DNA of 31,589 nucleotides. It comes from a virus. Position 1 is the first letter of the stretch. Each line of letters begins with the position of its first letter. Positions 1 to 31,589 of the stretch are shown here, piece by piece. The stretch is taken from the IMG/VR virus record IMGVR_UViG_3300045946_000205, positions 1 through 31,589 of that record. One strand, written 5' to 3'. The notes below the pieces were generated by a model, which worked only from the letters and a program-made list of their open reading frames with translations, was not told the origin of the DNA and ran no database searches. A program made the translations under genes and the position numbers.

Positions 1-147
1 CGTCTGGCCGACGAACGGCACGCCTTGGGCCACCGTCTCCATCGGGATCACAAGGATGTCGCCGATCTTCACGCCGGTACCGGACACCACTCCGCCCGTA
101 GGGGCGACAAAGGTCAGGAACTTGCCTTCCTGAACGTCGGTCTTCAT
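1..147 (-). CDS. DUF2190-like phage head protein, 3-prime part missing
   Basis: The visible N-terminal 49 residues begin MKTDVQEGKFLTFVAPTGGV and continue with SGTGVKIGDILVIP. This is the start pattern of the small DUF2190 proteins that sit beside capsid genes in many tailed phages and are thought to be head-decoration or capsid-associated proteins. The ATG at 147-145 follows a clear ribosome site (AAGGAGA about 7 bases upstream). It lies 26 bases after the capsid stop, in the expected order capsid then DUF2190. The C-terminus is beyond base 1. The family call rests on a short N-terminal segment and on position. Confidence 0.72.
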   Translation of the reverse strand, partial: MKTDVQEGKFLTFVAPTGGVVSGTGVKIGDILVIPMETVAQGVPFVGQT

Positions 148-173
148 GCGCTCTTCTCCTTGCCCTTCGGCGT

Positions 174-2285
174 TTAGGCCCCGGCGTTCTTGTAGAGGCC
201 GCGGTGATCGACGACCTTCGCCGCGACGTCGTGCCGCACCTTGATCTCGAGGCCGTCGACGTCGAAGCCGACGCGGCTCTCGACCATCGGGCCGTTCTCT
301 CCGTCGAGCGTGCCGAGGACGATGATATCGATGTCGTTCGGGCTGCTCGCCAGATACCAGGCGGTCGTGCTGCCGCCGCTGAGGCCTGCCAGGCGCGGCT
401 CGGCGATCACGGAGAGACGGCCGGCGAACGGGTTCACGTTCCCCGCCTGCTGCGGCTGGATGGGGTTCACGAACTGGTCCGCGATCGTCTCCTTGTCAGG
501 AGCCACGATCAGGAAGAGCGGGTTCACGTTGAGGTAGGTCGCAGCGTCGATGCCCTTCTGGTTGCGCATCGCGGCGCGGCCCGCGCCGAGCGTGGTCACG
601 TCGATCGCGCCGCCGGAGCCGGCGAGGTTCCCGTGGGTCGCGTGGAACAGCGCGACGCCGTCGCCCATCGTGGGGTTGCTGACGATCTGCGTCCACACGA
701 GATCGGACTCGAGGTTGCGGGCCTGGCGGCCGAACGCCAGCGGCACCCGGGCGAAGGCGTCGAGGTCGTCGTTGACCAGCGCCTGGCGGGTGATCGCGAA
801 CTTCCGACCGTAGGTCTCGAGCTGGTACTGCTCCTTCGACTCGCCGATCGTCCCGCTGGTGAACTCGCCGTGCTGGAGGACCTTCAGCAGGGCGGGCGCC
901 TCGCCGAGCTGCAGCAGCCTGCTCGGCTTGAAGTCCGCCAGGCTCGTCCGGCGGGTGAGCGGCGCGAAGGTCTGCGGAGCCTCCATGTAGGCCTGGCGCA
1001 GGACCTTGCCCGGCAGGTCCGCCAGCAGGTTCGCGAAGTCCGTCGTCGTGTGCATGCCGCCGGTCCGGAGCGTGAGACCCATCGCGGAGCCAGCCAGCTC
1101 CATCGGCGACAGCGACGTGACCCGCACGCCCGCGGCCGTCAGGTAGACGCGCGCCACGTCCAGGGCGCGCATGCCGCGATAGCGGCGCCCGCGATCGGTG
1201 AGCGGGAAGCCCACCTTCTTGCGGGTGACGACGCGGCCCTCGGGGGTCTGCTCGGTGGTGATGACCTCCTGCTCTGGGTGCATCCGATGCAGGAACGCCT
1301 CCTCGATGCCGGCGCGCTCGTGGACCAACGGGTCGTCGCCCGTGACCTCGATGCGGCTGGGGATGTTGCTGGGGCCATCGCCCTGCGCGTTCCGCTTCGC
1401 CAGCTCGCTGAAGACCTCCGACTGGCACTCGAGCAGAGACCTGCCCGAGGAGATCAGCCCGTCAGCGAACGACTGCGGCAGCTTGGCGACGCGGCAGGCG
1501 GTGAGGATGCCCTGCACGCGCACCCGCTCGGCCTCGCGGGCCTGGTCCGCTTCGGTCGGCACCGCCGGCGGCGCAGGGGCCGGAGGCGGGGTGATCTGCG
1601 GCTGTTCCGCGATGAACTCGGACGGGGTCGCTCGTTCCACAGGCTTCTCCTCGCGCGTTGCCGCGCACACGATTTCGCAGGGGTGCACCAGGCTCTTGTC
1701 GCCCGCCCGGACCTTCGCGCCTGCGTCGGCCGGGATCGGGACCATGGACAGCTCGTGCGGCTCCCAGTCGGTCGCCTTGCGGATGGGCAACTTGTTCCCC
1801 TTGCCCTCGGTCTCCTCGTAGCGATAGACCCGGTAGCCGACGCTCAGCGAGCGGACGATGCCGTCACGCACGTCCTGCCAGACGCCCTCGACCTCGGCGC
1901 GACGCGAGAACCGGACACGCGCCCGGCCCTCCTTCTTGGTGAGGGTCACCGAGCCCGGCACCACGACGCCGAGCATGTGGGTAACGGAGTAGCCCGAGTG
2001 CGCATCCAGAAGCGGGCCCCCCGCGTTCAAACGATCGAGGCGGATGTGATCGGTCTCGAGGCTGAGCACCTCGAGGTAGCGCTGGCCGCTCATCCAGTCG
2101 AAGCGCTCAACGGCGGCCCCCGTCGTCCAGGTCACCTCGACGCTGCGCTCCTCCTCGTTGACGGTCCCGACGTCGGCGCGGAGCGTGAGCGGCGCCATTT
2201 CCACGGTGCGCGGCTCAGGGCCCGGCGGCTGCGTTTGCACGAGCGTGAGCGTCGCGTCCCGTGGGGGCGCCCGGGAACTCGCCAT
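174..2285 (-). CDS. Prohead protease / major capsid protein fusion
   Basis: One 703-residue frame carries two head functions. Residues about 30-195 look like an HK97-type prohead protease (peptidase U35). There is a LLDAHS block with H96, a RSLSVGY block with S147 and S149, and a WEPHELSMVPIPADAG block with E178, giving the expected His, Ser and Glu. Residues about 200-330 form a Pro/Ala/charged linker, possibly a scaffold-like delta region. Residues about 400-703 resemble Mu-type or lambda-type major head subunits (GRKFAITRQALVNDDLDAF, then FHATHGNL, then SRVGFDVDGLEIKVRHDVAAK at the end). Known phages with this fusion release the capsid subunit by self-cleavage, and I infer the same here. 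No strong ribosome site precedes the ATG at 2285. M30 (2198) is an alternative start that would keep both domains. Confidence 0.9.
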   Translation of the reverse strand: MASSRAPPRDATLTLVQTQPPGPEPRTVEMAPLTLRADVGTVNEEERSVEVTWTTGAAVERFDWMSGQRYLEVLSLETDHIRLDRLNAGGPLLDAHSGYSVTHMLGVVVPGSVTLTKKEGRARVRFSRRAEVEGVWQDVRDGIVRSLSVGYRVYRYEETEGKGNKLPIRKATDWEPHELSMVPIPADAGAKVRAGDKSLVHPCEIVCAATREEKPVERATPSEFIAEQPQITPPPAPAPPAVPTEADQAREAERVRVQGILTACRVAKLPQSFADGLISSGRSLLECQSEVFSELAKRNAQGDGPSNIPSRIEVTGDDPLVHERAGIEEAFLHRMHPEQEVITTEQTPEGRVVTRKKVGFPLTDRGRRYRGMRALDVARVYLTAAGVRVTSLSPMELAGSAMGLTLRTGGMHTTTDFANLLADLPGKVLRQAYMEAPQTFAPLTRRTSLADFKPSRLLQLGEAPALLKVLQHGEFTSGTIGESKEQYQLETYGRKFAITRQALVNDDLDAFARVPLAFGRQARNLESDLVWTQIVSNPTMGDGVALFHATHGNLAGSGGAIDVTTLGAGRAAMRNQKGIDAATYLNVNPLFLIVAPDKETIADQFVNPIQPQQAGNVNPFAGRLSVIAEPRLAGLSGGSTTAWYLASSPNDIDIIVLGTLDGENGPMVESRVGFDVDGLEIKVRHDVAAKVVDHRGLYKNAGA

Positions 2286-2305
2286 TTTGGCGAGGGGGGT
2301 CGGCT

Positions 2306-2557
2306 TCAGCTTCTGCGGAGCAGCCCTGCGGTCGAGGGGCTCGCCAGAAACCCCTTGCGGTGAAGGAGTTCAAGATGCTGCTGAACTCTGGAGTGGTGGA
2401 TGCTCAGACGGCGCGCGATCGCGCGGGCCGAGGGCGGCTCGCCTACCGCGTCGACAGCCGTCTCGATCAGCCCGAGGATCTCGGCCTGCCGGGGGCTCAG
2501 CCCTTGGAAAGCTCCTCGAGCGCGGCCTTCCAGCCAGCCTCCCACCCGCGGCGCCAC
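2306..2557 (-). CDS. Small free-standing LexA-type winged-helix DNA-binding protein
   Basis: The C-terminal 64 residues start LSPRQAEILGLIETAVDAVG and continue EPPSARAIARRLSIHHSRVQQHLELLHRKGF. They follow the layout of the LexA N-terminal DNA-binding domain (LTxRQxEV.., PPTxxEIAxxLG, HLxxLxRKG). No LexA peptidase domain follows. The domain frame is open far upstream, so the start is uncertain. A GTG at 2557, preceded by AAGGA, gives 83 residues. A CTG at 2500, overlapping the stop of the upstream gene and about 11 bases after GAGGAG, would give 64. About four in five codons of the domain end in G or C, which supports coding. It sits between the portal and capsid genes, an odd place for a regulator, so a virion or packaging role is also possible. 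Confidence 0.6.
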   Translation of the reverse strand: MAPRVGGWLEGRARGAFQGLSPRQAEILGLIETAVDAVGEPPSARAIARRLSIHHSRVQQHLELLHRKGFLASPSTAGLLRRS

Positions 2558-2742
2558 CAGTCCTTGCTGTAGGCGTCGACCCTCGGGGCCTCCGGTGCCT
2601 GCTGCGCCCTCATCGTATCGATCCGATCCCGGAGGGCCTTCAGCTCGGCGGCTGGTCCGCGGCGGCTCCCCGCCTGGTCCTCCCGTGTCTCCAGCTCCAT
2701 CCCGCGCTCGGGCGTCTCCAGCCCCTTGGGGTTGACCGCCAT
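2497..2742 (-). CDS. Small hypothetical protein between portal and capsid
   Basis: This encodes 81 charged residues with a coiled-coil-like centre (AAELKALRDRIDTMRAQQ) and a tryptophan-rich C-terminal segment (SKDWWRRGWEAGWKAALEEL). I do not recognise a family. The start is well supported: GGAGG lies 6 bases before the ATG at 2742. The gene overlaps the probable start of the LexA-like gene. Its position after the portal suggests a small head-assembly accessory, but nothing in the sequence proves that. Confidence 0.6.
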   Translation of the reverse strand: MAVNPKGLETPERGMELETREDQAGSRRGPAAELKALRDRIDTMRAQQAPEAPRVDAYSKDWWRRGWEAGWKAALEELSKG

Positions 2743-2789
2743 ACAGTGCCTCCATCACAGCCGGCCAGTCGCCGGCGAAGCTCTCGTCG

Positions 2790-4766
2790 CTACTTCTCAT
2801 CGTCGTCGGCCTTCTGCCGACGCTTCCGGGCCCCCCTGATCGCGATCCGGTGCGGGACGCCCTCGGCCACGACGGCCGTGATCTCGCCGTCGGGCCCGCG
2901 CTCGATCCGCTGCCGGCCGGCGGGGACCTGCACGGTCTCCGCGATCGTGAGGCGTAGCTGGACGGCACCCTCGACGACGCGGAACGCGTCTGGCGACACG
3001 GTGGTTCGCGCGTCAACGTTGACCGCGGGTGGCGAAACCTGCACCGCTCCGTGGGCGACTGTGGTGCGCGCATCGACCTGCACGGCGCCTGGGTCCAGCC
3101 GCACAACCAGAGGCCTCGAGGCGCTGGCCCGCGCCGCCTCGATCAGTGCCAGCCGCTCGCGGTGCGCGCGCTCGGCCTCCTCCTCCTCGAGGTCCTCGTC
3201 CCCCTCGGTGTCCTCCTCCTCGTCGTCGACTTCCTCGGGCTCCTCCGGCTCGGTCTCGGGGCTGACCGCGGCCGGCGCCGTCACTGGGTTCCCGGCCTGG
3301 GTCGTCTTCCGCGGGTCGCTGTCGAGGACGATCTCGAGGTCATCGAGCTTCCCGTTCGTGTCCGCGATCTCGGCGAAGACCTCGTCCGGGTCCTCGCCCA
3401 TCTCGCGCAGCACCTGGGGCAGCGTCTTCAAGCCGTTCCGGATGTTCCGCTGGTGCGCGAGGCCCTCCTTGTCGGGCTCGATCATTGGCATGGGCGGCGG
3501 CGTCCAGCGGACGCTGGCCGAGGACGCCATCCCCATGATGGCCGCGGCCTCCATCGCCCAGCTCCACACGGGGTCGCAGAACTGCGGGATCAGCATGTTC
3601 CAGCGCCACTCGTGGACCTGGTCCCAGTGGCTCAGCCGGGACATGCGCGCGGACGAGAAGTTGACCTGCGAGTAGTCGCCCGTCAGGTCCTCGTAGGTCG
3701 TGCCCAGGCCCGCCGCGATCTCGTGCAGCGTGATCCGCGAATACTCCCCGTGCTCGCGGACGCTCGGTGGCTGGACCACGTTGACCTCGCGCCCCGGCGG
3801 GACGTTCAGGATCATCCCGGGCTCGAGCAGGTCGAGCTCGGGCGACGTGCTCTGGTCAGTCGTCCCCAGCGCGGCCGCGCTGCCGTCCGTGTCGCTGGTG
3901 ATCACGGCCAGGCAGGCGGCGATTTTCTGCTTCATCAGCGTCGCGTCGCCGTACTCGTCGAAGTCCTTGAACTTGAGCAGCGAGGCCGCGAACCACGAGG
4001 GGCCCCGCACCTGGCCCGGTCGCTCCTGGAGGTACACGTGCAGGATGCCGCTGGCCGGGATCCGCCTCGAGGCGCCGGCGCCGAACCCGACCCCGGTGAT
4101 GTCCGTGGCGCCGGGGTGCTCAGGGAAGAGCCAGTAGGCGACGCGCCGGCCCAGCGCATCGAACTCCACGCCGTGGAGGATCCGGGAGACGATGCGCCCC
4201 TCGCGGTCGCGGACCGTCAGGTTCTTCTCGGTGTCGAGGAAGTCGGGCTCGAGGACCTGGAGCTGCATTGGGATCGACAGCCCGTCCTGGGGCAGCCGGA
4301 GGCGCTGCCGCACGAGGACCTCGCCCGACTCGACCACGCTGCGCATGACGAGCTTCTGGAGGCCGTAGAAGTCGAGCCGACCCTCGGCGTCGCACTCCTT
4401 CGACTCCGCCCAGCGCTTCCAGACGTCGAGCGCCGCCTGGCTCTTCGGCTGCGGCTTGGCCACGATGCCCCAGCCCACAACGTGCTCGGCGATCTTGTTG
4501 CGGGCCTTCTTCGCGTGCCCGTTGTTCCGCACCAGGTCGCGCGCTGCGGTGCGCAGGCGGGAGAGCGCAGGCCCGATGACGGCGTTCGCGTCGCCGGTTG
4601 GACGGTGCCAACCCTGCGTCCGCCGGCCAGTGGAGACCGCCTCGTAGTGGCGCGCCACCAGCTCGGACGCCACACGGGCCCGCATCCGGCGCAGCCCGCG
4701 CTCGGGCGAGACGAATCCGATCGCCCGGTCAAGCCAGTTCGGCCGGACGTCCAGTTTCTCGCCCAT
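2790..4766 (-). CDS. Portal protein, lambda gpB family
   Basis: The 658 residues start with a lambda-type portal N-terminus (WLDRAIGFVSPERGLRRMRA, then ARDLVRNNGHAKKARNKIAE). Typical later blocks follow, such as GEVLVRQRLR, LQVLEPDFLD, AASLLKFKDFDEYGDATLMKQK and LTGDYSQVNFSSARM. Portals form the dodecameric ring at one capsid vertex through which terminase pumps DNA. The order terminase, gpW-like connector, portal matches lambda A-W-B. The ribosome site TAGGAGGG overlaps the stop of the connector gene. After residue about 500 comes an unusual tail: a strongly acidic stretch (about 505-533), then beta-rich sequence with VDARTTV repeated at 564 and 584, and a basic end (GARKRRQK). This tail goes beyond the conserved portal body. 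Confidence 0.93.
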   Translation of the reverse strand: MGEKLDVRPNWLDRAIGFVSPERGLRRMRARVASELVARHYEAVSTGRRTQGWHRPTGDANAVIGPALSRLRTAARDLVRNNGHAKKARNKIAEHVVGWGIVAKPQPKSQAALDVWKRWAESKECDAEGRLDFYGLQKLVMRSVVESGEVLVRQRLRLPQDGLSIPMQLQVLEPDFLDTEKNLTVRDREGRIVSRILHGVEFDALGRRVAYWLFPEHPGATDITGVGFGAGASRRIPASGILHVYLQERPGQVRGPSWFAASLLKFKDFDEYGDATLMKQKIAACLAVITSDTDGSAAALGTTDQSTSPELDLLEPGMILNVPPGREVNVVQPPSVREHGEYSRITLHEIAAGLGTTYEDLTGDYSQVNFSSARMSRLSHWDQVHEWRWNMLIPQFCDPVWSWAMEAAAIMGMASSASVRWTPPPMPMIEPDKEGLAHQRNIRNGLKTLPQVLREMGEDPDEVFAEIADTNGKLDDLEIVLDSDPRKTTQAGNPVTAPAAVSPETEPEEPEEVDDEEEDTEGDEDLEEEEAERAHRERLALIEAARASASRPLVVRLDPGAVQVDARTTVAHGAVQVSPPAVNVDARTTVSPDAFRVVEGAVQLRLTIAETVQVPAGRQRIERGPDGEITAVVAEGVPHRIAIRGARKRRQKADDDEK

Positions 4767-4778
4767 GCTCGAGCCCTC

Positions 4779-5003
4779 CTATGCCCCCTTGCTGGTGGCC
4801 GCGAGCCGATAGTTCTTCGGCGTGCTGCTGGCCGCGGCGAGCGCTTGGGCTATCTGCGCGCGGAGGGCCAGACGTTCCTCGAGGCTCGCGCCCTCGAAGG
4901 TGACCGTTCTGTCCTGGAACGTCACGGTCTGGGTGAGCTGCCCCTTCCCGTGGGCGATGATCGCCGCGTCGAGCGTGTCCAGGTCTGCCTGGGTCCAGGC
5001 CAC
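4779..5003 (-). CDS. gpW-like head-tail joining protein
   Basis: This 74-residue protein (MAWTQADLDTLDAAIIAHGK, then VTFQDRTVTFEGASLEERLA) has the size and alternating helix, hairpin, helix pattern of lambda gpW. In gpW a short N-terminal helix, a beta-hairpin ending in a V-x-F motif and a second helix form the head-completion protein that binds the portal after packaging. It starts with GTG directly after the TAG of the preceding small gene (TAGGTG), and the portal follows 12 bases later. Position between terminase and portal is exactly that of gpW in lambda. Sequence similarity judged by eye is modest, and position carries much of the weight. Confidence 0.75.
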   Translation of the reverse strand: MAWTQADLDTLDAAIIAHGKGQLTQTVTFQDRTVTFEGASLEERLALRAQIAQALAAASSTPKNYRLAATSKGA

Positions 5004-5174
5004 CTAGCCCTCGATGATGTTCGCCGCGCCGCAGACCTGGCAGCGCACCACGTGGCGCGCGGGTGCCGGCTCCTCGGGGGCGACCTCGGGTGCGACCACC
5101 GGCGCAAATAGCGATTCCAGCTCGGCGCCGTCCTGTTCCTCGCCCGGCTGCTCGTCCTTGACTTCGTCTTCCAT
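5004..5174 (-). CDS. Small acidic protein with one CxxC
   Basis: This 56-residue protein starts MEDEVKDEQPGEEQDGAELE and ends with VVRCQVCGAANIIEG. The N-terminal two thirds are acidic and Pro/Glu/Ala-rich, probably unstructured. The end carries a single CQVC knuckle, half of a zinc ribbon, which could bind metal by dimerising or with a partner. It lies between the large terminase and the gpW-like gene, 12 bases after terL, and its stop directly abuts the next start. Function is unknown. The tight packing on both sides is the main support that it is a gene. Confidence 0.6.
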   Translation of the reverse strand: MEDEVKDEQPGEEQDGAELESLFAPVVAPEVAPEEPAPARHVVRCQVCGAANIIEG

Positions 5175-5186
5175 CGCGTCCCTCCC

Positions 5187-7118
5187 TTACTTCAGCCATC
5201 CACGTCGGCGCTGTCCCAGCCAGCGCTCGCGCGCCGGCGCGGCCGCAGGTTTCGGTGCAGTACCTGATCCCGGACCACCCCCCGGCGGCGTGTCTCGAGG
5301 CTCTACCGCGCGCTCGAGGGTCGCCCAGTCCGACTCGGCGAACCGGTCGAGCCCGCAGAGCGCGGCCGCGGCGCGCGCGTAGACCCGCGCGTCGAGCGCA
5401 TGGTTCTCCCGCCCCGGGACGAGCTCCCACTCCAGTCGCATGAAGCCGGTCCGAGTCTTCCGGGTGACGAGATGCTCGGCCGTGATCTGCCGGAAGAACT
5501 CGTCGTCATACTGCGGGAAGTGGCACCAGCCCGGCGGCCAGGGCTCCTCGTCCAACGGGCCCTCGAGCTGGAGCCATCCGTAGAGCTCGCTCTTCGCGAT
5601 CGCGCCGTGGACCGGCCAGACCTTGTAACCATGGATCGGGCGCCGACCCCGGAGGGTGATGTCGACGGCGGACGGCGCGCCGATCAGGACGCCGCCGCCC
5701 GCCTGCCCCTTCACCGCGATCACGCGGTTCATCGGGTACTTCCGCGCCCAGGTGTAGACCTCCTGCGTGTTGAAGCCCGAGTCTACCGCGAGCATGCGGA
5801 TCGTCATCGCGGCGCCGTCCTCGTGGGTCATCGTGCGCGCAAGCAGCGCGTCGAGGTCCTTCCACGGCCCAGCCTCGAGGTTCGCCGTGTCGCCAGGGAG
5901 GATGCCGTAGTCGATCGACCACGATTCCTTCCCGCGTCCCCAGGCCACGACCTCGTAGACGATCCGGTCCTTCTGCACGTCGGCGCCGGCCGTGAGGAAC
6001 AGGCCACCTCGAGGAACCGTGCCGATCTCGTAGACCTCGCGGCGCTCATAGAGCCGCTGCCAGTCGGGCGCTTCGCCACGCTCCGTCCAGCACTCCGCGA
6101 GGACCGTGTTCGTGAAAACGCGGAACTTCTCCGGGTCGCGGTGAACCTTGACGAAGGCCTCCGCGATCTGACCCCATGAGAGCCAGCCCACCGGCGAGTA
6201 GAGCGCGCTCAGGTGATAGCCGCGCACCCGCGGGTCGGCCTCGGGGTTCTCCGCGCGCCACTCGCCGCGACCGAGCATCGCCGTCTTCTGATGGTTCGCG
6301 ATCGACGCGTCGCACGCCCGGCAGAGATAGACCGCCTCGGAGGGCTGCAGCCCGAGCTTGCTCCAGGCCAGACGCCCGAACTCGAGGGGCTGCATCTCGT
6401 CGCACTTCGGGCAGGGGACGTAGAAGCGCCGCTGGTCCGTCGCGAAGTAGGCGCGCTCGATCGCTGACAGGCCGGCGATGGTCGGGGTGGAGATCTTCGC
6501 CCGCTTCCGTCGCGCGAAGGTGCGCTGCCGCGCCTCGGCCAGGTCGATCGGCGCGCCCTCCCCATCGACATCCGGAGGGTAGGCGTCGATCTCATCGAGC
6601 AGCAGCCAGCGCGCCGGCATCGACCGGAGGCCCACCGCGCTGTTCGCGCCCGTGATGATCAGCAGCCCGCCCATGAACTCCTTCGCGAGCATGCTGTTCT
6701 TGGAGTCGCGGCTGTGGACCTCGGCCACCTTCCCAGTCAACCGCGGCGTGTTCGTGATCAGAGGGTCGACGCGCTGCCGGCTGAACCGCTTCGCGAGCTC
6801 GACCGTGGGCTGCACGATCATCGCCGGCCCTGGGCTGTGGTCGATTAGGTAGCCGAGGCAGTTGAGGAGCGCCTCGGTGCCCCCCACCTGGGCGCCCTTC
6901 ATGAACACGACCTCCTCGACGGACGACGTCGCCGAGAGCGCGTCCATGATCTCGCGCAGGTAGGGCGTCCTCGAGGTCCGCCACGGCCCAGGCTCCGCGC
7001 TCGACTTCATCGGGAGCTGGCGGTAGCGGTCCGCCCACTCGCTCACCGTGATGTGTGGCTCGGGCCGGATCCCCTCCGACCAGCCCTGGCGGACGACCCC
7101 AGCCCGGTTACTCCCCAT
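5187..7118 (-). CDS. terL: Terminase large subunit, lambda gpA type
   Basis: This is the packaging motor ATPase and nuclease. From the ATG at 7118 it has 643 residues. A Walker A-like loop KGAQVGGTE lies at 74-82, a Walker B WLLLDEID at 171-178, and a paired-cysteine zinc site CPKC (236-239) with CRAC (266-269). The nuclease half begins near FLTAGADVQKDRIVYEVVAW, a common gpA-family pattern. The frame is open for another 54 codons upstream, but that stretch is out-of-frame terS sequence of low-complexity Arg/Ser/Pro type. GAGG lies 9 bases before the ATG at 7118, which overlaps the terS stop by 11 bases. The C-terminus is Pro/Gly/Arg-rich. The gpA type suggests cos-type packaging with defined ends. 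Confidence 0.93.
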   Translation of the reverse strand: MGSNRAGVVRQGWSEGIRPEPHITVSEWADRYRQLPMKSSAEPGPWRTSRTPYLREIMDALSATSSVEEVVFMKGAQVGGTEALLNCLGYLIDHSPGPAMIVQPTVELAKRFSRQRVDPLITNTPRLTGKVAEVHSRDSKNSMLAKEFMGGLLIITGANSAVGLRSMPARWLLLDEIDAYPPDVDGEGAPIDLAEARQRTFARRKRAKISTPTIAGLSAIERAYFATDQRRFYVPCPKCDEMQPLEFGRLAWSKLGLQPSEAVYLCRACDASIANHQKTAMLGRGEWRAENPEADPRVRGYHLSALYSPVGWLSWGQIAEAFVKVHRDPEKFRVFTNTVLAECWTERGEAPDWQRLYERREVYEIGTVPRGGLFLTAGADVQKDRIVYEVVAWGRGKESWSIDYGILPGDTANLEAGPWKDLDALLARTMTHEDGAAMTIRMLAVDSGFNTQEVYTWARKYPMNRVIAVKGQAGGGVLIGAPSAVDITLRGRRPIHGYKVWPVHGAIAKSELYGWLQLEGPLDEEPWPPGWCHFPQYDDEFFRQITAEHLVTRKTRTGFMRLEWELVPGRENHALDARVYARAAAALCGLDRFAESDWATLERAVEPRDTPPGGGPGSGTAPKPAAAPARERWLGQRRRGWLK

Positions 7119-7644
7119 GAGCGAGGACCTCCGCCATGGTCTCGAGGGCCTTTCGCAGCTCGTCGTCCAGCCGGGCATGGACGCGCCGGGCGTCGCTCTC
7201 GGCGGCGAGCTCGCCGGCCAGGCGGTCGGGGAGATTGAGCAGGCCGTCGCGAACAGCGCGAGCGCACTCGAACGCTTCACGCCGCGCCTCCTCCGCGAAG
7301 ATGAGCCGACCGCTGCGCTGCTCGTTCGACAGCCGGAGCGCGGCCGCCCGCTCCTCCGCGACGCGGATCTGTACCTGGGTCAGCGTCGGCGCCCCGGAGC
7401 CGTTCGGCGCGGGCTTCGTCGCGCCGGCCGCCCACTTCTGCCTGGCAAGGTCCGGATCCATGATGTACGGCCGCCCGTTCGAGCGTCCGACACAGCCCTC
7501 GAGCCGGCCTGAGGTGACCCCCTTCCGAACCGCTTTCTCGTCGACTCCCACGATCTTCGCGAAGGCGCGGTAGGACAGCCCGGTGGCGCGCTTGGTCCGC
7601 CTGCTGTGGCGCCTGCGCTTCGCCTTGCCGCGGGCGGACGCCAT
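7108..7644 (-). CDS. terS: Terminase small subunit, Nu1-like
   Basis: The 178 residues start with a basic leader (MASARGKAKRRRHSRRTKRA). A helix-turn-helix follows at about 25-60 (GLSYRAFAKIVGVDEKAVRKGVTSG), then KRIxxPxxA-like wording (RPYIMDPDLARQKWAAGA). A long charged helical second half (about 90-175) probably mediates oligomerisation and binding to the large subunit. This is the layout of Nu1/TerS proteins that bind the packaging site. The ribosome site AGGAGAG is 9 bases before the ATG at 7644. It overlaps terL by 11 bases. The name rests on the HTH plus its place directly before terL. Confidence 0.85.
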   Translation of the reverse strand: MASARGKAKRRRHSRRTKRATGLSYRAFAKIVGVDEKAVRKGVTSGRLEGCVGRSNGRPYIMDPDLARQKWAAGATKPAPNGSGAPTLTQVQIRVAEERAAALRLSNEQRSGRLIFAEEARREAFECARAVRDGLLNLPDRLAGELAAESDARRVHARLDDELRKALETMAEVLAHGE

Positions 7645-7797
7645 TCACAGCGCTCTCCTGCGGACTGCGGACCGAAAACCGGCCTGGGCCGCTAGCGGAA
7701 AATCGCGCCCCTTTGACCCGCGATTCTGGAACCCGGGAGAAGAACCTAGGCCACCCCCGCCCCCCCCGTGGTGCCTGCGACGAGTGTGAATGCTCAT
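7645..7797 (-). CDS. Doubtful 50-codon frame upstream of terS
   Basis: An ATG at 7797 overlaps the previous stop as ATGA, and the frame ends in TGA abutting the terS ATG, so both junctions look coupled. The product is basic and glycine-rich (MSIHTRRRHHGGGGGGLGSS at the start) with no recognisable domain. Against a gene, 17 of 50 codons end in A or T, far more than in the neighbours, and the stretch holds an 8-G run and a perfect 7-base dyad. I think a non-coding leader or packaging site is at least as likely as a small peptide. Confidence 0.3.
   Translation of the reverse strand: MSIHTRRRHHGGGGGGLGSSPGFQNRGSKGRDFPLAAQAGFRSAVRRRAL
7701..7725. promoter_or_regulatory. Dyad AATCGCG-N11-CGCGATT upstream of terS
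   Basis: Perfect 7-base arms at 7701-7707 and 7719-7725 are separated by 11 bases, about 57 bases before the terS start. In lambda-like phages the terminase binding and cutting site lies just upstream of the small terminase gene, so a cos or TerS-binding role is possible. An operator or RNA hairpin affecting terS expression is the alternative. Function is inferred from symmetry and position only. Confidence 0.4.
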
Positions 7798-8180
7798 GGG
7801 ACGTTCGATTGGTTGAGGATGGGCAGCTCGTACACGACCATGCCCTCCTTGGTCCCCCCGCCCCCGTACTTCCACCGGAAGATCAGGACGTGACGCTCCT
7901 TGGCGAGGGTGGCGTCCATCACCTGGTTGTCCGCCGGGGTGAGTTCCAGCGTGAAGACGCCGTTCGAGTCGACGTTCGCCTTCAGGTCCGTGCTGCCGTC
8001 ACGACTGTTGATGTAGATGCCAGGCGTTGGATTTCCAACGGCAGGGCGGGCGAACAGCTTGAAGGTCAACTGGGTGAGCGCTGCCCCAGGAATCACCACG
8101 CCGTCCTCGTCCTTCAGCGTGAAGGAGAGCTTGCGTGTGGTGCGCTCCTGGATGGGGTCGAAGATGTGGTCGACGGTCAT
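7794..8180 (-). CDS. Hypothetical beta-sandwich-like phage protein
   Basis: This 128-residue protein begins MTVDHIFDPIQERTTRKLSF. It alternates short hydrophobic strands with loops (LSFTLKDEDGVVIP, LTFKLFARP, FTLELTPADNQVM, HVLIFRWKYGGGGTKEGMVV). This layout recalls the Ig-like N-terminal domain of phage baseplate upper proteins (BppU type), where the first half describes a linear polymer-like strand pattern. It has no signal peptide or membrane segment. It is the last gene before the terminase leader and follows the surface-protein block, so a virion surface or fibre-attachment role is reasonable. The fold assignment is by eye and weak. Confidence 0.7.
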   Translation of the reverse strand: MTVDHIFDPIQERTTRKLSFTLKDEDGVVIPGAALTQLTFKLFARPAVGNPTPGIYINSRDGSTDLKANVDSNGVFTLELTPADNQVMDATLAKERHVLIFRWKYGGGGTKEGMVVYELPILNQSNVP

Positions 8181-8183
8181 CGT

Positions 8184-8597
8184 CTATTCGAGCTCGGGGT
8201 TTGAGCCCGACGACCCATCGACCCTAGGTGCTGAAGCACTCGAGGCCGTGATGCTTGCACTTGAAGCGACCCTCCAACGCGAAAGCCCCGGCGGCTCTTC
8301 TTGCCGCACGGGGCTCGCTTGGGTCTCCCGGTCCGAGGCTACGTCTTGGCCGCTCATGATGCGCTCGGCGGCGCGCTTTGACAAGCCCCTTGGTGCAGGG
8401 GGGTAGAGCACCTCCCGCCCAGTGCTGCCCGAGAACCTCATCCCCTGGCAGCGCCCTTCCTTGAAATCGAACTCGATGGAGACCTTCCCGCTGCCTGTCT
8501 TCGAGAGGATCTGGGCGCACCAGCGCTCGAACTCCGAATGCACACGTGCGTCCCGGATCGGGTGCTCTGTGTGTTCCAGCTCGGCGGGTTTACTCAA
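8184..8597 (-). CDS. Hypothetical protein downstream of the adhesin candidate
   Basis: This 137-residue protein starts at TTG (8597), 8 bases after GGAGGG, and overlaps the end of the adhesin gene by 8 bases (TTGAGTAA). Residues 1-75 look folded (HSEFERWCAQILSKTGSGKV, then SIEFDFKEGRCQGMRF). After residue about 100 the sequence becomes Ser/Ala-rich and probably unstructured. No family is recognised. The DNA for residues about 94-105 forms a strong hairpin (8284-8315), which may end part of the transcription before the last 30 or so codons, so the true 3-prime end of this transcription unit is uncertain. Confidence 0.65.
   Translation of the reverse strand: MSKPAELEHTEHPIRDARVHSEFERWCAQILSKTGSGKVSIEFDFKEGRCQGMRFSGSTGREVLYPPAPRGLSKRAAERIMSGQDVASDRETQASPVRQEEPPGLSRWRVASSASITASSASAPRVDGSSGSNPELE
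8284..8315 (-). terminator. Strong GC hairpin, possible weak terminator or attenuator
   Basis: A 12-base-pair stem (7 pairs, one bulged A at 8308, then 5 pairs) closes a 7-base loop. Read on the minus strand, the second arm ends GGGGCTTT, only three T residues before CGCG, so it is a poor intrinsic terminator by T-run standards but a very stable RNA hairpin. It lies inside the 3-prime half of a coding frame, between the surface-protein block and the terminase block. Confidence 0.35.
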
Positions 8598-11577
8598 GGT
8601 TCTCGCCCTCCGTGTGAGAGCCGGTCAGGGATATGGCGCTGCCTCGTGGCCCAGCCAGCGATTGAGCGCTCCCAGTCGGTCCAACCAGCGAGTGACCACT
8701 GGCCGTCACCACATCGCCGAAGAACCACACGCCCAGGAGCTGCAGCGTGCCGAACGCTTCGGCCGAGGGCACGCTGCTCGCACGGATCTGCTGCGAGATG
8801 CGTGCTGTGCCGAATGCCTCGAGGGAGGCGATGCCTCCAGGGACGAGATGTCGCGTGACGCGCGTGCTGCCGAAGACTTCCCCAGAGGGGATGCCCGTGG
8901 GGGAAATGCGCAGGCTGCTGACCTTGGTCGTGCCGAAGGCTTCCCCAGAGGGCACGCTCGAGGGTCGAATCTGCTGGTTCAGCCGAGCCGTGCCGAAGAC
9001 CTCGGCCGACGCAATCCCGGTGGGGACGATCGTCTGGGCTCCGCCCCCTACGCTGACGACGTGGGTCCCGAATGTCTCGCTCGAGGCGATCCCGCTGGGT
9101 CGGATCTGCTGGTTGAGGCGCGCCGTCCCGAAGGCTTCTGCGGAGGCGATCGCGGAAGGACGAATTTGCTGGTTTACACGCGGGGCCCCGAACGCCTCGG
9201 TCGAGCTGATCGCCGAAGGTCGGATCTGCTGGTTGAGCTTCGTTGTCCCGAACGCTTCAGCGCTGGTGATGGAGCTCGGCGTGATTGTTTGGTTGGCCCC
9301 GGCGACGGAGACGATGGGCGTGCCGAAGGCCTCAGCGGAGGCGATGGCACCCGGGCGGATCTGCTGGTTGAGCCTGGCTGTTCCGAAGGCCTCAGCCGAG
9401 TCGATCCCACTGACTCGGACCTGCTGCTGTACCTTCGCCGTGCCGAAAGCCTCGGCGCTCGCGATGCTGCTGACCGTGATGGTCTGGGGCGCGAGCACGG
9501 TGGCCGCGCCGAAGGCCTCTCCGCTCGCGATCCCGCCTGGCCTGATCTGCTGGTGGACCGCCGCTGTCCCGAAGGCCTCCGTCGACGAGATGGCGCTCGG
9601 CCTGATCTGCTGGTTGACGCGAGTCGATCCGAAGACCTCAGCCGAGGCGATCCCTGTGCACGCGATCGACTGATTGACGCGCGCGGCGCCGCAGGCTTCT
9701 GCGGAGGCGATCCCGGAAGGCCGAATCTGCTGGTTGACCTTTGCCGTCCCAAAGGCTTCAGCGGAGGCGATGCCTGCAGCGACGACCCTCTGGTTCACCT
9801 TCGCGGTGCCGAACGCCTCGGCGGAAGCAATGGCCGAGGGCGTGATCGTCTGGGGGCTGGCCCCGAAGACGCGCTCGCGGTACTTCAGCCCGCCCGTGTA
9901 GCCGTCGGTGCCGTCCTCGTAGACGTAGCCGAAGACCTTCGCGCCTCCGTTCCCGCCACTGTGCGTGAAGATCTGGCCCGTGATGTTGTGGCAGGCCGTC
10001 GCGTCGAGCTCCTCGACGTCGGTGCCCCATCCCGCCTCGTCCAGGTTGCTGTCGAACCAGATGTCCTCGGTAGTGAGGTCGGCGTAGAGCAGATGGACGT
10101 CCGGGCCGTCGACGGCGATCGTCGCGCAGACTGCGTGCGAAGATCCCTTGTTCCGCTGGATCGTGTTGTCGGTGGCGGCGCTCGACTCAGTGCCGGGCGC
10201 ACCGTCGTTCGTGATGATCCGCGAGTAGAGCTTGCCGTCGCTCTTCGCGTAGATGACGAGCACCTTCTCGGTGCCCGCCTCGTCCCAGTACACCGGCGGC
10301 GTGAGATCGTTGTCGGTCGTGCCCGTGAGCCCGGCTGTGGTCAGGCTCTCGCGCGCGCTGAGCGTATCCGCCGAGTCGAGCGATCGATGCCAGACGTTGC
10401 CAGCGTCGTCGTTGTACGCGATGTGAGACTTGTCGCTGGCCCCGCGCACCACGCCGAGCCCGAGGAAGTTCACGGCCTCGGAATCGAGCTGGATGCGCGA
10501 GCCCCAGGAGCCGCCGTTCGGCTTGATCTTGTAGTAGACCTGGGTGTTAGTGCCGTTGTTGAAGATGTAGAAGGCGACGAGGTCGCCGTCGCCGCGCCGC
10601 ACGATGCCAGCGACCTGCCGCGACGGCACCTGATCCGGGACCGAGTTCGGCTCGATCTCCTCGTCCTTGAGTTCCCACGTGTCCGGGTCCGTGCCGTGGG
10701 TGCTGACGCGGAAGACGTGGTGCCACACGGCGGGCGACTGGCAGTGCAGGATGTAGAGCCGATCGTTTTCGAGGACCGCATCGACCGCTTCTAGGTCGCC
10801 CTTCGTCGGGCGGTTCACGGTGTCGACATCGACCCACGTGTCTCCGCCGTCGGTGCTCTTGCTGACGAGCCAGACGTTGTTCGTCTCGGCGCGTTCGTGC
10901 AGGTAGTAGAGGTTCCCGTTGCCGTCCTTGAAGGGGCCGACCTTGCTCGGCGTCTCGACCAGGGTGCCGCCGATCAGCCCGGCGGGGATGGTGAGCGTGA
11001 CCGCCGGGAGCACGTATGTCCCGGCGAACGGAACATCCGTCTGAACCACCAGACGGAACTCGAAGACGTCGCCGGCGTCGTTGCGCCCGCCATCATAGAA
11101 GCGGCGGATACGCAGGCAGAACTCGAACTCCGTGTGCTCGTTTTGGAAGCCGCTGAGCGTATTGGTGACGCCCGTCTCGGACCCGATGCCCGCCTGGAAC
11201 GTCTTGCCCGAACCGGCCAGCAGGTTCGTGGTCGCATCGAGGTGCGCGTACTGAGCGCTCTCGATGACGGCGACCGCCGGGGTCGACGTCGCGGACGGGA
11301 AGCCAGGCGCGAGGATCTGGCTCCACGGGCCGCCGTTCTTGCGCCACTGAAGGTAGAACTGCTCGCCCGCTCCACCGCGCGCGACGTTGTTGAGTTCCTC
11401 GACCTCGAAGCGGATGCGGAAGTTCGTCTCGGCGTCGATGCTCGCATTGGTATCGAGCGCCGCAGCCCATCCGCTGTCGACGTTCAGCCCGACCGCGTCG
11501 CCGCTGCGGATGCGGAAGTGCGGCTGCGAGTAGAGTGGGGCCGGCGCGAACCCGATCTTGGTTCGGAGCCACGCCAT
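8590..11577 (-). CDS. Large adhesin or tail-fibre candidate with Asp-box and 18 tandem repeats
   Basis: The protein has 995 residues. Residues about 1-210 look like a beta-rich jelly-roll type domain (WAAALDTNASIDAETNFRIR, FEFCLRIRRFYDGG). Residues about 210-570 resemble a sialidase or BNR beta-propeller, with an Asp-box STDGGDTW at 241-248 and propeller-like strands such as YYLHERAETNNVWLVSKS. Residues 576-949 hold 18 near-tandem 20-residue units with consensus QIRPSxIASAEAFGTxxLNQ. The C-terminus (LVGPTGSAQSLAGPRGSAIS) is Gly/Ser-rich. Asp-box propellers bind or cut glycans, and repeats of this kind extend surface proteins, so I infer a receptor-binding virion protein. There is no signal peptide, as expected for a virion part. 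Enzyme activity cannot be judged from the sequence. Confidence 0.85.
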   Translation of the reverse strand: MAWLRTKIGFAPAPLYSQPHFRIRSGDAVGLNVDSGWAAALDTNASIDAETNFRIRFEVEELNNVARGGAGEQFYLQWRKNGGPWSQILAPGFPSATSTPAVAVIESAQYAHLDATTNLLAGSGKTFQAGIGSETGVTNTLSGFQNEHTEFEFCLRIRRFYDGGRNDAGDVFEFRLVVQTDVPFAGTYVLPAVTLTIPAGLIGGTLVETPSKVGPFKDGNGNLYYLHERAETNNVWLVSKSTDGGDTWVDVDTVNRPTKGDLEAVDAVLENDRLYILHCQSPAVWHHVFRVSTHGTDPDTWELKDEEIEPNSVPDQVPSRQVAGIVRRGDGDLVAFYIFNNGTNTQVYYKIKPNGGSWGSRIQLDSEAVNFLGLGVVRGASDKSHIAYNDDAGNVWHRSLDSADTLSARESLTTAGLTGTTDNDLTPPVYWDEAGTEKVLVIYAKSDGKLYSRIITNDGAPGTESSAATDNTIQRNKGSSHAVCATIAVDGPDVHLLYADLTTEDIWFDSNLDEAGWGTDVEELDATACHNITGQIFTHSGGNGGAKVFGYVYEDGTDGYTGGLKYRERVFGASPQTITPSAIASAEAFGTAKVNQRVVAAGIASAEAFGTAKVNQQIRPSGIASAEACGAARVNQSIACTGIASAEVFGSTRVNQQIRPSAISSTEAFGTAAVHQQIRPGGIASGEAFGAATVLAPQTITVSSIASAEAFGTAKVQQQVRVSGIDSAEAFGTARLNQQIRPGAIASAEAFGTPIVSVAGANQTITPSSITSAEAFGTTKLNQQIRPSAISSTEAFGAPRVNQQIRPSAIASAEAFGTARLNQQIRPSGIASSETFGTHVVSVGGGAQTIVPTGIASAEVFGTARLNQQIRPSSVPSGEAFGTTKVSSLRISPTGIPSGEVFGSTRVTRHLVPGGIASLEAFGTARISQQIRASSVPSAEAFGTLQLLGVWFFGDVVTASGHSLVGPTGSAQSLAGPRGSAISLTGSHTEGENLE
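8731..9852 (-). repeat. 60-bp tandem repeat array (18 units) inside the adhesin gene
   Basis: Successive units line up at 60-base spacing and encode x-I-x-P-x-x-I-x-S-x-E-A-F-G-T-x-x-x-N-Q. Units 1, 7, 10 and 14 begin with a QTI form. The unit before each of those restarts ends with a short extra linker (LAPQ, SVAGANQ, SVGGGAQ). This gives four blocks of 6, 3, 4 and 5 units. Units differ at many third positions, so the array is old rather than freshly expanded. Confidence 0.92.
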
Positions 11578-11580
11578 CGG

Positions 11581-12864
11581 CTACACCCTACCGGGCCGCC
11601 AGATGCTCGACCAGGGCTTCGTGCCCTCGTGCGGATTGAGCGGCACCGACGCGGGCCCGAGCATCAGGTAGCCGACGGCGCGCTGCGAGGGGTCCGCATC
11701 GTCCATGATGAGCGTCATGCCGTCGGCGTCGAAGCTCGTCAGATCCATCAGGCCATCGACCGCGTCGCCGCTCTCCGAGATGTACACCTCGTCGTACTCG
11801 ATCGCGCGCGCACACGCCGTGCTGCTGCCCTGGTTGTCGGTGTCGCGCACGAGGATCGCGCCGCGCGCGGACGGCCCCGCCGCCGCGCCGATGGTCACGA
11901 GGCTGTGGTCGGTCGGAGTGTCAGCCGCGCTCTCGGCCTGTCCGACCGAGGCGAACAGGGCGGCCGACGGCTCGAAGCCGGAGTCCGTGACGGAGATCGA
12001 GGTCGTGGTGTTCGTGAGCGTCTGGAGCACGCCTGCCCGGAAGCCGCCGCCGCGCATCGCGAGGTAGAAGTTCCACGTCGAGGTGCCGCCGACCTCGCTC
12101 CAGTTGAGGCGGAAGCCGTTGGACAGGAACGCGGCGATCGCGGTGTGCGCCTCAAGCGATGTCGCCGCCGCGTTGAATCCTGCGAGGCATTCGCCGCTGC
12201 GCAGGAAGCGCATGGTCTGGGTCACGCCGAGGGCGACTCCGGTGTTGCCGTCGACGGCGAGCGCCCACTGGTTGAGCGCCGAGTCGCACACTCCGAATCC
12301 CCAGCACGAGTCCTGCACGTTGTCTGGCGGCACGTTCACGCTGCGCCCGGCCTTGGCGAAGATCACGCACGTCGGCTGGAACCCGACGTCCGTGATGTCC
12401 TGGGTGCCGGCGGCCGTTGGCGTCTGGAACGAGCCGATGGCGGCCTCGATCAGGTCGGGGCCCCCGATCGCGAGGTAGTGGACGCGCAGGTCGATCGGGA
12501 ACTGGTCGTCGATCACCGCAGTGAACCCGTCGCTGTCGAAGCTCTGGATGTCGAGCGCGCCGTCGATCGCGGCTGTCGCGCTGTTGACGACGACCGCCAC
12601 GTCGCTGTAGCTAGAGCGGCACAAGGTGGTCGCCACGCCGTGGTCGCTGAACCCATTGACGCAGCGCCGCGCGCTCGGGCCCGTGGCGAACCCGAAGCTG
12701 CCGCGATAGTCCGCAGCCTCGATGCCGTCGCTGCCGCTAGCGTGGCCCGACGCGAAGAACAGCACCACCTTCGGGGCGAAGCCGAACCCGGACTCGGCCT
12801 TCGTCGTCCCGTTCGTGTCGGACGACAGGATAGAGATGGTGCCGAATTTCGAGAGAAGGGCCAC
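11581..12864 (-). CDS. Virion-like protein of three tandem domains
   Basis: This 427-residue protein has no signal peptide and contains three diverged copies of a domain of about 130 residues. Each begins with a GFxPxxxxFxxxG block (GFAPKVVLFFASG at 28, GFQPTCVIFAKAG at 161, GFEPSAALFASVG at 296). Each ends with a hydrophobic YLA/YLM strand (YLAIGG at 130, YLAMRGG at 267, YLMLGP at 399). Copies one and three also share a SFDxDGxTxxxDD block near 108 and 377. The domain is beta-rich and resembles surface proteins of phages, though I cannot name a family. It lies 12 bases after the preceding gene and just before the adhesin candidate, so a tail tip or fibre role is inferred. Confidence 0.8.
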   Translation of the reverse strand: MALLSKFGTISILSSDTNGTTKAESGFGFAPKVVLFFASGHASGSDGIEAADYRGSFGFATGPSARRCVNGFSDHGVATTLCRSSYSDVAVVVNSATAAIDGALDIQSFDSDGFTAVIDDQFPIDLRVHYLAIGGPDLIEAAIGSFQTPTAAGTQDITDVGFQPTCVIFAKAGRSVNVPPDNVQDSCWGFGVCDSALNQWALAVDGNTGVALGVTQTMRFLRSGECLAGFNAAATSLEAHTAIAAFLSNGFRLNWSEVGGTSTWNFYLAMRGGGFRAGVLQTLTNTTTSISVTDSGFEPSAALFASVGQAESAADTPTDHSLVTIGAAAGPSARGAILVRDTDNQGSSTACARAIEYDEVYISESGDAVDGLMDLTSFDADGMTLIMDDADPSQRAVGYLMLGPASVPLNPHEGTKPWSSIWRPGRV

Positions 12865-12876
12865 GGCGGGCCCGCC

Positions 12877-13350
12877 TTACTCTTCCCAGTTCAGCGAGGC
12901 GATGGCGTTCGTCGTCGCGTTGCCGGCCGGCGTGATGCAGCGGACGGCGTAGCGATCGTTGAAGTACGCGAACTCGTCTTCGGCCTCCTGCCACACCCAC
13001 TCGTAACCGCTCTGCGGGTGGACGTACACCTCGTCGATGATGTCGCTCGCGCTCGGCTCCGTCGTCGCCCACAGCCCGGCGAGCGCGGTGGCCTGCGGCG
13101 TCGGGGCCGTGCCCTTCGGGGCCTTCAGCACCGTTTCCGTAACCGCGTTGCCGCCCGTGCCCGCGTCGGTCTGCCTGAGGATCTGGAGGATCACCGGCTT
13201 GTCCGTCGCCGTGACGCCCTCGAAGCTCACCTTCAAGCGCTTCCAGGCCACGCCCTGATTCGCGGGGGCCTGGAGTTGCAGCAGCGTCTTCGTGACGTTT
13301 GCCGAGAGCGAGATCGCGCCCGTGCGCGCCCCACACAATACCCTCGCCAT
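12877..13350 (-). CDS. Hypothetical virion-associated protein
   Basis: This 157-residue protein starts MARVLCGARTGAISLSANVT, with strand-rich sequence (WKRLKVSFEGVTATDKPVIL) and a later aromatic segment (YVHPQSGYEWVWQEAEDEFA). A very strong ribosome site (GGAGGAGG, 5 bases before the ATG at 13350) suggests high expression, as expected for a structural protein. It has no signal peptide or cysteine pattern. Its context among surface-protein genes suggests a virion component. I do not recognise the family. Confidence 0.75.
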   Translation of the reverse strand: MARVLCGARTGAISLSANVTKTLLQLQAPANQGVAWKRLKVSFEGVTATDKPVILQILRQTDAGTGGNAVTETVLKAPKGTAPTPQATALAGLWATTEPSASDIIDEVYVHPQSGYEWVWQEAEDEFAYFNDRYAVRCITPAGNATTNAIASLNWEE

Positions 13351-13352
13351 GA

Positions 13353-14105
13353 CTACCTCCTCCTCGGGATCGATGCCGGCGGCACTCGCCGGAAGCTCTT
13401 GCGGAACGGGTGCGTCAGGCCGAACCAGGGCGGCTGCACCGTCACGATCGTGGGGTCGCCAAAGGCTTCCGCGCTGGCGATCGCGCCGGGCGCGACGCGG
13501 AGCTTGAAGTCGGCCGTCACGATCCGCGTGCCGGCGCTCGACGAAGAGCCCGTACGGAAGTGCATGTCGGATGTCGCCATGCCGCCGGCCCCGGTGCGCT
13601 CCCAGGCAATCTGGATGAAGAGGTGCTGGCCCAGGATGGTGAACGCCCCTGGGTTGAACGCGAGGTTCGAGTCGAAGTCGGCGGACGTCGACACGTTCGA
13701 CACGAGCGCGCCCTGCTGCTGCGCCCCCGTGATCTCTACAGCGTTCGAGCCGTCCGCGTCCGCGCGGATGATGCGGAACCGCACCCGCCCGTCCTGGGCC
13801 CCGCCGTTCGTGATCGCGCGCATCACGAAGTGGAAGTCCCAGCTCGCGCTCGCGAAGTCGCCGCTGAGCGGGTTCTCTGAGCGGAAGGCGTCGTTCAGCG
13901 TGGCGTCGAGCGAGCCGTCGGGCGGGCCGGTGCCGGCGAACGTCGAGGCCGCGCGCTCCGCGCCCTCCTCGAACTCCGAGTGGTTCGTCGAGCCCGTGCC
14001 GACCACCCAGCCGGCTGCGATGGTGGCGGCGCTCTGCGTCGATTCAGAGAGGCGCTGCCACCCGGCGTCGGCGGCGTCCGCGAGGAAGAAGGAAAGCGCC
14101 GCCAT
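13353..14105 (-). CDS. Beta-rich surface protein carrying one EAFG repeat unit
   Basis: This 250-residue protein starts MAALSFFLADAADAGWQRLS. It looks like a single jelly-roll type beta domain (WDFHFVMRAITNGGAQDGRV, HLFIQIAWERTGAGG). Near residue 216 it has one copy of the adhesin repeat (APGAIASAEAFGDPTIVTV), followed by a Pro/Arg-rich end. The copy matches the block-ending form of the repeat in the 995-residue protein. The N-terminal domain also resembles the first domain of that protein in strand pattern. Start and stop are tightly packed: its ATG overlaps the previous stop as TGATG. I infer a virion surface protein related to the adhesin. Confidence 0.8.
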   Translation of the reverse strand: MAALSFFLADAADAGWQRLSESTQSAATIAAGWVVGTGSTNHSEFEEGAERAASTFAGTGPPDGSLDATLNDAFRSENPLSGDFASASWDFHFVMRAITNGGAQDGRVRFRIIRADADGSNAVEITGAQQQGALVSNVSTSADFDSNLAFNPGAFTILGQHLFIQIAWERTGAGGMATSDMHFRTGSSSSAGTRIVTADFKLRVAPGAIASAEAFGDPTIVTVQPPWFGLTHPFRKSFRRVPPASIPRRR

Positions 14106-14290
14106 CAGTCATCGTAGAAGCGCGTGATCGGGCTTCGGAAGCCCTGGAGCCAGTAGCCCAGACGTCGCCACCAGGGCAGTTGATGCCACCACACCTCATC
14201 CCACAGGAGCGCGAGGTGCTGCTCCACCAGCCGCACGCGCGCGGACGGGTCGAGATCATCGCGCTCCCGAATTGGATGGGGGCTGTTCAT
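14105..14290 (-). CDS. Small tryptophan-rich hypothetical protein
   Basis: This 61-residue protein starts MNSPHPIRERDDLDPSARVR. The C-terminal half is amphipathic and rich in tryptophan (LLWDEVWWHQLPWWRRLGYW), which could bind a membrane surface or pack against a partner. The ATG overlaps the upstream stop as ATGA and the TGA overlaps the next start as TGATG. Both junctions support a real coupled gene. No family is recognised. Confidence 0.65.
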   Translation of the reverse strand: MNSPHPIRERDDLDPSARVRLVEQHLALLWDEVWWHQLPWWRRLGYWLQGFRSPITRFYDD

Positions 14291-14697
14291 GCTCCGATGT
14301 CGCCGAGCTTCTCCTCGCTCTCGATGCCGCCTGGGCGGATGGTCTGGGTCGGGCCGACCGGCACTCCGTTCACCAGGGTCGGCGTGCCGACCACCGACTG
14401 GCTCTCGATCGAGGGCAGGTTCGAGCGCCTGATCTCGCGATCGAACTGCGCGATCTTGCGCGCCTCGTGCAGGATCTCGGGGTTGCTGGTCAGGCCGAAG
14501 GGCATGCCCGCGCGCGAGACGACCGCCTGATCCCTGGCGATCATCGCCGCCTTCGAGATCTCCTCGGCCTGCCGCGCCTTCACTCGAATGGCGGACGCCA
14601 CGTGGAGCGCTGCGTCCCACGGGAGATTCGCGACGAGCTTGTCGTTCATCAGGATCAGCACTCGCGTGCCGTCCTGCCGGATGCTCATGTGGGCCAT
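14287..14697 (-). CDS. Hypothetical protein ending in one EAFG-like repeat
   Basis: This 136-residue protein has a mixed alpha/beta N-terminal part (MSIRQDGTRVLILMNDKLVA, AIRVKARQAEEISKAAMIAR). Its C-terminus, PTQTIRPGGIESEEKLGDIG, matches the block-starting form of the adhesin repeat (QTI.P..I.S.E..G) with KL in place of AF. It has no signal peptide. The repeat links this protein to the two larger surface proteins downstream, so it may assemble with them. It ends with an ATGA overlap to the next gene. Confidence 0.75.
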   Translation of the reverse strand: MAHMSIRQDGTRVLILMNDKLVANLPWDAALHVASAIRVKARQAEEISKAAMIARDQAVVSRAGMPFGLTSNPEILHEARKIAQFDREIRRSNLPSIESQSVVGTPTLVNGVPVGPTQTIRPGGIESEEKLGDIGA

Positions 14698-14700
14698 GCG

Positions 14701-15108
14701 CTAGAGCTTGAAGATCCGGTTGGAGCCCGAGTCCCACTGAACCGTGATGTCCGCGCCGTTCGGCGTGCACGGCAGCCCCGTCGCCGTGTCGATCGCCGCG
14801 ATCAGCCTGGACGTGCCCTCCGTGCCGGTGTGCGCGTAGATCACGATCGCCTCGAACTGGTCGCCCGAGACGCTCGCCACCACTACGTCGGCCGCGTCCG
14901 CCACGCCCGCCGTCTTGGTCTTCGACGCGAACGAGCCGCTCGTCGCCACGCGCGCCGCCGCCGCCACGTCGTCGAGGAAGTCGTCGGTCGCGAGGTTGAT
15001 CGTGTCGTCCGCGTTGTCGTGGAAGATCAGCCGAATATCGTTCGCGTCCCAGTCGATGTCGCCGCCGAGGAATCCCTCGCGGCCCGCGTCATACAGAGCG
15101 TTCGCCAT
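14701..15108 (-). CDS. Conserved phage structural-type protein
   Basis: This 135-residue protein starts MANALYDAGREGFLGGDIDW, followed by LATDDFLDDVAAAARVAT. It ends in a strand-rich GTSRLIAAIDTATGLPCTPN and DITVQWDSGSNRIFKL. I recall this pattern from uncharacterised proteins in tail or fibre regions of diverse phages. Molecular role is unknown. The frame extends 18 codons further upstream, but the ATG at 15108 fits the family N-terminus and lies just after the preceding stop. Context with surface proteins suggests a virion part. Confidence 0.8.
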   Translation of the reverse strand: MANALYDAGREGFLGGDIDWDANDIRLIFHDNADDTINLATDDFLDDVAAAARVATSGSFASKTKTAGVADAADVVVASVSGDQFEAIVIYAHTGTEGTSRLIAAIDTATGLPCTPNGADITVQWDSGSNRIFKL

Positions 15109-15112
15109 CTCC

Positions 15113-15778
15113 TTAGCCCTCCAGTGAGCCTGCGCCCCGCGCGCCGGCCTCCGACATGGCATCCCGCACGGCTAGCGCGACTGCCTGACGCAGGTCGTCG
15201 CGCGCGGCGCCCAGGCCCTGCGTGACCTGGCGCGTGACCTCACTGGCGAGTACCTGCGTCTTGTCCGCCAGGAACTGCATCGCGAGATCCTGGTGCTCGT
15301 CGATGCGCTGCATCAGCTCGCGTCGGTGCGCGGCCAGGTCCTTCTGCGCCTCGACGCGCGCCGTGCCCAGGGCGTCGCGAAGCTCCCTGTCCGCGCGCTG
15401 GAGCGCCTCGAGTTGCGTTTCGATCCGCGTGAGGCGGTCGCCGTTGACCGCGACGTCGGGCCCGGGAGACGCGGGCTCGCCGTTGCGCTCGTTCTTCCGC
15501 GGGATGTACTTCCCCAGGGTCGCCAGCGCCTCGCCCATGGTCTTGGTGATGACGACGATGAGGGCGCCGAGGGCCGCGAGAACGCCGACGAGGATCGTTA
15601 CAACCTTCATGTCGCCCTCGGGCAACACATCGGTCGCCGCGTAGGCGGTCAGCCCGATGATCGTGCTCGCGCCGAAGCCGACGATCTTCGTCTTCCCGGT
15701 CTTGCGCTTGAGCCCGGCACGCAACGGGTGCGGCCACGTGGCGCGCCAAGCGGCCAGGCGCTCGCGGAGCTCGTTCAC
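15113..15778 (-). CDS. Membrane protein with two TM segments and coiled coil
   Basis: The 221-residue product starts at a GTG (15778) overlapping the upstream stop as GTGA. Two hydrophobic segments lie at about 31-50 (KIVGFGASTIIGLTAYAATD) and 57-78 (MKVVTILVGVLAALGALIVV). A heptad-rich, charged coiled coil follows at about 112-185. The same frame continues upstream through the neighbouring holin-like gene as low-complexity sequence, which I discount. Next to a holin-like gene, a lysis role such as holin, spanin-like connector or antiholin is possible. A membrane-puncturing injection protein is the other option. No family is recognised. Confidence 0.7.
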   Translation of the reverse strand: MNELRERLAAWRATWPHPLRAGLKRKTGKTKIVGFGASTIIGLTAYAATDVLPEGDMKVVTILVGVLAALGALIVVITKTMGEALATLGKYIPRKNERNGEPASPGPDVAVNGDRLTRIETQLEALQRADRELRDALGTARVEAQKDLAAHRRELMQRIDEHQDLAMQFLADKTQVLASEVTRQVTQGLGAARDDLRQAVALAVRDAMSEAGARGAGSLEG

Positions 15779-16131
15779 GCCCGGCCTTGGCTCCTGGCCT
15801 GCATCCAGCCCCAGGCCGCCATGACGACAGTAGCCAGCGACGCCGTGCCGGTGAGGGCTGGCTCCATTGCGGTCCAGAACGAATCGAGGCTGCTCGACCA
15901 GGCCAGGAGGTCGATCGAGCAGAGATTCCCGCTCAGCAGCTCGGCGCCGCAGAGCTTGTCGAAGGCCGCGTCGAAGCCCGTCATGAGGGCGACGCTCGCC
16001 CCGAGGACAGCCGCGATCCCTCGCTTGCGTCCCGGGGCTCCGTTGAGCCATGCGAACACGCGCTTCACCATCGGACTTCTCCTTTCGACCTGGTTGGCGG
16101 CGACGCGCACGCCGAAGGACTTCAGCCCCAT
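15775..16131 (-). CDS. Holin-like small membrane protein
   Basis: This 118-residue protein has a basic region (about 23-38) and two hydrophobic segments, about 38-55 (RGIAAVLGASVALMTGF) and about 91-109 (ALTGTASLATVVMAAWGW), with a short basic end. The size and layout fit a phage holin, but holins share little sequence. Two starts are plausible. The ATG at 16131 overlaps the upstream stop as TGATG behind GGAGGGGG. The ATG at 16071 (98 residues) has its own strong site, AAGGAGAAGTCCG. The earlier start would add 20 residues, which could alter membrane insertion. It lies in the region of the endolysin gene, separated by secreted-protein genes. Confidence 0.65.
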   Translation of the reverse strand: MGLKSFGVRVAANQVERRSPMVKRVFAWLNGAPGRKRGIAAVLGASVALMTGFDAAFDKLCGAELLSGNLCSIDLLAWSSSLDSFWTAMEPALTGTASLATVVMAAWGWMQARSQGRA

Positions 16132-16343
16132 CAGGACACCCCCTCCGGCACGCCGACCTCGAGCAGCGCGTCGGCCGCGGCCCGCTCGCGGTTGTACTGG
16201 CAGCCGAGGAGGTAGTCCTTGAGCCAGTCGTGCGCGGCCTCGCGCGTCGCGAAGCCGGCGATGAGGACGTCGACGATGCCGCTGGTGGATTGAGCGAGCG
16301 AGAAGCTGCCGTCGATGGCCTTCGCAACGCTCCAGATCGTCAC
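16131..16343 (-). CDS. Small hypothetical protein
   Basis: This 70-residue protein starts at GTG (16343, GTGA overlap) with MTIWSVAKAIDGSFSLAQST and ends in a helical segment (FATREAAHDWLKDYLLGCQY). The A-G-F-A-T-R-E-A-A-H-x-W-L pattern resembles small phage or plasmid proteins that modify input names such as FxTxxEAxxWL, but its role is unknown. It has no membrane segment or signal peptide. It sits directly before the holin-like gene, coupled by TGATG. Confidence 0.65.
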   Translation of the reverse strand: MTIWSVAKAIDGSFSLAQSTSGIVDVLIAGFATREAAHDWLKDYLLGCQYNRERAAADALLEVGVPEGVS

Positions 16344-16531
16344 CGCCGTACGCCTCGCTTGTGCGCCGGAATGACGACGCTGTTCGGCTTCCCCGCGTAG
16401 AGGCTCCCCTTCGGCCAGGTCTCGCGCAGCAGGTTGTCGAAGTAGGTGTTGCAGACCGGGCAGTAGACGAGCGCCTCGGCCGAGCCGCCGTGGACGCGCG
16501 TGCCGGATCCGGAGCAGGTCTCTTCCTTCAC
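16340..16531 (-). CDS. Small zinc-knuckle protein
   Basis: From the GTG at 16531 (GTGA overlap with the previous stop) the product has 63 residues starting MKEETCSGSGTRVHGGSAEA, then VYCPVCNTYFDNLL and a basic end (PAHKRGVRR). C6 with the CPVC pair, and possibly a histidine, could hold one zinc ion. The partial match to small zinc-ribbon proteins (CxxSGxxVx..xxxCPxCxxxF) is clear, but the partner or nucleic-acid target is unknown. A longer frame to 16549 exists, but the GTGA start fits the neighbours better. Confidence 0.65.
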   Translation of the reverse strand: MKEETCSGSGTRVHGGSAEALVYCPVCNTYFDNLLRETWPKGSLYAGKPNSVVIPAHKRGVRR

Positions 16532-16977
16532 GGCAGCTTGCCCTCGCAATCGAATGGCACGAGCTGGTAGCGGAGGAACGGGTGCGCCTCTCCCCGCTCG
16601 ATCAGGTAGTCAGCGACCGCCAGGTCGAGGGCGCGCCGCTTGAAGAGGCAGTGGTGCTCGGGGATCGGAACGGTCGACGCGAGGGCGTAGTGGAGCATCT
16701 CGTGGCCGATGAGCAGGTAGAGCTCGCCGGGCACGAGGCCCCGCCGCAGGGCCATCGGCGAGACGCGGATGACGTTCGTGCGCTCGTAGTAGTAGGCCAG
16801 GAAGGCAGGACTCGAGGGCGGCTCCTCCTCGCCCGGGAAGAAGACCTCGGGGGCGAGCTCGCGGTGCGTCGCGGCGATCTTCTGGACGCGCGCCCAGAGC
16901 TCCTCGGCGACGCCCTGGCTGACGGACGCTGGGGCGTTGACGAGCAGCACGCCCGCCAGGAGGAGCGCACCGGTCAC
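16528..16977 (-). CDS. Secreted HExxH metallopeptidase-like protein
   Basis: From the GTG at 16977 the protein has 149 residues. GGAGG lies 8 bases upstream and the start overlaps the previous stop as GTGA. Residues about 1-20 are a signal peptide (MTGALLLAGVLLVNAPASVS). The zinc motif is HEMLH at 92-96 (GELYLLIGHEMLHYALASTV), with H108-H109 followed by CLF as the likely third ligand, a spacing like minimal SprT-type or related metallopeptidases. Together these indicate an exported metalloprotein. Substrate is unknown, and peptide cross-links or an envelope protein are possible because it sits in the lysis region. The frame extends five codons further to 16992. Confidence 0.75.
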   Translation of the reverse strand: MTGALLLAGVLLVNAPASVSQGVAEELWARVQKIAATHRELAPEVFFPGEEEPPSSPAFLAYYYERTNVIRVSPMALRRGLVPGELYLLIGHEMLHYALASTVPIPEHHCLFKRRALDLAVADYLIERGEAHPFLRYQLVPFDCEGKLP

Positions 16978-17891
16978 AGACCGTGCCTCCACACGCGCAC
17001 CGCGGCGCCGATGCGCAGCGTCCAGGCCTTCTCCGAAAAGGCGGTCGCCTTGAAGGGCACGGCAATATCCAGGAACGTCGAGGCCCTCGAGTCCTCTCCC
17101 CCGACCGGGATCGCGGCAGAGACGAGCAGCGCCCCGCCGTCCACGGGCTGGTGGAGGCCGGCGCCGACGTAGACGTAGCCCTCGCCCAGGACCGAGGCGC
17201 GCACCACACCGGCGACGGTCCAGAGGCGAGAATCGACCGGTGCACCGTCATCGCCCTCGATCGACCAAGTCACCCCGCCGAGGGCGCCGATCGAGAGCGG
17301 GCCCACGCGGCGGCGAATGCCCGCGGCCGTCTCGAGGGTCCTGAACGAAGCCGGATCCGCCGACAGGTCGAGCGCCCCGCCGTCCTGAGCGGCGGTCAGG
17401 TCTGCGCGTGTAAACGCGGCCCAGTCGGGGCTGATGAGGGCGTTGAGCGTAACCCGCGCGGCCGCGTACTCCCGCTTCTCGCCGCGGGTGAGCAGCGTCT
17501 GCGCGCCGGTGTGGATGGAGACTGTGACGGTCTCGGTCGGCGGCTCCTGGCCGTAAACAACCAGGCCGGCGGCCAGCCAGAAAAGGCCCAGCATGGCCAT
17601 GACGACTTTCGCCAACCTGTTCCGCGCCCGGGGCGCATCCCATCCTTCCTCGCGCGGCGCAAAGGGCGGATCGGCCGAGAGGGCAACCGGCGGCTGCGTC
17701 CGTCCGCTCCAGACCCAGAGCCAGATACGTCCCGTGAAGAGCAACACGAGGCGCTCGCGCCACGAAAGACTCCAGCACGAGATGCAGCTCTCGCCGTCGC
17801 TGAAGGTGGGCAGTTCGCCGCACTGCTCGTCCGTCCAGCCCTCGGGCTTCGTCAGGGTGCGGTTGGCTTCCGGAAACGTGGTTGGGGTCAC
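16974..17891 (-). CDS. Fusion of a conserved phage domain with a beta-rich envelope protein
   Basis: From GTG 17891 (GTGA overlap) the frame has 305 residues. Residues about 1-75 start TPTTFPEANRTLTKPEGWTD and contain CGELPTFSDGESCISCW and WLWVWSGRTQPPVAL. This is a pattern I recognise from small uncharacterised proteins of many phages, normally about 80 residues and separate. After a linker comes a hydrophobic segment near 100 (MLGLFWLAAGLVVYGQ), then a beta-rich domain (GPLSIGALGGVTWSIEGDDG, GEGYVYVGAGLHQPVDGGAL) resembling an outer-membrane barrel, ending in TLRIGAAVRVWRHGL. Alternatively ATG 17600 starts a separate 208-residue secreted protein, but I see no good ribosome site there. Confidence 0.65.
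   Translation of the reverse strand: MTPTTFPEANRTLTKPEGWTDEQCGELPTFSDGESCISCWSLSWRERLVLLFTGRIWLWVWSGRTQPPVALSADPPFAPREEGWDAPRARNRLAKVVMAMLGLFWLAAGLVVYGQEPPTETVTVSIHTGAQTLLTRGEKREYAAARVTLNALISPDWAAFTRADLTAAQDGGALDLSADPASFRTLETAAGIRRRVGPLSIGALGGVTWSIEGDDGAPVDSRLWTVAGVVRASVLGEGYVYVGAGLHQPVDGGALLVSAAIPVGGEDSRASTFLDIAVPFKATAFSEKAWTLRIGAAVRVWRHGL
17405..17418. promoter_or_regulatory. Dyad word, copy 1 (CGCGTGTAAACGCG)
   Basis: Five-base inverted arms flank a GTAA centre, inside the coding sequence of the fused envelope protein. The 10-base core CGTGTAAACG recurs at 22510-22519 and 29593-29602. A regulatory or replication role is inference. Confidence 0.3.
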
Positions 17892-18304
17892 GGCGTGATT
17901 TCCACGGCCTCGGATGTGCCGACCTTGCCCGCGAACTCGACGCGCGCCTTGCACTCGCCGACCGCGTTGGCCATCAGCTCGATCGACTCGAGCGACACGG
18001 GCAGGTTGCTCGCGGGTACGCACTCGCCGATCGGCGAGGCGCTGACCGGTCCGGCCTTGCACTCGGCAGGAACGCTGTTGCCGGCGCTGTCACGCGGATC
18101 CGCGCTGAAGGTGATCGTCCGACCGACCTGGACCGAGCTCCCGGACTCGGAGTCCACGTTGATCGACGCCACGAGGCCCTCGCACAACGACGAACCGCCG
18201 ACCGGGTTGCCTCCGTTTCGGTTGTCCTGGATGTTCGTGGTGCTCGGGTTGAACCAGTCGCAGAACGACAGTGCGAGCAGAAGGCTGAGGGCGAGACCCT
18301 TCAT
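17888..18304 (-). CDS. Secreted beta-rich protein, possible lipoprotein
   Basis: This 138-residue protein begins with a signal sequence (MKGLALSLLLALSFC). C15 could be a lipid site, but F14 before it is not typical of a lipobox. The rest is Ig-like or Big-type, strand-rich sequence (SVQVGRTITFSADPRDSAGN, CKARVEFAGKVGTSEAVEIT) with three more cysteines. It directly abuts the previous stop and overlaps the next gene as GTGA. It lies among the lysis genes and may coat or alter the host envelope. Function is unknown. Confidence 0.65.
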   Translation of the reverse strand: MKGLALSLLLALSFCDWFNPSTTNIQDNRNGGNPVGGSSLCEGLVASINVDSESGSSVQVGRTITFSADPRDSAGNSVPAECKAGPVSASPIGECVPASNLPVSLESIELMANAVGECKARVEFAGKVGTSEAVEITP

Positions 18305-18580
18305 CTACTTCTCCTTCGCCTCGAGAGTGAGTGAGGCGTACATGAGTGCGACTTGTGCGGCCTGCAGCGAGTAGCCGCCGGCCTGGAGCGCGGCCAGGAC
18401 GTCGGCATCCGCACGGCCAGTTCGGAGCCAGGCGGCCGCCAGGGCGACAGCCGCGGCGTCGGCGCTCTTGCCCGCGAAGCCGTCATAGGGACCCTGGAAC
18501 CCGACGCGGGCACGCAGCGTGTTCTCGATGGTGCAGCCCGGCGCCACGAGTAGAGCGAGGACGAGGGCGAGACGCTTCAT
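18305..18580 (-). CDS. Small lipoprotein-like protein
   Basis: The real start is the ATG at 18580, which overlaps the upstream stop as ATGA. The 91-residue protein starts MKRLALVLALLVAPGCTIEN, a signal peptide with a near-canonical lipobox (APGC, C16). The mature part is Ala-rich and helical (GKSADAAAVALAAAWLRTGR, LQAGGYSLQAAQVALMYA). Small outer-membrane lipoproteins near endolysins are often o-spanins, but those are usually Pro-rich, so this is only one possibility. No family is recognised. Confidence 0.65.
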   Translation of the reverse strand: MKRLALVLALLVAPGCTIENTLRARVGFQGPYDGFAGKSADAAAVALAAAWLRTGRADADVLAALQAGGYSLQAAQVALMYASLTLEAKEK

Positions 18581-18816
18581 TGCTTTTCCCTTTCGAGTCC
18601 TTGATGCAGGATCAAGGCGGCGTCGTACTGCTCGGCCGTTTCGCCGCGATGAGAGACGTGGGCGACGACCGAAGCCCATTCGGTGGGCCCCATGCCGTAG
18701 TCGCCACGGAGCGGGGCTTCCGAGGCCTGGTGGTTGACCGCGACCTCGACGCCGCCCGTCTCTTCGTCGCGGCGAAACCACAGCCCGTTCGAGACGTGGT
18801 GCCAGGGACCCTTCAC
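18577..18816 (-). CDS. Small hypothetical protein in the lysis region
   Basis: From GTG 18816 (GTGA overlap, GGAGGG 8 bases upstream) it encodes 79 residues starting KGPWHHVSNGLWFRRDEETG. The frame is open far upstream, but that part is out-of-frame lipoprotein DNA. The sequence looks like a compact domain (GVEVAVNHQASEAPLRGDYG, GPTEWASVVAHVSHRGE), without signal peptide or membrane segment. Function is unknown. Confidence 0.65.
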   Translation of the reverse strand: MKGPWHHVSNGLWFRRDEETGGVEVAVNHQASEAPLRGDYGMGPTEWASVVAHVSHRGETAEQYDAALILHQGLEREKQ

Positions 18817-19277
18817 GGCCACGGCCCTCCGGGACACGCGCCCCAGGAATCCCCATGTGCCTTGTGGGCGGACCAGGCTGCCGGCGGCAGCTCGAGGGTC
18901 CTCCCTCGATGGCAGACCTGCTGCTTCGCGCGCCCCGGTGCCTCCGGCGTCGAGCTCGGTGACGGTGACTGGGTCGGCGAGCTCGAGGGCGTCGGGGAAG
19001 GAGTAGGGCGAGGCGTGGGCGGCTCCTTCGTCGGCTTCGCGCTCGGGCTCGGCTCGGGTGTCGGCTTCGGCCAGGGCGAGAAGGTGGGTGCGGGCGCCGC
19101 CGGCGGGGTCATCGACGGGCAGGGCAGCTCGCAGACGTCGCTCGGTGCCGGCGACGCGACGGTCGTCGGCGGTGCGGTCGTAGGCCGCGCCGCGGGGACC
19201 TTGCAGCCGGCGGTCGCGATCGAGAGCAGCCCGCCGATCCCCCACCCGAGCGTCATCACAGCGAGCAGTCGTCGCAT
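18813..19277 (-). CDS. Pro/Ser/Thr-rich lipoprotein with a C-terminal CH...HxxHGD...C domain
   Basis: This 154-residue protein has a signal peptide and lipobox TAGC (C25) after MRRLLAVMTLGWGIGGLLSI. Residues about 27-115 are a low-complexity Pro/Thr/Ser stretch, likely an extended stalk across the periplasm or cell surface. The end (QQVCHRGRTLELPPAAWSAH, then KAHGDSWGAC) fits a small motif C-H-x(n)-H-x-x-H-G-D-x-x-G-x-C that I recall from secreted bacterial proteins. It may bind metal or a cell-envelope ligand. The start overlaps the endolysin stop as TGATG. An o-spanin role is possible because those are Pro-rich lipoproteins, but no matching i-spanin is clear. Confidence 0.75.
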   Translation of the reverse strand: MRRLLAVMTLGWGIGGLLSIATAGCKVPAARPTTAPPTTVASPAPSDVCELPCPSMTPPAAPAPTFSPWPKPTPEPSPSAKPTKEPPTPRPTPSPTPSSSPTQSPSPSSTPEAPGRAKQQVCHRGRTLELPPAAWSAHKAHGDSWGACPGGPWP

Positions 19278-19774
19278 CAGTAGTTCTCCGCGAGCTGGAA
19301 ATGCATACCGTCGGGGCGACCGAAGCGGCCGCCCCAGTAGAAGCCGGCGGCCTCGAATGCCTGGACTACGCCGGCATGAATCTCCGGCTCCTCGCCCAGC
19401 GGGTTGCGGTTCACGTCGACGTCGATCGCGATGCCCCAGCAATGGGTCGAGAGCTTCCCGGCCCCTCCGCGCTGAGATCGCCAGGCGTAACAGCCACCGT
19501 AGTCGCGGAGTTCCTCCCAGAGGCCTGCGTCCTCGACTATTCGGAAGGCGGCAGCGAGGGGTTCGGCGATCAGCTTGTGGCAGCGGACCTTCGTCGCGTT
19601 CCGTGCCCCGTCCCAGGCGAGCGGGAGCGGACGTGGCAGGGGGACGAAGTCGAGGATGCGGCGCTCCCAGGTTGGCGACGGCCCGCCATCGGCGCGGAGG
19701 TACTTCCTTGGATCGCCGAATGTCTCCACGATCGCGTCGAAGCCTTTCGGCCGGCGAAGGACGGGGCCGCTCAC
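19277..19774 (-). CDS. Endolysin, M15-type peptidase
   Basis: This 165-residue enzyme carries the zinc-site pattern of M15 D-Ala-D-Ala carboxypeptidases and L-Ala-D-Glu endopeptidases. These are H111 in STHCWGIAIDVD, D118 in the same block, and H158 in GRPDGMHFQL. Such phage enzymes cut peptidoglycan stem peptides for lysis. It has no signal peptide or membrane segment, so it would need a holin or other export. Upstream parts (TKVRCHKLIAEPLAAAFRIV) match family sequence around the substrate groove. It starts at GTG with a GTGA overlap and is followed directly by the Pro-rich lipoprotein. Confidence 0.9.
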   Translation of the reverse strand: MSGPVLRRPKGFDAIVETFGDPRKYLRADGGPSPTWERRILDFVPLPRPLPLAWDGARNATKVRCHKLIAEPLAAAFRIVEDAGLWEELRDYGGCYAWRSQRGGAGKLSTHCWGIAIDVDVNRNPLGEEPEIHAGVVQAFEAAGFYWGGRFGRPDGMHFQLAENY

Positions 19775-19983
19775 GCCCCGCCCCCCTGGGCTCCGATCAC
19801 CAGCGGGTAGCAGTCACGGCAGAGCGGCGCCCGACCTACGATCGCGCCGAGCTCGGGACGGCGGCAGACGATGCAGCGCGCGGCGATCGCGGAGTCCGGC
19901 GCGACCGACAGCTCCGCCGCGGCCTGGTCGGCTACGGCTGTGGGCTGTTCGAGCTGCGGCTCGTCGGCGATCTCGAGGGGCAC
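19771..19983 (-). CDS. Small zinc-ribbon protein, first gene of the late block
   Basis: This 70-residue protein starts MPLEIADEPQLEQPTAVADQ. A CIVC and CRDC pair (AARCIVCRRPELGAIVGRAP, then LCRDCYP) makes a compact zinc ribbon with an acidic N-terminal tail. The GTG at 19983 follows GGGAGGG by 4 bases. It is the first frame after the predicted promoter, so it is the first gene of the presumed late transcript. A regulatory role in late transcription is possible but unproven. Confidence 0.7.
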   Translation of the reverse strand: MPLEIADEPQLEQPTAVADQAAAELSVAPDSAIAARCIVCRRPELGAIVGRAPLCRDCYPLVIGAQGGGA

Positions 19984-20069
19984 TGGGCCCTCCCTGAAAT
20001 CGCCCGAGCCTGTGGAGCTTGGCGGCGGGCTTGCCGGGCCGCAGGCCGCATCACCTGCTTTCCGCCCGG

Positions 20070-20085
20070 GACCCCATTACGGGTC
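20070..20085. promoter_or_regulatory. Dyad GACCC-CATTAC-GGGTC at the predicted transcription start
   Basis: Perfect 5-base arms lie just after the predicted -10 element, ending at about +1. This is a typical place for an operator, or for a 5-prime RNA hairpin. A second short hairpin (GCAGG...CCTGC, near 20041-20058) lies further into the leader. Confidence 0.35.
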
Positions 20086-20092
20086 GGGGGTG

Positions 20093-20122
20093 AATGTACG
20101 GCTATCTCTTGTGGTGCGTCAA
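20093..20122 (-). promoter_or_regulatory. Sigma70-like promoter for the lysis/late block
   Basis: On the minus strand a TTGACG (-35, 20122-20117) is followed after 18 bases by TACATT (-10, 20098-20093), matching the consensus at 5 of 6 and 4 of 6 positions. It lies in one of the few gaps between genes (19984-20133), between the replication block and the lysis block. The predicted start is near 20086, giving a leader of about 100 bases before the first late gene. Confidence 0.5.
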
Positions 20123-20133
20123 GTGGGCGACCA

Positions 20134-20355
20134 CTAGATGGGCTCCTCGCTCGTCAAGGTCATCCGCGACGGCCTGCCAGACACGAGGCCTACGCTGAGG
20201 ACGAGCTCTCCGTTCCAGTTCTCGTCCCGCGCCTCGATCGCCTTCTCACGAAGCCTGCGTAGCAACGCCGCCACCTTTTCCGGCGGCCAGACTGTCGCGA
20301 GGGCCTCGGCCTCGAGGCCGGCGGTGAGCTGCGGCGTCGTGGGCGGTGCGCTCAT
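20134..20355 (-). CDS. Small hypothetical protein at the end of the replication block
   Basis: This 73-residue protein starts MSAPPTTPQLTAGLEAEALA, with a helical centre (PPEKVAALLRRLREKAIEAR) and a strand-like end (GELVLSVGLVSGRPSRMTLT). There is no recognisable family. It follows the HNH gene by 2 bases but lacks a clear ribosome site, so it may depend on coupling. It is the last gene before the late promoter. Confidence 0.6.
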   Translation of the reverse strand: MSAPPTTPQLTAGLEAEALATVWPPEKVAALLRRLREKAIEARDENWNGELVLSVGLVSGRPSRMTLTSEEPI

Positions 20356-20357
20356 GG

Positions 20358-21023
20358 TCAGAGCAGGTGTTTCCAGGTGCGGCCATAGAGGATCGCTTCG
20401 ATGTTCGGCACACTGACGCCATAGCGCGCGGCTTGAGCTTTGACTGGCTCTCGCCTAAGGCGGATCTCCCGGACATCGGCCTCGGTGAGTTTCACGTGGG
20501 ACGCCCGCTCGCCACGCTGGTCCACGCGCGACCGCATCGGCCCGCCTGATTCAGGCCATGTTCCCCCGTTGTTTACATTGGAAATCGTCGCCTGCGAGAC
20601 GCCGTACCGCTCGGCAACAATGCGTTGCGGTACGCCCTTCGCCAGCTCGAGCCTAATCTGGCGCGCTTGCTCCGGAGTCAGCTTCGATGACCACCGCCGT
20701 ATCGCCTCGCGCGATGGCCCACGGCGGCGCTTCTTCGCCACCATGTCGAAGACGTTGTCCGCCTGCGTCCCGAGGAACAGGTGTGCAGGGTTGCAGCAGG
20801 GCGGGTTGTCGCAGTGATGCAAGACCGACATCCCCTCGGGGATCGGGCCGCGGGTCGTCTCCCACGCGACTCGATGCGCGTTGACTGCAAGGCCCGACTT
20901 TCCGCCACTGCCGATGTGGCCGTAGCCGTCCTTGGTCCGGCATCCGGTCCACTCCCAGCACGCGGCTGACCCGCCTTTCCTGACGCGGGACCAGAGCCTT
21001 TCAGCGATGGGACGACGAGACAT
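20358..21023 (-). CDS. HNH homing-type endonuclease with two HTH repeats
   Basis: Residues about 20-95 form an HNH domain: CWEWTG at 22, NAHRVAWE at 48, GPIPEGMSVLHHCDNPPCCN at 59, PAHLFLGTQADN at 79, with H69/H70, N78 and H81 as likely active residues and cysteines binding zinc. Residues 113-156 (KLTPEQARQIRLELAKGVPQ, RYGVSQATISNVNNGGTW) and 177-220 are two diverged copies of a helix-turn-helix that would bind DNA. This is a free-standing homing endonuclease layout. Its ATG (21023) follows GGAGGAC by about 6 bases and overlaps the resolvase gene by 23 bases, so it may have been inserted at the end of that gene. Confidence 0.9.
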   Translation of the reverse strand: MSRRPIAERLWSRVRKGGSAACWEWTGCRTKDGYGHIGSGGKSGLAVNAHRVAWETTRGPIPEGMSVLHHCDNPPCCNPAHLFLGTQADNVFDMVAKKRRRGPSREAIRRWSSKLTPEQARQIRLELAKGVPQRIVAERYGVSQATISNVNNGGTWPESGGPMRSRVDQRGERASHVKLTEADVREIRLRREPVKAQAARYGVSVPNIEAILYGRTWKHLL

Positions 21024-21582
21024 GTTTGTCCTCCGTGAGAGAGCGAATGGACCCTAACATCCGCCAGCGACCGAATAGGGCCAGCAATAGAGCATCGACC
21101 AGTCCGCTATGCGCCTTCGTCCCGCGTGGGCTCGAGCGGAGCTTCGAAACATCGAGCCTCGGCATGAGCTTCGTCACGGCGGCTAGCGCGCGGGCCTTCG
21201 TGTCGCCCTTATCCTCGACGTCGCGGAGCATCTCGCGCTGCCAGGTCTGGGGCGCAACGAGCTCGTGCTCGATGCGGAGCGCGGCGAGTATCCCAGCGAA
21301 GAGCCCGAAGGATACGCCGCGGTGGAAGTTCGCGAGCGCTCCTCCCATCTCGCCGTGTGGGAATGGTGCCGCTCGCTCGACGAAGACCACCAGGCGCTCG
21401 TCGTCCCGATCGGCTTGGTCGTCGATCGCCTCGAACAGGTTCCGGATGCGGGTGATGCTGTAGCGATCGCGCCCGGACTTGTTGTCGCGCTCGGTGGGCA
21501 TGGGCCAGAACGAGTAGCTCTCGCCCTCGCCGAGCTGGACGATCGCGCCCGAGACGCCCGGATCCACGCCGACGATGATCAC
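21001..21582 (-). CDS. RuvC-like Holliday-junction resolvase
   Basis: This 193-residue protein has the RNase H-like resolvase pattern: IIVGVDPGVSGAI with D7, VVFVERA with E69, and AHSGLVDALLLALF with H158 and D163 near the end. These acidic residues bind magnesium in RuvC-type nucleases, which cut four-way junctions or branched DNA before packaging. It starts at a GTG (21582) that overlaps the previous stop as GTGA. The C-terminal dozen residues (after about 180) overlap the HNH gene and are probably not part of the fold. Its place in the replication block fits. Confidence 0.85.
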   Translation of the reverse strand: MIIVGVDPGVSGAIVQLGEGESYSFWPMPTERDNKSGRDRYSITRIRNLFEAIDDQADRDDERLVVFVERAAPFPHGEMGGALANFHRGVSFGLFAGILAALRIEHELVAPQTWQREMLRDVEDKGDTKARALAAVTKLMPRLDVSKLRSSPRGTKAHSGLVDALLLALFGRWRMLGSIRSLTEDKHVSSSHR

Positions 21583-21938
21583 GCGCCCTCCTGGTCGGAA
21601 GGCGGCTCCGCTGGGGGCTCCGGCTGATAGAACGCCCTCAGCGGCGTGAACGAGATCACGTGGACTCGGATCGGGGCGCCCACGAGCGGCACGGCTCCGG
21701 CCTGCATCCGGAAGCCACGCGCGATGAGCGCCTCGAGTTGCTTCAGGTCTGATCCGCGGTCGATCGGTCGGCCGATCGTGAACTCGTCGGTGACCATCTC
21801 GATTCTCCCGTTCGGGAGCAGGACGTGGGCGGCGACCCAGTAGGCAAAGCGATTCTGGGGCTGGCTGTCGTCCTGGGGCGGCTTGGGCCGAAGAACGCCT
21901 GCCGCCTTCAGGGCCCGTATCGCTGTCCTCGTGCGCAT
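21579..21938 (-). CDS. Hypothetical protein before the resolvase gene
   Basis: This 119-residue protein starts MRTRTAIRALKAAGVLRPKP, with a central strand-rich part (YWVAAHVLLPNGRIEMVTDE, FTIGRPIDRGSDLKQLEALI) and a Pro-rich end. It has no cysteine motif, signal peptide or recognised domain. It lies 3 bases after the coiled-coil gene and overlaps the resolvase start by 4 bases, so it is probably co-expressed with replication proteins. Confidence 0.65.
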   Translation of the reverse strand: MRTRTAIRALKAAGVLRPKPPQDDSQPQNRFAYWVAAHVLLPNGRIEMVTDEFTIGRPIDRGSDLKQLEALIARGFRMQAGAVPLVGAPIRVHVISFTPLRAFYQPEPPAEPPSDQEGA

Positions 21939-21941
21939 TGG

Positions 21942-22460
21942 CTACGCCGACGGCCTCGCGCCGGCCCGGCCCTTCCAGCTCTTCCGCCGCTCGTGCAGCG
22001 GCTTCTCGCCCCGCGCGGCGCGGCGCACGTTGTCGGCCTGGGCGCGGTCGATCCTCGGCGGATCCTCGAGGTCATCAGCGTGGCTGTTGCCGGGCTTCGT
22101 CGGAGCGGCCTTCTCCTGGTCGCGGCGCTCCAGCTCTCCTAGCGCGCCCTGAGCAACCGGCTGGGGCACGTCGTTGCCACCCTCTTCGCCTGCGAAGAGG
22201 TCGCCCTGGGCGAGCATCTCGACGCCGTGGAGGATCTCCTCGTGGAGCTTGTCCAGCTCCGCGTTGACCTCCTTCAAGTCGCCGTTGATCTCGCTGGTGA
22301 CCTTCGCCTTGCGCTTCTCGAGCGCGCGCTTCTCACCGAACTTGACCTGAAAGCGCCGGCCCCGCTCCTCGATCTCCGCGTCGGTGAGCTTCTTCGGCAC
22401 CTGCGCGGCCATGTCCTCCTTGGCCGGCGGCTTGCTCTTGCCCTTGCGTCCTCTCGCCAT
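21942..22460 (-). CDS. Coiled-coil protein with a possible sliding-clamp motif
   Basis: This 172-residue protein starts MARGRKGKSKPPAKEDMAAQ at an ATG (22460) with a strong ribosome site (GAGGAGGACAAG). The frame continues upstream to 22508, but no ribosome site supports that. Residues about 26-85 are a charged coiled coil (RALEKRKAKVTSEINGDLKE). Residues 85-89 are QGDLF, which fits the Q-x-[S/D]-L-F peptide used by bacterial proteins to bind the beta sliding clamp, at the start of an acidic, probably unfolded tail. It could recruit or inhibit replication. No family is known to me. Confidence 0.75.
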   Translation of the reverse strand: MARGRKGKSKPPAKEDMAAQVPKKLTDAEIEERGRRFQVKFGEKRALEKRKAKVTSEINGDLKEVNAELDKLHEEILHGVEMLAQGDLFAGEEGGNDVPQPVAQGALGELERRDQEKAAPTKPGNSHADDLEDPPRIDRAQADNVRRAARGEKPLHERRKSWKGRAGARPSA

Positions 22461-22508
22461 CTTGTCCTCCTCGCTCCGAACTCGAAACTCCCAGCACGCC
22501 GACCACAT

Positions 22509-22520
22509 GCGTTTACACGC
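22509..22520. promoter_or_regulatory. Dyad word, copy 2 (GCGTTTACACGC)
   Basis: This sits in the 63-base gap between the replication initiator stop and the coiled-coil gene. It contains the same 10-base core as the copies at 17407 and 29593, read on the other strand, with 4-base inverted arms. This is the only copy in non-coding DNA. Confidence 0.35.
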
Positions 22521-22523
22521 GGA

Positions 22524-23450
22524 TCATGGCGGTCGCTCGGTCACCTGGACGTACCGGCGCGGGTGGCCGACGATCGCGACGACCATCAGCGGCGCCCCTT
22601 CGCGCTCGCGCCACTCCGGCGACGAGAGTCCGCTCTCGCTGATGCTCTTCCTGACGGCCACGACACCGCCGTGCGCTTCGATCCAGGTCAGGGCCGCCGC
22701 GACCTCGGGCTCCTCGCCCTGGCGCGCCTTTCGATGGGTGCGAAGGCGCTCCTGCAGCCGCTCCCGGGTGACCTGGAGCCAGTCGGGGTGGCTCCTGCTG
22801 AGGCGGTCGAGGCTGTCGAGAGATCGGATCATCGCCCCGCCGGAAGCCCGGCTCTCGTCGCGTAGGATCTCCTCCTGAGCGTCCAGATTCCCGGGAGCCA
22901 TGATCTCGAGCGATGTTCGGATGTCGGATGGCAGGCCGGCTGCGGGCTGGCGGGCGAAAGGCTCCGGCGTAGGAGTAGGCGCCGGCTTAGGCGTAGGAGT
23001 AGGAGTAGGCGTAGGCGCCGGCTGGCTTTCGGGTCCTAAAAGGCTACCCTTTCCTTGGTCACCGTTCTTATCTATAGAGGGCAGCGACTTATGTGGACGT
23101 CCTCCCCTCCTGCCGGCCTCGGACTGGCTCGCCCGGAAGGCTCGTTCGCGCTCGACCTGGGCGACGACCCGCTTGTGGTAGACCATTCCACCCTCGATAC
23201 GGAGCTTTCCGGACTGGACGCAGGCGTCCAGGCCCGCGGCTACATCGCGCTCCGGCATGCCCAGGTGGTCGGCCAGCTCGGAAACGTCAGCAGGGAGGCT
23301 GCCGTCCTCGAGGTGAGAGCGGAAGAGGAAAATCGCATAGAAGGTGAGCGTCCGATACTCACGCTTCCGAACCAGGCGCTGGACGAAGGCGTCGAGCAGG
23401 AAGTCCGCGGGCGCGAACCGCATGATGTGGATAGGCGCGAGGCGGCTCAC
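22524..23450 (-). CDS. Replication initiator-like protein (DUF1376-like)
   Basis: This 308-residue protein has two parts joined by a Pro/Thr linker. Residues about 10-120 (MRFAPADFLLDAFVQRLVRK, HLEDGSLPADVSELADHLGM, then AFRASQSEAGRRGGRPHKS) match the DUF1376 or lambda O-type winged-helix pattern of phage replication initiators, which bind the origin and recruit helicase. Residues about 143-164 are PTPTP repeats. Residues about 175-308 are helical, likely the partner-binding part. It starts at GTG 23450 or ATG 23423. The linker DNA holds hexamer repeats beside an AT-richer stretch. Confidence 0.75.
   Translation of the reverse strand: MSRLAPIHIMRFAPADFLLDAFVQRLVRKREYRTLTFYAIFLFRSHLEDGSLPADVSELADHLGMPERDVAAGLDACVQSGKLRIEGGMVYHKRVVAQVERERAFRASQSEAGRRGGRPHKSLPSIDKNGDQGKGSLLGPESQPAPTPTPTPTPKPAPTPTPEPFARQPAAGLPSDIRTSLEIMAPGNLDAQEEILRDESRASGGAMIRSLDSLDRLSRSHPDWLQVTRERLQERLRTHRKARQGEEPEVAAALTWIEAHGGVVAVRKSISESGLSSPEWREREGAPLMVVAIVGHPRRYVQVTERPP
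22966..23023. repeat. Hexamer repeats inside the replication initiator gene
   Basis: Units of the type GGCGTA, GGAGTA and GGCGCC repeat in register. GGCGTAGGAGTAGG occurs at 22966-22979 and 22990-23003. TAGGCGCCGGCT occurs at 22976-22987 and 23012-23023. They encode the Pro/Thr linker but with CCT and ACT codons, unlike the C- or G-ending codons usual in this genome. The neighbouring 23031-23090 has about 50% GC, clearly below its surroundings. Confidence 0.8.
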
Positions 23451-23454
23451 TGCC

Positions 23455-24003
23455 CTACTTCCCGCCCTTGCTCGGCGCCGAGATGGGTTGCAGCGCGATC
23501 GGCCGGCGCCCCCAGATCACCGGCATCTGCTTCCAGCCTTGGGCCAGCGCGCTCTCGGTTGCTGCCTTCATGCGCTCCTGGCCGGCGAGGTGAGTCCCGG
23601 CCGTCGCGAAGAAGCCCTGCCGGCGGGTGCCCTTCGCGCTGACGACCTCGAAGCGGATCCGATAGGGGTCGGCGCCATTGAGCTCGGGCGCGACGCGCAT
23701 CAAGCGGATCCAGAGCGTCTCGCCGCATGCGTGTGTGAACTTCTCGCGGGCCAGCGTGCCGGTCTTGCCGACGTCCTTCACCTCGGCCTTCGTCTCGAGC
23801 TTCGAGCTCAGCATGTCGATCTCTCCCTTGACCCGGTCCACCTGGCTGATCGCGCGACCCTTCTTCCTGTCGACGACGAGCCACGTGTCGGTCGCGTGTC
23901 CGCGCGGGCACCGCAGCGTGTCGCCCCGGCCCTCCTGCAGGACGAGGCGATGCTTCGGGCAGACCCGCACGATTGCTTCGAGCTGCTGGACCGCGGTTTT
24001 CAT
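23455..24003 (-). CDS. Hypothetical protein with an N-terminal zinc-knuckle-like pair
   Basis: From the ATG at 24003 (ATGA overlap) the product has 182 residues. It starts MKTAVQQLEAIVRVCPKHRL, followed by LRCPRGHATDTWLVVDRKKG. C15/H18 and a CPRGH site could hold zinc, like the head of a small ribbon. After a helical linker (about 80-105) comes a mixed domain (CGETLWIRLMRVAPELNGAD, YRIRFEVVSAKGTRRQGFFA). The frame is open for 58 more codons upstream, but those are out-of-frame sequence. It precedes the initiator gene, so a replication-accessory role is possible. Confidence 0.7.
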   Translation of the reverse strand: MKTAVQQLEAIVRVCPKHRLVLQEGRGDTLRCPRGHATDTWLVVDRKKGRAISQVDRVKGEIDMLSSKLETKAEVKDVGKTGTLAREKFTHACGETLWIRLMRVAPELNGADPYRIRFEVVSAKGTRRQGFFATAGTHLAGQERMKAATESALAQGWKQMPVIWGRRPIALQPISAPSKGGK

Positions 24004-24344
24004 CGGCGGCCGCCGTCGATCGGCAGCAATAGCGTGAGCTGCTGCGGCGCCCTGGCCAGTTGCGGGCGCACCTTGCCGGCCGCGCTCCGTTCGGCGACCA
24101 CCCGGTCCCGCTCGCTCGGATGGAAGAGCGGAAAGAACTCCCATTGCCGGTGACGCCAGTGGCACGTGTGGTTGCACGGGTGGATCTCACCGCGACGCAC
24201 GAGCGTGAGGACCCAATCGGGCGAGGTGCCGATCGCCATCGCCATGTCGCCTGTGGTCAGGAGCTTCGGCGCATGCGAAAGGTAGGGAGGAAGTGTCGGT
24301 GCTTCGTCGCGCGTCGGTTCGTGGCGAAGGTTCGGGACCTGCAT
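24000..24344 (-). CDS. HTH (excisionase/MerR-like) protein
   Basis: This 114-residue protein starts MQVPNLRHEPTRDEAPTLPP, with a helix-turn-helix at about 28-50 (LLTTGDMAMAIGTSPDWVLT, LVRRGEIHP) of the excisionase or MerR-like kind. The following HPCNHTCHWRHRQWEFFP holds several His/Cys residues and a wing-like WEFF strand. It could be a DNA-binding regulator of early genes. The ATG at 24344 overlaps the upstream stop as TGATG, and a hairpin (24345-24368) ends exactly at its start, so expression may depend on translation of the preceding gene. Confidence 0.75.
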   Translation of the reverse strand: MQVPNLRHEPTRDEAPTLPPYLSHAPKLLTTGDMAMAIGTSPDWVLTLVRRGEIHPCNHTCHWRHRQWEFFPLFHPSERDRVVAERSAAGKVRPQLARAPQQLTLLLPIDGGRR

Positions 24345-24754
24345 CAACCTAACGTTTCTCGTTGGTTGGCATGTTCCGACGGTGAGGACAACGAAAGAGA
24401 CCAGCGACCTTCCTTGGCCCCGAATGGTCCTTCGACGCGATCACCTGGCCAGTGCTGGAGGTCGCCGCGCGCGGTGCAGTTCGTGATGGCGCGGCGGACG
24501 GACGTCAGCGGGACGCGACGCTCGAAGAGCTTCTCCCAGACCTGGCTGGGCGTGAACCGCACGCCGGGCACGGCCGCGTCCTGCATTGCCCACCATGCGA
24601 GCAGCGTGGCCTCCTGACGCGCTGCGCGGCGCTCGCCGGCCTGGACCTCGTCCGCGGTCACGTGCGCGCGAGCGTGGAACGCCTGGAGCGCTTGGGCGCG
24701 GCGCGCCTTGGGGGCCGTGAAGTCGAGGCCGCCCTGGCGGGGATCGTGTCTCAC
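24344..24754 (-). CDS. Winged-helix-like phage protein
   Basis: This 136-residue protein has a basic, helical N-terminal half (KARRAQALQAFHARAHVTAD). The second half looks like a winged helix (VRFTPSQVWEKLFERRVPLT, SVRRAITNCTARGDLQHWPG). I recall similar uncharacterised phage proteins with the tPSqvw...P.tSvRRAi pattern. It would bind DNA, perhaps controlling early genes or helping replication. It begins at GTG with a GTGA overlap. Confidence 0.7.
   Translation of the reverse strand: MRHDPRQGGLDFTAPKARRAQALQAFHARAHVTADEVQAGERRAARQEATLLAWWAMQDAAVPGVRFTPSQVWEKLFERRVPLTSVRRAITNCTARGDLQHWPGDRVEGPFGAKEGRWSLSLSSPSEHANQRETLG
24345..24368 (-). promoter_or_regulatory. Hairpin covering the HTH gene start region
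   Basis: CAACC-T-AACG pairs with CGTTGGTTG around a TTTCT loop, giving 9 pairs with one bulged T. In the minus-strand RNA its 3-prime arm contains TTAGGTTG, the only Shine-Dalgarno-like bases for the ATG at 24344. A ribosome finishing the upstream gene would open it, so this would make the HTH gene depend on coupling. Confidence 0.4.
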
Positions 24755-24987
24755 GCCGTCGCGGCTCCATTGCGTCGAGGCTTCCTCGCCCCCGGGCAGT
24801 CTCGGGTCAGGAATCCGGCGACGATCGCGGCTTCCTCACGTTGCGGGTGGCCCTCGCCCCCGAACACGTCGTGACCCGATGGACGCTTGCAGCGTCTGCT
24901 TACGGGAGCCATACAGGTTGGGCACGGAACCTCGAGCCGCGGGTCGCGATGCCAGATCGTTCCGCAGAGCTGACAAGAGACGCTCAC
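24751..24987 (-). CDS. Small zinc-ribbon protein
   Basis: This 78-residue protein starts MSVSCQLCGTIWHRDPRLEV, then PCPTCMAPVSRRCKRPSGHD. It has CQLC and CPTC pairs, a third C (RRC) and a PSGHD...HPQRE segment. This is the pattern of small phage zinc-finger proteins (PCPxCxAxxxxxCxRPSGHx...HxxR). It probably binds nucleic acid. The GTG at 24987 lies 7 bases after GAGG. It is the first minus-strand gene after the rightward gene at 25031. Confidence 0.7.
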   Translation of the reverse strand: MSVSCQLCGTIWHRDPRLEVPCPTCMAPVSRRCKRPSGHDVFGGEGHPQREEAAIVAGFLTRDCPGARKPRRNGAATA

Positions 24988-25030
24988 GCTCGGACCTCAC
25001 TCGCCCTCGCGGGCCGGTAGGCTCCCGGGT

Positions 25031-25186
25031 GTGGGACGCCTGCTGACGGACGCAGAGATCGCCGAGATTCGAGAGGGCCTGAAGTCCGGGCTGCGAGGGC
25101 CTGTGCTGACGAAGTGGGCCGAGCAGCTCCTCGCCGACCACGACGAGCGGGTCCGCCTCGAGGCCGAGCAGGAGAAGGTCGACTGA
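25031..25186 (+). CDS. Small rightward gene, only plus-strand candidate
   Basis: From GTG 25031 to TGA 25186 the plus strand encodes 51 residues: GRLLTDAEIAEIREGLKSGL, then RGPVLTKWAEQLLADHDERV and a Glu-rich end. The beginning, LTDAEIAEIRE, and the end, LLADHDERVRLEAE, match segments I know from small phage proteins. 45 of 51 codons end in G or C. The overlapping minus-strand frame 24984-25193 is Arg/Pro/Ser-rich and looks like its shadow. It is tail-to-tail with the methyltransferase gene, with 3 bases between the two stops. I see no good ribosome site or promoter for it. If real, it is the only gene read rightward. Confidence 0.5.
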   Translation: MGRLLTDAEIAEIREGLKSGLRGPVLTKWAEQLLADHDERVRLEAEQEKVD

Positions 25187-25189
25187 GGC

Positions 25190-27376
25190 TCAAGCCACAG
25201 CCTCCTCTTCGGTCTCCGGCTTGTTCGCGATGACGAGCGCCTCAGCCGCCTCGGGGCACACGCTGTTTCCGATGAGCCGGACCTTCGCCGCCTTCGTGCG
25301 CGCGGCGCTCAGGTCATAGAGATCGGCGAAGCGTCCGAACTGCGCGCGGAGCAGCTCGTGCGGTTCCAGCATTCGCATCCCTATGTCGACGACCTGGTAA
25401 TCGATCCCCTCGACCGTCACGAGGCCCAGGCGGTGCTTCGCGGTCAGCGTGCGCAGCGGGGCGCGCAGGCCCTGGCCCTTCCCTGCCGTGCCGTCGCTTC
25501 CGTAGAAGGCTGTGAGGAAGGCGCGGACTTCGCGCGTGTGGTCGGCTACGCCGTGCGGGTTGCTCGGAACGCCGTCGTCTGCGCTATCCCGAGCTGACGG
25601 GCGATGGCGGCGAAGGAAAGCCCCTGCGCTCGCAGCGCTTTGGCCGCCGGTGCGATCGCCGCCAGGATCGGCCTCGGCGTTGTCTTGGACAGCGGTCGGC
25701 CCAGCACCCTGTAGGCGTGCAGATGGTTCTCGCTGCGCGTCGCCGGCTCCAGATTCTCGGGATGGTTGTTCGTCCGCTTGCCGTCCTTGTGGTTGATGTC
25801 CATGCCGGACGGGATCGGCCCCTTGAGAACCGTCCACACCAGACGATGCGCGGCCAGCAGGAACGCGCGGGAGTTTATGTTGACTCGCACCATCAGGTAG
25901 CCGCGCTTGCTCAGAGTCTCGGCGCGCTTCGGTGCGTGCAGTCGGGTGGCGTTGAGATTCCGCAGCTTCCACACCGTCCCGTCCGGACGCACCTCGATCA
26001 CTCCCGTGTCGATCATCCGTTGAGCCGCTTCGAGAGCCGTCATCCGTCGCCTCCAGACTGGCCGTCACCACCGAGTGATGGTCTTTCGAGGTTATGGTGT
26101 GGAGCGACCCGCCCAGGTCCGCACCGACCATTCCGCCGAAATGACGCGCCAAGAAGGCGGATACGAGCGCATGCTTGCGGCCCTGCGCGACGATCGTGCC
26201 CAGCGGTTCGCCAAGGTCGAGCACACGAGCCGGCTGGTCAGGGCCGCGCCCGTGATGCGCCTTGCGCTCGCCGTAGCCGGCCTGTATGAGGGTCGGCGCG
26301 ACCAGCGCATGCCCGCGCTGCGTAGCCGTGACCGTTGAGAGCGGCAGGTCGAGCTGCTCCCCACGGGCCTCGCGCTTCCCGTGGTTCACCTTCACCAGGT
26401 GCGGGGCGACGATGTTGAAGCGGTTGTGCTGCGTCGTGACCACGCCGAGCGGTTCATCCACGCCTCGCGGAGCGTTCGAGTGCGTCATCTCGACCAGGGA
26501 GGGGGTCGCGATTGCGAATCCTCCTCCACCGCTGGAGCCGGTGATCGTAGGCAGTGGATCGGCAGCGGGCTGCGCGCCGTGGCCGCGGCGCTTCGTCACG
26601 CCATCGGGCGCGACCTCGCCGTGCGCCATGCGAACGACGAAGGGAGCGGGGCTGTCCAGGACGAAGCGGCGGATCCCCTGGGCGATCCGCCACAGCGTCT
26701 TCTCGGCGAGCGGCCGCTTCCGCTCGAAGATCGAGGGGCACGGGATCGACCAGTCGATGCACTCCGCCGCGGTGTGGACGTGCGCCAGGCCGGGCCCGTG
26801 AGTCGGCGCGGGCCAGCGGATCGGCTGACCGTCGCAACGCGCGACCATGAACAGGCGCCGTCGGCGTGTCGGCGCGCCATAGAGCGAGGCGTCGAGGACG
26901 CGGTAGTCCACGACGTAGCCCAGACCCTGGAGCGTCGAACACCAGCGTCGGAAGGTCTGGCCCATGCGGCTCTTGTCCGGCTTGCCGTCCTGGCGCAGCG
27001 GGCCCCAGCCGCGGAACTCGGTGACGTTCTCGAGGAAGATCACGCGCGGCCGCACCGCCTTCGCCCACCGCACGACGGCCCAGGCGAGCGAGCGGATGTT
27101 CTGGCTGCGTGGGACGTCTCCCTTCGCGACGCTGAAGTGAGTGCAGTCGGGTGACGCCCAGAGCACTGCGACCTCGCGGCCCTGGGTGGCCTCGCGGGGC
27201 TTGACCTCCCAGATGTCGGCGTCGAGGTGCTGGGTGTCCGGGTGGTTCGCCTTGTGGACCGCCAGGGCAATCGGGTCGTGGTTGATCGCGATGTCGACCG
27301 GCCGGCCCAGGGCCGCCTCGAGGCCGGCGCTCGCGCCGCCACCGCCGGCAAAGAGGTCGACGATGAGGCCGTTCAC
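25190..27376 (-). CDS. C5 cytosine-specific DNA methyltransferase with inserted segment
   Basis: The first 450 and last 115 residues form a C5 methyltransferase. Motif I is VDLFAGGGGASAGLEAAL at 6. The catalytic loop SPDCTHFS has C78 (PDC in place of the usual PCQ). Motif VI ENV is at 116-118, RRRRLFMVA follows later, and GNSVCPEAAEAL is near the end. These enzymes methylate cytosine using S-adenosylmethionine, usually to protect phage DNA from host restriction. Residues about 445-611 are hydrophilic, low-complexity Arg/Ser/Asp/Gly-rich sequence that overlaps a second gene in another frame. Without them the length (about 560) is usual for phage enzymes. It starts at GTG with a GTGA overlap. 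Confidence 0.93.
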   Translation of the reverse strand: MNGLIVDLFAGGGGASAGLEAALGRPVDIAINHDPIALAVHKANHPDTQHLDADIWEVKPREATQGREVAVLWASPDCTHFSVAKGDVPRSQNIRSLAWAVVRWAKAVRPRVIFLENVTEFRGWGPLRQDGKPDKSRMGQTFRRWCSTLQGLGYVVDYRVLDASLYGAPTRRRRLFMVARCDGQPIRWPAPTHGPGLAHVHTAAECIDWSIPCPSIFERKRPLAEKTLWRIAQGIRRFVLDSPAPFVVRMAHGEVAPDGVTKRRGHGAQPAADPLPTITGSSGGGGFAIATPSLVEMTHSNAPRGVDEPLGVVTTQHNRFNIVAPHLVKVNHGKREARGEQLDLPLSTVTATQRGHALVAPTLIQAGYGERKAHHGRGPDQPARVLDLGEPLGTIVAQGRKHALVSAFLARHFGGMVGADLGGSLHTITSKDHHSVVTASLEATDDGSRSGSTDDRHGSDRGASGRDGVEAAESQRHPTARTEARRDSEQARLPDGASQHKLPRVPAGRASSGVDGSQGADPVRHGHQPQGRQADEQPSRESGAGDAQREPSARLQGAGPTAVQDNAEADPGGDRTGGQSAASAGAFLRRHRPSARDSADDGVPSNPHGVADHTREVRAFLTAFYGSDGTAGKGQGLRAPLRTLTAKHRLGLVTVEGIDYQVVDIGMRMLEPHELLRAQFGRFADLYDLSAARTKAAKVRLIGNSVCPEAAEALVIANKPETEEEAVA
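25546..26043 (-). CDS. HNH endonuclease nested inside the methyltransferase gene
   Basis: This 165-residue protein is read in a different frame of the methyltransferase gene. The ribosome site GGAGG lies 6 bases before ATG 26043. HNH features are AHRLVW with H66, DINHKDGKRTNN with N84 and H85, and PENLEP at 96. A C-terminal helix-turn-helix (GLSFAAIARQLGIAQTTAFR) follows. The N-terminal segment reads GTVWKLRN and SKRGYLMVRVNINSRAF, a typical AP2-like or HNH lead-in. Most of its codons end in G or C. The host enzyme frame through the same DNA looks like filler. It is probably a homing endonuclease gene inserted without an intron or intein. Confidence 0.85.
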   Translation of the reverse strand: MTALEAAQRMIDTGVIEVRPDGTVWKLRNLNATRLHAPKRAETLSKRGYLMVRVNINSRAFLLAAHRLVWTVLKGPIPSGMDINHKDGKRTNNHPENLEPATRSENHLHAYRVLGRPLSKTTPRPILAAIAPAAKALRAQGLSFAAIARQLGIAQTTAFRATRTA

Positions 27377-27609
27377 GACTTCCCCGCCCGCACGCGATAC
27401 CGATCCGCACCGCCTCGAGCGGTCATGCGCTCACGCGTCTTGACCTCAGCGGCATGCGCCTCGGCGGTAGATCCTGCTGGCGGGAATGGCCGACCCGCCT
27501 TGTTCCAGCAGGCCGCGCAGAAGAGCTCTTCGCCGATCCGCGCGGCGAGCCTCGTCGGCTTCCCGCAGCGCGAACAGTTGAGGTCAGCGATCTTCAGGAG
27601 GTCACTCAC
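27373..27609 (-). CDS. Small zinc-ribbon protein
   Basis: This 78-residue protein starts MSDLLKIADLNCSRCGKPTR, followed by ELFCAACWNKAGRPFPPAGS. CSRC and CAAC make a four-cysteine zinc ribbon. The rest is basic (KTRERMTARGGADRYRVRAG). GTG starts are used on both sides (GTGA overlaps). A nucleic-acid binding role is likely, and function is unknown. It lies just before the methyltransferase gene. Confidence 0.7.
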   Translation of the reverse strand: MSDLLKIADLNCSRCGKPTRLAARIGEELFCAACWNKAGRPFPPAGSTAEAHAAEVKTRERMTARGGADRYRVRAGKS

Positions 27610-27836
27610 GCAGCCCTCCGGAGGTGCGCGGTGACACGCCTCCGCTCAACGCGCAGCGTCGACGCGGACCCACACGTCCAGCAGCGGCCATCGCGGCGGA
27701 CCTGGCGCGGGCCGTCGCAGTCGGCGCAGAGCACGAGCTCCGGGACGCTGGCCGGCGGCCGCCAGGGGCGCGGCCGGCCAAAGAAGCCGAGAGCGTACAC
27801 GCAGGCGAGCAGGAACAGCAGGGGAGCGGAGGTCAT
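27606..27836 (-). CDS. Membrane-anchored zinc-finger protein
   Basis: From the ATG at 27836, with a strong CGGAGGAG site 4 bases upstream, the product has 76 residues. It starts with a hydrophobic segment (MTSAPLLFLLACVYALGFFG), then CADCDGPRQVRRDGRCWTCG, a four-cysteine zinc ribbon, and a basic end. A membrane segment plus zinc ribbon in so short a protein is unusual and might place a nucleic-acid or protein-binding module at the membrane. The ATG also overlaps the preceding stop. Confidence 0.65.
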   Translation of the reverse strand: MTSAPLLFLLACVYALGFFGRPRPWRPPASVPELVLCADCDGPRQVRRDGRCWTCGSASTLRVERRRVTAHLRRAA

Positions 27837-27925
27837 CGACTCCTCCGGTGCAGCCACGTCCCAAACCAGACCGCTATCAAGGCCACGAAGCCGGCGTAGG
27901 CGAGGCCGACGAGAAGTCCCCTCAT
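27833..27925 (-). CDS. 30-residue single-membrane-segment peptide
   Basis: Starting MRGLLVGLAYAGFVALIAVW and ending FGTWLHRRSR, it is almost entirely one membrane helix with a basic tail, positive inside. It starts in a TGATG overlap and ends in an ATGA overlap with its neighbours, which strongly suggests it is translated. Together with the two adjacent small membrane proteins it forms a cluster of three. Function is unknown. Confidence 0.6.
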   Translation of the reverse strand: MRGLLVGLAYAGFVALIAVWFGTWLHRRSR

Positions 27926-28050
27926 CACGCGACCCGCCTCCGGCGCCGTGCGCGCCGCTCGCCCTCGGCCCACAGGTAGAGCTGGCGCAGGAGGAACGCC
28001 GACGTCACGACGAGCAGAACGGCCGCGAGGGCGTTGAGGAAGAGGATCAC
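27925..28050 (-). CDS. 41-residue single-membrane-segment protein
   Basis: From GTG 28050 (GTGA overlap) the product starts ILFLNALAAVLLVVTSAFLL and ends with the basic EGERRARRRRRVA. The tail would lie in the cytoplasm. The frame is open a little further upstream, but the GTGA start fits the pattern of the region. Small membrane peptides like this in early phage blocks may disturb host membranes or block superinfection, but there is no direct evidence here. Confidence 0.6.
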   Translation of the reverse strand: MILFLNALAAVLLVVTSAFLLRQLYLWAEGERRARRRRRVA

Positions 28051-28583
28051 GGCGCCAGCTCCAGGTTCACGTTGATGTGGCAGCGGGTCGCGAACACGCC
28101 AGGCATAGGCGCTCGCGTCGTCAGGTCGTGCTGCTCGCACCCGACGCGACAGTCCCAGCGGACCAGTAGCGGCCCGGTGGTGACGTACTCGCCGCCCGGA
28201 GGGTCGAGGTACTTCCAGGCGTCATAGACCTTGAACGGGACTTCCTTGTGCTCGGCGCGAGGGAATAGCGGCGTGCCGTACTCGTCGAGGATGTCGAAGT
28301 TGCCCTCGAAGCAGGTCCCGCTGTCGCTCGCCACGAAGGACCAGAAGCGCCGGACCCGCAGCCCGGCGGGCACCTCGGCGCGTCCGATGCCGGAGACGGT
28401 CACCCAGCGCTCGCGCGCCGCCTCGACGGTCACGACGCGGCCCCTGGTGTCCCAGAAGTAGGCCATGTGGCGACCAGCCGGATCCCCGCCGTACGTGACG
28501 GGGATCGGCTCGGGTGGTGGCGGCTGGTCGGAGCCGCACTGGCCCATCGCCAGGACGAGGATCGAGAGCGCGCGGAGGTTCAC
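28047..28583 (-). CDS. Secreted hypothetical protein, possible lipoprotein
   Basis: This 178-residue protein has a signal sequence (MNLRALSILVLAMGQC). C16 might be lipidated, but Q15 before it is atypical. After a Pro-rich stretch (about 18-30) the mature part is strand-rich with paired cysteines (SGTCFEGNFDILDEYGTPLF, RWDCRVGCEQHDL, RCHINVNLELAP). It has no known domain. An exported protein among early genes could act on the envelope, for example to exclude other phages, but this is inference. Confidence 0.65.
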   Translation of the reverse strand: MNLRALSILVLAMGQCGSDQPPPPEPIPVTYGGDPAGRHMAYFWDTRGRVVTVEAARERWVTVSGIGRAEVPAGLRVRRFWSFVASDSGTCFEGNFDILDEYGTPLFPRAEHKEVPFKVYDAWKYLDPPGGEYVTTGPLLVRWDCRVGCEQHDLTTRAPMPGVFATRCHINVNLELAP

Positions 28584-28798
28584 CGGCCGGCCCCGTACAG
28601 GCCGCCGTGATGACGCCGCGGGAGCGCCAGGCGGACCCCGTGCTCATTCAGAAGGTGCTTGCCGATGCCCTCCATCGCGCCGGCCGGCGTCGAGTAGCAA
28701 CGACGGAATCGGCAGTTCGGGCAGAACCACCAGCCGGCGCGGACCTCGAGCGTGCGCGCAGCGAGGCCCTCATCCTCGATGAGGCGAGGCTCGCTCAC
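28580..28798 (-). CDS. Small C2H2-like zinc-finger protein
   Basis: From GTG 28798 (GTGA overlap) the product has 72 residues, starting SEPRLIEDEGLAARTLEVRA. The core GWWFCPNCRFRRCYSTP with later GKHLLNEHG gives a CxxC...HxxxxH set, like a single C2H2-type finger, plus a basic end (ALPRRHHGGLYGAGR). It is likely to bind nucleic acid. A longer frame (to 28876) exists but overlaps the neighbour heavily. Confidence 0.65.
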   Translation of the reverse strand: MSEPRLIEDEGLAARTLEVRAGWWFCPNCRFRRCYSTPAGAMEGIGKHLLNEHGVRLALPRRHHGGLYGAGR

Positions 28799-29079
28799 GG
28801 CTGCGGCTCCTCGGCGCCAGGCCCTACCTTCGGCTTGCCAAGGGCAGCGTCCCAGAGCGGGGCGTGAACTCGACACAGATCTCCGTCACCCGCGATTCGC
28901 GTCGTACAGCGCTCGCAGATCGGTGTATCGCACGTGCCCTTGTGGAGACCCCGCAGCACAGGGAAGTCGCACAGACGCGACGAAGCGCGGCCGCAATAGC
29001 GGCACGGCCTTGAGCGACGTCCGCGCGAGCAGACGAGCGCCATGCCGCCGTCCGGGAGCTTGACGGGATCGCAGGGCAT
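28795..29079 (-). CDS. Cysteine-rich zinc-binding protein
   Basis: This 94-residue protein starts MPCDPVKLPDGGMALVCSRG. It contains RPCRYCGRASSRLCDFPV, CDTPICERC and DLCRVHAPLW, nine cysteines plus histidines in all, enough for two zinc sites of cross-brace or ribbon type. The start overlaps the previous stop as TGATG. It is the most cysteine-rich member of a local set of small zinc proteins. Function is unknown. Confidence 0.75.
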   Translation of the reverse strand: MPCDPVKLPDGGMALVCSRGRRSRPCRYCGRASSRLCDFPVLRGLHKGTCDTPICERCTTRIAGDGDLCRVHAPLWDAALGKPKVGPGAEEPQP

Positions 29080-29198
29080 CAGCGGGACCTCGCGAGGCGG
29101 CTGGCCAACCGGCGATACGCTGCGGCGACGAGGCGCGCGATCGAGCGGAGTGGGCAGTGGCCTTGCTGCCTGGCCCGCATCCGCTCGTAGCCGCTCAT
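29079..29198 (-). CDS. 39-residue basic peptide
   Basis: It starts MSGYERMRARQQGHCPLRSI and continues ARLVAAAYRRLASRLARSR, an Arg/Ala-rich amphipathic helix. It is joined to both neighbours by TGATG overlaps. It could bind nucleic acid or a membrane. Short length and biased composition keep confidence low, but the coupled junctions favour a real gene. Confidence 0.5.
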   Translation of the reverse strand: MSGYERMRARQQGHCPLRSIARLVAAAYRRLASRLARSR

Positions 29199-30649
29199 CA
29201 GGCGAGGGCCTCCACCGCGAGCTCGCTGTCCTCGACCCGGGAGAGAAACGCCTGGACCCCGGAGGCCTCGAGCTCCTTCACGAGGACGTCGAACTGCTCG
29301 TGATCGAGGGCCTCGGCTCCATCGACGAACACGACTGGCAGCGCGCGGCCGGTCGCCCGCAGCGTGGCCACCTGGACCGCGATCCGGATCCGGAGCGCGG
29401 TGTTGACCTGGTCGAACGGAACGCCGTTGACCTTGATCTCCCTGCCCTCGACCTCGAGGCCCTCGATAGGCAGGTCCTTCAGGAGGGCACGCTTGAAGGC
29501 GTCGAGGGAGTGGAGGGCCTTCGTCAGGCGTTCCGATCTGGCGGTCAGGTCCGCGGCCTCGCCCTCGAACTTGTCGGCCAGGCGCTTCGTCTCGTGTAAA
29601 CGAGCGCGCTCGTCCGTGCCGGCCCGGAGCTCGGTGACGCGGGCCTTCGCCACGTCCAGTTCCTTCCTGGTCGCAGCGATCGCGTCGAGCGCCTCCCGCC
29701 TGTAACCCGCGGCCTGTTCCTGCTCGGCGGCCAGTGCGCGCTCGACCGCCTCGAGGGTCGCTTCGCCTCGCTCGCGCAGGCCCTGGATCCTCGCCTCGGC
29801 CTCGCGCTCGAGCTGAGCGATGTCCTTCGCCAGCTTGGCCCGGATCTTCGCGGCCTGGGCGCGGAAGCCCTCCTCGATCTCGGCCTTCTGCTTGTCCCGC
29901 GACGCCTGGGCCTCGGCCCGGGTCCGCGAGTAGGCTGACTCAGCCGCGGCCGTTTCGCGTGAGACGCGGTCCGCGAGCTCGTCGCGCAGCCTCTCGGCCT
30001 CGGCGATCTCGCCGGCCGGGTCGTCGCCCGGCATCTCGGCTGGCAGCGCCTTCTGCAGCTCGTAGGCGCTGGCGGCCTTGTCCTTGGCCGATACGTTGAC
30101 GCCGGTGCGCTCGACGAAGATGGCCTCGCGGATCGCCCCCAGGACGCGCAGCGGGTGCCCTGGGTCCCGTAGCTTGGAGCCGGCGGCCGCGATTCCGTCG
30201 GCGCCGATCGCGCTGGCCAGGGCGGCGCGGTCCATCTCGAGCGGCAGCGCCTCGAGGAGCAGGTCCGCGCGGTCCTCGGGCTTGGCCTGGAGGAAGCGGA
30301 CGGGGTTCGAGAGGAGAGGGTCGAAGAGGGAATCGAGCCAGCTCTGCGGCCGCCTGACGTCCTCGTAGGCGGCGCTCGTTCCGACCCGGGCCCGGACGCG
30401 CGTCCCGTCGGACGCCTTCTCGACGCGATAGGCGCCATCGTCCAGGACCAGGACTACTTCGGGCTCGGACTCCGAGCCGACGCTCGCCAGCTTCGCCAGG
30501 TTGCCGCCCCCAAGGGCGTTCTGGATCGCAGCCAGGATCGACGACTTGCCGGACGCGTTCCGGCCGCTGACGGCCGTCACCTTGCCGCACTTGAGCGACC
30601 GCTCAGTAACCCCGAGGACGCTCCGGATCTGGACGCTGGTGACGCGCAC
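29198..30649 (-). CDS. SMC/SbcC-like coiled-coil ATPase
   Basis: The 483 residues form a small Rad50/SbcC/RecN-like ATPase. The N-terminal Walker A is GRNASGKSS (29-37). A long charged coiled coil runs from about 205 to 370 (ASRDKQKAEIEEGFRAQAAK and following). The C-terminal lobe has NTALRIRIAVQVATLRATG in place of an ABC signature and a Walker B, ALPVVFVDGAEALD, where the usual DE is DG. Related phage proteins help recombination or DNA-end processing. The likely partner is the gene just upstream (30653). It begins at GTG 30649, 3 bases after the previous stop. The altered Walker B may indicate weak or regulated ATP hydrolysis. Confidence 0.85.
   Translation of the reverse strand: MRVTSVQIRSVLGVTERSLKCGKVTAVSGRNASGKSSILAAIQNALGGGNLAKLASVGSESEPEVVLVLDDGAYRVEKASDGTRVRARVGTSAAYEDVRRPQSWLDSLFDPLLSNPVRFLQAKPEDRADLLLEALPLEMDRAALASAIGADGIAAAGSKLRDPGHPLRVLGAIREAIFVERTGVNVSAKDKAASAYELQKALPAEMPGDDPAGEIAEAERLRDELADRVSRETAAAESAYSRTRAEAQASRDKQKAEIEEGFRAQAAKIRAKLAKDIAQLEREAEARIQGLRERGEATLEAVERALAAEQEQAAGYRREALDAIAATRKELDVAKARVTELRAGTDERARLHETKRLADKFEGEAADLTARSERLTKALHSLDAFKRALLKDLPIEGLEVEGREIKVNGVPFDQVNTALRIRIAVQVATLRATGRALPVVFVDGAEALDHEQFDVLVKELEASGVQAFLSRVEDSELAVEALA
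29591..29604. promoter_or_regulatory. Dyad word, copy 3 (CTCGTGTAAACGAG)
   Basis: Five-base inverted arms surround a GTAA centre, inside the coiled-coil ATPase gene. It carries the 10-base core shared with copies 1 and 2 and forces a rare TTA leucine codon in that gene. Confidence 0.3.
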
Positions 30650-30652
30650 GGG

Positions 30653-31588
30653 CTACTCGGAGAGCCGCTCGGCGGTCAGCGTCCCGTCTGTGCCGATCCG
30701 GAGATCGAGCCCGCACGCGGAGCACTTCATCCTCTTGCCGCGGTGCGCCTTCTCTCTGGCGAAGCGAGCGATCGCCGGGTGCTTGCAGTCGACCGCTGGC
30801 GCGGCCGGGGCCGGCTTCTCCGAGGCGGGCGACTCCTTGGACGGGGCGGGGGGCTCGGGTGTCGACGTCGTCGGCGCGGCGACCGGCGCCTCGGCGGTTG
30901 CGGTGTTCGTCTCGTCCGTGGCCGGTTCCGCTGCCGGCTTGGTGTCTCCCTTCGACTTGAGGCGCTCGGTGAGGTTTGCGAGGCCGGACCGCTTGGGCTC
31001 CGCGGGATCGCTCGACCGATCCGCGTCGTCGCCCCGCTCCGCGCGAACGTCGGCGATGACCGCGGCCCACGTCGTCTTGCCCTCGTTGATCGCCTTCCAC
31101 AGCTCGCGGAGCTCCGTGAGCTCGGCGGGGCTGGCCTGGTCGAGGTCGTGGCCGAGCAGTTCCCTCAGGTGCGACGGCAGGACGTTCAGCTTCGCGAAGC
31201 CGTCGGCGACCTCGCGCGCGAACTTCTGGGGGTCCTTCGCCGCCGCACCGTGGCGGATCTCGAGAATGCGCGAACGGCACTCGGCCTGAATGTCCCCAGG
31301 GAGCAGGCGGAGCACGCCGTTACGGATCGCCTTCGAGACCATGTTCTGCTGCTTGGTGAAGACCTCGTCGGCCGTCGCTTCGAGGATGAAGATCTGCTCA
31401 CCGAACGAGTTGAGGCGCGTGCGGATGAAGGGAGTGCCCTGCTTGATCTTCTTTCGCTCGACGGTCTTCTCGACCGTGAGCGAGGTCGGATAGGAGAGGT
31501 TCCCCTCGAGGTCCGTGACGACGACGGTCAGGATGCGCTTCAGGTCGTCCTCGTAGACGGAGACCGTCTGGATGTCGAGGGTGCCCAT
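30653..31588 (-). CDS. Replication/recombination-block protein, likely cut at the 5-prime end
   Basis: The visible 311 residues run from an ATG one base inside the right edge. Residues about 1-200 (VYEDDLKRILTVVVTDLEGN, TVEKTVERKKIKQGTPFIRT, QQNMVSKAIRNGVLRLLPGD) look like an uncharacterised phage family that often sits beside such ATPases. I expect some 60-100 more N-terminal residues beyond the window. Residues about 200-280 are an Ala/Pro/Thr/Glu-rich linker. The end (DCKHPAIARFAREKAHRGKR, MKCSACGLDL) has C/H and CSAC residues for one zinc site. Its role may be DNA annealing or replication, inferred from its neighbour only. Confidence 0.75.
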   Translation of the reverse strand: MGTLDIQTVSVYEDDLKRILTVVVTDLEGNLSYPTSLTVEKTVERKKIKQGTPFIRTRLNSFGEQIFILEATADEVFTKQQNMVSKAIRNGVLRLLPGDIQAECRSRILEIRHGAAAKDPQKFAREVADGFAKLNVLPSHLRELLGHDLDQASPAELTELRELWKAINEGKTTWAAVIADVRAERGDDADRSSDPAEPKRSGLANLTERLKSKGDTKPAAEPATDETNTATAEAPVAAPTTSTPEPPAPSKESPASEKPAPAAPAVDCKHPAIARFAREKAHRGKRMKCSACGLDLRIGTDGTLTAERLSE

Positions 31589-31589
31589 C

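Follow-up and report, generated by a model that had tools for sequence, protein, structure and literature searches.

A widespread 20-residue repeat of phage tail proteins, present as an 18-unit array in an IMG/VR virus, and its genomic link to phrog_644

Introduction

Many tail fibres are trimeric, and triple beta-spiral fibre shafts are built of short repeats that comprise strands, turns and variable loops. The tail wing of phage Bxb1 (PDB 9d93) has an arm, gp31, and a brush, gp33, the latter described as containing polyproline-II bundles (PMC13243192). In a cryo-EM study of Corndog and two further mycobacteriophages, neither a repeat nor a wing protein is described, and the words "repeat" and "wing" are both absent from the text. 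The closest counterparts of the repeat described here occur in mycobacteriophage minor tail proteins (phrog_13352, phrog_553 and phrog_8501), namely Marvin gp88, McProf 72, Konstantine gp36 and Brujita gp24. These proteins carry approximately 5-8 units, placed N-terminally between a W-rich start and further domains, or standing alone (Brujita gp24).

Here, we analyzed a viral DNA of 31,589 nucleotides (IMG/VR record IMGVR_UViG_3300045946_000205, positions 1 to 31,589; hereafter the window). Its array protein has the unit, the spacing of 20 or 22-23 residues and the phrog_644 neighbour in common with the mycobacteriophage proteins, whereas its 18 units lie C-terminally on a different, possibly propeller-bearing protein. 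No relatives of the first 575 residues were found in viral contigs; given this and the different position of the array, what is shared is a module and not a full-length family. A similar situation exists in Virus Rctr197k, whose protein 090 has five SAEAFG/TGEAFG-type units and, as in the window, a phrog_644 homologue at the same locus, although its array is N-terminal in a 412-codon reading frame. Through the window's array, a repeat module found in many phages becomes accessible to study and is linked to a protein whose place on a mycobacteriophage tail has been solved.

The array and the protein that carries it

An earlier note on this DNA, made from the sequence alone, had described 18 copies of a 20-residue unit at 60-base spacing with a few short linkers, and our motif scan bore this out (Table 1). 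Among the 17 unit-to-unit spacings (20, 20, 20, 20, 20, 22, 20, 20, 25, 20, 20, 20, 25, 20, 21, 20 and 20 residues), 13 correspond to exactly 60 bases, the remainder being due to linkers of 2, 5, 5 and 1 residues after units 6, 9, 13 and 15. Independently, four stretches with a period of 60 were called by Tandem Repeats Finder, scoring 133-158 at 69-72% match. The consensus of the 18 units is xTIxPSGIASAEAFGTxxLN, and the units share on average 57% of amino acids and 61% of nucleotides. The IxSxExFG core recurs at a spacing of 20-25 residues, and the phrog_13352 profile matches the protein through the repeat in five stretches (E 2e-75). The proposed blocks of 6, 3, 4 and 5 units, each opening with QTI, were recovered, except that the last block is also split after unit 15, where unit 16 opens with LRI behind the 1-residue linker. 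The three short SLxGPxGSA-type repeats that follow the array (8593-8733) are unrelated to the 20-residue unit.

Table 1 Position of the array gene, its parts and other genes discussed in the window.
Feature	Coordinates	Strand	Basis
Tail adhesin candidate bearing the array, 995 aa	8590..11577	-	ORF; phrog_13352 "minor tail protein", E 2e-75
N-terminal region, residues 1-205, beta-rich by eye	10963..11577	-	Without Pfam or PHROG match
Possible beta-propeller, residues 206-575	9853..10962	-	One Asp-box; ~7 W/Y-rich repeats by eye
18-unit array, residues 576-948	8734..9852	-	Motif scan; Tandem Repeats Finder; unit alignment
C-terminal tail with three short SLxGPxGSA-type repeats	8593..8733	-	Read from translation
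Terminase large subunit	5187..7280	-	GpA_ATPase and GpA_nuclease, E 1e-91 and 2e-90
427-aa protein of the same gene run, directly upstream of the array gene	11581..12864	-	No family match
157-aa protein of the same gene run, homologue in array locus L078	12877..13350	-	phmmer E 5.5e-16
250-aa protein, ~200-aa domain then one unit	13353..14105	-	phmmer, blastp, unit counts
136-aa protein, folded beta/helical domain 1-91 and tail 92-136	14287..14697	-	Alignment, AlphaFold
phrog_644 protein, Bxb1 gp31 homologue	14701..15162	-	phrog_644 E 3e-39; PDB 9d93_Ra E 1.5e-13

The suggestion that the array is attached to an Asp-box propeller did not hold in that form. There is a single canonical Asp-box (residues 241-248), BNR_2 stays below its cut-off (E=0.18, 11.5 bits against 31.4), and residues 206-575 have no sequence match in the PDB. 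About seven Trp/Tyr repeats of approximately 55 residues can be recognized by eye in the same region, and on this reading and the one Asp-box a propeller is plausible only. A tail adhesin context for the protein, by contrast, was supported: PHROG classifies the array family as "minor tail protein", other arrays are carried by lectin-type and baseplate-wedge proteins, and genes for terminase, portal and capsid are present in the window.

Unit-type sequences are also found in two further proteins of the same gene run. The 250-aa protein has a single unit, APGAIASAEAFGDPTI, at about 13440-13502, and the tail of the 136-aa protein contains two unit-type motifs. An alignment of 16 members of the latter family showed that the tail motif LRRYxPGGIxSxExxGxPTxI is conserved. 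The next gene encodes a protein that matches the "Tail wing arm, gp31" of Bxb1 (PDB 9d93_Ra) by sequence, and reading of the gene run revealed no gp33-like brush protein.

Distribution of the unit in phages

Searches with tblastn detected the unit in 40 phage records, mycobacteriophages accounting for 39, and a pattern scan of IMG/VR gave 216 stretches with a confirmed unit, of which the best 80 were analyzed as array loci. No Pfam family matched the unit, which PHROG places under phrog_13352 "minor tail protein"; the profile of this family matched 68 of 70 array proteins. A description of the repeat was not found in the literature searched, where a text match to SAEAFG was unrelated. The module is widespread in phages, has no Pfam family and lacks a description in that literature.

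The consensus of 819 distinct units has the core I-x-S-x-E-x-F-G, with P-x-G before it and a T-P/A-x-hydrophobic strand after it. The conservation of S10, E12 and G15 arises partly by construction because the search pattern required, or nearly required, these residues. Hydrophobic positions alternate (17, 19, 1, 3 and 5) and the P/G turns are conserved. Units are spaced by 20 (518 cases) or 22-23 residues (247 cases), and the extra residues of the longer spacings sit between positions 19 and 3, as if the turn there came in two lengths. Variants of the core exist: M. abscessus prophages have SRVAVG in place of SAEAFG (hhalign E 2e-13), and Brujita has SSASVG (2e-5 by hhalign and 1e-8 by profile search).

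Arrays with at least 3 strict units range from 4 to more than 76 units, the longest leaving the contig end. Lectin-type Laminin_G_3 domains are present in 11 of 70 array proteins, and baseplate-wedge and Ig domains in one each; minor-tail domains are fused to arrays as well. The longest array (>76 units, >2150 aa, with a LamG-like start by eye) belongs to one phage (L049, L050, L063 and L064) and reaches the end of the examined stretch in all four assemblies. Many viral contigs probably end in long arrays. Arrays were also seen in bacterial genomes, presumably in prophages, including a Rhodospirillaceae MAG (L143) and two Pseudonocardia genomes (L144 and L145); in the latter two, the sequence behind the array resembles a tail hub by eye.

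Block structure and unit number

The earlier note had taken the block layout to imply nested duplication of blocks as well as of single units, and the codons argue against this. Unit columns with the same amino acid use the same codon in 50.3% of cases, against an expectation of 51.7% from the array's own codons (z -0.6) or 47.7% from the rest of the window (z 1.1). Units at homologous positions of the blocks reach 55% codon identity, where 51.6 +/- 3.3% is expected. Synonymous sites are thus randomized, and the units of the window retain no memory of any duplication. Furthermore, the association of an opening T with a preceding linker is a general rule, observed in other, unrelated arrays (34% after a linker versus 14% without, p 7e-8). 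A loop constraint is the better reading of the blocks. Recent copying between units 3 and 12, the best of 153 pairs, was not significant (P 0.29). Codon diversification against recombination was considered as well and dropped, since the apparent deficit (0.503 versus 0.637 with the codons of the gene's N-terminal part) disappeared with wider codon usage and with the array's own pool.

It had further been proposed that the length of the array can change by recombination. This stood for the family. The domain of the 250-aa protein in the window, which precedes one unit, is homologous to domains followed by at least 7 units in L068 (7 strict, about 14 by eye) and 25 units in L076, with 49% identity to the start of the former and 26% to that of the latter (phmmer, blastp). 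All but one of 19 M. abscessus prophages have 8 units (established by motif count in 17 and by reading in L164); the exception, L166, has 6 where L148 has 8. In L166, 135 bases are absent between two 40-base repeat copies located in units 1 and 3, and the flanks of the deletion are 99.8% and 96.8% identical; as this junction is confined to one contig (a single assembly), assembly collapse is possible. Rapid variation, on the other hand, was not borne out, as near relatives keep their number: 5/5/5 in Marvinvirus, 12/12 in L059/L062, 9/9 in L055/L056 and 5/5 in L071/L072. Array length does change by recombination in the family, slowly, and such change is not visible in the array of the window. 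We also observed a 9-base tandem insertion in L166 (within 4840-5260), in the unit after the two-unit loss.

Association of arrays with phrog_644

Of 37 whole array contigs, 32 encode phrog_644, against 0 of 13 control contigs (Fisher 2.4e-8), a p value that overstates independence because the controls, chosen by the window's terminase and several of them fragments, are interrelated through that terminase. Three of the five array contigs lacking it (G029, G036 and G037) are fragments of one phage, and it is present in the longer contig G035 of that phage. No arrays were detected in the terminase relatives of the window. Within the fetched stretches, phrog_644 occurred at 69 of 91 array loci, and all 71 pairs of array and phrog_644 lie on the same strand with a median gap of 439 bp. 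It also accompanies the SRVAVG variant in 19 of 19 M. abscessus prophages.

Nevertheless, phrog_644 does not need the units, since four of seven sampled records (Pari, Thibault, vB_PaeP_E220 and Pam2) have it without a detectable array; the protein of Pari (Fromanvirus) is very like the PDB 9d93 chain. No natural fusion of a unit with phrog_644 was found. Position 13 of phrog_644 is a near-invariant R in array phages and R or K in array-less phages, and its retention without arrays means that it is not an array-specific signature. A search for compensatory changes between unit and phrog_644 yielded two variant lineages only and, with R/K13 also present in array-less phages, allowed no conclusion. 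In one of these lineages, the SRVAVG-bearing loci L016-L019, phrog_644 departs at two otherwise near-invariant positions, with R13 changed to Y and F136 to G; being a single lineage, this is a lead and not evidence. The link between array and phrog_644 is genomic, not physical.

Structure prediction and possible function

AlphaFold modeling of six units with an 80-row alignment gave repeated short strands and no confident fold (pLDDT 53, pTM 0.39). A Foldseek search with this low-confidence model returned nothing significant (best E 0.3-1.3), and fold searches with so weak a model carry no meaning. For the 136-aa protein, the domain was predicted with a pLDDT of 90-97 and the tail with 47-70, without secondary structure. 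Conservation across phages together with a predicted lack of order in isolation is what a docking peptide should show, as should any segment able to fold only in company with another chain.

We tentatively favour a reading in which the array serves as a connector or docking module in a wing-like appendage of the tail and takes up its fold on contact with a second chain, phrog_644 being the likeliest partner. Each unit would place the conserved P-x-G-I-x-S-x-E-x-F-G between two short strands; judging from the spacing and linker statistics, a hairpin-like turn probably forms where these strands reach the following unit. The units may sit at the tail tip as a connecting element of the side appendage; they would be little ordered alone and become ordered on pairing with another chain, putatively the co-encoded "wing arm" protein and possibly other copies of the array protein too. 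More units would give a longer appendage with more contact sites, and cell-surface binding may fall to the attached domain, which is possibly a propeller in the window and lectin-type elsewhere. Low AlphaFold confidence could equally arise if the units formed homotrimeric fibres or were poorly covered in training, and genes of a tail module can adjoin without their products touching; both points weigh against docking. A more specific version, in which every unit is a docking peptide for one phrog_644 wing arm and the array is the phage counterpart of a scaffoldin, unit number (1 to >76) setting the number of arms, seems rather improbable to us. If the units do bind the wing-arm protein, the composition of a class of tail appendages could be read from sequence, including that of M. 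smegmatis phages, which are testable in the laboratory.

Nearly as likely as the docking module is a homotrimeric beta-fibre shaft resembling the triple beta-spiral, with one turn per unit, length setting reach and phrog_644 a mere operon neighbour. The alternating hydrophobic positions with conserved P/G turns fit such a shaft, as do the two spacings with extra residues at one place (strands plus variable-length turns), and failure of a monomer prediction is expected of an obligate trimer. The strong S-x-E-x-F-G conservation is odd for a shaft turn, however, and the single or double units that form C-terminal tails of small proteins cannot form a shaft; these two properties also set the unit apart from the triple beta-spiral, to which no sequence relation was found. 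No sequence relative turned up among the fibres of the PDB, and the Foldseek search with the low-confidence model likewise had no significant match. That the unit might instead be one coil of a single-chain solenoid (a beta-solenoid or leucine-rich-repeat-like fold) forming a rigid rod alone is unlikely. A regular repeat of 20-23 residues could supply one strand and a return turn, and the unit recalls bacterial LRR_5 repeats by eye, but Pfam gave no LRR or solenoid family, folds of this kind normally predict well whereas the pLDDT stayed at 53 with 80 aligned arrays, and Foldseek found no significant match; the likeness was rejected on these grounds. Equally in the unlikely range, and if anything a little lower, we place a length-contingency locus, in which recombination of units or blocks changes unit number and thereby tunes receptor reach. 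The spread from 1 through at least 7 to 25 units on homologous domains and the clean loss in L166 between 40-base repeats speak for it; against it stand the randomized synonymous codons of the window, where even the best pair of units is unremarkable, the fixed numbers among near kin (M. abscessus prophages, Marvinvirus, L059/L062) and the possible assembly collapse at the one L166 junction. Being widespread and almost always encoded beside a relative of the mycobacteriophage tail-wing protein, the unit probably serves as a part that phages reuse in building appendages at the side of the tail, and not as a length switch.

Other repeats at phage loci

Repeats of the GVxATAxVGTLTV type, with approximately 22 residues, occur in L171 (4596-6041) and L173 (4710-5564). 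Their layout is similar to that of the unit by eye, and kinship was not established (hhalign probability 2.4%, L171). In another phage (L027), two proteins (4842-5804 and 415-2868) have a second, different repeat, YDFGDxxQxNEDPTPD, C-terminally behind their unit arrays.

Follow-up and report, generated by a model that had tools for sequence, protein, structure and literature searches.

Can a gene that lies wholly inside another, in a shifted frame, leave its host gene in use, and how would it have come to be there? The question is raised by a viral stretch of 31,589 nucleotides, analyzed over its whole length and called the window here (IMGVR_UViG_3300045946_000205; a 31.6-kb virus record with a GC content of 0.69), which carries head, portal, terminase, and tail genes. 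The original prediction, made from the sequence alone, placed an HNH endonuclease gene out of frame within a methyltransferase gene, and the two reading frames are arranged as it described, both on the minus strand.

A gene within the methylase gene and the module it replaces

The outer gene (25190..27376, minus strand; 728 aa, GTG start) runs without a stop across the nested gene. It is assigned as a C5-cytosine DNA methyltransferase by a Pfam match to PF00145 (E=4.5e-28, residues 5-184) and by the motifs DLFAGGGG, SPDC, ENV, RRR, and a C-terminal GNSV, all in invariant columns; it has full-length relatives (L002-L006). The part upstream of the nested gene (26054..27376, minus strand; residues 1-441), delimited by alignment to uninterrupted relatives, holds the SAM-binding and catalytic motifs and most of the recognition-region repeats, and its final residues are ..DHHSVVTASL. 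The downstream part (25190..25540, minus strand; residues 613-728, HTREVRAFL..GNSVCP..), recognized by tblastn and alignment to relatives, shares its reading frame with the upstream part, and its flank identity is that of a Myxococcus-type lineage. Both flanking parts are thus homologous to the enzyme, as had been claimed, with a match to PHROG 116 that spans residues 4-725. Judged by its intact catalytic and C-terminal motifs, the methylase with its insert is a candidate enzyme.

Long open reading frames abound in the window, both in alternative frames and on the opposite strand. Because this surplus follows from GC-rich codon usage, an open frame alone is no evidence of a gene. A small open reading frame at 24751-24987 (minus strand) has a weak match to a phage zinc finger (PF24623, E=1.2e-4), below the cut-off.

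The nested gene (25546..26043, minus strand; 165 aa, ATG start) encodes an HNH homing-endonuclease-like protein with an HNH_3 domain (PF13392, E=1.1e-15, Pfam) and a C-terminal HTH; residues H66, N84, H85, N93, and N97 are conserved among HNH relatives. An AlphaFold model, predicted with rows from the annotated phage collection left out of the alignment, has a pLDDT of 91.9, and its best structural match is I-HmuI (PDB 1u3e; Foldseek E=1.6e-5, TM about 0.5, 22% identity). In its HNH_3 domain, its conserved His and Asn residues, and its C-terminal HTH, the predicted protein fits the I-HmuI type of homing endonuclease, whose activity it would share. The gene is shifted by one base, such that the first base of each HNH codon is the second base of a methylase codon, and it covers methylase codons 445-611, across which the methylase frame holds no stop, again as predicted. 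It also has the strong ribosome site of its own that had been noticed, a Shine-Dalgarno GGAGG (26050..26054, minus strand) 6 nt before the ATG and overlapping methylase codons Leu441-Ala443; the RNA around the HNH start has no unusual structure. Elsewhere in the window (20358-21023, minus strand) lies a second, free-standing HNH endonuclease gene (PHROG 1872/59), with about 26% identity to the nested one over 118 residues.

Alignment to uninterrupted methylases mapped the exact borders of the inserted segment (25541..26053, minus strand; methylase residues 442-612) and revealed what it replaced. The segment is 513 nt long and nearly all HNH coding, with 10 nt ahead of the ATG and 5 nt past the stop; the HNH frame does start and stop at the segment borders. 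At this site, between ..DHHSLxxATL and HIAEVRAFL, uninterrupted relatives have a module of ~24 residues, VKLRG..PxPTxTAGG, of the type VKLRGECSGSDVAAPLPTITGQGN in L002, L004, L006, Corallococcus L084, Myxococcus L085, and phage Mx4 (L082). Since the relatives carry this module where the window carries the HNH gene, we conclude that the gene replaced a recognition-region module and was not a pure insertion. The segment had been described as extra, which holds insofar as it is missing from uninserted relatives, but it is not purely so, because its 171 codons occupy the site of a 24-codon module (net +147 codons). The relatives with an empty site, in which the segment is absent and the VKLRG module present, reach 76% identity in the core methylase sequence. 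None of the aligned relatives that lack the HNH gene has the 166-residue methylase segment; they have VKLRG-type repeat modules there. Long tblastn matches across the insert in L007, L010, and other relatives turned out to be extra repeat modules and not the same segment. The uninserted methylase of L005 (1944-3503) has only a short stretch at the site, with most of the module absent, which suggests that this stretch can disappear without an insertion.

In the AlphaFold model of the methylase, the insert has pLDDT values of 24-36 and no secondary structure. This would fit the low-complexity loop that had been predicted, but weakly, as the entire recognition region is also poorly predicted. The replaced module may contribute to target recognition and, because it is possibly needed for that function, the window methylase could be altered or dead.

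A second copy and the open methylase frame

A search for the enzyme with and without the insert recovered, besides the empty-site relatives, one more inserted copy. In the Gemmatimonadetes contig L083, a methylase of about 670 aa has an HNH gene nested at the same site and in the same phase, with borders as in the window (left TL|E, right HTREV), a methylase frame that is open throughout, and GGAG 7 nt before the HNH ATG. The two HNH proteins are 59% identical, and their host methylases are 63% identical over the first 260 residues.

In the 241 methylase loci whose N-terminal domain was detected, no nested copy beyond these two was found. An HMM scan of the open reading frames at methylase loci gave L083 as its sole nested find and recovered the hidden HNH of ShiLan, considered below, as a positive control. 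Searches of viral and genome collections with a single HNH protein did not find close relatives. With an HNH alignment as query, viral contigs yielded only HNH genes that were free-standing or distant, and this methylase flanked none of them; 395 genomes from the phylum of L083 and 195 from that of Corallococcus, also searched by alignment, gave no further nested copy. The junction DNA pattern HTREV..AFL hit a single locus, L322, which is unrelated and matched by chance. HNH genes or HNH-like open reading frames lie close upstream of methylase genes in mycobacteriophages as well as in several relatives; such frames near methylases occur in L297 (2324-2986), L305 (2564-2989), L320 (1876-2232), and L321 (4433-4789). 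Pseudomonas phage Lana (L317, 1456-4599) has a related methylase of over 1000 residues.

How much the open methylase frame says about the methylase depends on how often such openness arises by chance. When the HNH protein was held fixed and recoded synonymously, the window methylase frame stayed open in 12-17% of trials, or in 4.5% under the codon usage of the HNH gene itself, and among 498-nt segments taken from other genes of the window, 17% are open in the equivalent frame. Because open frames are this frequent by chance in GC-rich DNA, openness in a single sequence is weak evidence, and we rejected it as proof by itself.

These rates bear on the strongest of the alternatives, that the HNH insertion broke the methylase, and that the frame is open by an accident of high GC content and yields no useful through-protein. 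The loss of a conserved module would agree with such a history, as would the evolution of the shared bases. At fourfold-degenerate sites the window and L083 HNH genes are identical at 20/63 positions, against 35% expected, with third positions otherwise saturated; the methylase frame therefore shows no amino-acid constraint. Against this alternative stands the second copy. In L083 the chance of an open methylase frame is 2.4-12%, and in both copies together the risk codons, those in which a third-position T would create a stop in the methylase frame, have T in 0/51 cases versus 30/217 elsewhere (Fisher p=0.0012). The avoidance is seen in L083 alone (p=0.020), a copy not chosen for its openness; for the window alone, where p=0.058, it leaves more room for an accident. 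Moreover, free-standing HNH genes with a GC content of 0.60 or more have 2-6 stops in that frame in 10/10 cases, and none of the 10 is open. An 18-nt difference outside the HNH coding region preserves the phase. The C-terminal motifs downstream of the insert are intact, and the terminal methylase branch, at 0.27, does not exceed the 0.29 of uninserted L002. Thus, the openness exceeds chance only when the second copy and the stop-avoidance test are added. The statistics are small because only two copies are known, and the copies are not fully independent, since 16 risk codons are homologous between them, 11 with the same third base; support from stop avoidance is accordingly moderate. On balance, we consider a broken methylase unlikely. 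Selection seems to exclude stops from the methylase frame while the residues of the loop drift.

Ancestry of the two copies and the proposed mechanism

A methylase tree was built from the cores, with the insert and the repeat region removed. The window methylase belongs to a clade of 14 rows, mostly of Myxococcus type (100/100), the L083 methylase groups with other viral contigs in a clade of 5 rows (99/98), and a single clade of the two is rejected (p-AU 5.7e-54); the host methylases are not sisters. In each copy the flanks directly upstream and downstream of the insert match its own lineage, and just downstream of the insert L083 ranks only 69th of 92 relatives in closeness to the window. 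The fewest changes that place the segment on the tree are 2.

A second alternative is a single ancient insertion that was passed down together with the methylase and removed on many occasions when empty alleles recombined with it; active homing would then play little or no part. It would account for the similar divergence of the two HNH proteins and their hosts, and recombination with an empty allele would bring the module back exactly. However, it demands many separate losses in both clades where two gains suffice, and the flanks of the two copies show no shared closeness; we regard it as rather improbable. The segment has a patchy distribution, of which two gains are the simplest account, read from a tree that by itself cannot separate gain from loss. 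The transfers would not be recent, as the HNH identity is not above that of the host methylases. A third alternative places the HNH gene within a group I or II intron, or within an intein, that would be spliced out. It might be expected because introns often carry HNH genes and because the closest solved structure, I-HmuI, is that of a homing endonuclease, but we consider it very improbable: the Rfam search, group I and II introns included, gave no match below E=0.6 and thus no credible flanking intron structure, the segment is nearly all HNH coding, its methylase-frame translation has no Pfam match, and, the module having been replaced, precise excision would not restore the methylase gene.

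The explanation that we favor is homing without an intron or intein. From what is directly established, namely the anatomy of the locus, its borders, the empty sites, the second copy in a non-sister methylase, and the avoidance of stops, we think it quite probable that an I-HmuI-type homing gene replaced a recognition-region module of the methylase out of frame, and that it is translated, cuts, and homes beside a working methylase. The original prediction had such a gene spread by landing in a tolerant loop; the missing intron signal and the recurrence in a non-sister methylase agree with that spread, but the gene replaced a module and did not land beside one.

The mechanism that we propose is as follows. 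In a phage C5 methylase, a selfish HNH gene would have taken the place of a repeat module of the target-recognition region, and it would be read in a shifted frame. Translation of the HNH protein would most likely begin on the methylase mRNA at the Shine-Dalgarno site of the HNH gene itself, and the protein would cut those methylase alleles that still have the module, into which repair would then copy the HNH gene. Ribosomes translating the methylase would pass through these bases in the methylase frame, and the enzyme would gain a net ~147 residues that probably form an unstructured loop. The sequence of this loop appears free to drift, with selection retaining its stop-free state; stops may be kept out of the methylase frame because the C-terminal methylase motifs are then still made. 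We extend this idea only tentatively, and with some doubt, to out-of-frame homing genes in phage methylases as a general, repeatedly evolved lifestyle, in which host-frame selection would only remove stops and the shared bases would encode both a drifting, unstructured loop and a working endonuclease.

Relation to known systems

The arrangement is rare, and its general kind has been published once before, from mycobacteriophages. In the ShiLan domain, an HNH lies out of frame in a mycobacteriophage methylase whose frame stays open, with no intron or intein, and its carriers are not a clade (PMC11855218, Genes 2025; PMC9957025, 2023). The window, and likewise L083, has an HNH frame wholly inside a phage methylase, shifted, without stops in the host frame; the window also resembles ShiLan in that an intron or intein signature is absent, that the borders lie close to where the HNH frame begins and ends, and that the methylase tree does not unite the carriers in a single clade. 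The components differ. The ShiLan host, gp65, is a TDPPYG-type methylase, whereas that of the window is a C5 methylase; the ShiLan HNH has 195 aa, zinc fingers, the other shifted frame, a GTG start, and no detectable Shine-Dalgarno site, whereas the window protein is I-HmuI-like with HNH and HTH elements and its gene has GGAGG and ATG. The ShiLan HNH is reported to have inserted between two codons, whereas the window HNH replaced a 24-residue module. The two HNH proteins can be aligned over only 51 residues (31% identity), and the window element is not a member of the ShiLan domain family, defined by a homologous zinc-finger HNH at the gp65 site. Given another methylase, frame, and HNH, we take it as a separate instance of the same arrangement.

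I-HmuI is intron-encoded in Bacillus phage SPO1; the window HNH shares its fold but is not in a recognizable intron, and it falls outside the class of group I intron homing endonucleases, with no intron RNA structure in Rfam and almost no non-coding sequence in the segment. In Salmonella phage epsilon34, gp31/gp31A (L169, 2279-2971) is likewise an HNH annotated within another phage gene, but there the HNH is fused in frame and has an internal start, and does not overlap its host in a shifted frame. Pacc40 gp60 is a phage methylase with an alternate-frame endonuclease-like open reading frame of 160 aa; in other phages, Pacc40-like free-standing genes sit upstream of the methylase (PMC11855218). 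By its description, gp60 differs from the window in being a helicase-methylase fusion with a less certain HNH assignment.

What is new here is the endonuclease, the host enzyme, the phase of the frame, the site, and the Shine-Dalgarno sequence, and by alignment the new site is seen in two distantly related methylases. The case is distinct from ShiLan and Pacc40: a homing gene is concealed in a shifted frame in phage methylases of other host lineages. Its visible ribosome site suggests a route by which the hidden protein is produced, a point left open by the ShiLan authors, and its two diverged copies permit a test that suggests that the host frame is kept stop-free despite amino-acid drift. 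If this is true, gene callers that forbid large overlaps would overlook nucleases of this sort and record strange methylase "inserts" in their place.
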